DNA of 64,000 bases from Anabaena subtropica FACHB-260 (lineage in GTDB: Bacteria > Cyanobacteriota > Cyanobacteriia > Cyanobacteriales > Nostocaceae), in NCBI RefSeq assembly GCF_014697105.1, contig NZ_JACJRF010000003.1, forward strand, positions 1-64,000, in the 5' to 3' direction. Both the position numbers and the translations under genes were made by a program. Of this stretch, positions 1 through 64,000 are shown one piece after another; positions within the stretch are counted from its first letter, which is position 1, and each line of letters begins with the position of its first letter. The notes beneath the pieces were generated by a model that was not told where the DNA came from, did not search any database, and saw only the letters and a list, made by a program, of their open reading frames with translations.

Positions 1-99
1 TCTTAGGTAGACTACTCATATTTTCTACAACTACTCAACCTGATCTAGATTAAAATCTAGTCCAGATTACTCAAAAGCTCTTTAGATTTTCTTTACGAA

Positions 100-753
100 T
101 CACCTCTTATAAGCTTTATTTTCCTTAGTGATAATTGACTGCGATCGCACTTTTAAAGGTAAAGCTGTTATCCAAGCCTGTCGTTGTTTGCTTTCTAGCG
201 ACTCTGCTATCCGAAAAGGACTATCAGCAGGAGTTTCTACCCATATTTGTGATGTTATTCCTGGCTGGGTCAGTAAAGGTGCATCACTAATCCAAACCAC
301 TGACTGTGGTTTAATCGGTAGCTGCTTTTGCAGGCGATTTTGATTAATTTGAGCAATCCCTTGATAAATAATTAACTCTGCTCGTTGAATATCTGTACCA
401 TAGCGATTGGGGTCAGACACAAAAGGTATTTTCTCTAATACCTTGTCAATATCTGCTTTACTTCTACTCCTAAAATTTATGGGTACTCCCAATTCATTGA
501 CAGTCGATGTTCCTTTTGCATCTAAAACCACATCCCTAGCAAAAGGAACAACATACACAGAATCTCCAGGCTTCAGACTATCTTCAACTATCTGACGTAA
601 GCGAATACGACCCTCATCATTTAAGCCCACGCTTTCTGTCATATCGATTGCCAATACAACATCTCGTCCGCCACCAAAAACAGATACCAAGTTTAAACCG
701 ATTTTTTGTGTAGAACTAAGCGGTTCTCCAGGGGTAATTTGTGTAATTGTCAC
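100..753 (-). CDS. Small von Willebrand factor A (vWA)-like domain protein
   Basis: This 217-residue protein looks like a single vWA domain. A hydrophobic strand (VVLAID) leads into D37-M-T39-E-S41, a variant of the DxSxS metal-binding (MIDAS) motif in which the first serine is threonine. A later strand ends in WISDAP, which fits the third MIDAS loop. The only plausible start is a GTG at 753, because a stop lies four codons upstream in frame. No signal peptide or membrane segment is visible. vWA proteins usually mediate metal-dependent protein contacts, often with a MoxR-type ATPase, but none is adjacent. The partner and role are unknown. It could also be the surviving N-terminal part of a longer protein. 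Confidence 0.65.
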   Translation of the reverse strand: MTITQITPGEPLSSTQKIGLNLVSVFGGGRDVVLAIDMTESVGLNDEGRIRLRQIVEDSLKPGDSVYVVPFARDVVLDAKGTSTVNELGVPINFRSRSKADIDKVLEKIPFVSDPNRYGTDIQRAELIIYQGIAQINQNRLQKQLPIKPQSVVWISDAPLLTQPGITSQIWVETPADSPFRIAESLESKQRQAWITALPLKVRSQSIITKENKAYKR

Positions 754-1149
754 AATCAGAGCAGCCTATCAAGTAAAATATTAGAAACGCATGAATCCTG
801 AGGAAATATAGTTTTGATTAATTTGATTTGTGTAGATATATTAAATATTACTAAGTATTTAGTATATTGTTTGGTGTGTTGAAATCAACCAATAAAAAAC
901 AAATAATTATTGAGCCATTAAAGTAATCTTACTGTAGTACTCGATTATTTTAGCAAAATCTATACACAATCTGTATAGTTGCCATAATCCAGTAATACAA
1001 ATTGCTTCTCGGGAAATATAAATACTTAAAAATAAACTAAATTTTTATTTAAAAACATACTAAATCCCCAATAGTTACTGACAAAGAAGACTATCGGGGG
1101 AAGACAATCTGAAAAATATGATGTAGTTATTATGGCTCATAGAGCCAAA
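754..1149. other. Gene-free AT-rich spacer
   Basis: About 400 bases without a credible open frame. It must contain the promoter of the vWA gene, and near its right end it holds the terminator-like hairpin of the gene that starts at 1398. Nothing else was recognised. Confidence 0.6.
1066..1100 (-). terminator. Probable intrinsic terminator of the 82-residue gene
   Basis: CCCC then ATAGT at the left pairs with ACTAT then GGGG at the right, one mismatch interrupting the stem. On the minus strand the hairpin lies about 50 bases after the stop of the gene at 1150 and is followed by a T-rich stretch, as expected for a terminator. Confidence 0.55.
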
Positions 1150-1398
1150 TTAATGAACACCATAACGATTTTTATAGTATGTCAAAATTTGCTGTACGCG
1201 TTGCCGACTTTCAGAGTTAGCATTTGCTGTCCAACAGATACACAAGCTATCAATTTGACTTTGATAGTAATCAAACTGTTGGGATGATTGGGGAATCAGG
1301 CTCACTTCTACCTCTTCAACTTGACGTAGATGAGCAGCTATCTCTCGATACACGGCTAACGGTAAACCAGCAAATTCGATTTTCTCTTTAGTCTCCAT
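1150..1398 (-). CDS. Conserved-looking small hypothetical protein (82 aa)
   Basis: A short soluble protein, rich in glutamine, serine and charged residues, without signal peptide or membrane segment. It begins two bases after the stop of the lipoprotein gene at 1401, so the two are almost certainly one transcript. A terminator-like hairpin follows. The N-terminal half looks helical (PLAVYREIAAHLRQVEEVEV). The family was not recognised and no function is assigned. Confidence 0.65.
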   Translation of the reverse strand: METKEKIEFAGLPLAVYREIAAHLRQVEEVEVSLIPQSSQQFDYYQSQIDSLCICWTANANSESRQRVQQILTYYKNRYGVH

Positions 1399-1400
1399 CT

Positions 1401-2252
1401 TTATGAGGCTCCAACAGCAGGAAGATTAGTAGTAGGAGTTACCACAGAAATCGGACTACCAGCAGGGTTTGTGTTCCCTGGAGTTGCTCCGATAGGTGCT
1501 TCACCCACCATTCTGGCAACTTCAATACCATATTGTTCCAGAATTACAATCGGATTGGAACCTGCATTCATTTCAATTCGTTTAACCAGCAAACCATTCG
1601 CTAGTCTCTGTCCAGCTTGTACATAACGACTGGCAATTTCGTCAGGTATTTTGATGATGGCTTGGGGTTCTTTCCCCACTATAACTACACCTGTTACCAT
1701 AACGGCTCTAGCTAAATCAGGTTGTGCTGGTGGTGGTAATACCGAAACTAACGTGGGATTAGGGACTACTTGGGGTAAAACCTTAGGTAAAACCGGCATC
1801 AATCTAGGGCTAGATGGTGATTTTGCTACTGGTGTTGTCTTATTTGTAGTCGAAATTGCGTTATTTTTTGGATTTACCGTTTGTGGTCTAGTACCAGGCG
1901 GTAGAGGAGGTAATGAAGGAACTGTTCTAGCAGGTGTATTTGCTGACATTTCAGCAATTGGCTGTCCGATAATTTGAGCAAAGGGGTCAATTCTTCCTTT
2001 AGAAACTATATTTACCCTTTCAGTACCATTGGTCAATTGAATTAAGTTAGGAGTCGTAGAAGCGACTTTGACAGACACGTCGGGAGACACCACAGGATTA
2101 TTGAAGGATTCAGCCTTAACTGGCGCTTTCGCTACAGGCGCAGCAGTTGAGGCGGGGTTAGGATTCTCGGCTTGTTGTGTATCCTCTGTGGCACATCCGG
2201 CGATCGCTACGCTGACAATAGCTGCAATTAAAATTTTTGATTTTCTGCCCAT
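1401..2252 (-). CDS. Proline-rich predicted lipoprotein
   Basis: The 283-residue product starts with a basic N-terminus, a hydrophobic stretch and a lipobox (VAIAGC), so C20 should be lipidated after cleavage by signal peptidase II. A low-complexity region rich in Pro, Ala, Thr and Asn follows to about residue 175. A compact region follows (about 180-250; VTGVVIVGKEPQAIIKIPDE), then a Pro/Ser/Thr tail. The layout suggests an envelope-anchored protein with a flexible spacer. It is cotranscribed with the 82-residue gene and lies downstream of sigF on the same strand. Family not recognised. Confidence 0.7.
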   Translation of the reverse strand: MGRKSKILIAAIVSVAIAGCATEDTQQAENPNPASTAAPVAKAPVKAESFNNPVVSPDVSVKVASTTPNLIQLTNGTERVNIVSKGRIDPFAQIIGQPIAEMSANTPARTVPSLPPLPPGTRPQTVNPKNNAISTTNKTTPVAKSPSSPRLMPVLPKVLPQVVPNPTLVSVLPPPAQPDLARAVMVTGVVIVGKEPQAIIKIPDEIASRYVQAGQRLANGLLVKRIEMNAGSNPIVILEQYGIEVARMVGEAPIGATPGNTNPAGSPISVVTPTTNLPAVGAS

Positions 2253-2416
2253 TAGCCGTTCTCAATAGCTACAGGAAACTGCATTGATGGAAATCAACGA
2301 TACCCGAAATACAAACAGGTATTGTTGTCGTTTCCTTTATAACCTAATTTTGGAAATTTTAAGGGTTATCTTTGGCACTAATAGTTCAGAATAATTGCTG
2401 ATGACTTAGTTGAACT

Positions 2417-3193
2417 TTAATCATCCGCCACACACATGAGGTCTTTTAACAAGTCCAACCCTTTTTTGACTCTTCTAGAAACTGTAACTACGCTGATCCC
2501 CAAGTGTTCTGCTACTTGTTTTTGTGTCAAGTCTTGCAAAAATACACACTCTAAAACTTCACGAGTGCGTTGTTCTAGCTGAAACAATGCTTGTTGTAAG
2601 CGAAGTTGGTCTTCTTGCGCCAACTGAAAACTGCGGTAATGATGATCGGGAACTAATTCTCCCAGGCTAGTAGCTCCTTCTTCACCATCCTGCACGGGTA
2701 CATCTAGACTCAAAGGAGCGCGATTGATCCATGCTAATTTGATTTCCTGCCATTCCTCCGGGGAAATTTCCAGCGCTGTTGCTAATTCCGAGTCAGTTGG
2801 TTGGCGATTGTATTGTTCTCGCAAAGAACGCGAAACACCTATTGCTCGTTGTTGTATCGCTAAGTAGCGCCGGGGAATTCTCACTGTCACACCTTTATCA
2901 CGGAGGTAGTGTTGAATTTCCCCCCGGATATAAGGAATAGCAAAGGAACTAAAAGCATGACCTTTGCCAATTTCAAATCTTTCAATAGCTCTAATTAAAC
3001 CTAAACACCCAACTTGAACCAAATCATCATAGTTTTCCCGGCATTGATTCATCCAGTAGTGAGCTTCTTTTCTCACCAGTCCCAAATTAAGTTTTACCAA
3101 TTGATTCCGAACAGTTTCTGAGCGAGATTGCTGATATTCTCGCAACAACTGCCAAATTTCGTACTTCAGTTCGTTGGTAGCTGTTGTAGGCAT
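2417..3193 (-). CDS. sigF: Group 3 RNA polymerase sigma factor, SigF type
   Basis: The 258-residue protein has the alternative sigma-70 layout of the SigB/SigF/SigG branch. Region 2 contains YDDLVQVGCLGLIRAIERF followed by a FSSFAIPYIRGEIQHYLRD block. Region 3 follows, and region 4 ends in a helix-turn-helix (LTQKQVAEHLGISVVTVSRR). The protein lacks the long region 1 of group 1 and 2 cyanobacterial sigma factors. In cyanobacteria SigF has been linked to motility, pili and envelope or stress functions. In Bacillus-type systems such factors are held by RsbW/SpoIIAB-like kinases; a protein of that fold lies far away in this window at 57047. From memory, sigF also sits next to psbO in Nostoc sp. 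PCC 7120. Confidence 0.9.
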   Translation of the reverse strand: MPTTATNELKYEIWQLLREYQQSRSETVRNQLVKLNLGLVRKEAHYWMNQCRENYDDLVQVGCLGLIRAIERFEIGKGHAFSSFAIPYIRGEIQHYLRDKGVTVRIPRRYLAIQQRAIGVSRSLREQYNRQPTDSELATALEISPEEWQEIKLAWINRAPLSLDVPVQDGEEGATSLGELVPDHHYRSFQLAQEDQLRLQQALFQLEQRTREVLECVFLQDLTQKQVAEHLGISVVTVSRRVKKGLDLLKDLMCVADD

Positions 3194-3880
3194 AGCACCA
3201 TATTTTTGGAGAAAATTATTATTTGAGTAATCGCTTTTAAATGATGCTGCGAGAGATTAAGATCAAAGCAAATTTGATATTATTTGCACTGTGGAAATTT
3301 TTAGTAAATCACAGTTTTTATCATCAAAATGCCAATAATCTGTTAATCGAGCAGAATTTAAATGAGCGACAAAGGCTTTGTATTTTTATTGATTTTTGGT
3401 ATTTTACGTAGCTCAAATAAAGCTACATACAGACAAAATATAAAATTTTTAGTTAAAATTAAAACCGGGATTGTACTTAACTTTATTAACAATTATTCAG
3501 GCTGAATTTCTACTATATTTTTGGCAGTCTTAACATCTTTATTCTCAGTAAAGTTACTAATAGATGAAAGTAAATTCATATGAACTTTAAAACTTGCAAG
3601 TCAAAAAATGTAAATTAAGATAGTGATTATGATTTTAAAAAAAGTCAAGTGTAGTAAGTGCAACACTTAAGGAACTAATTACTACTGAAATAACAGCCAG
3701 TAAGTTTATATATCTTTACAAATAGCTCATGCTTTTCCTTTATACCTCTACATCCTCTTTGAATCGCGATCGCTTTATAGGCAAACTCAAAAAAAAAGGG
3801 CTTATAGCCCTTTTTTTCATTTACTCTTAGAGTATTAAGATGTTACACACTTACCTGAAAGTTTTAGTAATCAAGAGAAT
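3194..3880. other. Gene-free spacer between sigF and psbO
   Basis: A roughly 690-base AT-rich spacer holding the sigF promoter region and the psbO terminator. The minus strand has a 28-codon frame (about 3494-3580) without a ribosome-binding site. No other feature was supported. Confidence 0.6.
3789..3817 (-). terminator. Strong intrinsic terminator downstream of psbO
   Basis: GGGCTATAAGCCC-type hairpin flanked by a long A run on one side and seven T residues on the other. It reads as a terminator in both directions and lies about 65 bases past the psbO stop codon. Confidence 0.85.
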
Positions 3881-4714
3881 TTAGGCACGGTTGGGTTCAA
3901 CACGAGCGTAAAATATCCCCCGAATCTTCACTTCCTTAGGTTCATCCGCGCCTAAATCGGTATCTGAGGGCTGTTCGCTCTCAAAAGTACCAGCAATTTC
4001 ACCACTAGAGCTATCAACTTTAGCTATTTGTAGAGAAATTTTGCCGTTGAGAATTTCAGCGCGCTTAACGTTAGTGCGGGTGAGTTCTTCATCATCGGCT
4101 TGAGCTGGAAGAGCAACCGCATTATCATAGCCGCTAACAACACCGCGACCTTTAGGATCTAGGAATGCAGCACCACGATAGGAAGGTACTTTGAATGTAC
4201 CTTCAAAGTCTGTGGAAGTATTCAGACTGCTTAAACCAGGTTGTGTTTGAGCAACTAAGTTTTTAATGGTGAAGAGGAAGGGTACTCGCTCACCACCGGG
4301 TAGTTGCACAGTAATGGCTTGGAAGTCAAGACCATCTTTTTCCACAAAAGTCAAGCTGTTATCATCATTGAACTTGAGATCACCTGATACCTGATCAATA
4401 GTCGAAGTGTATCGAGTTAACAATTTGCCAGCTACAAATTCTGCGGTTTGGCGTTTATTAGCAGGTTCTTCTTTTACGAAGAAATTGGTTGGTTCCAAGC
4501 AAAGTTCTTTAATGACGTAGGACTGGCTAGAATCCAAAGGAATTGAACCACGGCTTGTTTCTGTCAGTTGGGGACATTTGTTAGCCAAGCCAGTGCCTCG
4601 AATTTGTTCGTAAGTGAGTATATCCTTACCACTAGCTGCTGGAGCGTCACTACAAGCAGTGAGTAGCCCCAAGCATACAGCTAAGAATGCAACAATTAAA
4701 GCGCGATACCTCAT
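3881..4714 (-). CDS. psbO: Photosystem II manganese-stabilising protein PsbO
   Basis: PsbO is the lumenal 33 kDa extrinsic subunit that stabilises the Mn4CaO5 water-oxidising cluster of photosystem II. The start was set to the ATG at 4714, preceded by GAGG with seven-base spacing. It gives a 277-residue precursor beginning MRYRALIVAFLAVCLGLLTACSDAPAA. This hydrophobic leader for thylakoid export also has a lipobox-like TACS. The mature part starts with the typical LTYEQIRGTGLANKCPQL block. It contains the conserved GRGVVSGYDNAVALPA region and two cysteines (in NKCPQ and ELCLE) that form the family disulfide. The longer upstream frame to 4834 adds 40 residues that do not fit the family. Confidence 0.97.
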   Translation of the reverse strand: MRYRALIVAFLAVCLGLLTACSDAPAASGKDILTYEQIRGTGLANKCPQLTETSRGSIPLDSSQSYVIKELCLEPTNFFVKEEPANKRQTAEFVAGKLLTRYTSTIDQVSGDLKFNDDNSLTFVEKDGLDFQAITVQLPGGERVPFLFTIKNLVAQTQPGLSSLNTSTDFEGTFKVPSYRGAAFLDPKGRGVVSGYDNAVALPAQADDEELTRTNVKRAEILNGKISLQIAKVDSSSGEIAGTFESEQPSDTDLGADEPKEVKIRGIFYARVEPNRA

Positions 4715-5175
4715 GATCAACCTCAATGTCAAAAATCGATATATAAATGGTTTGAGCAGATGGATAAGTACATTTTCGTCCAAAGTGGCATCACTACTTA
4801 CTCCAAATAGCGCGAAGATTGGGTTTTGCTTCACGCTTTGCCAATGCTTGTGGTATTGGCAGGGTTGCCCAAGTCGTTCTGTACGTATGTGTTACCACTA
4901 AATACAGCCGATTGCTTTATTAGGGAAATCAGCCAGATCATACGATTTTTTTTAACTCAAAATCAAAGCACTCTAGTCTTGAGTAATTAGCGTTGATCCC
5001 ATCAGGCTTCTTTTGAGGCTGTGTGAAGCGTTACTGCGCCATTTTAGTATTAAAGGTTAGGGATGGCAGATTAGGGATTAGGTACTGGGAAAATGTCTGT
5101 AAATTTGTATTAGAGCAAGAAAGACAGCTATATTCGGTAAGTTTGAGTAGACTTAATTTAAACAGAGAGGGTTGC
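4715..5175. other. Divergent promoter region psbO / small gene
   Basis: A 460-base divergent spacer carrying the psbO promoter (minus) and the upstream region of the small gene at 5176 (plus). Open frames cross it but have no ribosome-binding site and no recognisable protein signal. Confidence 0.5.
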
Positions 5176-5532
5176 ATGAGCAACAAAAGTATTACGGAAT
5201 CAGGACAATTTGCTGATAAATTACAAAAAATTACTACTGTAGTACATGATGCGACTAAAAGTTGTCAAGGAAATACTACGGCTCTTTTACAATTGCTGCG
5301 CCAGTTGGAGCAATTACACAGAGAGATTCGTGATGGAACATTTCAAGAGAGTTTGCCCAATAATCGCCAGCAACTCTACGCTTTACTGAAAGACATTGAG
5401 TCTGAGGGGGGATGGCCATACATTGAACGCATGAGATTGCAAGCTTTTTTAAGAAATTTGTTAGAGGCAGAGATAGAAGAAAATAAGCAAGATGATAGTA
5501 TTGATGATTTGTTAAGTGGCGATCGCTCTTAG
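5176..5532 (+). CDS. Small helical hypothetical protein (118 aa)
   Basis: The start is set to the ATG at 5176 because GAGAGG lies just upstream; the longer frame from 5023 has no such signal. The product is acidic, helical and soluble. Its middle section (ALLQLLRQLEQLHREIRDG, then RQQLYALLKDIESEGGWPYIERMRLQAFLRNLL) looks like a small cyanobacterial family of unknown function. It runs convergently with the giant WD40 gene, with a hairpin between them. No function is assigned. Confidence 0.7.
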   Translation: MSNKSITESGQFADKLQKITTVVHDATKSCQGNTTALLQLLRQLEQLHREIRDGTFQESLPNNRQQLYALLKDIESEGGWPYIERMRLQAFLRNLLEAEIEENKQDDSIDDLLSGDRS

Positions 5533-5542
5533 AACTAGTGCA

Positions 5543-5572
5543 GCTATGCGGAATAGAAAAAGCGTGCATAGC
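5543..5572. terminator. Hairpin between convergent genes
   Basis: GCTATGC pairs perfectly with GCATAGC around a 16-base loop. It sits between the stop at 5532 (plus) and the stop at 5591 (minus) and probably ends both transcripts, although no strong T run follows. Confidence 0.5.
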
Positions 5573-5590
5573 GGATATCATGTATGACTT

Positions 5591-8500
5591 TTAGATATGA
5601 GTGTCGATATCATCACAAAGTAAGCGATCGCCCTCGTCTACATTATTGTTGTGTTTGAGATAATTATTGACCCAACTACAACCACGAGAGAGTAAGTCAT
5701 CAAGATGTAAGTTCCATAAAATAATTGTGTTGTCATCACTAGCTGAAGCTAAAGTTTGCCCATCTGGGCTAAAACCGACACTTAAGACCGCAGCGTGATG
5801 GCCGTTGAGGGTTTTAATCAATTTGCCCTCACGGCTCCATAATTTGACTGTTTTATCCCAATTCGCAGCAGCTAGTACCTCACCATTGGGGCTGAAAGTT
5901 ACGGCATTAACACTGTCGCTGAACCCTCTTAATAAGGTTTGTAACAAAGTTCCATCCCGTCGCCATAACCTCACTGTGTTGTCCCAACCCGCAGAAGCTA
6001 GCAATTGTTCAGTGGGGCTAAAGCTGACACCTAATACCCAGCTATTATGGGGATCAAAAGTTTTGATTAAACTCCCATCAGACCGCCAAAGTTTGATGGT
6101 TTTGTCGTCACTAGCAGAAGCTAAAACTTCTCCATCTGGACTAAAACTGACGCTGTTGACTCGTGCTTCATGCCCCACTAAGGTTTTAAGCAGATTTCCA
6201 TCACGATTCCACAGTTTAATTGTCTTATCCCTACTAGCTGATGCTAATAAATGTCCATCAGGGCTGAAATTAACACTGACGACAGTGTCGCTGTGTCCTG
6301 GGAGAGTTTTCAGGAGAGTTCCATCCAGTCGCCAAAGTTTGATTGTTTTGTCTTCACTGGCAGAGGCTAAAATTTCACCTTTGGGGTCAATACTCACACT
6401 GTGAACTGTGTCTGTATGACCAACCAATGTTTTGTAAAGATGAGCATCAAGTCTACCCTTATTTGATTCTCGTCGCCATAGCTTCACAGTGCGATCGCGA
6501 CTACCCGAAGCCAATATCTGACCATCAGGACTCCACGCAACACTAATAACTCGATCCTCATGCCCCCGCAGAACTGGTAATCTAGGAGCATCTAAACTCC
6601 AAAGTTTGAGACTCTTGTCATAACTTCCTGACACCAGCATTTTATTATCTGGACTGAAAGCCACGCTCACAACAGCATCGCTATGACCCTTAAAAGTTTT
6701 GATTAAGTTGCCACTCTGGCTCCACAGGTTGATACTATTGTCATCACTTGCAGAAGCTAATTGTTTGCTGTCAGAACTGAAACTAAGACTCCAGACTGTA
6801 CTGGTATGTTGCCGTAAAGTTTTATATGCTTGAACTTCTGGGATGTTTTGATTAGTCTCGTCCCATTGCCACATTTGAATTATGTTGTCCCGGTCTGCTG
6901 AAGCTAGTAACTTACCGTCAGGGCTAAAGGTGACAACTGTCACACCCTGTTGATGCCCCGATAAAGTTTTCACCAAACTACCATCCCGCCGCCAGATTTT
7001 TACAGTCTGATCTTCACCTGCTGAGGCAATAAATTGACTATCAGGACTGAAACTAACCCAATTCACAGCACCTTGATGTCCCTTGAGGGTTTTGACTAAG
7101 CTACCGTCCCGATGCCAGATTTTAATAGTTTTATCTTTGCTGGCAGTAGCTAGCAATTCTCCATCAGGACTAAAATTCACGCTATAAATCCAATCTTTAT
7201 GTCGGATGGGATGTTTGGCTACTTCTTGGGAAAATTTTCCTGTTATTGGGTTTTTGTGCCAAATCTGCACTGTTTGGTCGAGACTAGCTGAAGCTAGAGT
7301 CTGACCATCGGGACTAAAACTAACGTTGGTGACAGCACTAGTATGACCTTCCAGGGTTTGGAGTAAAGTCCCGTCAGGTCGCCATAGTTTTACTGTCCGG
7401 TCAGTACTACCTGATGCTAATAACTGCCCATCAGGGCTAAAAGCCACACCCCAGACAATATCACTGTGTCCTTCCAAACGATTTAACTCTGTAACTCCAT
7501 AAACTGCCTGTTGTAAGGCTGTCACCACGCGCATCCGGGTTTCTGGTTGTACTTCCTTGGCTCGTTTGAGTTTTTGCCAAGCTCTTAAACTTTCTAATAA
7601 AGCATCAAATTCTTGGTTGGAGGAAAACAGGGCTTCACTGGATGCGGCGATCGCACTGATTTGCAAATTGGTTTCGCTGGTTTCAGCGCGGATTGTTTGT
7701 AGTTCTGCTGCTCGTTTCTGCACATCGGCTTGCCACCACAAAGAAGCGATCGTGCCGCCCATAATTGCCAACAGAACACCTGCTGCCCGTGCTTCCCGCA
7801 ATCTGCGCCGCAAAACCAAATTGAGATGCTCTTGCGATAATTTTTGGGCTACTTCTGCTTTGTTTTTTTCCGATTTGATTTTCTCTAGTTCAGCAATGAT
7901 GCCATAATCATTTTTCTGCCGAATTGGTTCTACTAAATAATCATGAACTAGCTGGTAGCGATCGCCTAATTCTTCTCGCCAGCACAATATTAAACCTGAA
8001 CCAATTAAAATTTCTAAAATCAACTCCCAACACGAATCAAATTCAGACTTAGCATCAATATTTTTTTCTAAAGCAACTGCCAAATCGGCTTTAGTTTTTA
8101 GCGGGCGTGTACCTTTTTCATCGGTTAACTCATATAATAATTTCCAGCTAAAATCTTCATTCTCTTGACCACAATCTTGAATAACTTCTTCTAACCAGCG
8201 TTCTATAAGTTTTTTTGTCCCACCACACAGTTTGTATTTCTCTAGAGTTGTTATATTTTCTGCTTGTAGCTGTGCGCCTACTATTTGCAATTCAATGGGA
8301 TTAATTTCTCCAGTGTCTCCTGCCAAATTATGTACTAATTCGTTAATTAAATCATCCTTGGCTTCATATTGAGAAGTTTGAGTAAAATAGTGGATAACAG
8401 CTACTGCATCCTCAATGGAAAACTTTCCTAAAAAGTAGCGAATATCTTTATCTAAAATATTCTTATTTATTACATCTAAATCATGACAAGTATCTGGCTG

Positions 8501-10576
8501 ATTTTTATCCCACCGTTCAAAATCTAATAAATAATGTAGATAGTCTTCTCGAATAGAAATAATAATTTTTATATAGGGAATATTTAAACATTCGCTAAAA
8601 AACTGATAAAATTCTAGCCTTTGCTGAAAATTGCTAACAAAAAAGAACTCTTCAAATTGGTCAAAGATAATAATTATTGAGTGATTGCGTGTAGTAGCAG
8701 AACGGAGTTTTTCCAGTAAAATAGAGGGGGTGAACTCTAAGGAACTTGATATATTTAACGGTGTTATTGAATTGTAAAAACTGCGTCCCAGAGTTGTTAT
8801 CCAATCAGTATAAGCTGATAAAATAATAGGTAAAGGTATTCTCTCACCAATGACTTTGTTCTTTACAGCTGGTAATAAACCAGCTTTGAGTAGTGAACTT
8901 TTACCAACTCCTGATGGGCCATGAACTACTGTGAGTTTATAGTCTGCACGGGTAATTCTCTCAATTAAGCGATTCACATCTTTCTGTCTCCCGGATGCAG
9001 CTATCTCTTGGGCAATTTCTTCAGGAATAAATGGGATATTTTGCGGTTCTACGACTGAGTTGATTTTGTAACGTTGTGGCTGTAACTGGCTTGCACCAAT
9101 GAAAGCACGCAGTCCATACTGATGTTCAATTTGGATTTTTTCTTGCTTAAGTTTAAATGCTTCTAAGTATTCATGTCGCTCGATAAAATAAAGCGATCGC
9201 AATTCCTCTAAAATTTCTAAATATAAAGAAGGCTCATACTGTAACTCACAAACTACTCTTGCCCATTCTAAGTTACTGATAGCTTCTTCCCATTCTCCTA
9301 AATGCCTCTGTGAACGTGCTAATAACAAAAGATACCAACTTTCATGCTGCCGCGATTCTGTTGCTTGCTCGGCAATTTCTAAAGCAGTATTAGCTAATTC
9401 ATGAGCTAGTATCCAATCAGAATTTGCACCTGCTATGGATGCTAGAAAGCCATAGTCTTGAGCTACTTGATCTGGATTTCCGTAAGTTTTATGTAGATAT
9501 AAAGACTTTTGCGCTAATTTTCTTAAATCTTCCCAAATTTGCAAGCGGTGCAACATTTCACAGGCTGGCAAAATAAATTTAGCTACTAAATCTTGTCTTT
9601 TCTTATCTTCCAATACATCCAAACATTGCTGAAACCATAATAGGGCGTGTCGCCAATAAATTTTGTTAGCACTCTGATGTAAATCTGCCATTCGGCGATA
9701 ACATAACCCTAAGTGAAATAATATAATTGCTTGCCACAGTCGTTGATGATAATTCAGTTCTAGAGATTTGCTATCTTGGCTTTCTTTTTTCTCTTCTTGC
9801 TGCCATAGAGCTAGGCTTTTTTGATAATGAGATAAGGCACTATTAATTTGATCATTAGCATATTTATCTCTTCCTAGAACAAACTCTAAACTAGCTTCTA
9901 ATCCTGGTTCTAATTGGATATTATACGAACGTTGTAAATCATTACGGGCTGACTCAATTTCGTGGCGACGTTGTGACTTTGGGGCTAAATCAAGGGCATC
10001 ATTAGAAATAAATTTCGCTGCACCTACTTCTAGAATTTTAGTAAATAGAGATTCTGTTTGCTGTCTTATTAAATTGATTAAATCTTCTTGAGGCATCTCA
10101 AATTTAATCGTGGTTGCAGCCCAACTTTTAAAGTCAGGAGCCAACCGAGAGAGCAATGATACGACTTCATCTTGTAACCACAATATTAGAGGAAAAGGAA
10201 AACTAGCTGCATAAATATCTCTTGACTGATTAATTCCAGTTAATAAATCTTCAAGTGAAATAACTGAATCTAAACCAAAAACCATTACGGCGGATGGTAA
10301 ACAATCTGTAGTAACAGTTGGATTGTCTAGAAATAATTGTGATGTAATTGTAGTGTGTAAAGCAGTAATTGAGGGTTGAATATATAGCTCTCGAACATTA
10401 ATATCCTTACTGAAATTCCGAATATTATCTCGCATTCGTTCGCGTAATTGCTGGTAATTACAACGAACTAAAATAAGTGAAAATTCGCCTTTAGATAGCT
10501 TGATCGCTCGAATTAATCTTTGCAGTGAATGCTCATTATTGTTGGCGATCGCTGTTGTGATTTCACACTGATTCAT
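5591..10576 (-). CDS. TPR / STAND-type NTPase / membrane / 14x WD40 protein
   Basis: The 1661-residue protein has a distinct order of parts. Residues 1-200 form an alpha/beta domain with strands such as FSLILVRCNY and SAVMVFGLDS but no P-loop. About 210-520 is helical, TPR-like. An NTPase follows with Walker A GPSGVGKS (553-560) and Walker B IIIIFDQFEEFF (D639), the style of nSTAND/NACHT-like ATPases. About 915-945 has one predicted membrane segment (AAGVLLAIMGGTIASLWW). A short helical linker leads to fourteen WD40 repeats from about 1030 to 1640, enough for two seven-bladed propellers. STAND proteins act as ligand-gated switches. The WD40 part would sense and the N-terminal domain may be the effector or adaptor. 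It follows the AAA ATPase gene on the same strand, 174 bases apart. The role is inferred only. Confidence 0.85.
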   Translation of the reverse strand: MNQCEITTAIANNNEHSLQRLIRAIKLSKGEFSLILVRCNYQQLRERMRDNIRNFSKDINVRELYIQPSITALHTTITSQLFLDNPTVTTDCLPSAVMVFGLDSVISLEDLLTGINQSRDIYAASFPFPLILWLQDEVVSLLSRLAPDFKSWAATTIKFEMPQEDLINLIRQQTESLFTKILEVGAAKFISNDALDLAPKSQRRHEIESARNDLQRSYNIQLEPGLEASLEFVLGRDKYANDQINSALSHYQKSLALWQQEEKKESQDSKSLELNYHQRLWQAIILFHLGLCYRRMADLHQSANKIYWRHALLWFQQCLDVLEDKKRQDLVAKFILPACEMLHRLQIWEDLRKLAQKSLYLHKTYGNPDQVAQDYGFLASIAGANSDWILAHELANTALEIAEQATESRQHESWYLLLLARSQRHLGEWEEAISNLEWARVVCELQYEPSLYLEILEELRSLYFIERHEYLEAFKLKQEKIQIEHQYGLRAFIGASQLQPQRYKINSVVEPQNIPFIPEEIAQEIAASGRQKDVNRLIERITRADYKLTVVHGPSGVGKSSLLKAGLLPAVKNKVIGERIPLPIILSAYTDWITTLGRSFYNSITPLNISSSLEFTPSILLEKLRSATTRNHSIIIIFDQFEEFFFVSNFQQRLEFYQFFSECLNIPYIKIIISIREDYLHYLLDFERWDKNQPDTCHDLDVINKNILDKDIRYFLGKFSIEDAVAVIHYFTQTSQYEAKDDLINELVHNLAGDTGEINPIELQIVGAQLQAENITTLEKYKLCGGTKKLIERWLEEVIQDCGQENEDFSWKLLYELTDEKGTRPLKTKADLAVALEKNIDAKSEFDSCWELILEILIGSGLILCWREELGDRYQLVHDYLVEPIRQKNDYGIIAELEKIKSEKNKAEVAQKLSQEHLNLVLRRRLREARAAGVLLAIMGGTIASLWWQADVQKRAAELQTIRAETSETNLQISAIAASSEALFSSNQEFDALLESLRAWQKLKRAKEVQPETRMRVVTALQQAVYGVTELNRLEGHSDIVWGVAFSPDGQLLASGSTDRTVKLWRPDGTLLQTLEGHTSAVTNVSFSPDGQTLASASLDQTVQIWHKNPITGKFSQEVAKHPIRHKDWIYSVNFSPDGELLATASKDKTIKIWHRDGSLVKTLKGHQGAVNWVSFSPDSQFIASAGEDQTVKIWRRDGSLVKTLSGHQQGVTVVTFSPDGKLLASADRDNIIQMWQWDETNQNIPEVQAYKTLRQHTSTVWSLSFSSDSKQLASASDDNSINLWSQSGNLIKTFKGHSDAVVSVAFSPDNKMLVSGSYDKSLKLWSLDAPRLPVLRGHEDRVISVAWSPDGQILASGSRDRTVKLWRRESNKGRLDAHLYKTLVGHTDTVHSVSIDPKGEILASASEDKTIKLWRLDGTLLKTLPGHSDTVVSVNFSPDGHLLASASRDKTIKLWNRDGNLLKTLVGHEARVNSVSFSPDGEVLASASDDKTIKLWRSDGSLIKTFDPHNSWVLGVSFSPTEQLLASAGWDNTVRLWRRDGTLLQTLLRGFSDSVNAVTFSPNGEVLAAANWDKTVKLWSREGKLIKTLNGHHAAVLSVGFSPDGQTLASASDDNTIILWNLHLDDLLSRGCSWVNNYLKHNNNVDEGDRLLCDDIDTHI

Positions 10577-10623
10577 AATTATTCTTTACAATTGAAATGC
10601 TAAAAATTTACATGGCAAAATTT

Positions 10624-10704
10624 AAAAAGGCTGATAAAACCTTTTTGAATTTTGTACTTAGAATGTTAACAAAACATAATTCAATCTAAATAAAGATTGA
10701 ATTA
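10624..10704 (-). promoter_or_regulatory. Two hairpins between the AAA and STAND genes
   Basis: AAAAAGG pairs with CCTTTTT (10624-10646), and TAATTCAATCT pairs with AGATTGAATTA over a six-base loop (10677-10704). Both lie in the 174-base gap between the two NTPase genes, the first only about 48 bases before the second start codon. They may attenuate or process the transcript so that the large protein is made at a lower level. Confidence 0.5.
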
Positions 10705-10750
10705 TTAGTTTTTGATATTAAATCGTTCTATTCTTTATTGTGAATTGTGA

Positions 10751-12082
10751 CTATTTAAGTTGTCGCCAAGCAAGAACCTTTTCTGTCTCCGCTAAAGCTG
10801 GACTAATACCAAACCAACGACCCACAGGATCGCGGTATTCAAATAAATACATACTTCTGAGTAAGCTTTGGTAATCAGATTCGCCCTTAACACTTTGTTG
10901 TTGTACAACTTCAAACAACAATTCCCATTGGCAATCATCAATAGCCAAGAGTAAATCATCACGGTAATCTTTAATTACAGCTTCCAAACAATCTCTGGAA
11001 AAAGGTGGATCTTGTCGTTGGAGGCAACTGTATAGTAAACCTAATAAATTACGAATGTGACCACCACTGACGCGACATAAACGATCTAATGTTTCTGTTT
11101 GCTCAAATAACTCTGTAATGAATTGTTGTCTTTCTTGACTGGTTACTTCTGGAAAAGCTCTTGCTAGTACTAACTGACGCAGGAGTGACATTCCAGGTTC
11201 GTAGTCACTACCATCCCTCTGTCGCACTAGCACCATTGGTAATACCTTAGGCGCAATACCTCCACCCAAGCGATTTTTGAGAGTTTCGTATTCACTAGAA
11301 AAAATTAATGCTAGTGGAATTGTATAAACTACATGACATTTGAGCCTACGTAGCTGCTCACCTCGGTCAATAAATAGATATTCTGGTTGTGTCCTCCCAG
11401 AAGCTACGGGACGCATATCTACTCGATCTAAATTATCTACAATTACTACTAGTCCTTTTTGACCTCGCCGCTTGAGTTGTTCGACCGCTTTCTCTAAAAT
11501 TTCTTCATTAATTGCTTGTAAGATACTATTAGTGCGAGGTTCTAAATACTGCCTAAGTTGATTACGTAACTGAGTACTGTCTTTAGTTTTCGCTGTAATT
11601 TTTGCAATTCCTAAGGAAAACTCTGCTTCACCAGAAAGTTCTATGGGAGCTTGTAAAAAATCTCCTATTTCTTTAAACAAGTTGGTAAAGTAACCAGGTT
11701 TCAGTTTGATACCAATGGCTTCTAGACTTACACAGACTTGACGAGCTACACTCAACAAAATATCACTAACGTCAATATCTGCCATGTCTAGGTCTTGACT
11801 AGACTCAAAATAAACTACATGAAATTCTGCTGCTTCTAACTCTGCCTTAAGGCGTTGCAATTCTGTTGATTTTCCACAACCAATATGACCAGTAAATAGC
11901 TGACAAGTGGGTTCATCGGGAGAAATACGACTAATAGTACGTTGCAATTCTTCTACAATTTTGCAACCACGGACATTAGCAAAATCGATATAGTACTGGC
12001 GGTCAAGCATCACACCCATGTTTAAAGTGTAGCTAGGGTTACATGCTTTGTAGAAGCGTGACAAATTGATTGTATTTCTCAT
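10751..12082 (-). CDS. AAA-type (STAND/ORC-like) ATPase paired with the WD40 protein
   Basis: A 443-residue soluble P-loop ATPase. The N-terminal block FYKACNPSYTLN, followed by YYIDFANVRG, is one I recall from a widespread cyanobacterial ATPase family. Walker A is GHIGCGKST (65-73) and Walker B is GLVVIVDNLDRVD. A sensor-like segment (HVVYTIPLALIF) follows, and the C-terminal part is helical and may include a winged helix. The GGHIRNLLGLL motif resembles the sensor 2 region of ORC/Cdc6-like ATPases. It lies upstream of the large STAND-WD40 gene on the same strand, so the two probably act together. It is divergent from ftsQ. The specific biological role is not known. Confidence 0.8.
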   Translation of the reverse strand: MRNTINLSRFYKACNPSYTLNMGVMLDRQYYIDFANVRGCKIVEELQRTISRISPDEPTCQLFTGHIGCGKSTELQRLKAELEAAEFHVVYFESSQDLDMADIDVSDILLSVARQVCVSLEAIGIKLKPGYFTNLFKEIGDFLQAPIELSGEAEFSLGIAKITAKTKDSTQLRNQLRQYLEPRTNSILQAINEEILEKAVEQLKRRGQKGLVVIVDNLDRVDMRPVASGRTQPEYLFIDRGEQLRRLKCHVVYTIPLALIFSSEYETLKNRLGGGIAPKVLPMVLVRQRDGSDYEPGMSLLRQLVLARAFPEVTSQERQQFITELFEQTETLDRLCRVSGGHIRNLLGLLYSCLQRQDPPFSRDCLEAVIKDYRDDLLLAIDDCQWELLFEVVQQQSVKGESDYQSLLRSMYLFEYRDPVGRWFGISPALAETEKVLAWRQLK

Positions 12083-12430
12083 TCTAAATGTAGATGCTTC
12101 TTTTTTTTGTATTTTTATATACTAATTTTCTCTCAATATTAGTATTTTTGTATAAGTAATAATGCGGAATTTTATTTAAAATAACCACAAATGCTGTTAC
12201 TTTTTTTGCAGTGTACTTACAGCAAAATCATAAAGATAGGATACTTCCCACTAGAGTATGGTGTTGTTTTTTGTCGCAGTTTTGCTGGCAAGATACATGG
12301 AAGTTGTGCCATGATTCTGATGTGATTGCGGTAAAGTGTTACTAATTTGTTAATTCCAGCTAACCTGCTGAAATTAACCAATCACACAAGCGTAGTTAAG
12401 GAATTTAAACTGAACCGAAAAGAGGTATTG
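12083..12430. other. Divergent spacer between the ATPase pair and ftsQ
   Basis: About 350 AT-rich bases that must carry two divergent promoters. No inverted repeat or known operator was recognised. Confidence 0.45.
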
Positions 12431-13276
12431 ATGCCGGGTATAGTATCAGTTAGCCAAAAGGAATTAGCCCAACGCCGTAAAAAATTACGTCGGCAGCGTC
12501 AGATGAAGATTATTCAGGCTATTTGGCAGACTTTGGCTATTAGTGGACTAGCTGGTGGTTCGCTGTGGCTGGCACTCCAACCAATATGGGTGCTAAAAAC
12601 TTCTGAGCAGGTAGTAATGAAATCAGGCAATCAATTACTGTCCAAAGAAGCGATGCAGTCTCTGCTAATTTTATCTTATCCTCAATCTTTATGGCGGATT
12701 CAACCTGGTGCGATCGCTGATTCCTTGAAGAAACAACCAACTATTGCCCAAGCAAGCGTCAGTCGTCGTCTTTTCCCGCCAGGGCTAATTATCGAAATCG
12801 AAGAAAGAATACCTGTGGCAATAGCTCAAAAGACTAATTCACAATCTGATGATACTGGCAACAAAAAAATAAACACAGGTTTAATAGATGCCAATGGAGT
12901 TTGGATACCTCTGGAAAAATATCAACTAGTGAATCCTCAACTCAAACTTCCTAACCTCACAGTAATCGGATTACCAGAACAATACGCTCCCTACTGGAGC
13001 AAACTTTATCCATATCTCAACCAGAGTTCTGTAAAAATTACGGAAATTGATTACCAAGACCCAAATAACTTAATTCTGAAAACCGAATTAGGAAAAGTCT
13101 ATCTTGGTGGTACAAGCACCCATTTACCTGATCAAATTAATTTATTAGCCCAATTACGTCACTTAAATAAAAAATTGAATCCTTCGGAGATAAACTACAT
13201 TGATTTAAAAAACCCTGAATCTCCCTTAGTACATATGAACCAAAAAAAAGATGAGTCTAAAACTCAAACTCCATAA
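12431..13276 (+). CDS. ftsQ: Cell division protein FtsQ/DivIB
   Basis: The 281-residue protein has a basic cytoplasmic N-terminus (RRKKLRRQRQMKIIQ) and one membrane anchor (about 30-50). A POTRA domain follows, recognised from SGNQLLSKEAMQSLLILSYPQSLWRI and the ASVSRRLFPPGLIIEIEERIPVA block. FtsQ is a bitopic divisome protein that links early and late division factors. The start was moved to the ATG at 12431, which has AGAGG about six bases upstream. The longer frame from 12347 adds 28 unlikely residues. ftsZ follows on the same strand, an arrangement typical of cyanobacteria, but here with a roughly 1 kb gap. Confidence 0.92.
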   Translation: MPGIVSVSQKELAQRRKKLRRQRQMKIIQAIWQTLAISGLAGGSLWLALQPIWVLKTSEQVVMKSGNQLLSKEAMQSLLILSYPQSLWRIQPGAIADSLKKQPTIAQASVSRRLFPPGLIIEIEERIPVAIAQKTNSQSDDTGNKKINTGLIDANGVWIPLEKYQLVNPQLKLPNLTVIGLPEQYAPYWSKLYPYLNQSSVKITEIDYQDPNNLILKTELGKVYLGGTSTHLPDQINLLAQLRHLNKKLNPSEINYIDLKNPESPLVHMNQKKDESKTQTP

Positions 13277-13875
13277 CAATGTGTCACCAATTCCTCGTAG
13301 TATTAATTAATTTTATTTTATAAATAAATATTATTGTTTGCTTTATATTCTTGTAGAGTGCTTCTGAAAAGCTCCTTTTTATGCCTTATAACTTACGTAC
13401 AAAGTTAATTCTTTGACACTTGCTATCACCCTGTAGTTAGTTTTGAGTAGTGAGGTTTTAGTCCTTGGTAGATATTTAAATTTGTTAATCTTATGACTGA
13501 AAAGCTTGATAGGCTTAGATAGTGTTGCTATTTAGTCACAAAAAGTAATAAATTAACCGATCAGTAGGGTCTTCCTTTCTTCCTTAGCTGTGAATATGAG
13601 GATAAATAGTACATAGAAGACTAATTTTGTTGACAGAGTTGCAATTATCACCAATTTGGAAACCTATCAACTATATTATTAAGGCAGTGAAGATTGGCTT
13701 TAGCTTCTCTTTACACATAAAGTTATCTACTGAAAATTTTGCGTTATGTTATTACTTGTATTTTTATAAAGTGTATGTTTAATTGCATAGAGTTAGCCCT
13801 TAGAGCTACTTATTCCAGAGTAAATACGTCATATTGTCAGTATTTTTTATATAAAAACATAGCAAAATATACAAA
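13277..13875. other. AT-rich spacer between ftsQ and ftsZ
   Basis: About 600 bases that likely hold the ftsZ promoter(s). No recognisable regulatory site was found by eye. Confidence 0.5.
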
Positions 13876-14268
13876 ATGTCATCAGTGTTAAAAGCTCTTG
13901 CTCACAATACAAACACTATTAGTAGTCAGATTTACAACCAATCAGAATTTTTAACAGAATTATTATCTGGGTATTCTGTATCCCAAAGGTATACTAGGCA
14001 AAAACTACAATATGGAGAAATTATCAATAAATTGTGGAAGTTATACAGATCAATTTTAAGTAAATGTATGTATACTTCTCTAGAATTAGCTGTGCGTTTA
14101 CCTGTGGTGAGCGAAACGCTATCACTTTGGGAAGCTGCTCCAAAACCTCAGATCAGGCGAAGTCCATCGCTTGTATTGATGGCTTGTCTCATAGCAGACT
14201 TTCACACTTACAATCTTGTTAAGGTTGGCAGTAGTGATAACAATAAAGAACAGTGCCAAAATGTCTAG
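13876..14268 (+). CDS. Doubtful 130-codon open frame upstream of ftsZ
   Basis: The frame opens with ATG but has no ribosome-binding site. Its product has no recognised family, signal peptide or membrane segment. The last codons overlap a hairpin (14250-14274). It could be a lineage-specific gene or simply an open stretch in the ftsZ leader region. A conserved protein in other Nostocales would be needed to accept it. Confidence 0.3.
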   Translation: MSSVLKALAHNTNTISSQIYNQSEFLTELLSGYSVSQRYTRQKLQYGEIINKLWKLYRSILSKCMYTSLELAVRLPVVSETLSLWEAAPKPQIRRSPSLVLMACLIADFHTYNLVKVGSSDNNKEQCQNV

Positions 14269-14274
14269 CACTGT
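14250..14274 (+). terminator. Hairpin 66 bases upstream of ftsZ
   Basis: ACAGTGC pairs with GCACTGT around an 11-base loop. There is no clean T run after it. It could end the upstream transcript or sit in the ftsZ leader and affect its expression. Confidence 0.4.
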
Positions 14275-14340
14275 CAAACTTATAGTTGACTCCTAAATGC
14301 ATAACCCTTAAAAAGTCGTTTATCTACCTTTCTGAATCCA

Positions 14341-15627
14341 ATGACACTTGATAATAACCAAGAGCTTACCTATAGAAACTCCCAATCGTTGGGACAGCCA
14401 GGTTTCTCACTGGCAGTTAACTCAAGCAACCCCTTTAATCACTCTGGGCTGAATTTTGCACAAAATAACGATAGTAAGAAAATTTCTGTGGAAAATAGTC
14501 GCATTGGCGAGATTGTCCCAGGACGCGTTGCCAACATCAAGGTAATTGGTGTTGGTGGTGGTGGTGGTAATGCGGTTAACCGCATGATTGAGTCTGATGT
14601 CTCTGGTGTAGAATTTTGGTCAATTAACACTGATGCCCAAGCTCTGACTCTGGCAGGCTCTCCTAGTCCTTTACAAATCGGACAGAAACTCACACGAGGT
14701 TTAGGTGCAGGTGGTAATCCTGCCATTGGTCAAAAAGCAGCTGAGGAATCACGAGATGAAATTGCCACTGCATTAGAAGGAGCTGATTTAGTATTTATCA
14801 CAGCTGGGATGGGAGGTGGCACGGGTACAGGTGCAGCTCCGATTGTCGCAGAAATAGCCAAAGAAATGGGCGCTCTCACGGTGGGAGTGGTAACACGTCC
14901 TTTTGTTTTTGAAGGTCGTCGTCGGACTACTCAGGCAGAACAAGGCATTGAAGGACTAAAAAGTAGAGTTGATACTTTAATTATTATTCCTAACAATAAA
15001 CTGCTGGAGGTGATCCCAGAGCAAACACCAGTCCAAGAAGCTTTTCGTTATGCAGATGATGTATTACGTCAAGGGGTACAAGGAATTTCGGATATTATCA
15101 CCATCCCCGGTTTAGTGAACGTAGACTTTGCTGATGTGCGGGCTGTAATGGCAGATGCGGGATCAGCGCTGATGGGTATTGGTGTAAGTTCAGGAAAATC
15201 AAGAGCTAGAGAAGCTGCGATCGCCGCTATTTCGTCACCACTACTAGAATGTTCTATTGAAGGTGCTAGAGGTGTTGTTTTTAATATTACTGGTGGCAGC
15301 GACCTCACCCTACATGAAGTAAATGCCGCCGCAGAAACAATATATGAAGTAGTTGATCCCAACGCTAATATTATTTTTGGGGCAGTGATTGATGACAGGT
15401 TGCAAGGAGAGGTAAGAATTACCGTCATTGCTACTGGATTTACTGGGGAAATACAAGCAGCGCCTCAACAAAACGCTGCTAATGCACGGGTAGTATCTAC
15501 TGCTCCAAAACGACCAGCGCCACAAACACCACCAGTTAATTCCCCTGCACCTATTCCCGAATTTAAAGAAAAATCTGGCTTGGATATCCCTGATTTTCTC
15601 CAGAGACGGCGGCCACCAAAGAATTAA
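14341..15627 (+). CDS. ftsZ: Tubulin-like cell division GTPase FtsZ
   Basis: FtsZ polymerises into the Z-ring at midcell. The 428-residue protein has a polar N-terminal extension of about 60 residues, a feature of filamentous cyanobacterial FtsZ. The GTPase domain then starts at [19 protein letters not shown]. The tubulin signature [10 protein letters not shown] is present, as is the T7 loop ([11 protein letters not shown]) whose aspartate drives GTP hydrolysis. A variable Pro/Ala linker leads to the conserved C-terminal peptide ([13 protein letters not shown]), which binds FtsA/SepF/ZipN-type partners. The start ATG lacks a clear Shine-Dalgarno sequence, so an internal start near the GTPase domain is possible. 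Confidence 0.97.
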
Positions 15628-15850
15628 GCGGTTTTAGATGTGAGATTATTCAAAATTTGTAGTCTCTAGTCAAGCTTAATGCTGTATAAAAACTGCTAAT
15701 TTTCAAGTTCAGAGATACATTTGTGATCTCCGGTAATTCTTGTTGCTGTTACAAATAAATTGCTACTATTCAAAAGCTAGATCCACTTGGGCAAGAGTCT
15801 ATTGACTTTTTTGCCCAAATTTGCATTGCAAAATAAAAGATCAGCCAGGA

Positions 15851-15879
15851 TTGGGAACTTGGAAGAGAGGTATTCCCAA
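15851..15879. terminator. Hairpin between convergent ftsZ and gshB
   Basis: TTGGGAA pairs with TTCCCAA over a 15-base loop and is followed by CCTTTTT on the plus strand. It lies between the two convergent stop codons. Confidence 0.55.
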
Positions 15880-15913
15880 CCTTTTTGGGGAATTTTCCCG
15901 TGATTAGCTATCT

Positions 15914-16888
15914 TTAATTTTGAATTCGTAGATTCTGTTCTACCCATGCAATTACTTGATGAGCCAGGCGAGTACCATCTAGTCGGTCAATTTCACGTAT
16001 TCCCGTGGGGCTAGTGACGTTAACTTCTGTCAGATAACCACCAATCACATCAATACCTACAAAGATTAACCCATCTTGGCGTAAATTTGCGGCAATTTGG
16101 CTACAAATTTCTTGCTCTCGTGGTGTAATCTCAGTTCTTGCGACGGTTCCACCAGTTGCCATGTTATTACGAAAATCGTTGCCGCTTGCCAAACGATTGA
16201 GAGCGCCAATAGGTTCACCATTAAGTAAAATAATCCGTTTGTCTCCCTCTTTCGCCTCTGGTAAATAGGTTTGTACCATTACTGGTAATCGACCTTGTTG
16301 AGTACTAAGTTCGACTATGGAATTAAAATTGCGATCGCCTGCTTGTAAAAATAAAATTCCTTCCCCAGCTTTATTACCCAGAGGTTTGAGAACAGTAGCT
16401 CCTTTAGCTTCGACAAATTGCCGGATAAACTCTTTATCAGCACTGACAATGGTTTCTGGAATTGCCTTAGTAAACTGAAGGGCGTACATTTTTTCATTTG
16501 CCCCACGAATACCATGAGGATTGTTAACTATCAAAGTTTGATTTTGGTCAATATAATCCAGAACATAGGTTGCATAAAGGTAAGCATCGTTCACTGGTGG
16601 ATCTGTCCGCATGAATATAGCATCCATCGTTTCCAAAGAATTGAAGGAACGAGCTTTTAATTTATACCAAGGATTTGCTGCTACCCAGCGTCCATCAACC
16701 AACTGCACTGGTACAAGTTCTACCTGCTGCAAGATAGCCCAAGCTTTGCTGTCTACCACACTCAAACAATTAGCCTGAGTTACCCAAACTTCATGTCCTA
16801 AAGTTTGCGCTGCTTCCATCAGCGCCACACTGGTATCATGACATGGATCTAACTGATGGATGGGATCAATAATAAAAGCCAGTTTCAC
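15914..16888 (-). CDS. gshB: Glutathione synthetase
   Basis: GshB joins gamma-glutamylcysteine and glycine using ATP to make glutathione in the cytoplasm. The 324-residue protein has the family start MKLAFIIDPIHQLDPCHDTS and an ATP-grasp fold. Identifying blocks include FMRTDPPVNDAYLYAT, NNPHGIRGANEKMYALQF, VLKPLGNKAGEGI and, near the end, LTEVNVTSPTGIREIDRLDG. Length agrees with bacterial GshB. It follows the glutaredoxin gene by 107 bases on the same strand, so the two probably share regulation as a thiol-redox unit. Confidence 0.95.
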   Translation of the reverse strand: MKLAFIIDPIHQLDPCHDTSVALMEAAQTLGHEVWVTQANCLSVVDSKAWAILQQVELVPVQLVDGRWVAANPWYKLKARSFNSLETMDAIFMRTDPPVNDAYLYATYVLDYIDQNQTLIVNNPHGIRGANEKMYALQFTKAIPETIVSADKEFIRQFVEAKGATVLKPLGNKAGEGILFLQAGDRNFNSIVELSTQQGRLPVMVQTYLPEAKEGDKRIILLNGEPIGALNRLASGNDFRNNMATGGTVARTEITPREQEICSQIAANLRQDGLIFVGIDVIGGYLTEVNVTSPTGIREIDRLDGTRLAHQVIAWVEQNLRIQN

Positions 16889-16995
16889 GCCTTTTGCCTC
16901 AATGCCAGGAAATTCTCAGATAAATTATCCCCCGATATCCTGGCAGATTAACAATTACTAGTGAGGGAAAAAGCGTAACTCTGTTGCTTGTTCGC

Positions 16996-17268
16996 CTAGA
17001 GACTAGTGCTAGAGGCCAATAATTCGTCTAGTTTACCTTGACTTTCGAGAGCATGAATATCATCACAACCACCAACATGGCGATCGTTGATGAAGATTTG
17101 TGGTAATGAGCGTCTACCATTAGCTCTCTGAGCCATTTTAGCCCGTGCTTCCTCATCGCCATCGATGCTGTATTCAATAAATTCCACACCCTTCTGATTG
17201 AGCAAATTTTTAGCTCGAATGCAAAAAGGGCAAGTTCTCCAAGTGTAAATTTCTACTGTGGCAGCCAT
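16996..17268 (-). CDS. grxC: Glutaredoxin 3 (GrxC type)
   Basis: A 90-residue dithiol glutaredoxin with active site C13-P-F-C16 in a thioredoxin fold. The glutathione-binding block (RRSLPQIFINDRHVGGCDDI) is present with its cis-proline. It reduces disulfides using glutathione. gshB lies directly downstream, linking glutathione synthesis and use. Confidence 0.95.
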   Translation of the reverse strand: MAATVEIYTWRTCPFCIRAKNLLNQKGVEFIEYSIDGDEEARAKMAQRANGRRSLPQIFINDRHVGGCDDIHALESQGKLDELLASSTSL

Positions 17269-17597
17269 AACTTCCTCAAATTGATCTAATAATTAATTTT
17301 AGAACTTTGGTACTGATAGTAGATGCTTAACGTATTTGTGATCTGTAACGTTGCTAGATGCCATGAAATACACTGGTGAACTTGCATAACTATGCTGGAG
17401 CCAAAAGGTATAAGAACAAAAGCTTATCTGCTGTTGCGTTTTTTTTGAGTAGAAAAGCAAAAAGAAATAGAAATGTGCAAAAAAATATTATATTTACCCA
17501 ATTTTCTTTTCTTTTGCTGTCTACCTTTTACCTTGCCTTAGAGAAAAATATTCATGGTGAGTTATTTAACTACTTAAGTTCTTTTGGCAATTCGGTG
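17269..17597. other. Spacer upstream of grxC
   Basis: About 330 AT-rich bases with the grxC promoter and the 3' end of the PEP-CTERM gene. A plus-strand open frame (17376-17729) runs through it and into the PEP-CTERM gene; it has no ribosome-binding site and is taken as chance. Confidence 0.5.
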
Positions 17598-18404
17598 CTA
17601 ATTAGACTTACGACGCCGACTAATGAGCATACTACCCATAACGATACCCAGACCTATGCTAGCAGTTGGTTCTGGTACTTTGACTTTCGGCGGTTCGGGA
17701 AGCTTGGCATAAGTAGCCTTAAAGATTGAGGCGTGGGACAAATCCTTACCTTGTGAACCACTCCCATTTAACGCAACACCGATTGTATTAAAGAATCCTG
17801 TTAAACCTGTTTGAGAGAAATCAATGTCTTGAAACAGATAGGTGCTATATGACGTACTTGTTTTGAGGCTAATAACAAACGTAGTAGGGCCGTTGCCAAG
17901 AGCTGTACCTAAGCTCCATGTACCGGAACTCCGTCCGTTTTGTGCTTCAAAGCCAAAATTGTCTGAACTATCAGATTTTCCAACTAAGTCCCAAGTTGCG
18001 TTAGCACCGATATTAAACAGCCCTTGATTCAAATCATTAAGTAAAGTACTTTGCGCTCCAGTGTCGTTACCGCTAAAGGGGCCTTTACAAGCAGAAGCTT
18101 GTGTACTTCCAATAGAAACATCTGTAACACTACAAGACACGCTGGAGGTAGTAGATGTAGTGGTAGTTGTAGTGGTATTGGAAGTGGAACTTTGGTTAGA
18201 GTTACCATTACCATTGCCATTTCCGTTAGATGTGGTGGTAGTTGTAGTGGTGTTGGAAGTGGAACTTTGGTTAGAGTTACCATTACCATTACCATTACCA
18301 TTGCCATTTCTTGCTAAAGCGGAGGGAGCTAAAGCTAAACAATATAGTCCTATGAAAGATGTAATGGATAGCCGGAGAAATAATTTTGAAAAATTTTTGG
18401 ACAT
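17598..18404 (-). CDS. Exported PEP-CTERM protein with Asn/Gly/Thr repeats
   Basis: The 268-residue precursor has a Sec signal peptide (about 1-32, ending SALARN). Two 25-residue tandem repeats of alternating Asn-Gly, then Ser, Gln and a run of seven threonines follow. Next is a beta-rich domain (about 85-235) with two cysteines near its start. The C-terminus is the PEP-CTERM signal: VPEPTASIG, a hydrophobic helix and a basic RRRK tail. Such proteins are thought to be sorted by exosortase and anchored or released at the cell surface, often with exopolysaccharide. No exosortase gene lies in this window. Confidence 0.85.
   Translation of the reverse strand: MSKNFSKLFLRLSITSFIGLYCLALAPSALARNGNGNGNGNGNSNQSSTSNTTTTTTTSNGNGNGNGNSNQSSTSNTTTTTTTSTTSSVSCSVTDVSIGSTQASACKGPFSGNDTGAQSTLLNDLNQGLFNIGANATWDLVGKSDSSDNFGFEAQNGRSSGTWSLGTALGNGPTTFVISLKTSTSYSTYLFQDIDFSQTGLTGFFNTIGVALNGSGSQGKDLSHASIFKATYAKLPEPPKVKVPEPTASIGLGIVMGSMLISRRRKSN
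18154..18303. repeat. 75-base tandem duplication inside the PEP-CTERM gene
   Basis: Two adjacent copies (about 18154-18228 and 18229-18303) differ at only a few positions and keep the frame, giving two 25-residue repeats in the protein. Both carry simple-sequence tracts (ACC and CAT/GGTAAT triplets on the coding strand), so slippage could change copy number. Confidence 0.85.
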
Positions 18405-18912
18405 TTTGATTTTTTCCTGTGTCTTATTTTTGGATAACTAGACCAAGGTCTTATTTGCTTTGCGGGCTAAAGACTTTTTAATTATCTGATAAAAAATATT
18501 AATCGAGTATAAAAATGACACAGGTTATTTATATCTTTATTTATTATTGATTTACACTAAAGATTTTATAATTAGCGATATTTTTTTTAGTACACAAGAA
18601 GCTTTATGACGAAGTTTAAGTATATTTTCTGAAGTTATAATTAAATAATTATCTGCATCATTAATGTATGTAATAAAAGGTTTTCCAGTCATCAATCGTG
18701 AAAAATACTCAAAAAACAAGCTTTATAATAGTAGGAGTTTTTGTTGTTAAATTTAATTATTAAAAATATTGATATTTTGGAAATATACATAAGAGCAAAT
18801 ACTATGTTGTATTTACTGAAAGATAGATAAATTATTCTTAAAGCGTGGCTGACAATATGTGTAAGTATCTATAAAACCTGGATAAAGTGGTTCTTTCGAT
18901 ATTTTCTAAAGA
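18405..18912. other. AT-rich spacer with the PEP-CTERM promoter
   Basis: About 500 very AT-rich bases. Apart from the presumed promoter of the PEP-CTERM gene nothing was recognised. Confidence 0.5.
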
Positions 18913-19578
18913 TCATTTATCTCGATACCCGCCAGCATAGGTAATCACACATATCGTTCTATAGGTTTTGTGGTTTCCATAAGCTACACCAGCTACTTTA
19001 AAAGCATCATTAAAAATATTTGTGCGATGGCCCCGTGATGGTACTCCATCATCAATAATCAATTGCATGACTATATCTTGAGCAGTGTTGGGGCCGTAGC
19101 TAATATTTTCCGCAGCTGTGGTTTGCCATTCACCATAGCGATTCATTCGCATGAAGGGGGTACTACCATCATTACCGTAATGTCCTGTAGCGCCGGTTTT
19201 TCCTTGATCTTGGACGTGATCTCTGGCTGCTAAAGACATTGCCGGAGATATGCTTAATGTTCCCACAGGACGGGCTGAATTGAGAAATGCGATCGCCTCA
19301 TCTACTGCTTTTATCCCTTCCTGAGTTTGCAAATAAACATAATCTGCCAACTTAACCTTGTTCCCCTGAAAGCGCTGGCGGTAACTTTGCAAAATAGGTA
19401 AGTATGCTTGGGGATTTGTCCGTACTATGTTCATCTCCTCTAGCACTCGTTGTTCTAACGGTGAGAGGATATATTGTTGTAGTGATATTTCCGGGCTTTT
19501 TCGTGATGCTTCGGCAATAAAGTTCCAAAATTGCAATTTATTCTTCAGTAATTTCATGACTGGGTAGCTAATCATCAA
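18913..19578 (-). CDS. CAP-domain (SCP/PR-1-like) protein, copy A
   Basis: The 221-residue protein is a CAP-superfamily domain: [22 protein letters not shown] at the start of the fold, ARDHVQDQG, a [11 protein letters not shown] block, AAENISYG, and the conserved GHRTNIFN with the last histidine. Bacterial CAP proteins are usually exported, and their activity is mostly unknown. Unlike copy B, the N-terminus is not a convincing signal peptide ([18 protein letters not shown]), so the start may be wrong or the export signal lost. The C-terminal 110 residues are nearly identical to copy B. Confidence 0.85.
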
Positions 19579-19733
19579 GATATATTTAGCTCCACAGTAT
19601 GAACAGCAGTTTTCGGAAGCAGGAGTATTGTTATATCTCTACACCTATAGGTTGAGCTTCTCTTGCTAAACCGATGTGCGCTAGAGATAGTGAAATATTG
19701 TTATACTTTATTCCCGCTAAAGCCCATTGAAGT

Positions 19734-19871
19734 TCAGTTGATCAAGGTTTTTTGATAACGCCATAGGTGAGGAAACAAAATTTCCTGAACCTGCTCATAC
19801 AAATCTAACCAATCTTGAGGCGATCGCTCTGCACCTGAAGAAGATATCCCCGCATTGACTAAAAATAGCAT
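19734..19871 (-). CDS. Possible 45-residue peptide or gene fragment
   Basis: A 45-codon frame starting MLFLVNAGISSSGAERS and containing DWLDLYEQVQEILFPHLWRY lies between the two CAP genes, two bases after the copy B stop. Its composition looks coding and acidic-aromatic, but the family was not recognised. It may be a remnant of a longer gene disrupted when the CAP gene duplicated. Confidence 0.3.
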   Translation of the reverse strand: MLFLVNAGISSSGAERSPQDWLDLYEQVQEILFPHLWRYQKTLIN

Positions 19872-19873
19872 AT

Positions 19874-20587
19874 TTATTTTTCTAAATATCCACCAGCGTA
19901 AGTAATCACACATATCGTTCTATAGGTTTTGTGATTACCGTAAGCAACACCCGCGACCTTAAAAGCACCGTTAAAAATATTAGTACGATGACCGCGTGAT
20001 GGTACTCCATCATCAATAATCAATTGCATGACTATATCTTGAGCAGTGTTTGGGCCGTAGCTAATATTTTCTGCTGCTGTGGTTTGCCATTTACCATAGC
20101 GATTGACACGAGTGAAGGGAGTGCTACCATCGCTACCATTATGACCAGTTACACCTTTTGATCCTTGGTCTTTGACATGATCTCTAGCACCTAAAGACAT
20201 TCCCTTAGATATTTTTAATGTTCCCACAGGACGGGCTGACTTGAGAAAAGCGATCGCCTCATCTACCGATCTAACACCTTCTTGGGTAATTAGATAAGTA
20301 TTACTAGAAATTCTCACCCGATTTCCTTGGAAACGTTTTCTATAATTTTCTATGATAGGGATGTATGATCTAGGGTTAGTCCGCACTTTGTTCATCTCTT
20401 CAATCACCTGTCGTTCCAATGGTGAGAGGTAATTTGCTGCTAACAAAGTTGGACTACCTGTTTGAACTATTGACGAAGTAGATTGTGCCAATGAGGAACT
20501 ATATGTTAACAGTGGATAAGCAATAATGCTTAATAAGCTAGTGAAAATAGATACGCAAGACTTATGAAGAAGCATCAATGACCTCAA
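19874..20587 (-). CDS. CAP-domain (SCP/PR-1-like) protein, copy B
   Basis: The 237-residue precursor has a signal peptide (about 1-35, [23 protein letters not shown]) followed by a CAP domain with the same landmarks as copy [39 protein letters not shown] and GHRTNIFN. It is probably secreted or periplasmic. The two copies lie in tandem on the same strand with about 300 bases between them, a recent duplication. Confidence 0.88.
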
Positions 20588-20925
20588 AATTCTATACTTT
20601 GGTATTAAGTTGACGAATGATGAACAACAAGTATTTATTTAAGGTTTTGATGCTTGTAGTGCATAAAAACGCTTACAATGCTATTTTCTTTGTAGCATGA
20701 CAATTCAGTATGTGCAAATGCTAATTTTACTTAGCCTATAATTTCCTAGCTTTTGATTTAACAAAATTACGTTGATCAAGCTGTGAATAACAAACAATAC
20801 TTTAAATAAACCTTTTCAGGATATCTTAGTTATTATTATCAATTGCAGAATTCTCTCATTAACCGACAAGAACTGCTGACATTAGTTAATAGCAGTAACC
20901 TTAGCTTTAACACAATCCTGTAATA
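20588..20925. other. Divergent spacer CAP copy B / hybrid kinase
   Basis: About 340 AT-rich bases with promoters in both directions; no specific site was recognised. Confidence 0.45.
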
Positions 20926-23900
20926 ATGTTTAATCGTCTCAAAATTGGCTCTAAAATTGGAGCGGGCTTCACTATAAGCATCGCAATTCTGAGCATGATA
21001 GGTTTTATTTCCTATCAAAGCATTCAAGAACTAATTGCTGCTTCCCGCAAGGAAAGACATACTTACCAAGTACTCAGTCAAATAGCAGACCTTAATGCTC
21101 TATTATCCACGGCAGAGGCTGGACAAAGGGGTTACATTATTACAAAAGAACAGCGATATCTAGAACCTTATCAACAAGCTACAAAATCGTTAAATAATAA
21201 AATTCAAGAACTTGAAAATTTAATTTCAGATAATCCTAATCAACAGCGCTATTTTGATAAATTAGAGCCATTGATTAATGAAAGAATAGCTCTCATGCAA
21301 GCTGTGCTTAATCTGCGGCAAACGCAAAGTTTTGAAGCCGCTCAAAAATCTATGCTGACAGATAAAGGCAGATTACTGATGAAGCAAATCAGGAACATCA
21401 GTCAGCAGATGAATTCGGAAGAATCAAAATTATTAGAACAGCGAACACTAATAGCACGAACTGCTGCAAATAACACCCTTGCCACTATTACTTATAGCAT
21501 TCCATTTATATCTATTATTATTGCTTTAATTGGATATTTGCTGACCAGACATATCTCCTTTCCATTGCGGCGCATTTCTCATGCAGCAGAAAAGATGTCT
21601 AGTGGAGATTTATCGGTTAGTTTACTTGATAGTAAACGCCAAGATGAAATTGGTGTGCTGACACGCACCTTTAACCAAATGGTGGTAAATCTGAGAGCCT
21701 CAACCCAGAAAAATGAAGAGCAAAATTGGCTCAAGTCTAATTTGGCTGAATTTACCCAGTTACTTCAAGGACAGCGTAATCTCGAAAATGTTTCTCGTTT
21801 AATTTTGTCAAAACTAACACCACTGATAGAGTCTCAACAAAGTGTTTTTTATATACTTGATAAAACTAATGATGAGCCTATATTCAAGTTAATAAGTAGC
21901 TATGCTTACAACGAACGCCGACATCTAAATAATCGCTTACGTTTGGGTGAGGGATTGGTAGGACAATGCGCCCTAGAAAAGCAGAGAATTTTGTTAACTG
22001 AAGTTCCTAGTGATTATATCCGCATTAATTCCGGGTTGGGAGAAGCTTTACCACTAAATATTCTTGTATTTCCTGTAATATTTGAAACGGAAGTAACTGC
22101 TGTTATTGAAATTGCTTCTTTTTCTCGTTTTAAAGAATTACAATTGACATTCCTTGAGCAGTTTAGTGAAATTATAGGTGTATTTTTAAATAGTATTGCC
22201 GCCAGTGTACAAACGCAACAACTCTTGGAAGAATCTGTAGCTTTAACAGAAGAGCTTAGACAAAATAATCAACTTTTAGAAGAGCAAACACAAGAATTAG
22301 AAAACTCAGAAATTCTTTTAAGAAAACAACAACAAGAGCTACAACAATCAAACGAAGAATTACAGCAACTAAATGAAGAGCTAGAGGAAAAAGCAGAATT
22401 ATTAGAAATACAAAATAGTGAAGTTGCTCTAAAAAATCAGGAAATTGAAAAAACAAAAAAATCAATAGAAGAAAAGGCAGAGCAATTAGCATTATCTTCT
22501 AAATACAAATCAGAATTTCTGGCAAATATGTCCCATGAGTTACGGACACCACTTAATAGCTTATTAATTTTAGCCAAACTACTTGCCGATAATTCAGGCG
22601 GTAACTTAACTAGTAAGCAGGTAGAGTATAGTCAAACAATTTATACGGCAGGAACCGATCTTTTAGGATTAATTAATGACATTTTAGACCTAGCAAAAAT
22701 CGAATCGGGAACTTTATCAGTAGAACTGGAACAAATAGATTTTAGAGATTTGCATCATCATATAGAACGTAATTTCCGACAAATTGCCCAAGATAAAGAA
22801 CTAAGTTTTAGGATTGAACTTGATGATAAATTACCACCAACAATATTTAGTGATCCTAAACGCTTGCAGCAAATTTTGAAGAATCTGCTGGCTAATGCCT
22901 TCAAGTTTACTGAGCAAGGAGGAGTAACTTTAAAAATTGCTGTAGCTCAAAATAATATCATTGCATTTGCTGTTGGCGATACAGGTATTGGCATTCCTGT
23001 TGAAAAACAACAAATTATTTTTGAAGCATTTCAGCAAGCAGATGGTACAACTAGCCGCAAATACGGCGGAACTGGCTTAGGTTTATCGATCAGTCGGGAA
23101 CTAGCACAAATGTTAGGTGGTAGACTCGGATTAGTCAGTCAACCAGGAAAGGGAAGTACTTTCACCCTCTATTTACCGCAAACTTATCCAGTAAATAAGA
23201 CAACAGCAATTCCACAACAGCAGATATCACCCCAATACCAGCTACCGCCAGCGTCTACAGAAAACTTACAATCTGCCACTTTTTCTAGTACGACAAGCTA
23301 TACCCCACCTTTAGTGATGGTTTCCGACCGACCGCAGGTCATCGCCGATGATCGAGAGATAATTCAAAAAGGTGATAGGGTTTTACTAGTCATAGATGAT
23401 GATGAAAAATTTGCCCGCATCTTACTAGACATGGCAAGGCAACAAGGCTTTAAAGTGATAGTTTCTTTAAGCAGTAAACAAGGTTTAGCTTTAGCAAGAG
23501 AGTATCAGCCGAATGCCATTACTTTAGATATTTATATGCCAGATATGGATGGGTGGACGTTGCTAGACCGCCTCAAGCACGATCCCCAAACCAGACACAT
23601 TCCCGTTCATATACTTTCTGTTGATGACCGAGAACAAAGAGCGTTAAAACTAGGTGCAATTACTTTCTTACAGAAACCAGTTTCTTCAGACATATTAAAC
23701 CAAACATTAACTGGGATAAAAAGTTTCCTTGACCGCAAGGTAAAACGTCTTTTAGTGATAGAAGATGACCCTGTACAAGCCCAAAGTATTATTGAACTTA
23801 TCGGTAATGGTGATGTTCAGACTATGGGAGTGAATACAGGAGCCGCAGCATTAGATGTTTTACGCTTACAGCACTTTGATTGTATAGTCTTGGATCTTGG

Positions 23901-24546
23901 TTTACCTGATATGAGTGGCTTAGAACTGCTGGAGCAAATCAAACAAGAACCAAACCTAGCGAAATTACCAATTATTATTTATACAGGAAAAGAAATCAAC
24001 CGGGAAGAAGAAACGCAACTGAGAAAACTAGCTGAGACAATTATTATTAAAAATGTGCGATCGCCTGAACGTTTACTAGATGAAACTGCCCTATTCCTGC
24101 ATCGAGTACAGGCAAATTTACCCCAACCACAACGCCAAATACTAGAACAACTACACCAAACAGACCCAATATTAGCAAATCGGAAAATTCTAATTATTGA
24201 TGATGATTTGCGAAATATCTTTGCCATCACCAGTTTGTTAGAAAGCTACCAAATGCAGGTAATATTTGCCGAAAATGGTAGAGATGGTATTGATATGCTA
24301 CAAACTAACCCCGATATTAATGCCGTGTTAATGGATGTAATGATGCCAGAAATGGATGGTTACGAAACCACTCGTTGCATCCGTCAACAACAGCAATTCC
24401 GCACCCTACCAATTATTGCTTTAACAGCCAAAGCCATGCCTGGCGATCGCGAAAAGTGCATCGAAGCTGGTGCTTCTGATTACATCACCAAACCAGTAGA
24501 CACTGAACAACTACTATCATTACTAAGAGTTTGGTTGTATAAATGA
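20926..24546 (+). CDS. CHASE3-HAMP-GAF hybrid histidine kinase with three receivers
   Basis: The 1206-residue membrane protein starts with a transmembrane helix (about 10-30), then a helical CHASE3-type extracytoplasmic domain (about 36-185, including STAEAGQRGYIIT) and a second membrane helix (about 188-210). HAMP follows (about 212-262), then a GAF domain (about 280-430) and a long Gln/Glu-rich coiled coil (435-525). HisKA has phosphorylatable H537 (NMSHELRTPLNS), and the HATPase domain has N, G1 (GDTGIGIP) and G2 (GGTGLGLS) boxes. Three receiver domains have phospho-acceptors D868, D990 and D1137. The kinase can therefore feed or buffer a phosphorelay. It precedes the cheR-cheB-kinase cluster, but a terminator separates them. 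Confidence 0.93.
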   Translation: MFNRLKIGSKIGAGFTISIAILSMIGFISYQSIQELIAASRKERHTYQVLSQIADLNALLSTAEAGQRGYIITKEQRYLEPYQQATKSLNNKIQELENLISDNPNQQRYFDKLEPLINERIALMQAVLNLRQTQSFEAAQKSMLTDKGRLLMKQIRNISQQMNSEESKLLEQRTLIARTAANNTLATITYSIPFISIIIALIGYLLTRHISFPLRRISHAAEKMSSGDLSVSLLDSKRQDEIGVLTRTFNQMVVNLRASTQKNEEQNWLKSNLAEFTQLLQGQRNLENVSRLILSKLTPLIESQQSVFYILDKTNDEPIFKLISSYAYNERRHLNNRLRLGEGLVGQCALEKQRILLTEVPSDYIRINSGLGEALPLNILVFPVIFETEVTAVIEIASFSRFKELQLTFLEQFSEIIGVFLNSIAASVQTQQLLEESVALTEELRQNNQLLEEQTQELENSEILLRKQQQELQQSNEELQQLNEELEEKAELLEIQNSEVALKNQEIEKTKKSIEEKAEQLALSSKYKSEFLANMSHELRTPLNSLLILAKLLADNSGGNLTSKQVEYSQTIYTAGTDLLGLINDILDLAKIESGTLSVELEQIDFRDLHHHIERNFRQIAQDKELSFRIELDDKLPPTIFSDPKRLQQILKNLLANAFKFTEQGGVTLKIAVAQNNIIAFAVGDTGIGIPVEKQQIIFEAFQQADGTTSRKYGGTGLGLSISRELAQMLGGRLGLVSQPGKGSTFTLYLPQTYPVNKTTAIPQQQISPQYQLPPASTENLQSATFSSTTSYTPPLVMVSDRPQVIADDREIIQKGDRVLLVIDDDEKFARILLDMARQQGFKVIVSLSSKQGLALAREYQPNAITLDIYMPDMDGWTLLDRLKHDPQTRHIPVHILSVDDREQRALKLGAITFLQKPVSSDILNQTLTGIKSFLDRKVKRLLVIEDDPVQAQSIIELIGNGDVQTMGVNTGAAALDVLRLQHFDCIVLDLGLPDMSGLELLEQIKQEPNLAKLPIIIYTGKEINREEETQLRKLAETIIIKNVRSPERLLDETALFLHRVQANLPQPQRQILEQLHQTDPILANRKILIIDDDLRNIFAITSLLESYQMQVIFAENGRDGIDMLQTNPDINAVLMDVMMPEMDGYETTRCIRQQQQFRTLPIIALTAKAMPGDREKCIEAGASDYITKPVDTEQLLSLLRVWLYK

Positions 24547-24582
24547 TCAACAATAGAACGTTTAAACACTTGGCAACCTTAG

Positions 24583-24820
24583 CACTTTTTACACTCGCAA
24601 CAGTTTGAACTGTCTGAAGGTTTCAAACGCTATACGTTTGATGAGGCGCATTTTGGAGAAATGACCTTTGTTGTGGAAGTCTTTCGTAGTGAGGTCGAGA
24701 TAGTGCCTTGTCAAGGATACTTCTCAAGTCGGTGAATTGTTAACTATTGCTCAGAGCGATCGCTATTTCAGCGAACTGAAAAATAAAATTGTATTACTTG
24801 AGATTTTTAAGCTGTATTAA
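24583..24820 (+). pseudogene. Frameshifted remnant of an unrecognised gene
   Basis: One frame reads coherent protein (QQFELSEGFKRYTFDEAHF, EMTFVVEVFRSEVEIVP) and stops at 24735. A second frame continues at the same place (VGELLTIAQSDRYFSELK, then KIVLLEIFKLY) and stops at 24820. Together they look like about 75 residues of one protein broken by a single-base shift. There is no start codon. The family was not recognised. Confidence 0.4.
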
Positions 24821-24883
24821 GTTGCGTAAATTTTACACTATTGGGTGATGAGTAAATATCAAACGCCCTCCTAGAAGTATTTA

Positions 24884-24906
24884 CCCCTGAGATTCGGGGG
24901 TTTTTT
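24884..24906 (+). terminator. Intrinsic terminator
   Basis: CCCC and GGGG pair around an eight-base loop and are followed by six T residues. It would end transcription from the hybrid kinase and the remnant behind it. Confidence 0.8.
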
Positions 24907-25146
24907 GCTATTTTCAGTTATTCTCTGGATGAAACAGTTGCATAAAGAAATTCTTCTTAATGTAACAAGACAAAAATTTAGGTTCTATCAAGTTATTAAT
25001 AAAGATATTTGGGTCAATAATTATTTGGTTGACTCAAATTAATATCTTAAGTCTCTCATTAGCTCATGAAGGTGGAAATTCTTGCCAATCAATAGCCAAA
25101 ACACTCACTCTGTGAGTATTTTCTTGTTTTTAATTTTGAATTGTTT

Positions 25147-25977
25147 ATGATTTTGCCCAAACTCAGCTTAGAAGACATAGAAATCAAGTTGCTGTTAGAA
25201 GGAGTTTACCAGTACTACGGTCATGACTTCCGCAACTATGCTGTGTCTTCGCTCAAACGCCGCATTTACAGTTTTATGCGCTTGGAGGGTTTAGAAAATA
25301 TTTCAGCGTTACAAGAACAACTACTGCACGATGGCACTTCTCTAGAAAGATTTTTGCTGAGTTTGACGGTAAATGTCACATCCATGTTTCGTGACCCCAG
25401 TTTCTATCTGGCTTTTAGAAATCAAGTTGTGCCAATACTCCGGACTTACCCGTTTATACGCATTTGGCACGCAGGCTGTTCAACGGGAGAGGAAGTCTAC
25501 TCAATGGCCATCCTCCTCCAAGAAGAAAATCTTTACCACCGTTGCCGGATTTATGCTACCGACACTAATGAGAAAGTGTTACAAAATGCCAAAAGTGGGA
25601 TTTTTCCGCTCAAAATGATGCAGGAATACACTCAGCTTTATTTAAGAGCAGGCGGTAAGCGGTCTTTCTCCGAATACTACACTGCGGCTTATGACCATGC
25701 GCTCTTTCGTGCGTCATTACGAGAAAACATCATCTTTGCCCAGCATAATCTAGCTACAGATAGTTCTTTCAATGAGTTCAATGTCATTTTCTGCCGGAAC
25801 GTTTTAATATACTTCAATCAGGTATTGCAAAAACGGGTACATACACTTTTTTATAATAGTTTGTGCAATTTTGGCATTCTGGGTTTAGGCAGGCAAGAAT
25901 CTATCAGATTTACTCCTTATGAAAAGTACTATGAAGAAATAGCCAAGGGTGAGAAACTCTACCGGAGGCTAAACTAA
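25147..25977 (+). CDS. cheR: CheR-type glutamate O-methyltransferase
   Basis: The 276-residue protein has the two-part CheR fold. The N-terminal helical domain contains YYGHDFRNYAVSSLKRRI. The SAM-binding domain contains RIWHAGCSTGEEVYSMA and YATDTNEKVL, then FNVIFCRNVLIYFN and the end motif GEKLYRRL. CheR transfers methyl groups from S-adenosylmethionine to receptor glutamates. The start is taken as the ATG at 25147. Its stop overlaps the cheB start by one base, so the genes are translationally coupled. No methyl-accepting receptor, CheA or CheW lies nearby, so the substrate is probably not a classical chemoreceptor. Confidence 0.93.
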   Translation: MILPKLSLEDIEIKLLLEGVYQYYGHDFRNYAVSSLKRRIYSFMRLEGLENISALQEQLLHDGTSLERFLLSLTVNVTSMFRDPSFYLAFRNQVVPILRTYPFIRIWHAGCSTGEEVYSMAILLQEENLYHRCRIYATDTNEKVLQNAKSGIFPLKMMQEYTQLYLRAGGKRSFSEYYTAAYDHALFRASLRENIIFAQHNLATDSSFNEFNVIFCRNVLIYFNQVLQKRVHTLFYNSLCNFGILGLGRQESIRFTPYEKYYEEIAKGEKLYRRLN

Positions 25978-26549
25978 TGTCATTTAAAATTGTCGTTATT
26001 GGAACTTCTTTAGGAGGATTATCCGCACTGCAAAACCTGCTAGGAAATTTACCAGCTAATTTCCAAATACCAGTGGCGATTGTCCAACATCGTCATAAAG
26101 ATTCTGACGATACTCTCAGGGGAATGATTCAAGAATATGCTTTGTTGCCCGTGCGAGAAGTGGAAGATAAAGATGAAATCTTGCCTGGACAAATCTATCT
26201 AGCCCCAGCCGACTATCATTTATTGGTTGAACCTGGTTATTTTGCTCTTTCTACCGATGGGGCTGTTTCCTACGCTAGACCCTCGATTGATGTACTGTTT
26301 GAGTCAGCAGCCGATGTCTATGGGGAGCAAGTCATTGGTGTAATATTAACAGGGGCTAATCAGGATGGTATGCAAGGACTGAAAAAAGTCAAAGCCAGGG
26401 GAGGTATTACTATTGTGCAGGAACCCAGCACCGCCGCCAGTTCCGTCATGCCAGCAGCAGCAATATCTGCTGTTGCGGTAGACTGGATTTTGTCACTTTC
26501 AGAGATTTCTCCCCTACTCGTAAATCTTGGTTACTCTATACGGAAATGA
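25977..26549 (+). CDS. cheB: Stand-alone CheB methylesterase domain
   Basis: This 190-residue protein is only the catalytic domain of CheB. The triad is visible: S11 in IGTSLGG, H38 in VQHRHKD and D130 in LTGANQDGMQGL. The usual N-terminal receiver that controls activity is missing. It would remove methyl groups added by CheR, unregulated by phosphorylation in cis. It overlaps cheR by one base and lies five bases before the hybrid kinase, so the three form an operon. Confidence 0.92.
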   Translation: MSFKIVVIGTSLGGLSALQNLLGNLPANFQIPVAIVQHRHKDSDDTLRGMIQEYALLPVREVEDKDEILPGQIYLAPADYHLLVEPGYFALSTDGAVSYARPSIDVLFESAADVYGEQVIGVILTGANQDGMQGLKKVKARGGITIVQEPSTAASSVMPAAAISAVAVDWILSLSEISPLLVNLGYSIRK

Positions 26550-26553
26550 ACTC

Positions 26554-28593
26554 ATGCAGCCAGAACCCAAAGTAAACATCCTTCTGGTGGATGATAAAGT
26601 GGAAAACTTACTGGCACTAGAGGCAATTTTAGAGCGTCTAGGGGCTAATCTAGTCAGGGCGACTTCTGGGGAGGAAGCCTTGCGGTGTCTGCTGCATCAA
26701 GATTTTGCGGTAATTTTGTTAGATGTACAGATGCCAGGGATGGATGGTTTTGAAACTGCTACCCTGATTCGTAATCGTGGGCGATCGCGTCAGACTCCGA
26801 TTATTTTTCTCACTGCTTTTAGCACCAGTGAGCAAATGCTATTTAAGGGTTATGCACTAGGAGCAGTTGATTATCTCCTCAAACCCATAGATGCAAATAT
26901 TCTTACTTCTAAGGTTACAGTATTTGTTGAACTTTTTAAGAAAACTCAAGCAATCCAACGCCAAGCAGCTCAACTGGCAGCGATTAATGCTGAACTCAGA
27001 CAAAGTGAAGAACGTTTCCGTTCTTTAAGTACTTGCTCACCTGTAGGCATTTTTGAAACCGATGCTGAAGGACGGTGTAATTATACCAATCCCCGCTATC
27101 AAGCAATTTGCGGCTTGGATGCTACAGAGAGTTTAGATAAAAGATGGCTAGAATCTGTTCATCGAGAGGATAGGGAACGAGCGATAGCTAGTTGGTCTAC
27201 TTATATTTACCAAGGTGGCGACTATTCAGATGAATTTCGCTTTCAAACCGTTGATGATCGCCTGCGATGGGTGCAGGTACGCTCCTCACCTATGCTTTCT
27301 GGTAATGGTGAATTGCTTGGCTATGTCGGTACACTCGAAGACATCACCGCACGTAAGCAATCTGAAGAAATCCGCGCTCAGGTAATCTACGAACAAACCG
27401 CTAGACAAGAAGCCGAGGCGGCAAATCGCATGAAAGATGAGTTTTTGGCTGTCCTCTCCCACGAACTCCGCACCCCCCTAACTTCCATGTTGGGCTGGTC
27501 AAAAATTCTCCGAGCTAAAAAACTAGACGAAAAAGCCACAGCCAAGGCCTTAGAAGCGATTGAACGCAATGCTAATTCGCAAGTGCAACTGATTGAAGAT
27601 ATTTTAGATGTGTCGCGGATTATTCGTGGTCAACTGAGGCTGAATTTATCTCCCGTCAACTTAATAACAGTGGTGGAAGCAGCCCTAGAGGCAGTGCGTC
27701 CCCTAGCGGATACAAAAAGTATTACCATCGAGACGGCACTTGATTATACTTTAAGCCCAGTCAGTGGTGATTCAGCGCGGTTGCAACAAATTGTCTGGAA
27801 TCTCCTCACCAACGCCATTAAGTTTACACCAAAAGAAGGTAAGGTAGAAGTCCGGTTAGAAGGGATAAATAGTGAATTATCTGGTGATTTGACTCACGCT
27901 CAAATTCAGGTCATCGATACAGGGATTGGTATTGAAAGTGCATTTCTCCCCAAAGTGTTTGAGCGTTTCCGCCAAGCAGATAGTACCACGACGCGATCGC
28001 ACAATGGATTAGGTCTAGGATTAGCAATTGTGCGGCATTTGGTGGAACTACACAACGCCACAATTTTTGCAGAAAGTCAAGGGGTAGGAAAAGGAGCCAC
28101 CTTTACTGTCAGATTCCCACTCATGCAAGAAAATCGGGAAACTCAACCAGCACCAACAGAAAATACCTCTGTAGATTCCGCTAACTCTTCTCCCCTCGCT
28201 GGCTTAAAAGTTCTCATTGTCGATGATGAAGCTGATACCCGAAACTTTTTAGGATTCTTGTTTGAAGAGTATGGGGCAATTTCCTCCACCACAGCATCAG
28301 TTGAGGCTGCATTAGCCGTCATTGAACAGTTAAAACCAGATATCCTGGTTAGCGATATTGGGATGGCAGAACAAGATGGTTATACTCTCATCCGCAAACT
28401 GCGCTCCTTACCACCAGAACAAGGTGGTAAGATACCAGCGATCGCTTTAACAGCATATTCACGAGAAGAAGACCGCCAACAAGTCGTAGAATCTGGATTT
28501 CAACATCATTTATCTAAGCCTGTTGACCCCAACAAATTAATCTCTGTAGTAGCCAGTATTTTCCATCTTTCCCTTCCCGTAGAAGTTAGTTAG
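26554..28593 (+). CDS. REC-PAS-histidine kinase-REC hybrid kinase
   Basis: Start set to the ATG at 26554; the longer frame opens with TTG inside cheB. The 679-residue soluble protein begins with a receiver domain (phospho-acceptor D57 in LLDVQMPGMDG). A PAS/PAC sensor follows (about 150-270), then HisKA with H303 (LSHELRTPLTS) and HATPase with DTGIGIE and GLGLGLAI boxes. It ends with a second receiver (D601 in VSDIGMAEQDG). No membrane segment is present. As last gene of the cheR-cheB operon it probably supplies the phosphorylation branch of this non-classical methylation module. Confidence 0.93.
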   Translation: MQPEPKVNILLVDDKVENLLALEAILERLGANLVRATSGEEALRCLLHQDFAVILLDVQMPGMDGFETATLIRNRGRSRQTPIIFLTAFSTSEQMLFKGYALGAVDYLLKPIDANILTSKVTVFVELFKKTQAIQRQAAQLAAINAELRQSEERFRSLSTCSPVGIFETDAEGRCNYTNPRYQAICGLDATESLDKRWLESVHREDRERAIASWSTYIYQGGDYSDEFRFQTVDDRLRWVQVRSSPMLSGNGELLGYVGTLEDITARKQSEEIRAQVIYEQTARQEAEAANRMKDEFLAVLSHELRTPLTSMLGWSKILRAKKLDEKATAKALEAIERNANSQVQLIEDILDVSRIIRGQLRLNLSPVNLITVVEAALEAVRPLADTKSITIETALDYTLSPVSGDSARLQQIVWNLLTNAIKFTPKEGKVEVRLEGINSELSGDLTHAQIQVIDTGIGIESAFLPKVFERFRQADSTTTRSHNGLGLGLAIVRHLVELHNATIFAESQGVGKGATFTVRFPLMQENRETQPAPTENTSVDSANSSPLAGLKVLIVDDEADTRNFLGFLFEEYGAISSTTASVEAALAVIEQLKPDILVSDIGMAEQDGYTLIRKLRSLPPEQGGKIPAIALTAYSREEDRQQVVESGFQHHLSKPVDPNKLISVVASIFHLSLPVEVS

Positions 28594-29148
28594 TTGAGGA
28601 AGTCAACAATAAAAAATTAAGAAATATTTCTAGCGGACAAAATACCAGTAATTACATCTAAAAATTCCGCTTAAATCTGGTTGTAGATTTTTAGGTAATT
28701 AACCTAAAATTACGTCTCATTACAATTTAATTTGAGTTATGTAAGGTTCATACTCGATTTCTGAAATAACTGTAGGAGAGCCACTGCGTTGGTGAAGCAA
28801 CGCGGTCTTTTCTTCGTTCCCTGCGGGAAGCTTCGCGTTCGTGGAGCGTGTCGGAGACAGATGTTTCACAAAGGGAGTTTCCTCCATGAGCGATTGCCGA
28901 AAGGGTTTTCCGGCTTATTCGCTCTTAGCGTTCCCGCAGGGTAGCAAGTGGCTTTGGGCAATACCCACTCTACAGATACTGAGATTTTTTCAATAATCAA
29001 ATCGGATTTCCACATAGACCATAATTAATGAATTATGTCTAATTATTTATTAAGAACACCTTGATTTATTTGATACAACTTGGAAATATCAGAATTAGGT
29101 TAAACATAATTCCCAGTTTAATCTTTGTAAACTTAAGGAGTTTAATTC
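28594..29148. other. Repeat-bearing spacer
   Basis: About 550 bases without a gene. The middle holds GC-richer palindromic repeats (28786-28941). The right end is AT-rich and carries the promoter and the AAGGAG ribosome-binding site (29135-29140) of the 80-residue peptide gene. Confidence 0.55.
28786..28941. repeat. Compound palindromic repeat
   Basis: A small hairpin (GCGTTG / CAACGC, 28786-28803) is followed by a nested palindrome. The outer arms are CCCTGCGGGAA (28819-28829) and TTCCCGCAGGG (28931-28941), the middle arms GAGCGA / TCGCTC (28888-28893 and 28919-28924), and the inner arms GCCG / CGGC (28896-28914). The segment is GC-richer than its surroundings. It resembles the interspersed palindromic repeats common in Nostoc genomes. 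Confidence 0.75.
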
Positions 29149-29391
29149 ATGGCTAACATCACAATCGATACACTATATCTAACAGGTTATGATTTGCTTT
29201 GTGATTTTGAGAGCTTTCTTAATGAACTATTTCCCGAGGAAATGTCATCTATCCAAGGAGGTTTTTGGGGTAAATCTTCTGGGTATAATTCCTTTTCTGG
29301 AGGTGGCTTTTCAGGACATAGTGGCTCTTATAACTCGTTTTCTGGCGGGTCTTTTGGCTACGGTGGCTACCGCAAGAAGTTCTGGTATTAA
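29149..29391 (+). CDS. Gly/Ser/Tyr-rich peptide with double-glycine-like leader
   Basis: The 80-residue product has an acidic N-terminal part ending ELFPEEMSSIQGG (residue 38 or so), which looks like a double-glycine leader cut by ABC-type peptidase exporters. The remainder is very rich in Gly, Ser, Tyr and Phe. It has two near-repeats (GYNSFSGGGF and SYNSFSGGSF) and ends in basic and aromatic residues (YRKKFWY). A strong AAGGAG lies eight bases upstream, and a long hairpin terminator follows. It may be a bacteriocin-like or modified secreted peptide. No maturation enzyme or transporter is encoded nearby. The function is inferred only. Confidence 0.65.
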   Translation: MANITIDTLYLTGYDLLCDFESFLNELFPEEMSSIQGGFWGKSSGYNSFSGGGFSGHSGSYNSFSGGSFGYGGYRKKFWY

Positions 29392-29405
29392 CTGTTAGTG
29401 AATAG

Positions 29406-29441
29406 CCAATTGTGATTTTTAATAAAAATAGACACAATTGG
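29406..29441 (+). terminator. Hairpin after the Gly-rich peptide gene
   Basis: CCAATTGTG pairs with CACAATTGG, and inside the loop ATTTTT pairs with AAAAAT. It starts 15 bases after the stop codon. Confidence 0.65.
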
Positions 29442-29520
29442 ATTTATAACTTGGCCACCTATATAATTGAGGGAATGAGGATAGCCATCTACCTAATTTA
29501 AATCAGTAAAGCTGATAATT

Positions 29521-29808
29521 ATGTCACATCAAATCCCTGAATTAACTTTAGAAACACAAGCTAACATAATTGGTGGCGTTAATCTTTCCATCACCAATAA
29601 TACTGACAAGAATCTGACTCAAATTCGTATTGACAAGGGTAGTGCTAGAATTCGGGTTAATTTAGGAGAAGTATCCCCAAATCAAAACTTTCGTAGTCAA
29701 TCTGGGGATTGTAGGTCTTATTTTGATGAATTTACTGGACAATTTACTTTTTCGTGTAGTTTAAGAGATTCTAGCGGAACTGGAGAAAACTTTTTTCCTA
29801 GTTTATAG
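29521..29808 (+). CDS. Second small protein with GG leader-like N-terminus
   Basis: The 95-residue product begins IPELTLETQANIIGG, again shaped like a short double-glycine leader (ends at about residue 19). The remainder is unlike the first peptide: beta-rich (VNLSITNNTDKNLTQIRID), with two cysteines (SGDCRSYF and FSCSL) that could form a disulfide. It lies 130 bases after the first peptide gene, separated by a terminator, so each may have its own promoter. Family not recognised. Confidence 0.6.
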   Translation: MSHQIPELTLETQANIIGGVNLSITNNTDKNLTQIRIDKGSARIRVNLGEVSPNQNFRSQSGDCRSYFDEFTGQFTFSCSLRDSSGTGENFFPSL

Positions 29809-29825
29809 ACTCTCATGAGCTTTAG

Positions 29826-30596
29826 TTACCAAGGTAACTGACTTCCGTCCCAGGAGAAAAACTGGCCACTATCACCGTCTTGGAGTTGTTCAATAACAGC
29901 CAATAATTGGCTAACAGTGCGTTCCACTGAAAATAATTTCTCCGCAGATACATTTTTTTGAAAGGGACGAGAAAGACGTGTATCTGTTGTCCCAGGATGT
30001 AAAGTCACTACTGTAGTTTTAGGACAACTTCTACTATATTCAATAGCGACATTCCGCATAAACATATTCAGCGCAGCTTTAGAGGCGCGATAGCCATACC
30101 AACCACCAAGCTGATTGTCGCCTATACTGCCTAATTTAGCAGAGATATTAGCAAAAACACTCTTATCATCATGTCGAAACAAAGGCAAAAGGTGTTTAGC
30201 TAGGAGAATAGCGCCTATACTGTTGACTTGAAAGTAACGCAGTAAATTTTCTGAATTAATTTGTCTCAAACTTTTTTCTGGTTGTATATTTCCATCATGT
30301 AGGAGTCCTACACAGTTGATGACCAAATGTAATTTATTAGTTTCATTGCTTATCTGTTGCAAGACTTCAGCAATCTGTAACTCATCAGTAATATTCAGTG
30401 ATATACAAGTTAATCGCCGGGAATATTCATCTTGCAATACTACTAAATCTGATGCTGAATCTAATCGGCGATAGGTGGCGTAAATTTTGGCGATTCTGTC
30501 ATCTTGTAGCAATTTTTTGACAAAACCTAAGCCGATGCCTTGGCTAGCTCCTATGATCAAGACATTGACATGATTAATTTCATCAATAAAAGACAT
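29826..30596 (-). CDS. Short-chain dehydrogenase/reductase (C-factor-like)
   Basis: A 256-residue SDR with the NAD(P)-binding motif GASQGIG, an NCVGLL segment and the catalytic YxxxK (GYRASKAAL). Start set to the ATG at 30596, directly before VNVLIIGASQGIG. The longer frame adds 11 residues. The sequence resembles the C-factor (CsgA-like) branch of SDRs. Substrate unknown. Confidence 0.88.
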   Translation of the reverse strand: MSFIDEINHVNVLIIGASQGIGLGFVKKLLQDDRIAKIYATYRRLDSASDLVVLQDEYSRRLTCISLNITDELQIAEVLQQISNETNKLHLVINCVGLLHDGNIQPEKSLRQINSENLLRYFQVNSIGAILLAKHLLPLFRHDDKSVFANISAKLGSIGDNQLGGWYGYRASKAALNMFMRNVAIEYSRSCPKTTVVTLHPGTTDTRLSRPFQKNVSAEKLFSVERTVSQLLAVIEQLQDGDSGQFFSWDGSQLPW

Positions 30597-30636
30597 ACAA
30601 AATAATAGCGATCGCCTACTTGATTGCAACTATAAA

Positions 30637-30849
30637 CTATTCCTGCACTACCTCAACCAACTCCTCAATCATCACCTCAAAAGTCCGGGCTAACTTCTGA
30701 ATGGCGGTAAAATCTACAGTCGCCAATCCAGGCGATCGCGCATAGGTTCTCAGAGTGCTGTAAACTACACCAGAACGGTCAGATACTTCCTTCAACGTCC
30801 AACCTCTCTGGGCCGCATACTCTCGAATCTTAAGGCGAATCATTCCCAT
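30637..30849 (-). CDS. Small XRE-family helix-turn-helix regulator
   Basis: A 70-residue Cro/CI-type DNA-binding domain. IREYAAQRGWTLKEVSDRSGV and STLRTYARSP form the helix-turn-helix, followed by helices ending EELVEVVQE. It is almost only the HTH domain, as in small antitoxin-like regulators. The SDR gene lies 40 bases downstream on the same strand, so the regulator and SDR may be cotranscribed. The start may be the second methionine, at 30843. Confidence 0.85.
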   Translation of the reverse strand: MGMIRLKIREYAAQRGWTLKEVSDRSGVVYSTLRTYARSPGLATVDFTAIQKLARTFEVMIEELVEVVQE

Positions 30850-31018
30850 AATTTACTCAATTCGTGACTTGTATCAGTCGCCAAATAATTGTATCATATA
30901 AAACTATCGCCCCCCGGCCTAGGAAACTGAGAGAGCGATCGCTTACTGCGGGGCATAGCCCATCGCACGTGTTAAAATACACATCCCGTAAAAAGCGAGA
31001 TTCACCTTTTTTCGGAGA

Positions 31019-31069
31019 AATTATCTTTCCTTACGAGGATTATCTTTTTTCTTATCAGGATTATCTTTT
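31019..31069 (+). repeat. 21-base tandem repeat that ends at a start codon
   Basis: ATTATCTTT recurs three times at about 21-base spacing (from 31022, 31040 and 31061), and AGGATTATCTTTT occurs twice exactly (31036-31048 and 31057-31069). The last copy supplies an AGGA ribosome-binding site nine bases before the ATG at 31070, so the repeat duplicates the translation signal. Confidence 0.7.
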
Positions 31070-31555
31070 ATGGTATCATTACTCAACCCAAAAGCAATTG
31101 TCATCCGTCCATCAAAAATTGTTCACAAATCGTTAACTCCTCATCCCTTGGCACGATTTGTCACAGAAGAAGCAATTTGTTTGATGTTCCGTATTGGGTT
31201 TGATGATATCTACACAGTAGAATGCTGGCGATATGTAGTTTACGTCCACGCCAAAGGCGTAAGTACATTTGTCAGTTATGCTGATTTTCCCCCGACTGTG
31301 GGAGTACGACCACCAACCACATTAGACTTTATTAAATGGCGTAGGCGTTGGCGCAAGCAACACGACCAAGCTCACCGCAAGCAAGCACCAGAATGGTGGG
31401 AAGAATTTTTTATTAGGGAGTTTTGGCAAGCTCCTTCCGAGTCTGTGTTACACAGTTGGGGTGAATTAGTAGGGATAATTAGATTTGTCTTTAGTGAAGA
31501 AACTTTGGCAGAACTCCGCAGACACTATCGCCAAGAAAAATTATCCTTAAATTAA
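31070..31555 (+). CDS. Hypothetical protein rich in Trp and basic residues (161 aa)
   Basis: The product has no signal peptide or membrane segment. The first half looks beta-rich (ARFVTEEAICLMFRIGFDDI, then ECWRYVVYVHAKGVSTFVSY). The second half is helical with many Arg, Trp and Glu residues (FIKWRRRWRKQHDQAHRKQ). The DNA coding for the Arg-rich piece resembles short Nostoc repeats (GGCGTAGGCGTTGGCGCAAG). Family not recognised. Confidence 0.65.
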   Translation: MVSLLNPKAIVIRPSKIVHKSLTPHPLARFVTEEAICLMFRIGFDDIYTVECWRYVVYVHAKGVSTFVSYADFPPTVGVRPPTTLDFIKWRRRWRKQHDQAHRKQAPEWWEEFFIREFWQAPSESVLHSWGELVGIIRFVFSEETLAELRRHYRQEKLSLN

Positions 31556-31639
31556 CTAGAGTCTCCAAGGGAGGCGCACGTTAATTTAATGTCCCTGTGG
31601 TGAACATTAACCACAGAGACACAAAGAAAAGTTTACAAC

Positions 31640-32542
31640 TTATTCATTGAGTTTATTAGCGGCTCGGTGAGCGCGTGCTTCGGCAGAGGACATGACTTCC
31701 TCGAAATTTTCTAACACTTCGCCAGGGAAGTTTTCTAAAGCTCTAGTAGAGATAGCAACTCGACCTTTACCTTCATCTAAGTCAATAACTACCGCTTTAA
31801 TTATTTGACCAATTTGAAAGACTTTCTCTAGAGACTCGATGAATTTTTGACTGACTTGCTTAATATGTAGTAAGGCACTGAGACCATTTAAATCGACAAA
31901 CACACCAAAAGGTTTAATCCCAGTCACTTTACCTTCTATTAACTGACCAATTTCTAACTGGCTGAAGTTGCTAGAACGAGTTACCAAACGTTGGGAAAGG
32001 ACTAGTTTTTTAGTGTTGCGGTCTACGTCTAAAAAGCCAGCCGTTAAAGTATGACCCTTAAGTGATTCTAAATTATCACGCTCTGTCAAGTGCGATCGCG
32101 GAATAAATCCCCGCAAAGTTTGATAATCAACGGTGACACCACCTTTATTTACACCCGTCACCCGTACATCCACAGTCTGGGAATTTTCCTTCATTTGTGC
32201 TAATTTTTCCCAGATATGCTGAATTTCTAACTGCCGTCGAGAAAGAGTTACTTGACCTTCTGCATCCTGCTCACGGATAATCAAAAACTCAAGTTCCTCC
32301 TGCAACGGCAGCACTTCCGATAAATCGTTAACTGCTCTCAAAGAAGCCTCATCGCGGGGAATATAAGCTGACGACTTGCCACCAATATCAACGTAAGCGC
32401 CATCAGGGTCAAGTTGGAACACTTTGCCGTAGACAATTTGCCCTTTTTGAAACTGGTAGTCGTGATTTTCTAGTGCTTTGGCGAAGTCGTCCATTGTAAA
32501 AGACGAATTGGCTGTTTGAGAAAGTTTCGATTCGGAATTCAT
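31640..32542 (-). CDS. S1-domain RNA-binding protein (ribosomal protein S1 homologue)
   Basis: The 300-residue protein has three S1 (OB-fold) domains at about residues 32-102, 118-184 and 198-268. The third contains the clear S1 signature GKVTGIKPFGVFVDLNGLSALLHI. Plant and cyanobacterial S1 proteins have about three S1 repeats against six in E. coli, and cyanobacteria often have two paralogues (rps1a and rps1b). It probably binds mRNA at the ribosome. The copy could be either paralogue. Confidence 0.88.
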   Translation of the reverse strand: MNSESKLSQTANSSFTMDDFAKALENHDYQFQKGQIVYGKVFQLDPDGAYVDIGGKSSAYIPRDEASLRAVNDLSEVLPLQEELEFLIIREQDAEGQVTLSRRQLEIQHIWEKLAQMKENSQTVDVRVTGVNKGGVTVDYQTLRGFIPRSHLTERDNLESLKGHTLTAGFLDVDRNTKKLVLSQRLVTRSSNFSQLEIGQLIEGKVTGIKPFGVFVDLNGLSALLHIKQVSQKFIESLEKVFQIGQIIKAVVIDLDEGKGRVAISTRALENFPGEVLENFEEVMSSAEARAHRAANKLNE

Positions 32543-32641
32543 GACTATTGAAATTGAATTGTTGTTATTTGATTTGAGACCAACGGAGTTGATAATTTGT
32601 AATTAACAAAAGCGGTGGTGTGAAAATTGAGAGTCTGTAAC

Positions 32642-33388
32642 CTAAGTTGCTAACACAGTCTTAAATAACTGCTGCACTTGTTCCCAAGCATCAGCTGCTG
32701 CTTGAGGATTATAACTGGCACGACGGTCACAGAAAAATCCGTGGTCAGCTCCATCGTAGCGGAACACACGATGAGAAATGTTGTAGTTTTCTAACTCCTT
32801 CTCGATTTGCTCTACTTGGTCTTGAGGGATACTGGCATCTTCCGTACCAAAAAAACCATAGAGTGTGCCTTTGATTTGTGGTGTAAGGCTAATGGTAGGA
32901 TTTCCACCGCCAAAGGTGCGAGTAGCAATTCCCGCACCGTAAAAAGATGCAGCCGCTTTGATATCTGGTAGAGTGGCAGCAAGATAAGTCACATGACCGC
33001 CGAAGCAGAAGCCAATACAACCAAAGCCATCTTTTTTTACTTGGGGCAGAGTTTTGAGATAATCAATGGCTGATTGAATATCGCTCAGTAATTCTGATGC
33101 TGTGGTTTGCATCGCATAGCCTCTGCCAATTTCAATAGCTTCAGCTGTGTATCCAGTTTCAAAACCTGGTGCTTGGCGCTGAAATAATGCAGGAGCGATC
33201 GCCACATACCCCAATTTGGCAATTCGTTCGGTCACATCCCGAATATGCTCGTTAACTCCAAAAATCTCCTGTAAAACCACAATTCCTGGGTAAGAACCGA
33301 GTGCTTGTGGTTGTGCTAAGTAAGCAGCAATTTGCAGGTCATCTTGCGAAAGTGTCACCGTTTCCGTGACTAATGCTGGCTCAGTCAT
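32642..33388 (-). CDS. Dienelactone hydrolase family protein
   Basis: A 248-residue alpha/beta hydrolase. The nucleophile elbow is GFCFGG with cysteine, as in true dienelactone hydrolases. The conserved QEIFGVNEHIRD block holds the glutamate that interacts with the cysteine. The acid (FFGTEDASIP) and histidine (DGADHGFFCD) are also present. The natural substrate in cyanobacteria is unknown. Confidence 0.9.
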   Translation of the reverse strand: MTEPALVTETVTLSQDDLQIAAYLAQPQALGSYPGIVVLQEIFGVNEHIRDVTERIAKLGYVAIAPALFQRQAPGFETGYTAEAIEIGRGYAMQTTASELLSDIQSAIDYLKTLPQVKKDGFGCIGFCFGGHVTYLAATLPDIKAAASFYGAGIATRTFGGGNPTISLTPQIKGTLYGFFGTEDASIPQDQVEQIEKELENYNISHRVFRYDGADHGFFCDRRASYNPQAAADAWEQVQQLFKTVLAT

Positions 33389-33533
33389 GATAATTTTTAC
33401 CTGTGTTGTATGGTGAATCTTTCTGATTATTTGATATAACTAGGCTACTTCTATCAAATTTTCAACTACCAATAGTCAATATAATTACTAATTTTTAGTT
33501 CGTAATTGTAGGTGCAAGCATTCAAGAGGTTGG

Positions 33534-34520
33534 ATGATGATTCAATTCCGTATTCAGCCAGATAGTGAAATTCCCGCATCAACCCAACTGTTCAACCAAC
33601 TCCGGTTTGCGATCGCTTCTCGGCAATATCCACCCGCATACAAATTGCCAAGCACAAGGGCTTTGGCAATGCAAACGGGTTTACACCGTAATACTATTAG
33701 TAAAGTCTACCGTCAGCTAGAGGAAGACGGTTTTGTCGAAAGTTTGGCTGGTTCAGGGATTTACGTCCGCGCTCAAGGTCATGAAGGTGGTAGTAGGCTA
33801 CAATCGCCAATTCTCACACAACATCCTGAAGCATCAAAAGTTTTGCAGCAAGCACTTGATGAACTGCTAAGTCAAGACTATTCACTCAGCCAAGCACGGG
33901 AGATATTTTTAGCAGAAATTGACTGGCGCTTGCGTTGTAGTGCGCGGGTGTTGGTAGCAGCGCCTGCTCAAGATATGGGTGTTGGGGAATTAATGGCTTA
34001 TGAATTAGAAGAAGAGCTAGAAATACCCGTGCAGATAGTAGCGATAGATGAGTTAGCGTCCGTACTAGATAAAACTACCTCGGCAACTGTCGTCACCAGT
34101 CGCTATTTTATCAATGATGTGGAGGCGATCGCTGCTCCTAAAGCCATCCGTGTAATTCCTCTGGATATCTATGACTACAACAAAGAAATCAACTTGCTGA
34201 AAAATTTAGCCAAAGATAACTGTGTAGGGATAGTCAGCCTCAGTTCAGGAGTTGGTCGCCAAGCAGAAGTCATCCTTCACGGATTGCGGGGTGATGATTT
34301 ATTGGTGATGACTGCCCAACCAAAGGATACTTATAAAATGCAGGCGATCGTCAAGCGGGCTGAAGTGATTATCACCGACCAAGCCTGTTATGCAACTGTA
34401 CAAGCAGCAGTGCAAGCAGCCTCCGAAGATATTATTCGCCCACCAAAACTAATTAAAGTGGAAAATTACATCGGCACAAATTCGATTAACTTGCTTAAAC
34501 GAGAACTGGGATTGGGCTAA
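33534..34520 (+). CDS. GntR-family regulator with a non-canonical C-terminal domain
   Basis: Residues 1-75 form a GntR winged helix (QLFNQLRFAIASRQYPPAYKLPSTRALAMQTGLHRNTISKVYRQLEEDGFV). The remaining 250 residues are not the usual FadR, HutC/UTRA or aminotransferase domain. They contain alpha/beta segments (VTSRYFINDVEAIAAPKAIRVIPLD, then CVGIVSLSSGVGRQAEVILH) that suggest a periplasmic-binding-like or receiver-like sensor fold. GAGG lies just upstream of the tandem ATG codons. It is divergent from the dienelactone hydrolase gene, which it may control. Confidence 0.85.
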   Translation: MMIQFRIQPDSEIPASTQLFNQLRFAIASRQYPPAYKLPSTRALAMQTGLHRNTISKVYRQLEEDGFVESLAGSGIYVRAQGHEGGSRLQSPILTQHPEASKVLQQALDELLSQDYSLSQAREIFLAEIDWRLRCSARVLVAAPAQDMGVGELMAYELEEELEIPVQIVAIDELASVLDKTTSATVVTSRYFINDVEAIAAPKAIRVIPLDIYDYNKEINLLKNLAKDNCVGIVSLSSGVGRQAEVILHGLRGDDLLVMTAQPKDTYKMQAIVKRAEVIITDQACYATVQAAVQAASEDIIRPPKLIKVENYIGTNSINLLKRELGLG

Positions 34521-34637
34521 GAAAGAGTATAGGGACAAAAATTTTTGTTTGTTTTGAAAGCGGAAATTCTCACCATCTTCCCATAACCTTAACCCTAGAG
34601 CTAATTTATGGGTATTACTACGTGATCAGAATCTTCA

Positions 34638-34664
34638 TCCTCACCAGATTCTCTTTGGTGAGGA
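34638..34664 (+). terminator. Hairpin after the GntR gene
   Basis: TCCTCACCA pairs perfectly with TGGTGAGGA over a nine-base loop, about 120 bases past the stop. Only a loose T-rich stretch follows. Confidence 0.5.
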
Positions 34665-34733
34665 CTTTGATTATTTATATAACTATTTTTTATATAACAA
34701 TAATTAAATATTAAAATTACCGTATACTACGAT

Positions 34734-34778
34734 ACACGAAAAAGCGCTCATAGTTTTGCTCCTGGGCGCTTATCGTGT
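34734..34778. terminator. Second hairpin with A/T-flanked stem
   Basis: ACACGA and AAGCGC on the left pair with GCGCTT and CGTGT on the right, with small internal irregularities. An A run lies on the left arm, so on the minus strand it reads like a terminator. Confidence 0.45.
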
Positions 34779-35091
34779 AAGTTTATACCAAATTACTTTT
34801 CTGACGTAACAGTTAAAATCTGCAATCTCCTTTCAGGAAAAGCATTGCAGCGATTGCTTGTAACAAACATTTAAGTAAAGAGGTATCACTCCTTGCACTA
34901 ATTAAGAATATCTTTTTTCAGATAAAAATAAGCCTTTAATAAGTGCCAGTTTATGAACTGACCATAGTCAAAAATCATTCATTGTGCATAGTGTCTAATA
35001 AAACATAATTAAGAGTACTAAGTTATTAATGAATAATTTCATACCAAACTTAATAAGTTCTGCACATAGATGACTCTCTCAAGGTATTCAC

Positions 35092-35190
35092 CATACCAAT
35101 TCAAAATTAAGAAAGCTAGGCATAACAAAGTTTTGGGAGCGTTTATCTGCCACATTCTTTTTTCAAATTGGTATTGAATAATACCAATTT
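35092..35190. repeat. Small MITE-like element with inverted ends
   Basis: ATACCAATTCAAAA (about 35093-35107) is inverted relative to TTCAAATTGGTAT (about 35162-35174), flanking about 55 bases. The right end is itself part of a perfect palindrome: AAATTGGTATT, gaat, AATACCAATTT (35165-35190). Confidence 0.5.
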
Positions 35191-35273
35191 TAGTCAACCT
35201 CACTCAAACAAAATTTTTGTGGCATTTTGGCAACCAAGGCGGTGCTGATGCAGTTTAAATGAGATATCAAGAG

Positions 35274-35434
35274 GGTAACGGGACAGTAGAACTTCAACTA
35301 AGGGATAAATGTTACCGACAATAGCCCTTAGGACGCCCACCCTATCGCCAGTTGTTGATTCAGTGCTGTAGATTAACTCTACATAGATAAAAAGTAAAAT
35401 CTCCGCACTGAATCACCGCTTCACTACAACTGGC
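35274..35434. ncRNA. Candidate structured RNA with nested stems
   Basis: The right half nests three perfect stems. GCCAGTTGT (35347-35355) pairs with ACAACTGGC (35426-35434). TGATTCAGTGC (35356-35366) pairs with GCACTGAATCA (35405-35415). TGTAGA (35367-35372) pairs with TCTACA (35378-35383). The left half has TAAGGG/CCCTTA (35299-35330) and GGTAAC/GTTACC (35274-35316), which interleave and could form a pseudoknot or alternate. Neither a tRNA, tmRNA, RNase P nor SRP motif was seen. The strand of transcription is not known. Confidence 0.45.
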
Positions 35435-35631
35435 TAGAAATCAACCAAAAAATAAATACACTAAAACCAAGAAAAAAGACTAAAGGCTCTGAGGTTAGTA
35501 AGTTTTTACTCAGCACACATTACTTTTTCAATAGTGAACTTGACGATTATTCCTTTAACTCAGTATATTTATTTACTGCCAAGTGCCTAAGAGCAAAATA
35601 GAATATAAAGAAACATCAAATAAGCAAACCT

Positions 35632-36825
35632 ATGTGGTCTTCAGAGGGCAAACCAGCTGATACCGGAGCAAATAGACAACAATTGCTCAACACAACTCCA
35701 ATTAATTGGGAGCAAGAGTCCGAACGTGAGCAAATATTCGAGCTAATTGACAGTCTCTTGTCCTTTGAAGCTTGCCTATATCACCAGATTTTGCCCTTGA
35801 GATTACAAAATAATAGGTTATCGCTAGGTATGGTTAATCCAGAAGATAGCGGAGCATTAGATTATGTAAATCGCATTATGTCCTATATTAAAGGCACAAT
35901 AGAGACTCAAGAAATTACCACTGAAATCCACTGCACCATACTTTCAGCCTACCTTAGCTATAAGAACACATCTCACTTAGAAGTCAAACCAGCAGAACAG
36001 CCAGCAACAGAGATTAATTTAGCAAAGAGTATAAATACTGCATCCTACCTACATCACTCCACAACCCCATCATCAGAAGTACAGCAGTCACATAAATATT
36101 CCGAGCCACAAATAGACGTTTCTCCACTGTCCCATTCTCAGAATTATTCTCAAACTGCCAAAAATCTTTCGGAAGTCAGTACAACACAAGAAGTGCCAAC
36201 AGTTCTGCTGAGTGATGTCACGGTTTTACAAATGCAAGCTCCAGAACTATTCAGCCCGATTGAAGCACTTGTCAATTTACCCTCTAGAAAATTGTTGGAA
36301 GAATTGCTGGGACGAGTTTTAGGTGGGGGAATTGGTCGCTTATATTTGGAAAGACAGCCATATCAAGGAAGAATCATCTGGAGTGATAATGGAGTCTTGC
36401 AGTCTGTATTAGAAAATTTACCTCTCTCTGTTTTCCAAGGAGTACTTAACGAATTGAAGCGTTTTGCTGCACTTCCTCTTAGCACACTTGCAGAACCACA
36501 ACAGATAGAGAAAGAATGCCAATACCAAAACAGCCGTTTATTATTACGCATACGTGTAATGCCCGGAATAAATGGCGAAGAGGCTACATTGCAAGTACTC
36601 AGGGGAGCTGCTTTAAAATTTTATCAACAACAACAGTTAGATCGTCTTAGCCGAGATGTCATAGGTATTTCTCAACAACTCAGCTATAAGTTGCATGAAC
36701 TACAGCAACGCTTACTGCTGAATCCTCACCTCAAATCTGAGCAATCTGAGGCTTTGTCTATGCTCACTCGACTAGTGGAAAACTTAGACCAACAAGTTAA
36801 AATACTGACGGCAAATAATCAGTGA
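35632..36825 (+). CDS. PilB/GspE-like N-terminal protein without the motor ATPase domain
   Basis: The 397-residue protein starts with an MshE/GspE N-terminal-like domain (about 25-125; EACLYHQILPLRLQNNRLSLGMVNPEDSGALDYV). A Ser/Thr/Gln-rich linker follows (125-205). Next is a region like the N2 domain of PilB-type ATPases (about 210-330: GRLYLERQ, then GRIIWSDNGVLQSVLENLPL, LRIRVMPGINGEEATLQVLR). The Walker A, Asp, Walker B and His boxes that should follow are absent, and the protein ends in a helical coiled-coil tail. It may bind pilus-base components or c-di-GMP without hydrolysing ATP. Several families of this kind exist in cyanobacteria, and the assignment is by similarity of layout. Confidence 0.6.
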   Translation: MWSSEGKPADTGANRQQLLNTTPINWEQESEREQIFELIDSLLSFEACLYHQILPLRLQNNRLSLGMVNPEDSGALDYVNRIMSYIKGTIETQEITTEIHCTILSAYLSYKNTSHLEVKPAEQPATEINLAKSINTASYLHHSTTPSSEVQQSHKYSEPQIDVSPLSHSQNYSQTAKNLSEVSTTQEVPTVLLSDVTVLQMQAPELFSPIEALVNLPSRKLLEELLGRVLGGGIGRLYLERQPYQGRIIWSDNGVLQSVLENLPLSVFQGVLNELKRFAALPLSTLAEPQQIEKECQYQNSRLLLRIRVMPGINGEEATLQVLRGAALKFYQQQQLDRLSRDVIGISQQLSYKLHELQQRLLLNPHLKSEQSEALSMLTRLVENLDQQVKILTANNQ

Positions 36826-37156
36826 ACAAAAAAAAGTAAATCATAGTGCTGTCAGTAAAACTTCTGATTTCGATTTTTACCATAATTGTTATGTTGTAAT
36901 GATAAGCCAGACTATCTTTTACAGAGGTTTTGGTGAAATCTGTCAATATTTTTTAGAGAAATCCATAAGCCAGAATAAAGAAAACTTTCATAGCCAAGTT
37001 TGATGTTTAAAAAACAAGATTACTATAGCTACTTGTTTTGTCATCATTCTGAATTATTACCAAATTTTTTCTAAATTTATCGCCATATCTTGGCTGTAAA
37101 ACTTTTACTTGACAGCTTAATTTTCAACTAGCAAATTCACTTTTAGTAGATATTTC
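36826..37156. other. AT-rich spacer upstream of the Crp-type gene
   Basis: About 330 bases with no gene. Presumed promoter of the regulator at 37157; no specific site recognised. Confidence 0.45.
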
Positions 37157-37840
37157 ATGCAAACTGAGGTTTTTAGTGAAATTTTTCCCTTATTGAGTAC
37201 AGCCAATCCACAAACATTAGAATGGCTACTCAACGTTGCAATTGAACACGAGTATCCTACTGGCAGAGCCGTTTTAATGGAAGATGCCTGGGGTAATGCA
37301 GTTTATTTTGTTGTGTCTGGCTGGGTGAAAGTCCGACGTACCTGTGGAGATGATTCTGTAGCCTTGGCAATTTTAGGGAGGGGTGATTTTTTTGGAGAAA
37401 TGGCTATTTTAGATGAATCTCCTCGGTCAACAGATGTAATTGCTCTTTCCCCAGTCAAATTACTCAGTATTTCCAGGGAACGTTTTATTCAAATTCTATT
37501 TAAAGATCCACAACTACATCATAGAATGCTGCAACTAATGGTGCGGCGATTACGACAAATTAACCAACGCTTACAAATCCGTTCTTCACCACCTGCTGTT
37601 AAATTAGCTCATACCTTAGTTAGTTTAGGCGAAAGCTATGGTCAGAAATCAGACCAAGGCAAGGAAATTTTTAATATTCCTTTTAAGGATTTAGCAGAAG
37701 TTACAGAAATTAGTGTGGAAGAAACCACAAAAATTATGGAGAAATTGCATGATAAAGGATGGATAAAAATTGACAGTGTTAATGATATTATTTATCTCAT
37801 CAACTTCAAGCAATTGCTAAATTTAGCAGGAAAGATTTAA
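37157..37840 (+). CDS. Crp/Fnr-family transcription regulator
   Basis: The 227-residue protein has an N-terminal cyclic-nucleotide-binding-like beta barrel (about 10-120; YFVVSGWVKVRR, ILGRGDFFGEMAILDESPRSTDV), a long dimer helix and a C-terminal winged helix (about 165-220; FKDLAEVTEISVEETTKIMEKLHDKGWI). The ligand pocket sequence GEMAILDESPRST is close to that of cAMP-binding proteins. It is a group of cyanobacterial Crp-like regulators distinct from NtcA. Targets are unknown. Confidence 0.88.
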   Translation: MQTEVFSEIFPLLSTANPQTLEWLLNVAIEHEYPTGRAVLMEDAWGNAVYFVVSGWVKVRRTCGDDSVALAILGRGDFFGEMAILDESPRSTDVIALSPVKLLSISRERFIQILFKDPQLHHRMLQLMVRRLRQINQRLQIRSSPPAVKLAHTLVSLGESYGQKSDQGKEIFNIPFKDLAEVTEISVEETTKIMEKLHDKGWIKIDSVNDIIYLINFKQLLNLAGKI

Positions 37841-38541
37841 TGAAAATTTGGTCTGTCGTACTAGTTTTGATGTTTCGTAATAAGGGCTTTAGTTCTGAAT
37901 ACGATTTGATATGGGCATCAATTCAAAATTGACAGAGTACCATACTACTCCTAATTGATTTTTGTTGGCGTAGCCTGTGCTGGCGCTTAAAAATTTAGTA
38001 CAACTCCAAAAACCTTCTTTTTTATTCCTCCATTCCCGATTTCCCCTTTCCTATCTTAGCCAGTACTTTTAGAAATAAAAGCTAGAAATCAAAGCGGACT
38101 ACCATAGTAGAAAAAATTAGTCCTGGTGAATTTCATACAGTACCAAATATGAAAGAGGGTCTAGGGACTAGAGACGAGAAGCAAGTATTCTGACTCCTAG
38201 CTACTGAATTATTACGTAAATATTAAATTTTTAGTATGCGTTAACGAAGTTTAACGTAACATGATTGAATGTCATGTTTACTTGATAAATAACCTCTGAT
38301 AAATGTATTTTTGATGCTATGGCAAGTCTGCGCTCAAACAGGACAACCTAGAAATAACAAGATTTTTAGAGTTGTCTTTTAGTAGACTGAGTGATGTTGC
38401 TTATGTCATAGTCACTAGTATTAATGAGCCTCTAAATACTGAGTCTGCATTGCTTAACTATTGACTATTGACCAGTAACTATTAACTATTAACTATGTAT
38501 GGATTGACTTTTGACTCAGAACTTATCACTCTTAACAACAG
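37841..38541. other. Gene-free spacer with heptanucleotide repeats
   Basis: About 700 bases without a gene. The right end carries a tandem heptamer array (38454-38495) directly before the M61 peptidase gene. Confidence 0.55.
38454..38495. repeat. Tandem heptanucleotide repeat array, six units
   Basis: The units TTAACTA, TTGACTA, TTGACCA, GTAACTA, TTAACTA and TTAACTA follow without gaps. Two more related units (TTGACTT, TTGACTC) follow at 38504-38517. Short tandem heptamer repeats of this kind are characteristic of heterocystous cyanobacteria. Confidence 0.9.
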
Positions 38542-40326
38542 ATGACTGAAGCGACAGCACCTCGTATCGATATTGGCGTTCAGGACACCGTGCCGACAAT
38601 TAATTACCTGGTGGCAATGCCCCAACCAGAGACGCATCTATTTGAGGTGAGTTTGCAAATTGTAAACTATTCATCACCAATTCTTGACTTAAGAATGCCG
38701 GTGTGGACACCAGGATCATATTTGGTGCGCGAGTACGCCAAAAATTTACAAGATTTCACTGCTTTTGCAGGAGATAAAGTTTTACCTTGGCGGAAAATCA
38801 GTAAAAACCACTGGCAAATCAATAAAGGTGATGTATCAGAAGTAACGGTGCGCTATCGCATTTTTGCAAACGAACTATCAGTGCGGACAAATCATTTGGA
38901 TGCTACCCACGGCTATTTCAATGGGGCAGCATTGTTTTTCAGACTACCAGGATGGGAAAATCTACCTATTTGCGTTACTATTGTACCTCCCAGCCCCCAA
39001 TGGCGGGTAACTACTCCCTTACCCACAATTGGTGAGCAATCTCATACTTTCTATGCTGCTGACTTTGATACCCTTGTAGATAGCCCTTTTGAGATTGGGG
39101 AACACCAGTTATATCACTTTGATGTGTTAGGAAAGCCTCATGAATTGGCAATCTGGGGGCAAGGAAATTGTCAAGTACAGCAGCTGATTAGCGATACTCA
39201 AAAAATTATCCAAGTAGAAGCGCAGATGTTTGGCGGATTGCCTTATGAGCGATACGTCTTTTTGCTGCATTTATTTGCCCAAGCTTACGGAGGTTTGGAG
39301 CATAAAAATAGCTGTTCTTTGATTTATCAGCGTTTTGGATTTCGCTCTCAAGATAAGTATGAACGCTTTATCCAATTAGTGGCACACGAGTTTTTCCACT
39401 TGTGGAATGTCAAGCGAATTCGTCCTCAAGCATTAGAGGTGTTTAACTATGACCAAGAAAATTACACACCTTCTTTGTGGTTCTGCGAGGGAACTACTAG
39501 TTATTACGACCTGCTGATTCCTTTACGAGCAGGCATTTATGATGCCAAGACTTTTTTAAATTATTGGGGTAAGGAGATAAGTAGGTTACTTACAACACCA
39601 GGACGGAAAGTGCAACCACTTTCTGAGTCGAGTTTCGATGCTTGGATTAAACTCTATCGTCCAGATACAAATACTGGCAATTCTCAAGTCTCCTACTATT
39701 TGAAGGGAGAAATGGTATCTTTGTTGCTAGATTTGCTGATTAGAGAGCGGTATCGGAATCAGCGATCGCTAGATGATGTGATGCGCCAAATGTGGCAAAA
39801 ATTCGGACAAGCCGAAATTGGCTATACTCCAGAACAGTTACAGGCGGTAATTGAATCGGTAGCTGGAGTTGATTTGACGGATTTCTTTGCACGCTATATC
39901 GATGGCACAGAAGAATTGCCCTTCAATAAGTACTTAGAGCCTTTTGGGTTGCATTTGGTAACAGAGAGAGAGGAAGAACCTTATTTGGGAGTGAAGGTAA
40001 ACACGGAAAATGGCCGGGAGATGATTAAGTTTGTCGAGGCTGGTTCACCTGCTCAACTGGCAGGAATTGACGCAGGTGATGAGTTGCTAGCCATTTCTGG
40101 CATCAAAATCACAGCCCATCAATTGAGCGATCGCCTCAAAGATTATCAACCAAATGATACTATCCAGGTAACAGTTTTTCACCAAGATGAACTGCGTACC
40201 TATACAGTAACTCTAGGAACACCACGCCCTAGCAAGTATCAGCTACTGGCGATACATAATCCCAATGCCACACAGCAAGAAAACTTTGCTGGGTGGCTTG
40301 GTGCTTCCATATCTACTGTCAGTTGA
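38542..40326 (+). CDS. M61 (glycyl aminopeptidase-type) metallopeptidase with PDZ domain
   Basis: The 594-residue protein starts with a beta-sandwich domain (LDLRMPVWTPGSYLVREYAKNLQ). A thermolysin-like domain follows with zinc motif H282-E283-F-F-H286 (LVAHEFFHLWNVKRIRP), then the downstream ENYTPSLWFCEGTTSYY with the third zinc ligand. A PDZ domain lies at about 465-560 (GVKVNTENG, AGIDAGDELLAISG). No signal peptide is seen, so it is probably cytoplasmic. It removes N-terminal residues from peptides. Confidence 0.93.
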   Translation: MTEATAPRIDIGVQDTVPTINYLVAMPQPETHLFEVSLQIVNYSSPILDLRMPVWTPGSYLVREYAKNLQDFTAFAGDKVLPWRKISKNHWQINKGDVSEVTVRYRIFANELSVRTNHLDATHGYFNGAALFFRLPGWENLPICVTIVPPSPQWRVTTPLPTIGEQSHTFYAADFDTLVDSPFEIGEHQLYHFDVLGKPHELAIWGQGNCQVQQLISDTQKIIQVEAQMFGGLPYERYVFLLHLFAQAYGGLEHKNSCSLIYQRFGFRSQDKYERFIQLVAHEFFHLWNVKRIRPQALEVFNYDQENYTPSLWFCEGTTSYYDLLIPLRAGIYDAKTFLNYWGKEISRLLTTPGRKVQPLSESSFDAWIKLYRPDTNTGNSQVSYYLKGEMVSLLLDLLIRERYRNQRSLDDVMRQMWQKFGQAEIGYTPEQLQAVIESVAGVDLTDFFARYIDGTEELPFNKYLEPFGLHLVTEREEEPYLGVKVNTENGREMIKFVEAGSPAQLAGIDAGDELLAISGIKITAHQLSDRLKDYQPNDTIQVTVFHQDELRTYTVTLGTPRPSKYQLLAIHNPNATQQENFAGWLGASISTVS

Positions 40327-40452
40327 TAACAATAGACAAATTCTTTTTTTGTTTTCCCTGTAATCCATAGTCAGGTGAGAAAAGAAACAACCTATACAAT
40401 GGGGGAGATTAGTCAATTTATGAAAGATTACTCTCCCTCATCATCTATTGTT

Positions 40453-40869
40453 TCAACTCTCAGTAATAATTTGATTGCGGAAATACAGACGATATAACTC
40501 ACACGCAGGAGTGTAGCGATCGCCTTGTTTGGTAGCTTGTGTTATGACCCTAAGAATCAGCGAAGTTTTTCCCATCTTCTTGGATGCTTTGATGCGAATA
40601 ATACCTCCTGGTTTAGCTATTTCTGCATAAATTCTTTCCTCGACTGGTGGACGAAGAATATAAAATTTGGAGTTAAAAGATACTGGGATACTAGGAGATT
40701 CCAAGGATATGGCAGTAGTAATTCGATGAAATTCTTTAATTAATTGTTGATTTGCTTTGCTTAAACAACGAGATTCTAGTGAAGAGCGAAAGTTGAATTG
40801 AGTAATAGGTTCTTGCCAAGGTGAGAATAAGTCAAAGAGCCAAAATTCTAACTCCCAAATTGTATTATC
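40453..40869 (-). pseudogene. Decayed AAA-like ATPase fragment with internal deletion
   Basis: An open frame of about 138 codons without an ATG. The middle (FYILRPPVEERIYAEIAKPG, then IRIKASKKMGKTSLI) matches the N-terminal P-loop region of the large AAA-like (AAA_35 type) proteins common in Nostoc. Straight after it, ACELYRLYFRN resembles the usual C-terminal end of the same proteins, so about 300 residues in the middle appear deleted. The left part (WELEFWLFDLFSPWQEP) abuts the stop of the pstB-type gene. Comparison to the family is from memory. Confidence 0.6.
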
Positions 40870-41650
40870 CTAGACGGGCTAAAACATAATCACGAGTGCG
40901 AGAATCATGAGGGCTATTAAAGATTTTCTTGGTAAGACCGAATTCCACTAATTGACCAATTCGATTTTCATTACTGTGGAAAAATGCCGTGAAATCTGAT
41001 ATGCGACTAACTTGGGATAAATTATGGCTAACTATGACTATTGTCAATTCAGAACGAAGCCGTAAACTTTGAATTAAGCTTTCTACCTTCATACTAGCTA
41101 TGGGGTCAAGACCAAAACAAGGTTCATCCATCAACAAGACTTTCGGTTTAACTGCTAAAGCACGAGCAATACAGAGTCTCTGTTGTTGACCGCCAGAAAG
41201 GTCTAACGCTGATTTATGTATTTTATGTTTCACCTCATCCCAAAGATCAGCATCTTTGAGTGCAGATTCTACAATACCGTCTATTTCTACTTTTGGTCGC
41301 CATCCAACTATTTTTACTCCATAAGCAACATTATCATAAACACTCATTGGAAAAAGATTTGGCTTAGGATGTACGATGCTCACTTGTCGGCGTAGCCGAT
41401 TCACGTTAACTCGACGCTCATAAATATTTTGATTATAAAATTCAACTCTACCTTCAATTCGCACTTCTGTCTCTAATTCATTCATGCGATTGAGGCATTT
41501 AATAAAGGTAGATTTTCCACAACCACTAGGGCCAATAATAGCAGTTACCTTGCTCTGGTAAATATCTATAGACACCCCTTCAAGTATTTTTTGGGTGTCA
41601 CAATAAAAGCTGAGATTTTTGACTCTGATGGCTGGAATTAGTTTATTCAT
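40865..41650 (-). CDS. pstB: Lone PstB-like phosphate ABC transporter ATPase
   Basis: A 261-residue ABC ATPase of the PstB family. Walker A is GPSGCGKST, the signature is [15 protein letters not shown] and Walker B is VLLMDEPCFGLDPIA (family members usually have ALDP here). A D-loop and VIVSHNLSQ H-loop follow, and the end is typical (RDYVLARLG). It energises phosphate uptake in other PstB proteins. It is not part of the pst operon at 43.2 kb and reads in the opposite direction. It may replace PstB2 under other conditions or be an evolutionary leftover. Confidence 0.9.
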   Translation of the reverse strand: MNKLIPAIRVKNLSFYCDTQKILEGVSIDIYQSKVTAIIGPSGCGKSTFIKCLNRMNELETEVRIEGRVEFYNQNIYERRVNVNRLRRQVSIVHPKPNLFPMSVYDNVAYGVKIVGWRPKVEIDGIVESALKDADLWDEVKHKIHKSALDLSGGQQQRLCIARALAVKPKVLLMDEPCFGLDPIASMKVESLIQSLRLRSELTIVIVSHNLSQVSRISDFTAFFHSNENRIGQLVEFGLTKKIFNSPHDSRTRDYVLARLG

Positions 41651-43203
41651 GCTCTAAAAAACTTGCAATAAATATTGACTCGACAAAATAGTAAAAATCA
41701 GTGCTGCTGTTTCTCGATTTGTGAAGCCAATATTGAATAGTCATGGTTTCGCTTCAGGAAGACCAGTATTCATTTATAGCTAGATAGCAGTGTTCATTAT
41801 GCAGATATTTGCATCAACATTATTTTCCTAATCAAATCAACGTGGTATGATTTCATCAAGTTAAAATCAAGCAGTTTGCAACTTAGCCTAGATTTTTACA
41901 AGTTCATAAGTTTAATTTGAGGTAATCTTTTGTTTATCGGTTGAAATTATCTCATTCCTGTACCCCAAAATCAGGAATTATAATGCTTTTGTTAGCTTTA
42001 GACTGGAAAAAGTAGTATATACACTGAGTAACTTCACCCCTTCCTATCAGAGAACTTGGAAGACTTAATGTGTGAGAAAGATATTTGATGTAATACTCGT
42101 GTAATTCAGAATGGAGACTATTCTATGTAGATTTTACACAATTATAATAATTGCTATCTTAGAAGATGTATCAAAAAATATTGATAAACTCTTGCGCCTA
42201 TAAGCAATAAATTTTACAAAGACTTTATAATTATTAGCCATAAGATTTTTACCTAAGAAATTAATATGTTTTTTTCATATAAAATCTCCCTGTCATGCTG
42301 AAACAGAGTTTAGACGTTAAAAACTAAAAGCTAGTGCCGCTCTGAAGTCAAAAAAAATGGTATGTCTATTTACGACGTGTTTTACTAATATTTTGGATTC
42401 AGGATAAATTGTTGTCCCGCTTCTCTTAACTACCATGCGTGATTTTACTTCTAGCTTCCTTCCACAGAAGGTTACACTAAACAAGATTTTGAATGCTGAA
42501 TAATGAAAAAATCGAAAATAATATAGCCTAAAAAAATTTCAAGGCTACCAAGATAGGCAAAAGGCTCAATATTCTGCTTAAGCTATTATTTTTGGCGATT
42601 TTTTATAACTATTATTGATTTATTTTTAAAATCAGGACACTTTGAATTGCTTGATTTCCTTTTGCCATTTTCACAGTAAATGTAAGAGTTGAAGACCCAT
42701 CTTTGAGAAAGTTCTGATTCATATAGCAAACTTCGCCAACACTCAAAGTAGCTCCCCTTGGCACATTAAATCACATCAAAAACAACTAACACGGGTAGCG
42801 TAGTAAAATTACGGAAAATAGGCATATTTAACTACATAACTGACTCATCCTCCATAAATCACAGTTATTTTCAGTGATAGCCGAAATTATACAAGAAATT
42901 TATACTTCCCATAGAGATTGTTAGTCATGGTCTTCGACTTCTCAAGCACGGAAGATAAAAACTAGCTGTTAGTTAACACCTAACTAGCATCCTAATGGTA
43001 TGGAGGTTAGGTATACCAAGATAAATGTGCCAAAAAAATTAACCTGAATATAACCCTAAATTAATTGAATCATTATGTTTAACTGTCATTTTTTTTACAG
43101 TAAACATATTTTTTCTTCACTAGTTCTCAAATCCAGAGAACATCGTGATCCGTTTGGAGTGACTAACCCAAAACTTCACATCCAACAAACTAGGAGTGTA
43201 CTT
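41651..43203. other. Long spacer upstream of the pst operon
   Basis: About 1.55 kb of AT-rich DNA without a credible gene between the divergent lone pstB and pstS. The right end contains a Pho-box-like site. Size and AT-richness suggest regulatory or eroded sequence. Confidence 0.5.
43038..43067 (+). promoter_or_regulatory. Pho-box-like triple direct repeat upstream of pstS
   Basis: ATTAACCT, TATAACCC and ATTAATTG lie at exact 11-base spacing (43038, 43049, 43060). This matches the layout of cyanobacterial Pho boxes, 8-base PyTTAAPyPy-type repeats spaced by three bases, which bind the phosphate regulator PhoB/SphR. It lies 136 bases upstream of the chosen start codon of pstS. Confidence 0.7.
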
Positions 43204-44214
43204 GTGAAAACAGTTAATTCTAAGCTTCATCGCCTGACTGCATTAGGTGTAATTTCAGTAGCTGCTACCTTAGGCGTATCAATATCCGCCGTGCATTCCC
43301 AAGGTGTTAGCACAGTTAAAATAGATGGTTCTAGCACCGTATTTCCAATTACGGAAGCTGTAGCAGAAGAATTTCAAAAATCTCAAGGTGGGAGAATTCG
43401 GGTTACAGTTGGTGTCTCTGGAACTGGTGGCGGATTCAAAAAATTCTGTCGCGGGGAAACAGATATTTCCAACGCTTCTCGTCCTATCTTACAAAAAGAA
43501 ATTGAGGAGTGTAAAGCATCTGGTGTTCGTTATATAGAATTACCAGTAGCTTATGATGCTTTGACTGTTGTGGTTCATCCCCAAAATACATGGGCAAAAA
43601 ACCTGACAGTAGCCGAACTCAAGAAAATGTGGGAACCAGGCGCACAAGGCAAAATTAATAACTGGAGTCAGATTCGTCAAGGATTCCCCAATGCACCCTT
43701 GAAATTATTTGGCCCAGGTACTAACTCTGGAACATTTGACTACTTTACCGAAGCCGTTGTTGGTAAATCTAAATCCAGTCGGGGTGATTTCACTGCTAGT
43801 GAAGATGACAACGTATTGGTACAGGGTGTTTCCCGCGACAAAAACGCCCTTGGATACTTCGGTTTTGCTTACTATTTAGAAAACAGGAACAAATTAAAGG
43901 CTGTACCTGTTAACGGTGTAACACCTTCCGAAGCAACGGTGAGAAATGGTAGTTACACTCCCTTATCTCGTCCTGTCTTTATTTACGTCAGCTCTAAATC
44001 TATTGATAAGCCAGAAGTCAAGCAATTTGTGCAGTATTACCTACGTAACGGTGCTAAGTTATCCAAAGAAGTAGGATATGTGCCTTTACCAGGGTCAGCA
44101 TATACCACTGCTCAAGGCTACTTTAACAAGAAGCGTTACGGTAGTGTATTTGGCGGTAAAGAACAGGTTGGATTGAAAATTGACGAGCTAATGCGCCGTC
44201 AAGCTGTAGAATAA
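43204..44214 (+). CDS. pstS: Phosphate-binding protein PstS
   Basis: PstS is the periplasmic phosphate receptor of the Pst transporter. The start is set to the GTG at 43204, with AGGAG seven bases upstream, giving a clean signal peptide ([31 protein letters not shown]). The longer ATG frame adds 43 residues that spoil it. The mature protein has the PstS phosphate-binding motifs: [33 protein letters not shown] and [13 protein letters not shown]. Length (336) fits the family. Confidence 0.95.
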
Positions 44215-44256
44215 ACCAATTTCTCAATTGGGAATTTGAGTAGAATTCAGAATTTA

Positions 44257-44285
44257 ACAAAGGGAGGTTTTGTACCTCTCTTTGT
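44257..44285 (+). promoter_or_regulatory. Intercistronic hairpin between pstS and pstC
   Basis: ACAAAGGGAGGT pairs with ACCTCTCTTTGT over 12 positions with a single G-T pair and a five-base loop. It lies 43 bases after the pstS stop. A partial terminator or 3' stabiliser here would let PstS be made in excess over the membrane subunits. Confidence 0.65.
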
Positions 44286-44326
44286 TTGTAGACCATGATC
44301 ATACAAAGAGCGATCGCACTTCCACC

Positions 44327-45241
44327 ATGAACACTGCCCAAAAAAATCGTTTGTCCCCCAAGCTGGTACGGGACTTACGGGAACGGATAATTGAGTTTTT
44401 CCTGTTTCTGGCAGCACTTTCTTCAGTAGCAACTACGGCAGCCATCATTGCCATCTTGCTTTACGAGTCCATACTATTCTTCCAGAAAGTATCACTATGG
44501 GAATTTCTTACAGATACCCAATGGACACCTCTATTTGACGATAAGCATTATGGAATCTGGCCTCTAGTTTCCGGTACTTTAGTTACTACAGTAGTGGCTT
44601 TAGTAGTAGCAATACCACTAGGAACAATTATTGCCATTTACTTGAGTGAATTTGCACCTCCCCTAGTCAGAGAAGTAGTTAAACCAGCTTTAGAATTACT
44701 AGCAGGTGTTCCTACCGTAGTTTACGGTTATTTTGCACTTTTATTTGTCACACCACTGTTGCAGACATTCCTGCCAGAATTACCTGGATTCAATATGTTG
44801 AGTGCTGGGTTGGTCATTGGGATTATGATTATCCCCTACGTCAGTTCTCTCAGTGAAGATGCTATGCGTGCAGTTCCTACACATCTACGTGAAGGTTCTT
44901 ATGCGACAGGTGCGACTCGTCTACAGACAGCATTACGAGTTGTTTTTCCTGCGTCAATTTCTGGTGTGATTGCAGCCTATATCTTAGGTATTTCTCGCGC
45001 AGCTGGTGAGACAATGGTTGTAGCGATCGCAGCTGGTGGACAACCTCAATTGACATGGAATCCCATGGAACCAGCAGCAACAATGACCGCTTATATAGTA
45101 TCAGTGAGTCTTGGTGATTTGCCTCATGGCAGCCTGGAATACGAGACTATTTTTGCTGTAGGACTTTCTTTAGTGCTGATGACTTTGGTATTCAACATCA
45201 TTGGTCATTTTCTTACCAAGCGCTATCGAGAAATTTATTGA
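44327..45241 (+). CDS. pstC: Phosphate ABC transporter permease PstC
   Basis: The 304-residue membrane protein has about six transmembrane segments and the binding-protein-dependent transport (EAA) loop (DAMRAVPTHLREGSYATGATRLQT). Start at the ATG 44327, since the longer frame runs into the spacer. The conserved WPLVSGTLVTT and GVPTVVYGYFALLF blocks are typical of PstC. The next gene begins one base after the stop. Confidence 0.93.
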   Translation: MNTAQKNRLSPKLVRDLRERIIEFFLFLAALSSVATTAAIIAILLYESILFFQKVSLWEFLTDTQWTPLFDDKHYGIWPLVSGTLVTTVVALVVAIPLGTIIAIYLSEFAPPLVREVVKPALELLAGVPTVVYGYFALLFVTPLLQTFLPELPGFNMLSAGLVIGIMIIPYVSSLSEDAMRAVPTHLREGSYATGATRLQTALRVVFPASISGVIAAYILGISRAAGETMVVAIAAGGQPQLTWNPMEPAATMTAYIVSVSLGDLPHGSLEYETIFAVGLSLVLMTLVFNIIGHFLTKRYREIY

Positions 45242-45242
45242 T

Positions 45243-46166
45243 ATGACAAGTTTAAATATTCGCCAAATTCGCACAATTATCAATCGCAACAAGCAATATG
45301 AATATATTTTCAATATTATTGGCTTGTTATCAATGCTGGTTGGCATTGTCACCTTATTCGCCCTTATATTAGACTTATGCGGAGATGGTTTAGCCCGCAT
45401 TTCCTGGGACTTTTTTACTTCATTTCCCAGTCGTAGAGCAGAACAAGCAGGTATTTTTTCAGCTTGGGTGGGAACAATATTAGTCATGCTGGTAACAGCA
45501 TCAGTAGCCATTCCTCTTGGTATAGCATCGGGAATATACTTAGAAGAGTATGCCCGAAAAAACTGGCTATCTGACCTAATTGAAATTAATGTCACTAATT
45601 TAGCTGGAGTACCTTCCATTGTCTACGGACTTTTGGCATTAGGGGTGTTTGTCTATGGCTTAAATTTGGGTCAAAGTGTAATCACGGCTGGATTGACTTT
45701 GGCATTGTTGATTTTGCCAGTAGTGATTGTTTCTACTCGTGAAGCTCTGCGTGCCATTCCCGGTAGTATACGGGAAGCAGCTTACGCAATGGGTGCTTCT
45801 AAGTGGCAAATGATTTGGGATCACGTTCTACCTTATTCAACTGGCACAATTCTTACAGGGATCATTGTGGCATTGGCAAGGGCGATTGGTGAGACTGCAC
45901 CACTAATTACCATAGGTGCGCTGACATTTATTGCGTTCTTACCAGACCCCCCTATAACTGGTCAATTTCCTTACATTTCTTTTGCTTGGTTACTTGCTCC
46001 ATTTACTGTTTTACCCATCCAAATGTTCGATTGGGTTTCCCGTCCTCAGGCTAGTTTTCAGGTGAATGCAGCAGCAGCAGGTATTGTGCTGATAGCTATG
46101 TGCTTAAGTATGAATGCTGTAGCAATTTATCTCCGCTATCGTTTACGCAGAAAAATCAAATGGTAG
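45243..46166 (+). CDS. pstA: Phosphate ABC transporter permease PstA
   Basis: A 307-residue membrane protein with six predicted segments and an EAA loop ([24 protein letters not shown]). [19 protein letters not shown] and [11 protein letters not shown] are PstA-type blocks. Start at the ATG 45243, one base after pstC, and the stop overlaps the pstB start by seven bases. Tight coupling is evident. Confidence 0.93.
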
Positions 46167-46954
46167 AAACAACATCCCTTACCTTAGAAAGACCAATCAA
46201 AGCTGCGGTCAATTACCTAAATTTTTACTATGGTGGCAAAGTTCATGCCCTCAAAGACATTAATATGCCAGTTGGTGATAAGCAGGTAACAGCACTGATT
46301 GGCCCTTCTGGATGCGGTAAAACCACCCTTTTACGCTGTTTTAACCGGATGCACGACCTCTATTCGGGGAATCGCTACCGAGGGGAAATATCTTTAGAGC
46401 CTGACGGGATTAATTTATTGAGTAACAAAGTTGACCCCATTGAAGTCAGAATGCGGATTAGTATGGTGTTTCAAAGACCTAATCCCTTTCCTAAATCAAT
46501 TTATGAAAATGTTGCCTATGGTTTGCGGGTAAGAGGTGAATCTAGAAGGGCAGTTCTTGATGAGAAGATAGAGAAAGCCCTACGTGGTGCAGCTTTGTGG
46601 GATGAAGTCAAAGATCGTTTACAAGATTTAGCCTTCAATCTTTCTGGTGGTCAGCAACAAAGGTTGTGTATTGCTCGTGCTTTGGCAACCGAGCCGGAAA
46701 TAGTACTGTTTGATGAACCAACATCTGCTTTAGACCCAATTGCTACTTCTAGTATTGAAGAGTTAATTGCCCAGTTGAAAGAAACAGTCACAATTCTTAT
46801 TGTGACTCATAGTATGCAGCAGGCAGCGCGTGTATCTGACTATACAGCGTTTATGTACTTAGGGGAATTAATAGAGTTTGATAAAACTGAAACAATTTTT
46901 AGCAATCCATCACATCAAAAAACAGCCGATTATGTCAACGGTCGTTTTGGTTGA
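46160..46954 (+). CDS. pstB: Phosphate ABC transporter ATPase PstB
   Basis: A 264-residue ATPase. Walker A is GPSGCGKTT, the Q-loop follows in [21 protein letters not shown], the signature is [19 protein letters not shown], and Walker B is [12 protein letters not shown]. The ATG at 46160 lies inside the last codons of pstA, and a longer frame is not needed. It differs clearly from the lone copy at 40865, so the two are not a recent duplicate pair. Confidence 0.94.
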
Positions 46955-47026
46955 GGGAAATCCTGGGATTACTTGTAAACATTATGTGTGTGCCTAAATT
47001 AACAGCTAACAATTTTTGAAATAAAA

Positions 47027-47051
47027 GTAGGGTGGGCATTGCACACCCTAC
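47027..47051. terminator. Inverted repeat likely ending the pst operon
   Basis: GTAGGGTG pairs with CACCCTAC over a nine-base loop, 70 bases after the pstB stop. It shares its stem sequence with the longer repeat at 47165. Confidence 0.5.
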
Positions 47052-47164
47052 ACATATTTAGATTTTTTCAAAAATCTAATAGGATTCCTATATGTAATTG
47101 AGGTAATTAGCTATACTTAACATTAGGGAACACCAAAAAATAAATTATTCCAAATTGGCGGTTA

Positions 47165-47229
47165 GTAGGGTGCGTCAGTATGAATATTTTCTTGGTACAG
47201 CTAGGTTTTTAGACACTGACGCACCCTAC
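47165..47229. repeat. Inverted repeat with 15-base perfect arms
   Basis: GTAGGGTGCGTCAGT (47165-47179) is the exact inverse of ACTGACGCACCCTAC (47215-47229), enclosing 35 bases. GTAGGGTGCG repeats of this kind are widespread in cyanobacteria and often behave as small non-autonomous elements. Confidence 0.75.
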
Positions 47230-47303
47230 ATTTTGGGTATTTTTTTATCTGGAAGTCCCTTGTTCCCATACATAGTTAACCGGGTCTGAATGTTTATTAG
47301 ATA

Positions 47304-47345
47304 AACCTTAGCAAGGGGTGTATTATAAAACCACTTGCTAGGGTT
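47304..47345. repeat. Inverted repeat with 12-base arms
   Basis: AACCTTAGCAAG pairs with CTTGCTAGGGTT with one G-T pair; the stem extends inward by three more pairs after a mismatch. Confidence 0.6.
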
Positions 47346-47580
47346 AGACGGTATATTCTCGCCATGTTTGATCGGGGTAGTGCTTATTTATGAGAAATAA
47401 TGCCTATCCGTCATCAAGATATCTGAATTTCTTCTGATTAAGGGTTAAGAAAATTCAGTTATACGGTTAATTTAAAGTTAAAAATTCAGAAGTCATTAGT
47501 CGTTAGTTTTCTCTCATATCTCCCCGTCTTCGGTTTCGCATAGAGTTTTGTAGAAAAATAAGTTACATTTCTCACAGTAT

Positions 47581-47724
47581 CTAGTACAGCGCTGCGTAAA
47601 TAAGCGTTAAGTTGGCTGTAAGTTCAGCCCTGGAGGCTGGTTTACCTCCATAGGGACTGGCGTACCCAGAAGATGGAGTTTCCGTGAATAGGGAATTCTT
47701 TTGGCTTCTGCTTCGCGCTACTAG
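47581..47724. ncRNA. Candidate structured RNA upstream of ubiD-family gene
   Basis: CTAGTA (47581-47586) and GCGC (47589-47592) close a domain by pairing with GCGC (47715-47718) and TACTAG (47719-47724). Inside are consecutive hairpins GGCTG/CAGCC (47614-47629) and TGGAGG/CCTCCA (47631-47650), and weaker GGG/CCC and GGA/TCC loops. The domain ends about 70 bases before the start codon at 47796, so it could be a leader or an independent small RNA. No known riboswitch core was recognised. Confidence 0.35.
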
Positions 47725-47795
47725 TCTCCAGTAGAGCAGTCAATAGCTAATAATATAAGAAGGCGCTTCACACTTCTTAAATATTTAGCTTGACT

Positions 47796-49304
47796 ATGGC
47801 CAGAGATTTACGGGAATTTATCAAAATTTTAGAAGCAAAAGGACAATTACGGCGAATTTCTGCCTTAGTTGACCCAAATTTAGAAATTGCGGAGATTTCT
47901 AACCGGATGCTGCAAAAAGGCGGGCCGGGTTTGTTATTTGAAAACGTTAAAGGCGCATCTTTCCCTGTAGCGGTAAATCTGATGGGAACCGTGGAAAGAA
48001 TATGCTGGGCGATGAATATGCAGCATCCCCAAGAGTTAGAAACACTGGGTAAAAAGCTGAGTATGTTGCAACAACCAAAACCGCCAAAGAAAATTTCTCA
48101 GGCAATAGATTTTGGTAAAGTGCTGTTTGATGTCATTAAGGCAAAACCTGGCCGGGACTTTTTTCCAGCTTGTCAGCAAGTGGTAATTCAAGGTGATGAT
48201 TTAGATTTAAACAAGTTACCGTTAATACGTCCTTACCCTGGTGATGCTGGCAAGATTATCACATTGGGACTAGTAATTACAAGGGATTGTGAGACAGGTA
48301 CGCCAAACGTGGGGGTGTATCGTTTGCAACTACAATCTCAGAATACAATGACAGTACATTGGTTATCAGTGCGGGGTGGGGCAAGACATTTACGCAAAGC
48401 TGCCGAAAATGGGAAAAAATTAGAAGTAGCGATCGCTCTTGGTGTAGATCCTTTAATTATCATGGCAGCCGCTACACCCATTCCTGTAGATTTATCTGAA
48501 TGGCTATTTGCTGGATTGTACGGCGGTTCTGGTGTGCAGTTAGCCAAGTGTAAAACCGTAGATTTAGAAGTACCCGCAGATTCCGAGTTTGTCTTAGAAG
48601 GGACGATTACCCCAGGGGAGGTTTTACCAGATGGCCCCTTTGGCGACCACATGGGCTATTACGGCGGCGTGGAAGACTCACCCTTAATTCGCTTCCAGTG
48701 CATGACCCACCGCAAAGACCCGATCTATTTGACCACATTTAGCGGTCGTCCACCTAAAGAAGAAGCGATGATGGCGATCGCGCTTAATCGTATTTATACC
48801 CCAATTCTGCGGCAACAAGTCTCAGAAATTGTTGATTTCTTCTTACCAATGGAAGCATTAAGTTACAAAGCCGCCATTATTTCCATTGATAAAGCATACC
48901 CCGGACAAGCAAGACGAGCAGCTTTAGCCTTTTGGAGTGCATTACCCCAATTTACCTACACCAAATTTGTCATTGTCGTCGATAAAGACATCAACATTCG
49001 TGACCCCCGTCAAGTAGTATGGGCAATTAGTTCTAAAGTTGACCCCACAAGGGATGTATTCATTCTGCCAAATACACCATTTGATACTCTAGATTTTGCC
49101 AGTGAAAAAATCGGCTTGGGTGGACGGATGGGAATCGATGCAACTACCAAAATTCCTCCAGAAACAGACCATGAATGGGGTGCGCCTTTAGAGTCTGATG
49201 CAGATGTGGCGGCGATGGTAGAAAGACGATGGGCAGAGTATGGATTAGCCGAATTGCAATTAGGAGAAGTTGACCCCAATTTGTTTGGTTACGATATGAG
49301 ATAG
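47796..49304 (+). CDS. ubiD: UbiD-family decarboxylase
   Basis: The 502-residue protein belongs to the UbiD family of prenylated-FMN-dependent reversible decarboxylases. Visible blocks are ARDLREFIKILEAKGQLRRI at the start, GDAGKIITLGLVITRD, MTVHWLSVRGGARHLRKA, and PDGPFGDHMGYYGGVED in the active-site region. It then shows TTFSGRPPKEEAMMAIALNRI, and ends with RDVFILPNTPFDTLDFAS. Members act on 4-hydroxybenzoate-type acids in quinone synthesis, and cyanobacterial members serve plastoquinone or related pathways. The exact substrate is not deducible. The ATG at 47796 is preferred over an in-frame TTG six bases earlier. It needs prenyl-FMN made by UbiX, not present here. Confidence 0.9.
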   Translation: MARDLREFIKILEAKGQLRRISALVDPNLEIAEISNRMLQKGGPGLLFENVKGASFPVAVNLMGTVERICWAMNMQHPQELETLGKKLSMLQQPKPPKKISQAIDFGKVLFDVIKAKPGRDFFPACQQVVIQGDDLDLNKLPLIRPYPGDAGKIITLGLVITRDCETGTPNVGVYRLQLQSQNTMTVHWLSVRGGARHLRKAAENGKKLEVAIALGVDPLIIMAAATPIPVDLSEWLFAGLYGGSGVQLAKCKTVDLEVPADSEFVLEGTITPGEVLPDGPFGDHMGYYGGVEDSPLIRFQCMTHRKDPIYLTTFSGRPPKEEAMMAIALNRIYTPILRQQVSEIVDFFLPMEALSYKAAIISIDKAYPGQARRAALAFWSALPQFTYTKFVIVVDKDINIRDPRQVVWAISSKVDPTRDVFILPNTPFDTLDFASEKIGLGGRMGIDATTKIPPETDHEWGAPLESDADVAAMVERRWAEYGLAELQLGEVDPNLFGYDMR

Positions 49305-49309
49305 TAACC

Positions 49310-49336
49310 CTCCCCTCCTCATTGCGTGGAGGGGAG
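49310..49336 (+). terminator. Hairpin after the ubiD-family gene
   Basis: CTCCCCTCC pairs perfectly with GGAGGGGAG over a nine-base loop, five bases past the stop. No long T run follows. Confidence 0.6.
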
Positions 49337-49363
49337 TAATACATAATTCTTTCGAGGTATTTT

Positions 49364-50149
49364 ATGCCTTCACCATTTCCGGGAATGAATCCTTATTTAG
49401 AACACCCTAGTGTATGGCCAGGAGTACATCATTTATTAATTAGTGAAATCGCTAGATTTCTATCTCCCCAACTACGCCCCAATTATCGGGTTGCTGTTGA
49501 AGTACGTATGTATGAATCGAGTGGGGAAAATGCACTACTTGTAGGTATTCCTGATGTAATAGTACAAAGTTCTCAGAATACAGCAAATAGAGGAATCACA
49601 AATGTTGCAGTTGCAACTCCGGTGACCCAACCTTTAAGAGTGACAATTCCCACACCTGAAATTATCAAAGAAGCTTATTTAGAAATACGAGAAGCAGGTA
49701 CAGATGTAGTAGTAACAACTATTGAGATTCTTTCGCCAACTAATAAACGTAATGGTAAAGGAAGACAGTTATATGAAGAGAAGCGCCAGCAAATATTAGG
49801 AAGCAAAACCCATTTAGTTGAGATTGATTTATTGCGTGTCGGTGAACCGATGGCGTTTTTTGATCATAATATTGAGAGCCAATATCGTATTTTAGTTTGT
49901 CGAGGCGATCGCCGTCCTTATGCTGATTTATATGCCTTCAATTTACCTGATGTAATTCCAGTTTTTCCCCTACCGTTGCGTGCAGGTGACAACGAACCAA
50001 TTATAGATTTGCAGTCATTAATAAACAGTGTATATGACATATCCGGCTACGATTTAGTTTTAGACTATGGCAAAGAACCAATACTTCCATTATCAACAGA
50101 AGATGCAGGGTGGGCGGATAGCTTATTAAAGCACAAGGGATTGAGGTAG
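49364..50149 (+). CDS. DUF4058 family protein
   Basis: The 261-residue protein starts with MPSPFPGMNPYLEHPSVWPGVHH, the hallmark opening of DUF4058. The family is common in cyanobacteria and Planctomycetes. The middle (TTIEILSPTNKRNGKGRQLY, EEKRQQILGSKTHLVEIDLL) looks like a restriction-endonuclease-like core with Glu and Lys residues, similar to Uma2-type folds. A nuclease role is inference. The function is unknown. Confidence 0.88.
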   Translation: MPSPFPGMNPYLEHPSVWPGVHHLLISEIARFLSPQLRPNYRVAVEVRMYESSGENALLVGIPDVIVQSSQNTANRGITNVAVATPVTQPLRVTIPTPEIIKEAYLEIREAGTDVVVTTIEILSPTNKRNGKGRQLYEEKRQQILGSKTHLVEIDLLRVGEPMAFFDHNIESQYRILVCRGDRRPYADLYAFNLPDVIPVFPLPLRAGDNEPIIDLQSLINSVYDISGYDLVLDYGKEPILPLSTEDAGWADSLLKHKGLR

Positions 50150-50161
50150 TAGTAATATTTT

Positions 50162-51115
50162 TTAAGACTCGTCTTTTGTATATTCACTATAATTTCTATC
50201 TGTCTTTTCCAAACAGAAATCAGCCGCCATTAAATCAATACCATCAATAATTTTACTAGATTCAGTAATTCCCAAAGCTGTAAAACATTTGTCTCGATAA
50301 TGGGGATTTTTCTGAAAAAAAGATATTGCTTTTTTTAAAGGTTCAATCACAGGATAAGCGGTTTCTGCTTTGGCGATCGATTCTTTGGGAATGGGAGAAT
50401 TGAGTCTTTGAACAGCCAAATCAATTAAATCTCTCGACTCTATCGAGGAATCATTCCATCTATCAGAATTAGCTAAAAGTTTTTCAGCAAAAGTATCAAT
50501 ATTATTTAAACATGGAACTGGCGACCAATGGGGATAAACTGGTTCTCCTAATTCTATACGCCCTTCCCTAATAATTTCAAATTTAATGAGAGTTCCATCA
50601 ACTATAGTTGCAAATCTGACACCATACTGGTCAGTTTTGATTTCTCCAGGGAATTTGAGCTGATTCTGAGTATTAAAAAGAGCGTTGTATTGATTTTCTG
50701 CTATTTGTTGTCGTAGTAACCGATAGCCAGCACCATTAGAGCAAAGAAAATCTACATCTTTGCTTAGTCTATATTCACCATAATTTAAGCTAACTAGGGT
50801 TCCGCCACCAAAATATACCCCACATTCCCATAAAAAATCAGCTTTTAGTTGATTGAGAATATTTAAGATTTTTTGATGAATTTCCCTCTCAAACATTCGA
50901 TACCCTAACCATGAATCATAATGTTGAGCTAACTGTTGCACAAATAAAGCTTCTGTTTGACTCAAATCACCCAAAACTCCCCGATAACGCCAGCCTCGCT
51001 CATATATACTCAGCATTTCTGCAAGAGTAAGACTTGCTATATCCTTTCGTTGCCAGCATAATTTTTCTAACAAGGGCAACTTTTCTGGGATGTTAATTTG
51101 AGGTTTAATTAGCAT
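50162..51115 (-). CDS. AbiEii/AbiGii-type nucleotidyltransferase
   Basis: The 317-residue protein contains the nucleotidyltransferase signature YFGGGTLVSLNYGEYRLSKD, followed by VDF, with a GGG and DxD-like metal motif. Downstream is FEIIREGRIELGEP and a helical end (IDTFAEKLLANSDRWND, ESRDLIDLAVQ) as in AbiEii-family toxins. In type IV toxin-antitoxin systems such enzymes transfer nucleotides to tRNA. The partner antitoxin AbiEi, a winged-helix protein, is not next to it. It starts 30 bases after the site-2 protease stop on the same strand. It could be a solitary enzyme or have a diverged partner. Confidence 0.75.
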   Translation of the reverse strand: MLIKPQINIPEKLPLLEKLCWQRKDIASLTLAEMLSIYERGWRYRGVLGDLSQTEALFVQQLAQHYDSWLGYRMFEREIHQKILNILNQLKADFLWECGVYFGGGTLVSLNYGEYRLSKDVDFLCSNGAGYRLLRQQIAENQYNALFNTQNQLKFPGEIKTDQYGVRFATIVDGTLIKFEIIREGRIELGEPVYPHWSPVPCLNNIDTFAEKLLANSDRWNDSSIESRDLIDLAVQRLNSPIPKESIAKAETAYPVIEPLKKAISFFQKNPHYRDKCFTALGITESSKIIDGIDLMAADFCLEKTDRNYSEYTKDES

Positions 51116-51145
51116 ACAGCAGTTTAGCCTTAGCCCTGATATTAA

Positions 51146-52681
51146 CTAAAGTTGTAACAAATTAGCGATCGCCTGGGGCATAGGCAATACAATTATCACC
51201 AACAAAGCCATAGCTAACAACCCTAAAATGTCACGTTTTGTATCTAGTTCCGTCACATCATTCAAAGCAGGTTCATCGACTAAGGGAATAAACAACAAGA
51301 TAATTGCCCAGACAAAAAATTCAGGTTGAATTAACGACAGTAACAACAACAAAAGACGAGCAATTTGACCAATAAACATAGCGGTTCTTTGTCCAAACAT
51401 TGCATGGACAATGTGACCACCATCTAATTGACCCACCGGCATAAGATTTAATGCTGTGACAATTAATCCTAAGAAACCGGCCACCGCTACCGGATGCAAA
51501 TTAATCGCTGATTTGGCTGTCAATGCACTTCCTAAAGCCAATTTAGCCAGTACTGCTAGAAGAATCGAGTATTTAGGATTGAGGGCTTCAGGATTCAACA
51601 GACTGGTTTTTTCAGTCAAGGGAACCACATCTGAATGAACCAAACCCCAGATAATTAACGGTAATGTAGCGATAAATCCAGCCAGAGGCCCAGCAATACC
51701 CACATCAAATAAAGCCTTGCGGTTGGGAATTGGACTCCGCATTTGAATAAATGCACCAAAAGTTCCCAAGAAAAAAGGTATGGGAATAAAATAGGGCAGA
51801 GTTGAGCGAATTTTGTAGAATCTAGCTGTTAAATAATGCCCCATTTCGTGGATACCCAAGATAGTCATCAAGGCTAAAGCATAGGGTAATCCCTGTAACA
51901 GTATTTTCGGATCGGCTTGTAGCCCTGTAGGGTCAATACCGGCGATTCTTACCCCTACTAAGGTAGTGGTTAGTAAGGTAGCTACCAATAGTAATAAAGC
52001 CAATCCTGGGCGGGTTAAGCGTTCTGATTGCCTAGTATTAGCTTTAGCCGCTTGCGTATTAGGAACTAGGACAAAGAACGGTTTACCATTGAAACCTTCT
52101 TGAAAAATCAGCAAGAAGCGATCGCCAAACTGTGCTTCGATATTGGCTCTAATCTGCTGGTAAGCTTGAGTTGGTGTAGTTCGCAACTGTCCCCGGCAAA
52201 TCACCGCCTGGGGTCTATACTCAATGTTTTGGACGTAGTAAATAGACCAGGGAAAGCAGTTTCGCAGTTGGGTTTCTTCCGTTGGTTCAATGGGACGTAC
52301 AGGCACTGGTTCTGCGGTAGGATGGATAGCCGATTGTGATTCTGGGGTTTGGGGTGCAGTTTGTGTATCCCTCGGCGTTTGCCGTCCCCACTGAAACAAC
52401 AGCCAGTATAACAAAAGGCAGATCATTGACGGCCACAAGATCAGTGATGGCGGCGGCGGTTGTTTGACCCCATAAACAAGCGACCATCCCGTTAAAACCA
52501 GTGCAGGTGTCATCAACACCAGCCATAACAGCCAGATTGGCGTTCTGGTGATGTTAGCAACACTGCGCTGCACCATCAGATAAGTAGCTATTCCCAATAG
52601 GAGGAGAAACCAAAGTGTCATGTCTTCTACAGTATTTTGGAAAAAATGCCCTGCTAGTAGTGTTAGCACCACAGCCATCAC
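51146..52681 (-). CDS. Site-2 protease (M50 family) membrane metallopeptidase
   Basis: The 511-residue membrane protein has the zinc motif H278-E279-M-G-H282 and the partner motif NLMPVGQLDGGH, the hallmarks of site-2 proteases that cut regulatory proteins within the membrane. It has about eight or nine predicted membrane segments. Between the first three and the catalytic core lies a soluble segment (about 110-220; SAIHPTAEPVPVRPIEPTE). The layout resembles cyanobacterial and plant EGY1-like S2P proteins. It could activate anti-sigma or stress signals, but no substrate is adjacent. Confidence 0.9.
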   Translation of the reverse strand: MMAVVLTLLAGHFFQNTVEDMTLWFLLLLGIATYLMVQRSVANITRTPIWLLWLVLMTPALVLTGWSLVYGVKQPPPPSLILWPSMICLLLYWLLFQWGRQTPRDTQTAPQTPESQSAIHPTAEPVPVRPIEPTEETQLRNCFPWSIYYVQNIEYRPQAVICRGQLRTTPTQAYQQIRANIEAQFGDRFLLIFQEGFNGKPFFVLVPNTQAAKANTRQSERLTRPGLALLLLVATLLTTTLVGVRIAGIDPTGLQADPKILLQGLPYALALMTILGIHEMGHYLTARFYKIRSTLPYFIPIPFFLGTFGAFIQMRSPIPNRKALFDVGIAGPLAGFIATLPLIIWGLVHSDVVPLTEKTSLLNPEALNPKYSILLAVLAKLALGSALTAKSAINLHPVAVAGFLGLIVTALNLMPVGQLDGGHIVHAMFGQRTAMFIGQIARLLLLLLSLIQPEFFVWAIILLFIPLVDEPALNDVTELDTKRDILGLLAMALLVIIVLPMPQAIANLLQL

Positions 52682-52734
52682 TACAAAGCAGACCTGTAAC
52701 CCTAGATTTTTAGATAACGGTTAACAAGGCTAAT

Positions 52735-52750
52735 TAATTCTTAAGAATTA
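52735..52750. promoter_or_regulatory. Perfect palindrome in a divergent promoter region
   Basis: TAATTCTTAAGAATTA is a perfect 16-base dyad in the 130-base gap between two divergent genes (site-2 protease and metallo-beta-lactamase-fold protein). It could be an operator, or just AT-rich sequence. Confidence 0.35.
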
Positions 52751-52811
52751 CTTCTTAATTAATTCAACTCTGTAACTATATTTTCACAACTCCTCAGGTT
52801 TGGTTTTTCTT

Positions 52812-53498
52812 ATGTGTCCCTTACCTCAACAGCCTAGTCAGACAACTAAGTCACCACGGGATGTCTTTGACAATATTTTTGCCTTTCCACCAAATCGGGA
52901 CACATTAGGGGGAACCTGTTATTTCATTGTAGGAAATGAAGGGAATATCCTCATTGATTGTCCAGCTTTAGACCAAACAAATCTAGACTTTTTGCGATCG
53001 CATGGTGGTGTAAAGTGGTTATTCCTCACCCATCGCGGTGCTATTGGCAAAACAGCAGAACTTCAACAAAATTTAAGCTGTAACATTCTCATTCAAGAAC
53101 AAGAAGCCTATTTGCTACCAGGCTTAACTGTCACTACCTTCACTCAAGAATTCACCATCACACCCACAGTCAAAGTTATCTGGACACCCGGACATTCCCC
53201 TGGTTCCTCTTGCCTCTACTATAGCGACTTGGGCGGTGTACTATTTTCCGGTCGTCATTTACTCCCCAACCAAAAAGGCGAACCAGTCCCATTGAGAACA
53301 GCCAAAACTTTTCACTGGCCCCGACAAATCAACAGCTTACAAAAAATCTTAGAAACTTTGACTCCAGAAACCCTAAACTACATCTGTCCTGGTGCTAACA
53401 CAGGCTTCCTCAGAGGTAAACGCTTCATAGACCAAGCCCACCAGCGCCTCGCCTCCTTGGACTTACCAGCATTGCTAAAGACACAACCGATTTTGTAG
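52812..53498 (+). CDS. Metallo-beta-lactamase-fold protein with altered metal motif
   Basis: The 228-residue protein has the MBL fold: a GGTCYFIVGNEGNILIDCPA strand pair with the first conserved aspartate, WTPGHSPGSSCLYY, VLFSGRHLLPNQ and PGANTGFLRGKRF at the end. The zinc motif HxHxDH is replaced by THRGAIGKTAEL, so only the first histidine is present and a normal dinuclear site cannot form. It may bind one metal or be a non-catalytic member. Start set to the ATG at 52812. It is divergent from the site-2 protease gene. Confidence 0.8.
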   Translation: MCPLPQQPSQTTKSPRDVFDNIFAFPPNRDTLGGTCYFIVGNEGNILIDCPALDQTNLDFLRSHGGVKWLFLTHRGAIGKTAELQQNLSCNILIQEQEAYLLPGLTVTTFTQEFTITPTVKVIWTPGHSPGSSCLYYSDLGGVLFSGRHLLPNQKGEPVPLRTAKTFHWPRQINSLQKILETLTPETLNYICPGANTGFLRGKRFIDQAHQRLASLDLPALLKTQPIL

Positions 53499-53559
53499 AG
53501 AGGCTAAATAAGTGAGCGAAAAAAATAAATTGTTTGTAGAGTATGTTATGCCGTAGGTT

Positions 53560-53592
53560 AACGCACCTTGGATTAATTATTGATGGTGCGTT
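53560..53592. terminator. Inverted repeat between convergent genes
   Basis: AACGCACC pairs exactly with GGTGCGTT over 17 bases. It lies between the MBL-fold gene and ctpA and resembles a repeat common in cyanobacteria (GGTGCGTTGCGCTGC). Confidence 0.5.
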
Positions 53593-53618
53593 GCGCTGCA
53601 CGACAACACACCCTAAAT

Positions 53619-54875
53619 TTAATTTGTCTTTGCCACTACAGAATTTTTACTCAATAAATCCAAAGCGGCTTGATATTGCAAATCTGTTTCTGTAGCCACT
53701 TCATCACGGGTGAGTACTTGCTGAGTAACAACCGTATCAGGTGTAATGCCTAACTTGTTAATATCTCGGTGCTGGGGAGTTTCATACTTAGCGATTGTTA
53801 CTGCCAAACCAGAACCATCAGATAATTCAAATAAAGATTGAATTAAGCCTTTACCAAAAGTAGTTTCACCAACCAACTGGGCGCGACCGTTATCTTGGAG
53901 TGCGCCGGCTAAAATTTCGCTGGCGCTGGCGGTTCCTTGATTAACTAAAATCACCAGAGGATCATCTGTTAAAGCCGGGCCAAAGGCTTCAAAACTACCC
54001 TGAATACCTTGACGATTGACTGTGTAAACAATTGTGCCGGAATCTAACCACTGACGGGCAATTTCAATACCAGCTTGCAGTAAACCACCTGGATTGTTGC
54101 GCAAATCCAGAATATAGGCAGCTGCACCTTTTTTCTCTAGACTAGAAATGGCGTGTGCTAATTCCATTGAGGCGTTGGCATTAAATTGAGTGAGGCGAAG
54201 ATAGCCGAAAGGTGTGCCTTGGGGGGATGAGCGCAATTCTGCCACAACGGGGTTAAGAGCGATGCGATCGCGTACTACCCTGACTTCTTTTTCTCCTTCT
54301 CCGTCCCGTTCAATCACCAGCGTGACTAAACTACCTATGGGGCCGCGCATCCTGGCGGCTGCTTCATCGAGAGTTAGGTCTGTTGTCGCCATACCTTCAA
54401 TTTTCACAATGCGATCGCGCGGTCTAATTCCCGCTTTATCGGCTGGAGAACCAGCGATCGGCGAAACTACTTCTAACTTCCCACTTTGGGGATTGAGAGC
54501 GATTTGTAGCCCTACTCCAGTCAGTTCTCCAGAAGTATTGACCTGTAAACTGCGATATTGCTCAGGGTCTAAAAACCGAGTAAAAGGATCATTCAAGGTC
54601 TTGAGCATATTCTGAATAGCCCCATAAGTGGCTTTCTGGTCTAGAAGTGGCTTTTCCAGCGCCTTCTGTCTAACTGCTGCCCAATTTTGATGATTAAAGC
54701 TCTCATCCAAATAACTACGATTGACAATTCGCCAAACTTCCGAAACCAGTTTTTGTTCATCAGTCAATGCTGCTGCTGGTTGAATGAATATCCCAACCGC
54801 CAAACCAAAAGCCACTAATAGCGAAAATCCTAACCGAAAAACTCGTTTTTGCATGAACCCCATTTTCAGTTTCAC
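53619..54875 (-). CDS. ctpA: Carboxyl-terminal processing protease CtpA
   Basis: CtpA cuts the C-terminal extension from the D1 protein of photosystem II in the thylakoid lumen. The 418-residue precursor has a signal peptide (KRVFRLGFSLLVAFGLAVGI), a PDZ domain (about 105-190; GLQIALNPQSGKLEVVSPIAGSPADKAG) and an S41 peptidase domain. The domain has the GTASASEI serine motif, and the FGKGLIQ lysine about 25 residues later. It is divergent from petB, an arrangement that groups photosynthesis biogenesis genes. Confidence 0.95.
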   Translation of the reverse strand: MKLKMGFMQKRVFRLGFSLLVAFGLAVGIFIQPAAALTDEQKLVSEVWRIVNRSYLDESFNHQNWAAVRQKALEKPLLDQKATYGAIQNMLKTLNDPFTRFLDPEQYRSLQVNTSGELTGVGLQIALNPQSGKLEVVSPIAGSPADKAGIRPRDRIVKIEGMATTDLTLDEAAARMRGPIGSLVTLVIERDGEGEKEVRVVRDRIALNPVVAELRSSPQGTPFGYLRLTQFNANASMELAHAISSLEKKGAAAYILDLRNNPGGLLQAGIEIARQWLDSGTIVYTVNRQGIQGSFEAFGPALTDDPLVILVNQGTASASEILAGALQDNGRAQLVGETTFGKGLIQSLFELSDGSGLAVTIAKYETPQHRDINKLGITPDTVVTQQVLTRDEVATETDLQYQAALDLLSKNSVVAKTN

Positions 54876-55232
54876 CTCAACCCAAATTGCCTAGAATTGC
54901 CCAGTTGCCTAATCATTGATGAAATCTATCTCTCGACTATGTTACTTTTTTTATAGAAGTGGTGCATTCTTCTCATCAAGTTGTTAAAGCATCTGGTGTT
55001 AGTGCATCCCCTTTACCAAAAGGATTATGATCTACTTTGTACCCCCGAATAGGGTTGGCTTGCAAAGAGAACGCAATATATTCCATATTTACAGAGTGTT
55101 AAGTTTGTGAAAACTCTTGGCATTCTGCGAGAGTTAAAAACAAACAAAAAAACTCCCCTTAAAAGAAAATCCCAAAATTGCCAATTGGGAGATTGAATCA
55201 ACCGCAACCGATTTTTAGGAACTTGAGATTGT
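54876..55232. other. Divergent spacer ctpA / petB
   Basis: About 360 bases holding both promoters. TCCCAA/TTGGGA (55170-55190) forms a small hairpin in the presumed petB leader, and an AGGA or GAG signal precedes the petB ATG. Confidence 0.5.
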
Positions 55233-55880
55233 ATGGCCAACGTTTACGACTGGTTTGAGGAACGCTTGGAAATCGAGGCGATCGCCGAGGATGTCACAAG
55301 CAAATACGTCCCTCCCCACGTCAATATCTTCTACTGCTTAGGTGGTATTACCCTAGTTTGTTTTCTGATCCAGTTTGCCACTGGATTCGCCATGACGTTC
55401 TATTACAAGCCGACAGTTGCTGAAGCATACTCCTCGGTACAGTACATCATGAACGAAGTCAACTTCGGTTGGCTAATTCGCTCCATCCATCGCTGGTCTG
55501 CCAGCATGATGGTGTTGATGATGATTCTGCACGTCTTCCGCGTCTACCTGACTGGTGGTTTCAAAAAGCCCCGCGAATTGACCTGGGTAAGTGGTGTCAT
55601 CCTCGCTGTTATCACCGTTTCTTTCGGCGTTACAGGCTATTCTCTACCTTGGGATCAAGTAGGTTACTGGGCTGTAAAAATCGTGAGTGGTGTACCAGAA
55701 GCCATTCCCGTAGTCGGTGTACTCATCTCCGACCTACTGCGTGGTGGTTCCAGTGTTGGTCAAGCAACCCTGACCCGCTACTACAGCGCCCACACCTTTG
55801 TTTTACCTTGGTTGATTGCGGTATTCATGCTGTTCCACTTCTTGATGATCCGCAAACAAGGTATTTCCGGGCCTTTGTAA
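55233..55880 (+). CDS. petB: Cytochrome b6
   Basis: The 215-residue protein is a core membrane subunit of the cytochrome b6f complex that carries electrons between the photosystems. The conserved start [20 protein letters not shown] is present, as is cysteine 35 in FYCLGG, which binds haem ci. Four membrane helices hold the haem b ligand histidines (in [11 protein letters not shown] and [10 protein letters not shown], and others). Length is exactly that of the family. petD follows on the same strand, 181 bases downstream. Confidence 0.98.
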
Positions 55881-56061
55881 TCTAGTAATTAGTTTTCAGA
55901 GCCAGTAGTTTGATTTAAACTGGTGGAAAATCAGCAATTAAGACTCATCAGTCACAAACTCTAGTATCTGAAACTGAAAGCTGTCAAAAACCTAAATAAA
56001 GTCACAGTTTAGGTTTGATCAAGGCTTTAACTGAATTTTAAGCAGGAGAGCGCATTCAAAA

Positions 56062-56544
56062 ATGTCTACACAGAAAAAACCCGATCTGAGCGATCCTACG
56101 TTAAGAGCTAAACTCGCCAAAGGCATGGGTCACAACTACTATGGTGAACCAGCTTGGCCAAACGACTTGCTGTATATATTCCCAGTGGTGATCATGGGTT
56201 CATTTGCTTGCATTGTGGCTCTAGCCGTGCTAGACCCCGCTATGACAGGCGAACCAGCAAATCCTTTCGCTACACCACTGGAAATTTTACCAGAGTGGTA
56301 CTTGTACCCAGTGTTCCAAATTTTGCGATCTCTTCCTAACAAATTGTTGGGAGTATTAGCAATGGCTTCCGTACCCTTGGGACTGATTCTCGTTCCCTTT
56401 ATTGAGAATGTCAACAAGTTCCAAAACCCCTTCCGTCGTCCAGTCGCAACCACCGTGTTCTTGTTTGGAACCTTGGTAACTCTATGGTTGGGTATTGGTG
56501 CTGCTTTACCATTAGACAAATCTTTGACCTTAGGATTGTTCTAA
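56062..56544 (+). CDS. petD: Cytochrome b6f subunit IV
   Basis: A 160-residue membrane protein with three helices. The start [20 protein letters not shown] is highly conserved. [13 protein letters not shown] contains the quinol-oxidation PEWY motif of the Qo site. It forms the dimeric b6f core with cytochrome b6. The petB-petD order is universal in cyanobacteria. Confidence 0.98.
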
Positions 56545-56716
56545 GCTAGTCACCAAAAAGCTTTGCTGACGCCTGTAGGTTTCAGGAGCGTATATCTGAA
56601 AGTTATGATGTCTAATGACAAGTCGCCTTTCGGGTGTCTATGGTAAAAAATGCCATTCATATCAAGGATATGCGCTCTTGAAAACATAAAACAGGCGTCA
56701 ATTTTAGTGATGATGA

Positions 56717-56791
56717 TAGTCCATAGTCCACAATCAAAACTCTAAGTAGTTGGCTCATAAATAATGACTGTTGACTATTGACCAATGACCA
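56717..56791. repeat. Dispersed repeat with heptanucleotide tail, copy 1
   Basis: AGTCCACAATCAAAACT at the left and the heptamer units ATGACTG, TTGACTA, TTGACCA, ATGACCA (56764-56791) at the right recur in the same order at 60010-60088. The element is therefore a longer dispersed repeat with a heptamer tail, not just simple sequence. Confidence 0.85.
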
Positions 56792-56886
56792 ATTAAATTT
56801 TTTAGTTTTGGATACAAAAACTGATCCAAAATCTAAAATAGACTATAGCGGTTTGCAGTTGAGTCTAATACAAACCTAACCCCCAA

Positions 56887-56946
56887 CCCCTTCCCTTGTA
56901 GGGAAGGGGAGTAAAGCTCAAAGCCTCTCTCCTTGTAGGAGAGAGG
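56887..56946. repeat. Two tandem hairpins with a shared TTGTA loop
   Basis: CCCCTTCCC pairs with GGGAAGGGG around TTGTA (56887-56909), then CCTCTCTCC pairs with GGAGAGAGG around TTGTA (56924-56946). Each stem is nine perfect pairs and the loop is identical. Elements of this type are widespread in Nostoc-type genomes. Confidence 0.85.
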
Positions 56947-57046
56947 TTTGGAGAGAGGTTAGAGTGTATTGCATACAAACGAAAAGTGCTATAGAGACAA
57001 TAGATTACATAAATTCTTACTCATAATTACATGAAAGCTACGGTCA

Positions 57047-57490
57047 ATGCTTGGCATAATGCAGCACGACCATCTAACAATTAACAGCGAACTGAAACTC
57101 CTCAACCAAGTACAACAATGGTTTGAGGAATTTTCCCTAAAATACCTGTCTCAACTTGGATGGACAGAATCCCAACTTTATCGCCTCAACTTAGCACTAG
57201 CGGAGGGCTTTACAAACGCAGTCCGCCATGCTCATCGTTCTTTACCACCGGAAACAACCATAGAAATTGAGGTGAATCTATGGATTAATAAGATAGAAAT
57301 TAGGATTTGGGATCATGGCAAACCTTTTGATCCTGATGCGATCGCCGAACCACAGCCTGGTACTTTACAAGTGGGAGGCTACGGCTGGTTTCTCCTGCGA
57401 CGTTTGGCTGATCGTGTGGTTTATGAGCGTAGTGAAGATGGGAGAAATTGTCTGGTGATTGTCAAGTATGCCAAAGAAGGGCAATATTAG
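57047..57490 (+). CDS. RsbW/SpoIIAB-like anti-sigma factor ATPase
   Basis: The 147-residue protein is a HATPase_c (GHKL) domain. The N box is in LALAEGFTNAVRHAHR, the G1 box is WDHGKPFDP, and the G2-like box is GGYGWFLLRRLAD. Proteins of this type bind group 3 sigma factors or act as serine kinases for STAS antagonists in partner-switching systems. No STAS protein lies beside it. A link to the SigF-type factor at 2417 is a possibility only. The ATG at 57059 is an alternative start. Confidence 0.8.
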   Translation: MLGIMQHDHLTINSELKLLNQVQQWFEEFSLKYLSQLGWTESQLYRLNLALAEGFTNAVRHAHRSLPPETTIEIEVNLWINKIEIRIWDHGKPFDPDAIAEPQPGTLQVGGYGWFLLRRLADRVVYERSEDGRNCLVIVKYAKEGQY

Positions 57491-57540
57491 AGGGGCAAGG
57501 TGCAGAGAAAAATTTTCCCTTTTCTCTGCACCTTGCTCCT
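57491..57540 (+). terminator. 20-base-pair hairpin directly after the anti-sigma gene
   Basis: The inner arms CAAGGTGCAGAGAAAA and TTTTCTCTGCACCTTG are perfect inverses, and four more pairs (one G-T) extend the stem to the stop codon. The loop is eight bases. T residues follow only loosely, but the stem is very stable. Confidence 0.75.
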
Positions 57541-57790
57541 TTATCCCTCTACTGATTCGCTTCACCTAGTAGAGTGCTTTGAGTGCAAAGTGGCTTTGTA
57601 TAAAAAATCATACTTATAGTAGTAGAGTTAACATACGAGTTGCTGTTACTACTTTGTTAAAATTAGGCAAAATTATTGTGGTTGGAAAATTTAACTGAAA
57701 TGTTTATTTGTAGATATCATAAACGCTCAGTAATTTTTTCTTGACTCACAATAGCTGTTGAACGGTGAAAGAGGGGATAGGGAAGAAGAT
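57541..57790. other. Spacer before the GDP-mannose dehydratase-like gene
   Basis: About 250 AT-rich bases with the presumed promoter of the sugar-nucleotide gene; an upstream in-frame extension from 57758 to 57791 lacks family similarity. Confidence 0.4.
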
Positions 57791-58795
57791 ATGCTTAAAA
57801 CAGCCCTAGTTACAGGTATTACTGGTCAAGATGGCTACTATCTCAGCCATTTACTCCTCAATCAAGGTTATCGAGTTGTGGGGCTAGTTTCACCACACCG
57901 CCAACCGAATTTGGCAAAGTTGGGAAATTTGGCAACCAAGGTAGAAATCTATACTGTTGATTTGAGAGACCCCACAGCACTTTTGAATGCAGTTGAACAA
58001 CTGCGCCCCCAAGAAATTTATAATTTGGCAGCACCTAGTTTTGTTCCTGATTCGTGGAAAGACCCACTGGGAACTCTAGACTTGATTACTGGGACGGCTA
58101 CTCGGCTATTGGATGCAGTTAGGCAAGTTGGTTTATCTACCAGATTTTATCAAGCGAGTAGTTCCGAGATGTTTGGGGATGTTCTATCTTCTCCCCAAGA
58201 TGAAGAAACTACCTTTCGTCCCAAAAATCCTTATGCAGCAGCAAAGTTACACGCTCATTGGACAATGGTGCATCACCGACAGCGCTATGGTCTGTTTGCT
58301 TGTAGTGGAATTTTATATAATCACGAATCTCCTTTGCGTCCGCCGCAATTTGTTACACGCAAAGTTTCTTTGGCGGCTGCATCAATTAAATTGGGTTTAG
58401 CCCAGACTTTAGAAATGGGTAATTTGGATGCTAAACGTGATTGGGGATTTGCTGGCGATTACGTAAAAGCCATGTGGCTGATGTTACAAGTGCAAGAACC
58501 GGAAGAGTACGTAATAGGCACAGGTAAACTACGTAGTGTTAAAGAATTAGTGTCTATAGCTTTCGAGTCCGTGGGTTTGAACTGGGAAAATCATGTAGTT
58601 ATCAATACAGATTTACTCAGACAAGATGAACATTTTCAACTGGTAGCTAACCCGGAAAAAGCCAAAAAAAATCTCGGTTGGGAACCAGAAGTTAGCTTTG
58701 AAGGACTTTTAGAGAAAATGGTGCAAACAGATGTAGCGCGATTACAAGATGGTGCGATCGCCCAAGCAGCAGAAGGAAAATTACTGGTAGAGTAG
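57791..58795 (+). CDS. GDP-mannose 4,6-dehydratase-like SDR
   Basis: A 334-residue extended SDR. ALVTGITGQDGYYLSHLLL is the GDP-mannose 4,6-dehydratase start, binding NADP. The catalytic elements are YQASSSEMFGD (Ser/Thr and Glu) and the YxxxK in NPYAAAKLHAHW; NHESPLRPPQFVTRKV and GNLDAKRDWGFAGDYVKAMW are typical of Gmd. The enzyme makes GDP-4-keto-6-deoxymannose for fucose- or rhamnose-type sugars. Start set to the ATG at 57791, before the Rossmann motif. A glycosyltransferase gene follows at 43 bases, indicating a surface-sugar unit. Confidence 0.9.
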   Translation: MLKTALVTGITGQDGYYLSHLLLNQGYRVVGLVSPHRQPNLAKLGNLATKVEIYTVDLRDPTALLNAVEQLRPQEIYNLAAPSFVPDSWKDPLGTLDLITGTATRLLDAVRQVGLSTRFYQASSSEMFGDVLSSPQDEETTFRPKNPYAAAKLHAHWTMVHHRQRYGLFACSGILYNHESPLRPPQFVTRKVSLAAASIKLGLAQTLEMGNLDAKRDWGFAGDYVKAMWLMLQVQEPEEYVIGTGKLRSVKELVSIAFESVGLNWENHVVINTDLLRQDEHFQLVANPEKAKKNLGWEPEVSFEGLLEKMVQTDVARLQDGAIAQAAEGKLLVE

Positions 58796-58837
58796 TATAC
58801 CATAGCCCATCTTCTCTAAAAATCAATCAAAAACTCA

Positions 58838-60004
58838 ATGCCAATTGATACAGTGGGAGAAAAAATCAGTTTAGGGAAAACTTCTAGTAAACCAATCAAT
58901 CATGTATTCGTGTTCCTGGAAGTTTTTACACAAGAAGGTGGAATCCAATCTTATGTCAAGGATATTTTTCGGGCATATTCAGGGTTAGGTAAAGGTTATC
59001 AAGCAGAAGTATTGTTATTACGAGATAGCCCTAAATGCTCAAATCCTTTTGTATCTGATAGTTTAAGATTCCATTACTTCCAACATCAATCACCCCAACT
59101 AGGCAGAATCAAAATGGCTGGGGTGCTACTAAAATTTTTATTGCAGAGACGACCACAACGTGTTTTTTGTGGACATATTAATCTAGCAGTACTGATACAA
59201 ACCCTCTGCCAACCGTTAGGTATTCCCTACACTATGCTGACTTATGGCAAAGAATTTTGGGAACCTTTGAAAAATCGAGAACGCCGCGCTTTATCAGCAG
59301 CTCATGACATTTGGACTATTAGTCGCTATAGCCGCGATCGCGCCTGTGTTGTTAATGGTATAAATCCAGACAAAGTAAAAATGTTGCCTTGCGCTATTGA
59401 TGGAAATAAATTTACTCCTGGAGCAAAGCAGCCAGAATTAATTGAGAAGTATGGCTTAACCAATGCCAAGGTATTAATGACCGTCGCGCGACTATGGTCA
59501 GGAGATATATACAAAGGTGTGGATGTCACAATTCGGGCATTGCCTAAAATTAGCCAGGCGTTCCCAGAAGTAAAATATTTAGTAATTGGTCGTGGTGATG
59601 ACCAGCCACGATTGGCACAATTAGCCAAAGATTTAGGCGTAAGCGATCACGTCATTTTTGCAGGTTTTGTGCCTACCGAACAACTAATGGCACACTACCG
59701 CCTAGCGGATGCCTATATTATGCCCTCACAAGAAGGTTTTGGGATTGTCTATCTAGAAGCAATGGCTTGTGGTGTACCTGTGTTGTCTGGTGATGACGAT
59801 GGTTCAGCCGATCCCTTGCAGGATGGTAAACTAGGGTGGCGAGTTCCCCACCGTAACCCAGAAGCTGTAGCCACAGCCTGTTTAGAAATTCTCCAAGGAG
59901 ATGATCAACGCTGTAACGGAGAGTGGTTGCGCGAACAGGCGATCGCTTTTTTCGGTATGGATGCTTTGCAAAAGCAGCTTTTGTTTTTAGTCCAGAGTCA
60001 ATAG
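58838..60004 (+). CDS. GT4-family glycosyltransferase
   Basis: A 388-residue GT-B fold enzyme. The C-terminal half shows the GT4 hallmarks: LVIGRGDDQPRL, HVIFAGFVPTEQL and the EGFGIVYLEAMACGVPV motif, in which EGFG and EAMACG contact the nucleotide sugar. VFLEVFTQEGGIQSYVKDI is in the N-terminal half. It transfers a sugar from a nucleotide donor to a glycan and probably uses the product of the upstream dehydratase. No membrane segment is seen. Confidence 0.9.
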   Translation: MPIDTVGEKISLGKTSSKPINHVFVFLEVFTQEGGIQSYVKDIFRAYSGLGKGYQAEVLLLRDSPKCSNPFVSDSLRFHYFQHQSPQLGRIKMAGVLLKFLLQRRPQRVFCGHINLAVLIQTLCQPLGIPYTMLTYGKEFWEPLKNRERRALSAAHDIWTISRYSRDRACVVNGINPDKVKMLPCAIDGNKFTPGAKQPELIEKYGLTNAKVLMTVARLWSGDIYKGVDVTIRALPKISQAFPEVKYLVIGRGDDQPRLAQLAKDLGVSDHVIFAGFVPTEQLMAHYRLADAYIMPSQEGFGIVYLEAMACGVPVLSGDDDGSADPLQDGKLGWRVPHRNPEAVATACLEILQGDDQRCNGEWLREQAIAFFGMDALQKQLLFLVQSQ

Positions 60005-60009
60005 TCCAG

Positions 60010-60088
60010 AGTCCACAATCAAAACTTTATCTTTGACTCATAACGAATGACTGTTGACTATTGATTATTGACCAATGACTAATAACTA
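60010..60088. repeat. Dispersed repeat with heptanucleotide tail, copy 2
   Basis: AGTCCACAATCAAAACT is followed by GACTCATAA and six heptamer units (ATGACTG, TTGACTA, TTGATTA, TTGACCA, ATGACTA, ATAACTA; 60047-60088). The order matches copy 1 at 56717. It starts only a few bases past the stop codon of the glycosyltransferase gene. Confidence 0.88.
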
Positions 60089-60127
60089 AACTCGCTATCC
60101 TAGAGGGAGAGCAAGACAGTATTTAAA

Positions 60128-60499
60128 ATGAGCCTTAACAATTCTCAATTGAATCTTTTAAACTTCCGCCCTTGGCTGACGCTGTTAGCAGTCGTTTGGT
60201 TACTGGCTTCCTTGGGTTTGGGCTGGTTAGTGAATTCCTTGTTGATTCTTTTTGGATTGATACTGCTAGCACCTGTTGTTGCATTTTTTGGGTTTCGCTG
60301 GTGGTTGCAACGGAACTTAGTGACTGATCAATGTCCCATCTGTAGTTATGAATTTACGGGTTTAAATAATACTCAATTGCAATGTCCTAATTGTGGAGAA
60401 AACCTGATTGTACAAAAGGGGCATTTTCAACGCTTTGCACCAGAGGGAACAATTGATGTCACAGCAATTGAAGTCCCATCCCAACAATTGGACGAATAG
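60128..60499 (+). CDS. Two-helix membrane protein with C-terminal zinc ribbon
   Basis: The 123-residue protein has two membrane helices (about 15-38 and 42-60; LTLLAVVWLLASLGLGWLV, LILFGLILLAPVVAFFGF) and then a soluble zinc ribbon. Its four cysteines come in CPICSYEF and CPNCGENL. It may bind zinc and a partner or nucleic acid at the membrane surface. Family not recognised beyond this layout. Confidence 0.75.
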   Translation: MSLNNSQLNLLNFRPWLTLLAVVWLLASLGLGWLVNSLLILFGLILLAPVVAFFGFRWWLQRNLVTDQCPICSYEFTGLNNTQLQCPNCGENLIVQKGHFQRFAPEGTIDVTAIEVPSQQLDE

Positions 60500-60582
60500 G
60501 AGTGGGGAGTGCTGAGTGCTGAGTAAGAATTTCTCCCCCTTTTACGCCACTTGCTCCCCGCCCCTCAGCTTCTTCCCAATCT

Positions 60583-62784
60583 CTAATCCCCATTCCCTGG
60601 CAATTTTGGTTGTTGGGCTGAATACTTAGCCACAATGTTGGAAATTTCAGGATTATATAGTCGCAGATAATTCCAATAATTGCCAAATACTTGCCGCACA
60701 TAATCTCTGGTTTCATTGAAGGGAATGGCTTCAACAAAATCATCTGGGTCTTCCTTTGGTAGAGTCCGCAACCATCGAGCGACGTTACCGGGGCCAGCAT
60801 TATAACTAGCGATCGCTAACATGGAATTATTACCATATTGCTCATGGGTATGATCCAAATACCATGTTCCCAGCATCACGTTGTCGTTGGGATTGACTAA
60901 ATCAATGGTCTTGATATCTAAGGGAATTTTTGACGCTATCCACTTAGCCGTATCAGGCATTACCTGCATTAAGCCAGTAGCACCAGCCACAGATTTGATT
61001 TTCGATTCAAAGCGCGATTCTTGACGCATCAAGGCAGTTACTAACAGAGGATTAAGTTGTCGCTCTGATGACCATTTTTCGATTTCTCTGAGGTAAGGAA
61101 AGGGGTAACGGGCTTGCCAGTAAGTAATCTGCTTACTAAATGCTTGATATTCTGCTTGTTCTTCTGGTGTTTCCCGGTCTTCTAATTTAGAAATGAGGTT
61201 AATTCCTGAGAGATATTCTCCCCTGGCTAACCGTATTAACCCTTCGGTGAATTGTTCTGCTATTGTGGGTTGTTGTTTATTGAGGTATTCCGTCTCCCAT
61301 TGCAACCAAGCATCACGGTCTTGACCAAGCAAATATAATTCTTGGAAAGTAGCCGAACCAGCCGGAGGTATGGGGCGCTGGTAGGGAATTACTTCTGGGT
61401 TGAGTTGGCGGACGTTATCAAAGTTGCCTACATTCAATCCGATCAGGTTTGCCGATCGCCAGGCATAGTAAGAGTAAGGAAACTGGCTAATCACATACTC
61501 ATAAGAGCTTTTAGCTTCCTGTTCCTTGCCTAAATTGGTTGCCCATTTACCCATCCAAAAACCGGCTCTGGGAGCCAAAATACTGTTGGGGTTATTGATG
61601 ACAATCGGTTGCGCCCACTTCCAAGCGGATGTATAGTCTCTAACTTTGGCTTTTTCTAAGGCGTTTTTCCAACGATATTCTGCCGCTTCATCGGATTTGG
61701 CGTACTTGGTAATCAGTTCTTGCCAAGCTGCTTGGGCTGATTTTTGATCCTTGAGGGCTTGGAAAATCTGGGCTTTTCTGACTAACGCCTGACTTGCTTG
61801 TTCAGGAAATTTAGCAGTTACTTGGTTGAGATAGGGTAGGGCATCTTTACTGGTTCTCGCCATTTCTGCCAACCGTAACAAGCCCGTACCTGTTTCCCGC
61901 GCATCAGGAAATTGCTGTAGTAGTTGATTATAATTAGCGATCGCTTGTTCTCTATTTTTGCCACCTACTTGTAAACCCCTGCCAGTGCGGTAGAGGTTGC
62001 GGGCTGTTTTCGGGGCTTTGGCATAAGCATTCGCCGCTTTGAGAAATTGATTGTTTTCCCAGTAGGCTGTACCAATCACGTCCCAATCTTCTGGTTTGAG
62101 ATTGGGCTGTTGTACTAGCTGGTCTAACACGCCTACTATCCCCGGCTGATTATAGGCATACTTGGCTAAAATTAACCGCAACTGTGGCTGATTGGGATTT
62201 TCTGACAAGCGCTTCCTAATAATCTCCCAGGTGAGGGGATGAGAAGGAAATTGAGCGATCGCTGTATCATGTAGCTTTGGTTGACCAATCAGATAAATAG
62301 CTCTGACAGCAGCAGCTTCCTTAGGATACTGTTTTAGTACTTGTTGCCTGAGATCAGAAGCTTTGCCATCCTCACCTAATAGATCCTGTGCTTGTGCTTG
62401 TTTTAGCAAGATATAGGGTGCTAGAGCCGGATAACTCCTGTCTAGACCTGTAAGTAATTCCAGTGCTTTTTGGGCTTGTTTTGTGTCAATATAATCACTA
62501 GCCAACAGATAACGAGCGCGTTCTCGGTCTGGCGAGCGGGATTTTTGAGTGAGTTCTTCTAGTTTGGCTGCTCGTTCTGCCGGGGATTGTGATATCAGTG
62601 GAAACACATCTGACTTAACATTAGTTACCTTAGATAACTCTTCTGGCTGACCTTTATTCAGGTTGAGCCATTGCCCCAAGGATTTGCCAATCTCAGGTGC
62701 TGACACCATCGCCCCAGCTGAAAAGGCAAACAGTGCCGCACCAGCGATTATAGAAATTTGCTTTTTTTGTAGTTTCTTCAGCAT
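60583..62784 (-). CDS. Soluble lytic transglycosylase (Slt70-like)
   Basis: The 733-residue exported enzyme has an N-terminal hydrophobic segment (SIIAGAALFAFSAGAM), a long alpha-helical solenoid of TPR-like repeats (about 60-560), and a C-terminal lysozyme-like SLT domain (about 570-715). ALMRQESRFESKIKSVAGAT contains the catalytic glutamate, and GLMQVMPDTA, then NVMLGTWYLDHTHEQYGN and ASYNAGPGNVARWLR, complete the domain. It cuts peptidoglycan by forming 1,6-anhydromuramic acid. The doughnut-shaped solenoid is as in E. coli Slt70. Confidence 0.93.
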   Translation of the reverse strand: MLKKLQKKQISIIAGAALFAFSAGAMVSAPEIGKSLGQWLNLNKGQPEELSKVTNVKSDVFPLISQSPAERAAKLEELTQKSRSPDRERARYLLASDYIDTKQAQKALELLTGLDRSYPALAPYILLKQAQAQDLLGEDGKASDLRQQVLKQYPKEAAAVRAIYLIGQPKLHDTAIAQFPSHPLTWEIIRKRLSENPNQPQLRLILAKYAYNQPGIVGVLDQLVQQPNLKPEDWDVIGTAYWENNQFLKAANAYAKAPKTARNLYRTGRGLQVGGKNREQAIANYNQLLQQFPDARETGTGLLRLAEMARTSKDALPYLNQVTAKFPEQASQALVRKAQIFQALKDQKSAQAAWQELITKYAKSDEAAEYRWKNALEKAKVRDYTSAWKWAQPIVINNPNSILAPRAGFWMGKWATNLGKEQEAKSSYEYVISQFPYSYYAWRSANLIGLNVGNFDNVRQLNPEVIPYQRPIPPAGSATFQELYLLGQDRDAWLQWETEYLNKQQPTIAEQFTEGLIRLARGEYLSGINLISKLEDRETPEEQAEYQAFSKQITYWQARYPFPYLREIEKWSSERQLNPLLVTALMRQESRFESKIKSVAGATGLMQVMPDTAKWIASKIPLDIKTIDLVNPNDNVMLGTWYLDHTHEQYGNNSMLAIASYNAGPGNVARWLRTLPKEDPDDFVEAIPFNETRDYVRQVFGNYWNYLRLYNPEISNIVAKYSAQQPKLPGNGD

Positions 62785-63487
62785 GGATACTCGCTGAACT
62801 GTGCCGATGAATTTCCTGAAACTCTAGCATTACTTGCTAGGAGTGTAATCACCTTTTCATGGGAAATTTCTTATTTTAGGAGAAATCAAACAAAATATAG
62901 ATAATATTTTGCTGATATTGTGCATCTATGGCCAGTTTTATTTTGTTACATCTATCCCAGTGAATAAGCAATCTTGAAAAACAAGCGGATAATACTTAAT
63001 TACATTAAATAAATGTATAAATACTTATTATTTTAATTATTTATACATAACATATCTACCTAAATCATACCTGAAATCAGAATGTACTGTGGCTAACAAA
63101 GAAATGCTATATGTGGAGAATTTAATTAAGATTAATTGTAATTAACTAGCTTTTGTAAAACAGGGATGCTCAAATTAAACGGCGATCGCTGCCAGCAAAA
63201 AGCCTCAATATTGAAAGAAGAACTGATCACGAGCAATCATGTGCGTTATAAATAAGCATTTATACTGCATCAAGCCGAGAAATGCTCTATGTCGGCACTA
63301 TACAGAATTTGAGTTTAGTTTTTCGTTAAAAATTATCCTTGTTGCTGTGTGTGATTGAATTCAATGATCATTAGAATATCATCAACTTGAAAAAAATTAG
63401 CATTATATTTGACCCTCTCTTGACAAAGACTATCAATTTGCTAGAGGATTCTGCTAATCTGGTTTTTGATTCATGATGAGGCGCTAA
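62785..63487. other. AT-rich divergent spacer
   Basis: About 700 bases without a gene between two divergent genes. One HIP1 octamer stands alone near 63182. Nothing else was recognised. Confidence 0.5.
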
Positions 63488-64000
63488 ATGGGTATTCAAA
63501 ATCTGTTTACAGCAGGTGGCGTGGTAATGTGGCCACTGTTGGGTTTTTCTATATTGGCGGTGGCGCTAATTGTTGAGCGCATCAGGTTTTGGCTAAAAAT
63601 CAACAACCGTCAACAGCGTGTGGTGAGAGATGTTTTGAACTTGTATCGATTAGATAATCTCGTTAGTGCAATAGATAAGCTGAGGCAAAATGTAGACTTG
63701 CCACTAGCACGTATATTTCTGTCGGCTTTAGAACTAGAAGAACCAACACCAGAAGAATTCCGACTAGCATTAGAAAGCGAAGCCCAAGCTGAGATACCTG
63801 TACTCAAACGCTTTCAAAATATTTTTGAAACAATTATTGGTCTAGCACCACTTTTAGGCTTACTTGGTACAGTATTAGGTTTGATTACATCCTTTGCCTC
63901 TCTGGATATTGGTGATGTGGGAGGGACAAAAACCGCAGGTGTAACGTCTGGGATCAGTGAGGCTCTAGTATCTACAGCAACAGGATTGATAGTAGCTATC
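63488..64000 (+). CDS. ExbB/TolQ/MotA-type proton channel subunit, cut by window end
   Basis: Only the first 171 residues are in the window. The first helix (AGGVVMWPLLGFSILAVALI) precedes a cytoplasmic region and then two helices of the MotA/TolQ/ExbB domain. The domain has GLAPLLGLLGTVLGLITSF and the typical GISEALVSTATGLIVAI, with the conserved Thr of the proton path. A GAGG lies seven bases before the ATG. It likely pairs with an ExbD/TolR gene just outside the window and powers outer-membrane transport. Confidence 0.9.
   Translation, partial: MGIQNLFTAGGVVMWPLLGFSILAVALIVERIRFWLKINNRQQRVVRDVLNLYRLDNLVSAIDKLRQNVDLPLARIFLSALELEEPTPEEFRLALESEAQAEIPVLKRFQNIFETIIGLAPLLGLLGTVLGLITSFASLDIGDVGGTKTAGVTSGISEALVSTATGLIVAI

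What the first reader, a model, noticed from the sequence alone, without database searches (positions are those of the whole stretch)
35274..35434. Deeply nested stem structure in a non-coding 1.1 kb stretch
Perfect stems of 9, 11 and 6 pairs nest, with a 10-base one-sided bulge, next to two interleaved six-base stems that could form a pseudoknot. Chance formation of 26 nested perfect pairs in 90 bases is very unlikely. No known RNA class was recognised. It could be a novel small RNA, a riboswitch-like leader or a folded mobile element.
Basis: seen in the sequence. Interest (0 to 1): 0.7.

Follow-up and report, generated by a model that had tools for sequence, protein, structure and literature searches.

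The report
Conserved two-hairpin RNA of Nostoc-type cyanobacteria
The folded stretch is one copy of a seemingly uncatalogued, evolutionarily conserved structured element, most likely a small RNA gene, that many Nostoc-type cyanobacteria carry in one to several copies on chromosomes and large plasmids; what it does is still unknown.

Summary
The stems of 9, 11 and 6 pairs, the 10-base one-sided bulge and the two interleaved stems are all there, and the + strand folds far better than shuffles (z -4.9, 0 of 200). It is a conserved feature: a covariance model of the large hairpin finds 2 strong matches in the own genome and matches in 94 of 192 family genomes, among them all 13 of the genus, up to 8 per genome. 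Of 10 matched genomes outside the family, 7 keep the hairpin by eye. Both helices keep pairing through compensatory changes. The proposed pseudoknot is not conserved. Copies are free-standing: the next called gene is on the opposite strand in 35 of 58 and falls into 31 families. A block with promoter-like spacing precedes 74 of 77 copies. No Rfam match. Best reading: a trans-acting structured small RNA gene, whose constant hairpin base and bulge probably bind a protein; paralogous lineages are shared between species and some sit on megaplasmids. Transcription, promoter and function are inferred, not shown.

The parts
35221..35232 (+). Conserved block GGCATTTTGGCA (family form GGCA[A/T]TTTGGCA), a possible activator site at about -41
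   Evidence: Found by a looser pattern within 190 bases upstream of hairpin 2 in 74 of 77 copies (rechecked); exact form in 71 of 78 full-length copies, but those 78 were chosen by having such a block. Absent by eye in two family copies found later by the model, L151 and L190. The stretch before ATATCA is not structured: median fold z +0.45, 5 of 78 below -2. Role inferred.
35254..35260 (+). TTTAAAT, -10-like element
   Evidence: TTTAAT-like hexamer 20-22 bases after the block in 64 of 71 copies; ATATCA 31-33 bases after it in 62 of 71. Promoter role inferred; the sigma-70 scan does not list it.
35264..35463 (+). Inferred RNA (about 170-200 nt); both ends approximate
   Evidence: Extent of conservation in alignments; no transcript data; no terminator-like site listed after it up to 35700.
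35272..35343 (+). Hairpin 1: 35272-35276/35339-35343, 35280-35282/35336-35338, 35298-35304/35325-35331
   Evidence: Fold; a hairpin in the same place in most of the 13 folds printed; median z -2.04, below -2 in 35 of 69 copies; in 9 of 78 copies this region is shorter than 45 bases.
35347..35434 (+). Hairpin 2: basal 9-bp stem, one-sided bulge, 11-bp apical stem
   Evidence: Pairs with changes on both sides: 10 of 20 and 13 of 20; fold z below -2 in 76 of 78 copies.
35416..35425 (+). Conserved 3' bulge CCGCUUCACU (distant form CCGCUUCGCU or close)
   Evidence: CGCTTC in 41 of 44 rows of A1, 20 of which were found by a pattern that contains it; replaced in the plasmid-type lineage; kept in most distant copies by eye.
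35367..35383 (+). Small apical hairpin TGTAGA/TCTACA
   Evidence: present by eye only in part of the family.
35274..35316 (+).

Best explanation
The feature is a free-standing gene for a structured small RNA of about 170-200 nt, read left to right on the + strand. Shown: a two-hairpin layout with hairpin 2 under pairing selection; several paralogous lineages on chromosomes and plasmids; no link to one downstream gene. Inferred: transcription from its own activator-dependent promoter (GGCA-N4-GGCA block centred near -41, TTTAAAT as -10), and action in trans, with the nearly invariant base of hairpin 2 plus its 10-nt one-sided bulge as the site that binds a protein (or, less likely, a target RNA), while the apical stem of hairpin 2 and hairpin 1 serve as replaceable spacers or variant-specific parts.
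For: Compensatory pairs: 10 of 20 pairs and 0 of 500 shuffles reaching the covariation score on 44 distinct copies; 13 of 20 pairs and 0 of 500 on 15 copies that include distant ones, 5 of them among the 9 basal pairs. Distribution: 94 of 192 family genomes, 28 of 56 genera, with all 13 genomes of the genus among the rows (genus total). Strand: + folds better than - relative to 25 shuffles each in 61 of 78 copies; in the first five apical pairs G-U outnumbers A-C 19 to 6 over 53 distinct arm pairs. Free-standing: 35 of 58 next called genes on the opposite strand, 31 families. Unstructured upstream block with rigid spacing. Old paralogs: copies of one genome mostly fall in different supported clades shared between species; the two own copies are 78.8% identical.
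Against: No transcript was seen; no terminator-like site after the hairpins and no sigma-70 match at the block. Two family copies (L151, L190) and the distant copies lack the block by eye. The G-U excess disappears when 8 or 11 positions are counted (33 vs 32; 40 vs 52), where arm lengths vary. 98 of 192 family genomes have no match at E 1e-5, so it is accessory. Some within-genome copies are near-identical (210 of 211 bases), as a mobile repeat would be. Hairpin 1 is only moderately better than shuffles. Ascertainment: copies were found by DNA similarity, by a sequence pattern, or by a model that rewards pairing. No partner protein or target was identified.
Confidence: 0.6

Rival explanations
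1. It is a non-autonomous mobile or recombination element whose single-stranded DNA hairpin, not an RNA, is the working form.
For: Up to 8 matches per genome; different loci within one genus (4 of 13 in the window's place); copies on Nostoc megaplasmids; two copies on one contig of G387 identical in 210 of 211 bases, and pairs with equal scores in G191 and G765 (not aligned); distant copies near what I read from translations as a tyrosine recombinase (L175, L176) and a relaxase (L180; no family search run), and on a plasmid annotated with phage-tail genes (L204).
Against: The inverted repeats that link the two ends of the conserved unit are only A/T-rich six-base matches; of 12 within-genome pairs compared, the 8 between lineages are 71.5-79.4% identical and lineages are shared between species; conservation includes an unstructured upstream stretch of about 50 bases with rigid spacing, which a hairpin substrate would not need; the model found only two weak matches (E 0.13, 0.73) in 74 viral contig loci.
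Confidence: 0.2
2. It is the structured 5' leader of the MshEN-domain gene at 35632.
For: Same strand; hairpin 2 ends 197 bases before the gene (coordinates). The same arrangement in G814, G815 and G803.
Against: 13 of 13 genus genomes have the gene but only 4 have the hairpin within 1500 bases upstream; in the other 9 only about the last 100-140 bases before the gene resemble the window. Other copies precede unrelated or oppositely oriented genes.
Confidence: 0.06
3. It is the RNA part of an as yet unrecognised nucleoprotein system carried by plasmids and islands, with copies on chromosomes as stable derivatives.
For: Constant base and bulge with a freely varying apical stem; plasmid and mobile-gene neighbourhoods of several lineages.
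Against: No gene family lies beside all copies, the largest being near 18 of 75 loci; the protein often upstream in the plasmid lineage has no Pfam match above cut-off and is truncated or missing beside some RNA copies.
Confidence: 0.1

Closest known systems
Known cyanobacterial small RNAs (Yfr1, Yfr2, NsiR1, NsiR8) and 6S RNA
   Same: Intergenic RNAs of heterocyst-forming cyanobacteria, as described in PMC4734099 (abstract, outline and text parts 2-3 of 6 read).
   Different: No Rfam family matches this sequence at gathering score or convincingly at a relaxed threshold; layout of two hairpins with a 10-nt one-sided bulge. Whether the unread supplementary table of that paper lists a member by coordinate is unknown.
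Cyanobacterial repeats: GTAG-tagged REPs (PMC3733652, passages read); Nezha MITE and small dispersed repeats (cited there, otherwise recalled)
   Same: Palindromic, more than one copy in many genomes, intergenic.
   Different: 1-8 copies in the matched family genomes, most of them in diverged lineages, though some are near-identical; about 240 bp with an unstructured upstream block; compensatory changes.
Integron attC sites (recalled)
   Same: Imperfect hairpin with variable apical part, constant base and unpaired bases.
   Different: The arms carry GTT on the left and AAC on the right, the reverse of the recalled attC order. Integron genes were not searched for.
Guide or scaffold RNAs of mobile systems (IscB/TnpB omega RNA, IS110 bridge RNA; recalled)
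   Same: Free-standing folded RNA of 150-200 nt, sometimes on mobile DNA.
   Different: No Rfam match. No gene of such a system was sought by family search; neighbours were read by eye only, and transposase genes, such as IS66 next to L201, do occur near some plasmid copies.

Membership tests
Any Rfam 15 family | Covariance model match at gathering score | tested here: not met
   0 matches in the window; at relaxed E-value 7 matches in 34530-35640, all far below gathering score and none overlapping the two hairpins.
Structured trans-acting small RNA | Conserved secondary structure with compensatory changes | tested here: met
Structured trans-acting small RNA | Location independent of one downstream gene | tested here: met
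   35 of 58 next called genes on the opposite strand, 31 families.
Structured trans-acting small RNA | A discrete transcript | not testable with these tools
   No expression data available here.
Structured trans-acting small RNA | Action on a target or protein in trans | not testable with these tools
   No partner or target identified.
Cis-acting leader or riboswitch | Constant position upstream of same-strand genes of one function | tested here: not met
MITE | Terminal inverted repeats at the element's ends | tested here: not met
   Inverted repeats linking the two ends are only A/T-rich six-base matches (window copy only).
MITE | Near-identical recent copies in one genome | tested here: inconclusive
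   Of 12 within-genome pairs, 8 between lineages are 71.5-79.4% identical and 4 inside the plasmid lineage 88.0-94.1%; one further pair agrees in 210 of 211 bases.
MITE | Precise empty sites with target duplication | tested here: inconclusive
   In 9 of 13 genus genomes only the last 100-140 bases before the next gene resemble the window, so the sites cannot be compared.
Integron attC site | RYYYAAC ... GTTRRRY arms (recalled) | tested here: not met
   Arms read GCCAGTTGT ... ACAACTGGC.

The most novel reading that the evidence does not exclude
An orphan RNA component of an unknown ribonucleoprotein system of cyanobacterial plasmids and islands, in which a constant hairpin base and bulge bind a protein and the interchangeable apical stem gives each lineage its specificity; chromosomal copies are domesticated members kept for host functions.
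Probability: 0.12. Interest if true: 0.8.

Novelty: new member of a known kind. Interest (0 to 1): 0.5.

Why it matters
It adds a structured RNA family that Rfam does not hold, with a working covariance model, which half of the sampled family genomes carry in 1-8 copies. If transcribed and functional, it is a new regulator or RNP component in multicellular, nitrogen-fixing cyanobacteria, and its spread over chromosomes and megaplasmids makes it a handle on how these replicons interact.

Tried and rejected
Pseudoknot: rejected as the conserved fold because relatives break, merely wobble or lack it; the mutual-information scan of 78 full copies did not list it among its top pairs and was noisy. 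Pairing of the 5' block with the 3' tail or within itself: suggested by single sequences, not among the top pairs of that scan and not supported by folding of the block. HDV-like or other ribozyme, Y RNA, H/ACA-like, T-loop, sigma-54 promoter: considered from memory only, no fit seen. Phage origin: no match in the phage collection for two queries; five viral contig patterns gave 0, 0, 52, 3 and 27 stretches, 74 loci in all, in which the model found only two weak matches at E 0.13 and 0.73. Partner gene: no gene family beside all copies; the protein upstream of many plasmid-type copies has only sub-cut-off Pfam and weak, unnamed PHROG matches.

Dropped before counts: four of the 50 pattern loci, chance hits in other bacteria (of the other 46, 45 show both arms by a simple test and L066 has a changed 5' arm); identical sequences (77 copies, 74 with block, 64 distinct full-length, 64 distinct cores); L075, L138 and copies without block from the full-length set (63 of the 64 plus 15 others give 78); L066, L154 and copies without a recognisable bulge from the arm count. 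The 44 rows of A1 are a hand-chosen part of the 64 distinct cores; the 15 rows of A4 and the 12 within-genome pairs are also hand-chosen. One search timed out without output and was replaced. In one search three of 13 loci (L224, L225, L229) were read on the wrong strand; one search repeats it with all 13 turned correctly, and its result is the one used. Papers: PMC4734099 abstract, outline and text parts 2-3 of 6; PMC3733652 passages; others only as search listings. I saw no description of the element in these; the library holds open-licence papers only and supplements could not be opened.

Full report
WHAT IS THERE. The window belongs to a cyanobacterium related to Nostoc/Anabaena; the named copies closest to this one are from Nostoc parmelioides FACHB-3921 and Anabaena azotica FACHB-119 (86.2% and 86.7% identical). 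Between a GntR-type regulator gene ending at 34520 and an MshEN-domain gene starting at 35632 lie 1111 bases in which no ORF of 60 aa is listed. The + strand folds at -54.2 kcal/mol, z -4.9, and none of 200 shuffles is as good; the minus strand gives z -2.9, also 0 of 200.

A FAMILY. A DNA search found a second, diverged copy in the own genome (C22:52406-52610, three collinear pieces) and matches in 42 of 388 genomes of the order at E up to 0.01, the weakest of which may be chance. A pattern from the 3' half gave 50 contigs in named genomes, 46 of them cyanobacterial; the other four lack the hairpin and are taken as chance. A covariance model R1 of the large hairpin gives: own genome two strong matches, E 8e-29 and 1e-14, and three weak ones at E 0.05 to 1.5; family 94 of 192 genomes at E up to 1e-5, 28 of 56 genera, up to 8 matches per genome, including all 13 genomes of the genus (total); order 52 of 388 at E up to 0.01; class 16 of 388 at E up to 0.001, 14 of them family members and two (G511, G576) weak. 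The genomes of these calls overlap each other and the named set (contig lengths suggest that G815 is N. parmelioides FACHB-3921 and G803 is A. azotica FACHB-119), so the counts must not be added. Some of these copies went into the model and match it by construction.

ANATOMY. Aligned copies show: an upstream block GGCA[A/T]TTTGGCA; a TTTAAT-like hexamer 20-22 bases further in 64 of 71; ATATCA 31-33 bases further in 62 of 71; hairpin 1, variable, its region shorter than 45 bases in 9 of 78; hairpin 2; and an A-rich tail of about 25 bases. The block is found upstream of 74 of 77 copies but is missing by eye in L151 and L190, two family copies found later by the model. Fold z-scores: stretch with the block median +0.45 (5 of 78 below -2), hairpin 1 median -2.04 (35 of 69), hairpin 2 median -4.06 (76 of 78). 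Conservation of the block without structure and with rigid spacing fits a promoter in which a direct repeat centred near -41 replaces the -35 box; this is inference, and the sigma-70 scan does not list it.

COVARIATION. On 44 distinct copies hairpin 2 shows changes on both sides in 10 of 20 pairs; 0 of 500 shuffles reach the covariation score, and sliding the partner by 1-3 columns drops paired cells from 89.5% to 23-46%. Eight of the nine basal pairs never vary there, partly because the search pattern of 20 of the 44 rows fixed their 3' side. On 15 copies that include distant members, 13 of 20 pairs have changes on both sides, 5 of them in the basal stem, for example GCCUGUUGU/ACAACAGGC in L176. 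The model that found the distant copies rewards pairing, so this leans towards the structure. Hairpin 1 can keep its place with different letters, e.g. CUAAGGG/CCCUUAG here and a GCAGGAU/AUCCUGC hairpin in G274. The interleaved stem is not kept.

STRAND. The + strand folds better than its complement, relative to 25 shuffles each, in 61 of 78 copies (median z -3.2 against -2.1; below -2 in 61 and 42 copies). In the first five apical pairs G-U outnumbers A-C 19 to 6 over 53 distinct arm pairs; with 8 or 11 positions the two are about equal (33 vs 32, 40 vs 52), where length changes disturb the register.

CONTEXT. In 58 distinct copies with a called downstream ORF of 80 aa or more (crude ORF calls), 35 lie on the opposite strand, and the ORFs fall into 31 families. 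The gene downstream of the window copy exists in 13 of 13 genomes of the genus, but only four (G000, G814, G815, G803) have the hairpin within 1500 bases upstream of it; in the other nine only about the last 100-140 bases before the gene resemble the window. Precise empty sites therefore could not be shown.

LINEAGES. A tree of 78 copies places the window copy with L100, L076 and L022, and the second own copy in a different lineage with plasmid copies; copies of one genome mostly fall in different well-supported clades shared between species. Of 12 within-genome pairs compared, 8 between lineages are 71.5-79.4% identical and 4 inside the plasmid lineage 88.0-94.1%; two copies on one contig of G387 agree in 210 of 211 bases. 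A 301-base query around a plasmid-type copy matches 14 Nostoc plasmid records of 271 kb to 1.04 Mb, six over at least 80% of the query, the weakest only in parts. Such copies often follow a protein of about 330 aa without a Pfam match above cut-off, which is truncated or missing beside some RNA copies.

DISTANT MEMBERS. Ten genomes of the order outside the family have a match at E up to 0.01. Two (L182, L183) look like a different hairpin and one (L178) is short; the other seven keep hairpin 2 and the bulge as CCGCUNCGCU or a close form and lack the upstream block by eye. Some are near genes that I read, from the translations alone, as a tyrosine recombinase (L175, L176) or relaxase (L180). 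A further match, L204 (E 6e-13), is on a Scytonema plasmid with annotated phage-tail genes.

INTERPRETATION. The best reading is a free-standing structured small RNA gene (0.6). Structure, conservation, copy lineages and independence from neighbours are shown; transcription, promoter and mode of action are inferred. The near-invariant base and bulge of hairpin 2 point to a bound protein; the apical stem changes freely as long as it pairs. Rivals: a DNA hairpin of a mobile element (0.2), an RNA of an unknown nucleoprotein system (0.1), a leader of the next gene (0.06).

NOVELTY. No Rfam match and no description seen in the papers searched, with the limits that the library holds open-licence papers only, that most were seen only as listings, and that supplementary tables could not be opened. 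It is a new family of a known kind, structured bacterial small RNAs.

Noticed in passing
window 34720-34790: A second strong hairpin in the same intergenic stretch (z -5.3 on the + strand); similar sequence found in only 2 of 13 genomes of the genus, own included.
   Followed up: partly
window 34638-34664: Terminator-like hairpin about 118 bases after the end of the GntR-type gene.
   Followed up: partly
L186 4161-4285, L187 1923-2044, L188 751-897, L189 (G274:C2:164048-164176), L135 (G265:C5 near 203264): Copies with a short repeat (containing AGACG) inserted at or beside the bulge of hairpin 2, reminiscent of the small dispersed repeats described for Nostoc (recalled).
   Followed up: no
L138 (G356:C55:7146-7206), L137 (G330:C1:5101671-5101784), L185 4346-4406: A diverged hairpin (arms GCCAGTT / AATCGGC, other bulge); in L137 and L138 it starts 640-720 bases upstream of a normal copy; possibly a further paralogous type.
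   Followed up: partly
L182 and L183 (G152, G032): A different hairpin (GGTGAAGCATTGC ... GCAATGCTTCACC) shared by two genera of one other family.
   Followed up: no
L202 4985-5986 and relatives: Protein of about 330 aa without a Pfam match above cut-off, ending just upstream of the RNA block in many plasmid-type copies.
   Followed up: partly
G387:C61 (5980-6090 and 61619-61729): Two copies in opposite orientation on one 67.7-kb contig that agree in 210 of 211 bases although their upstream flanks differ.
   Followed up: partly
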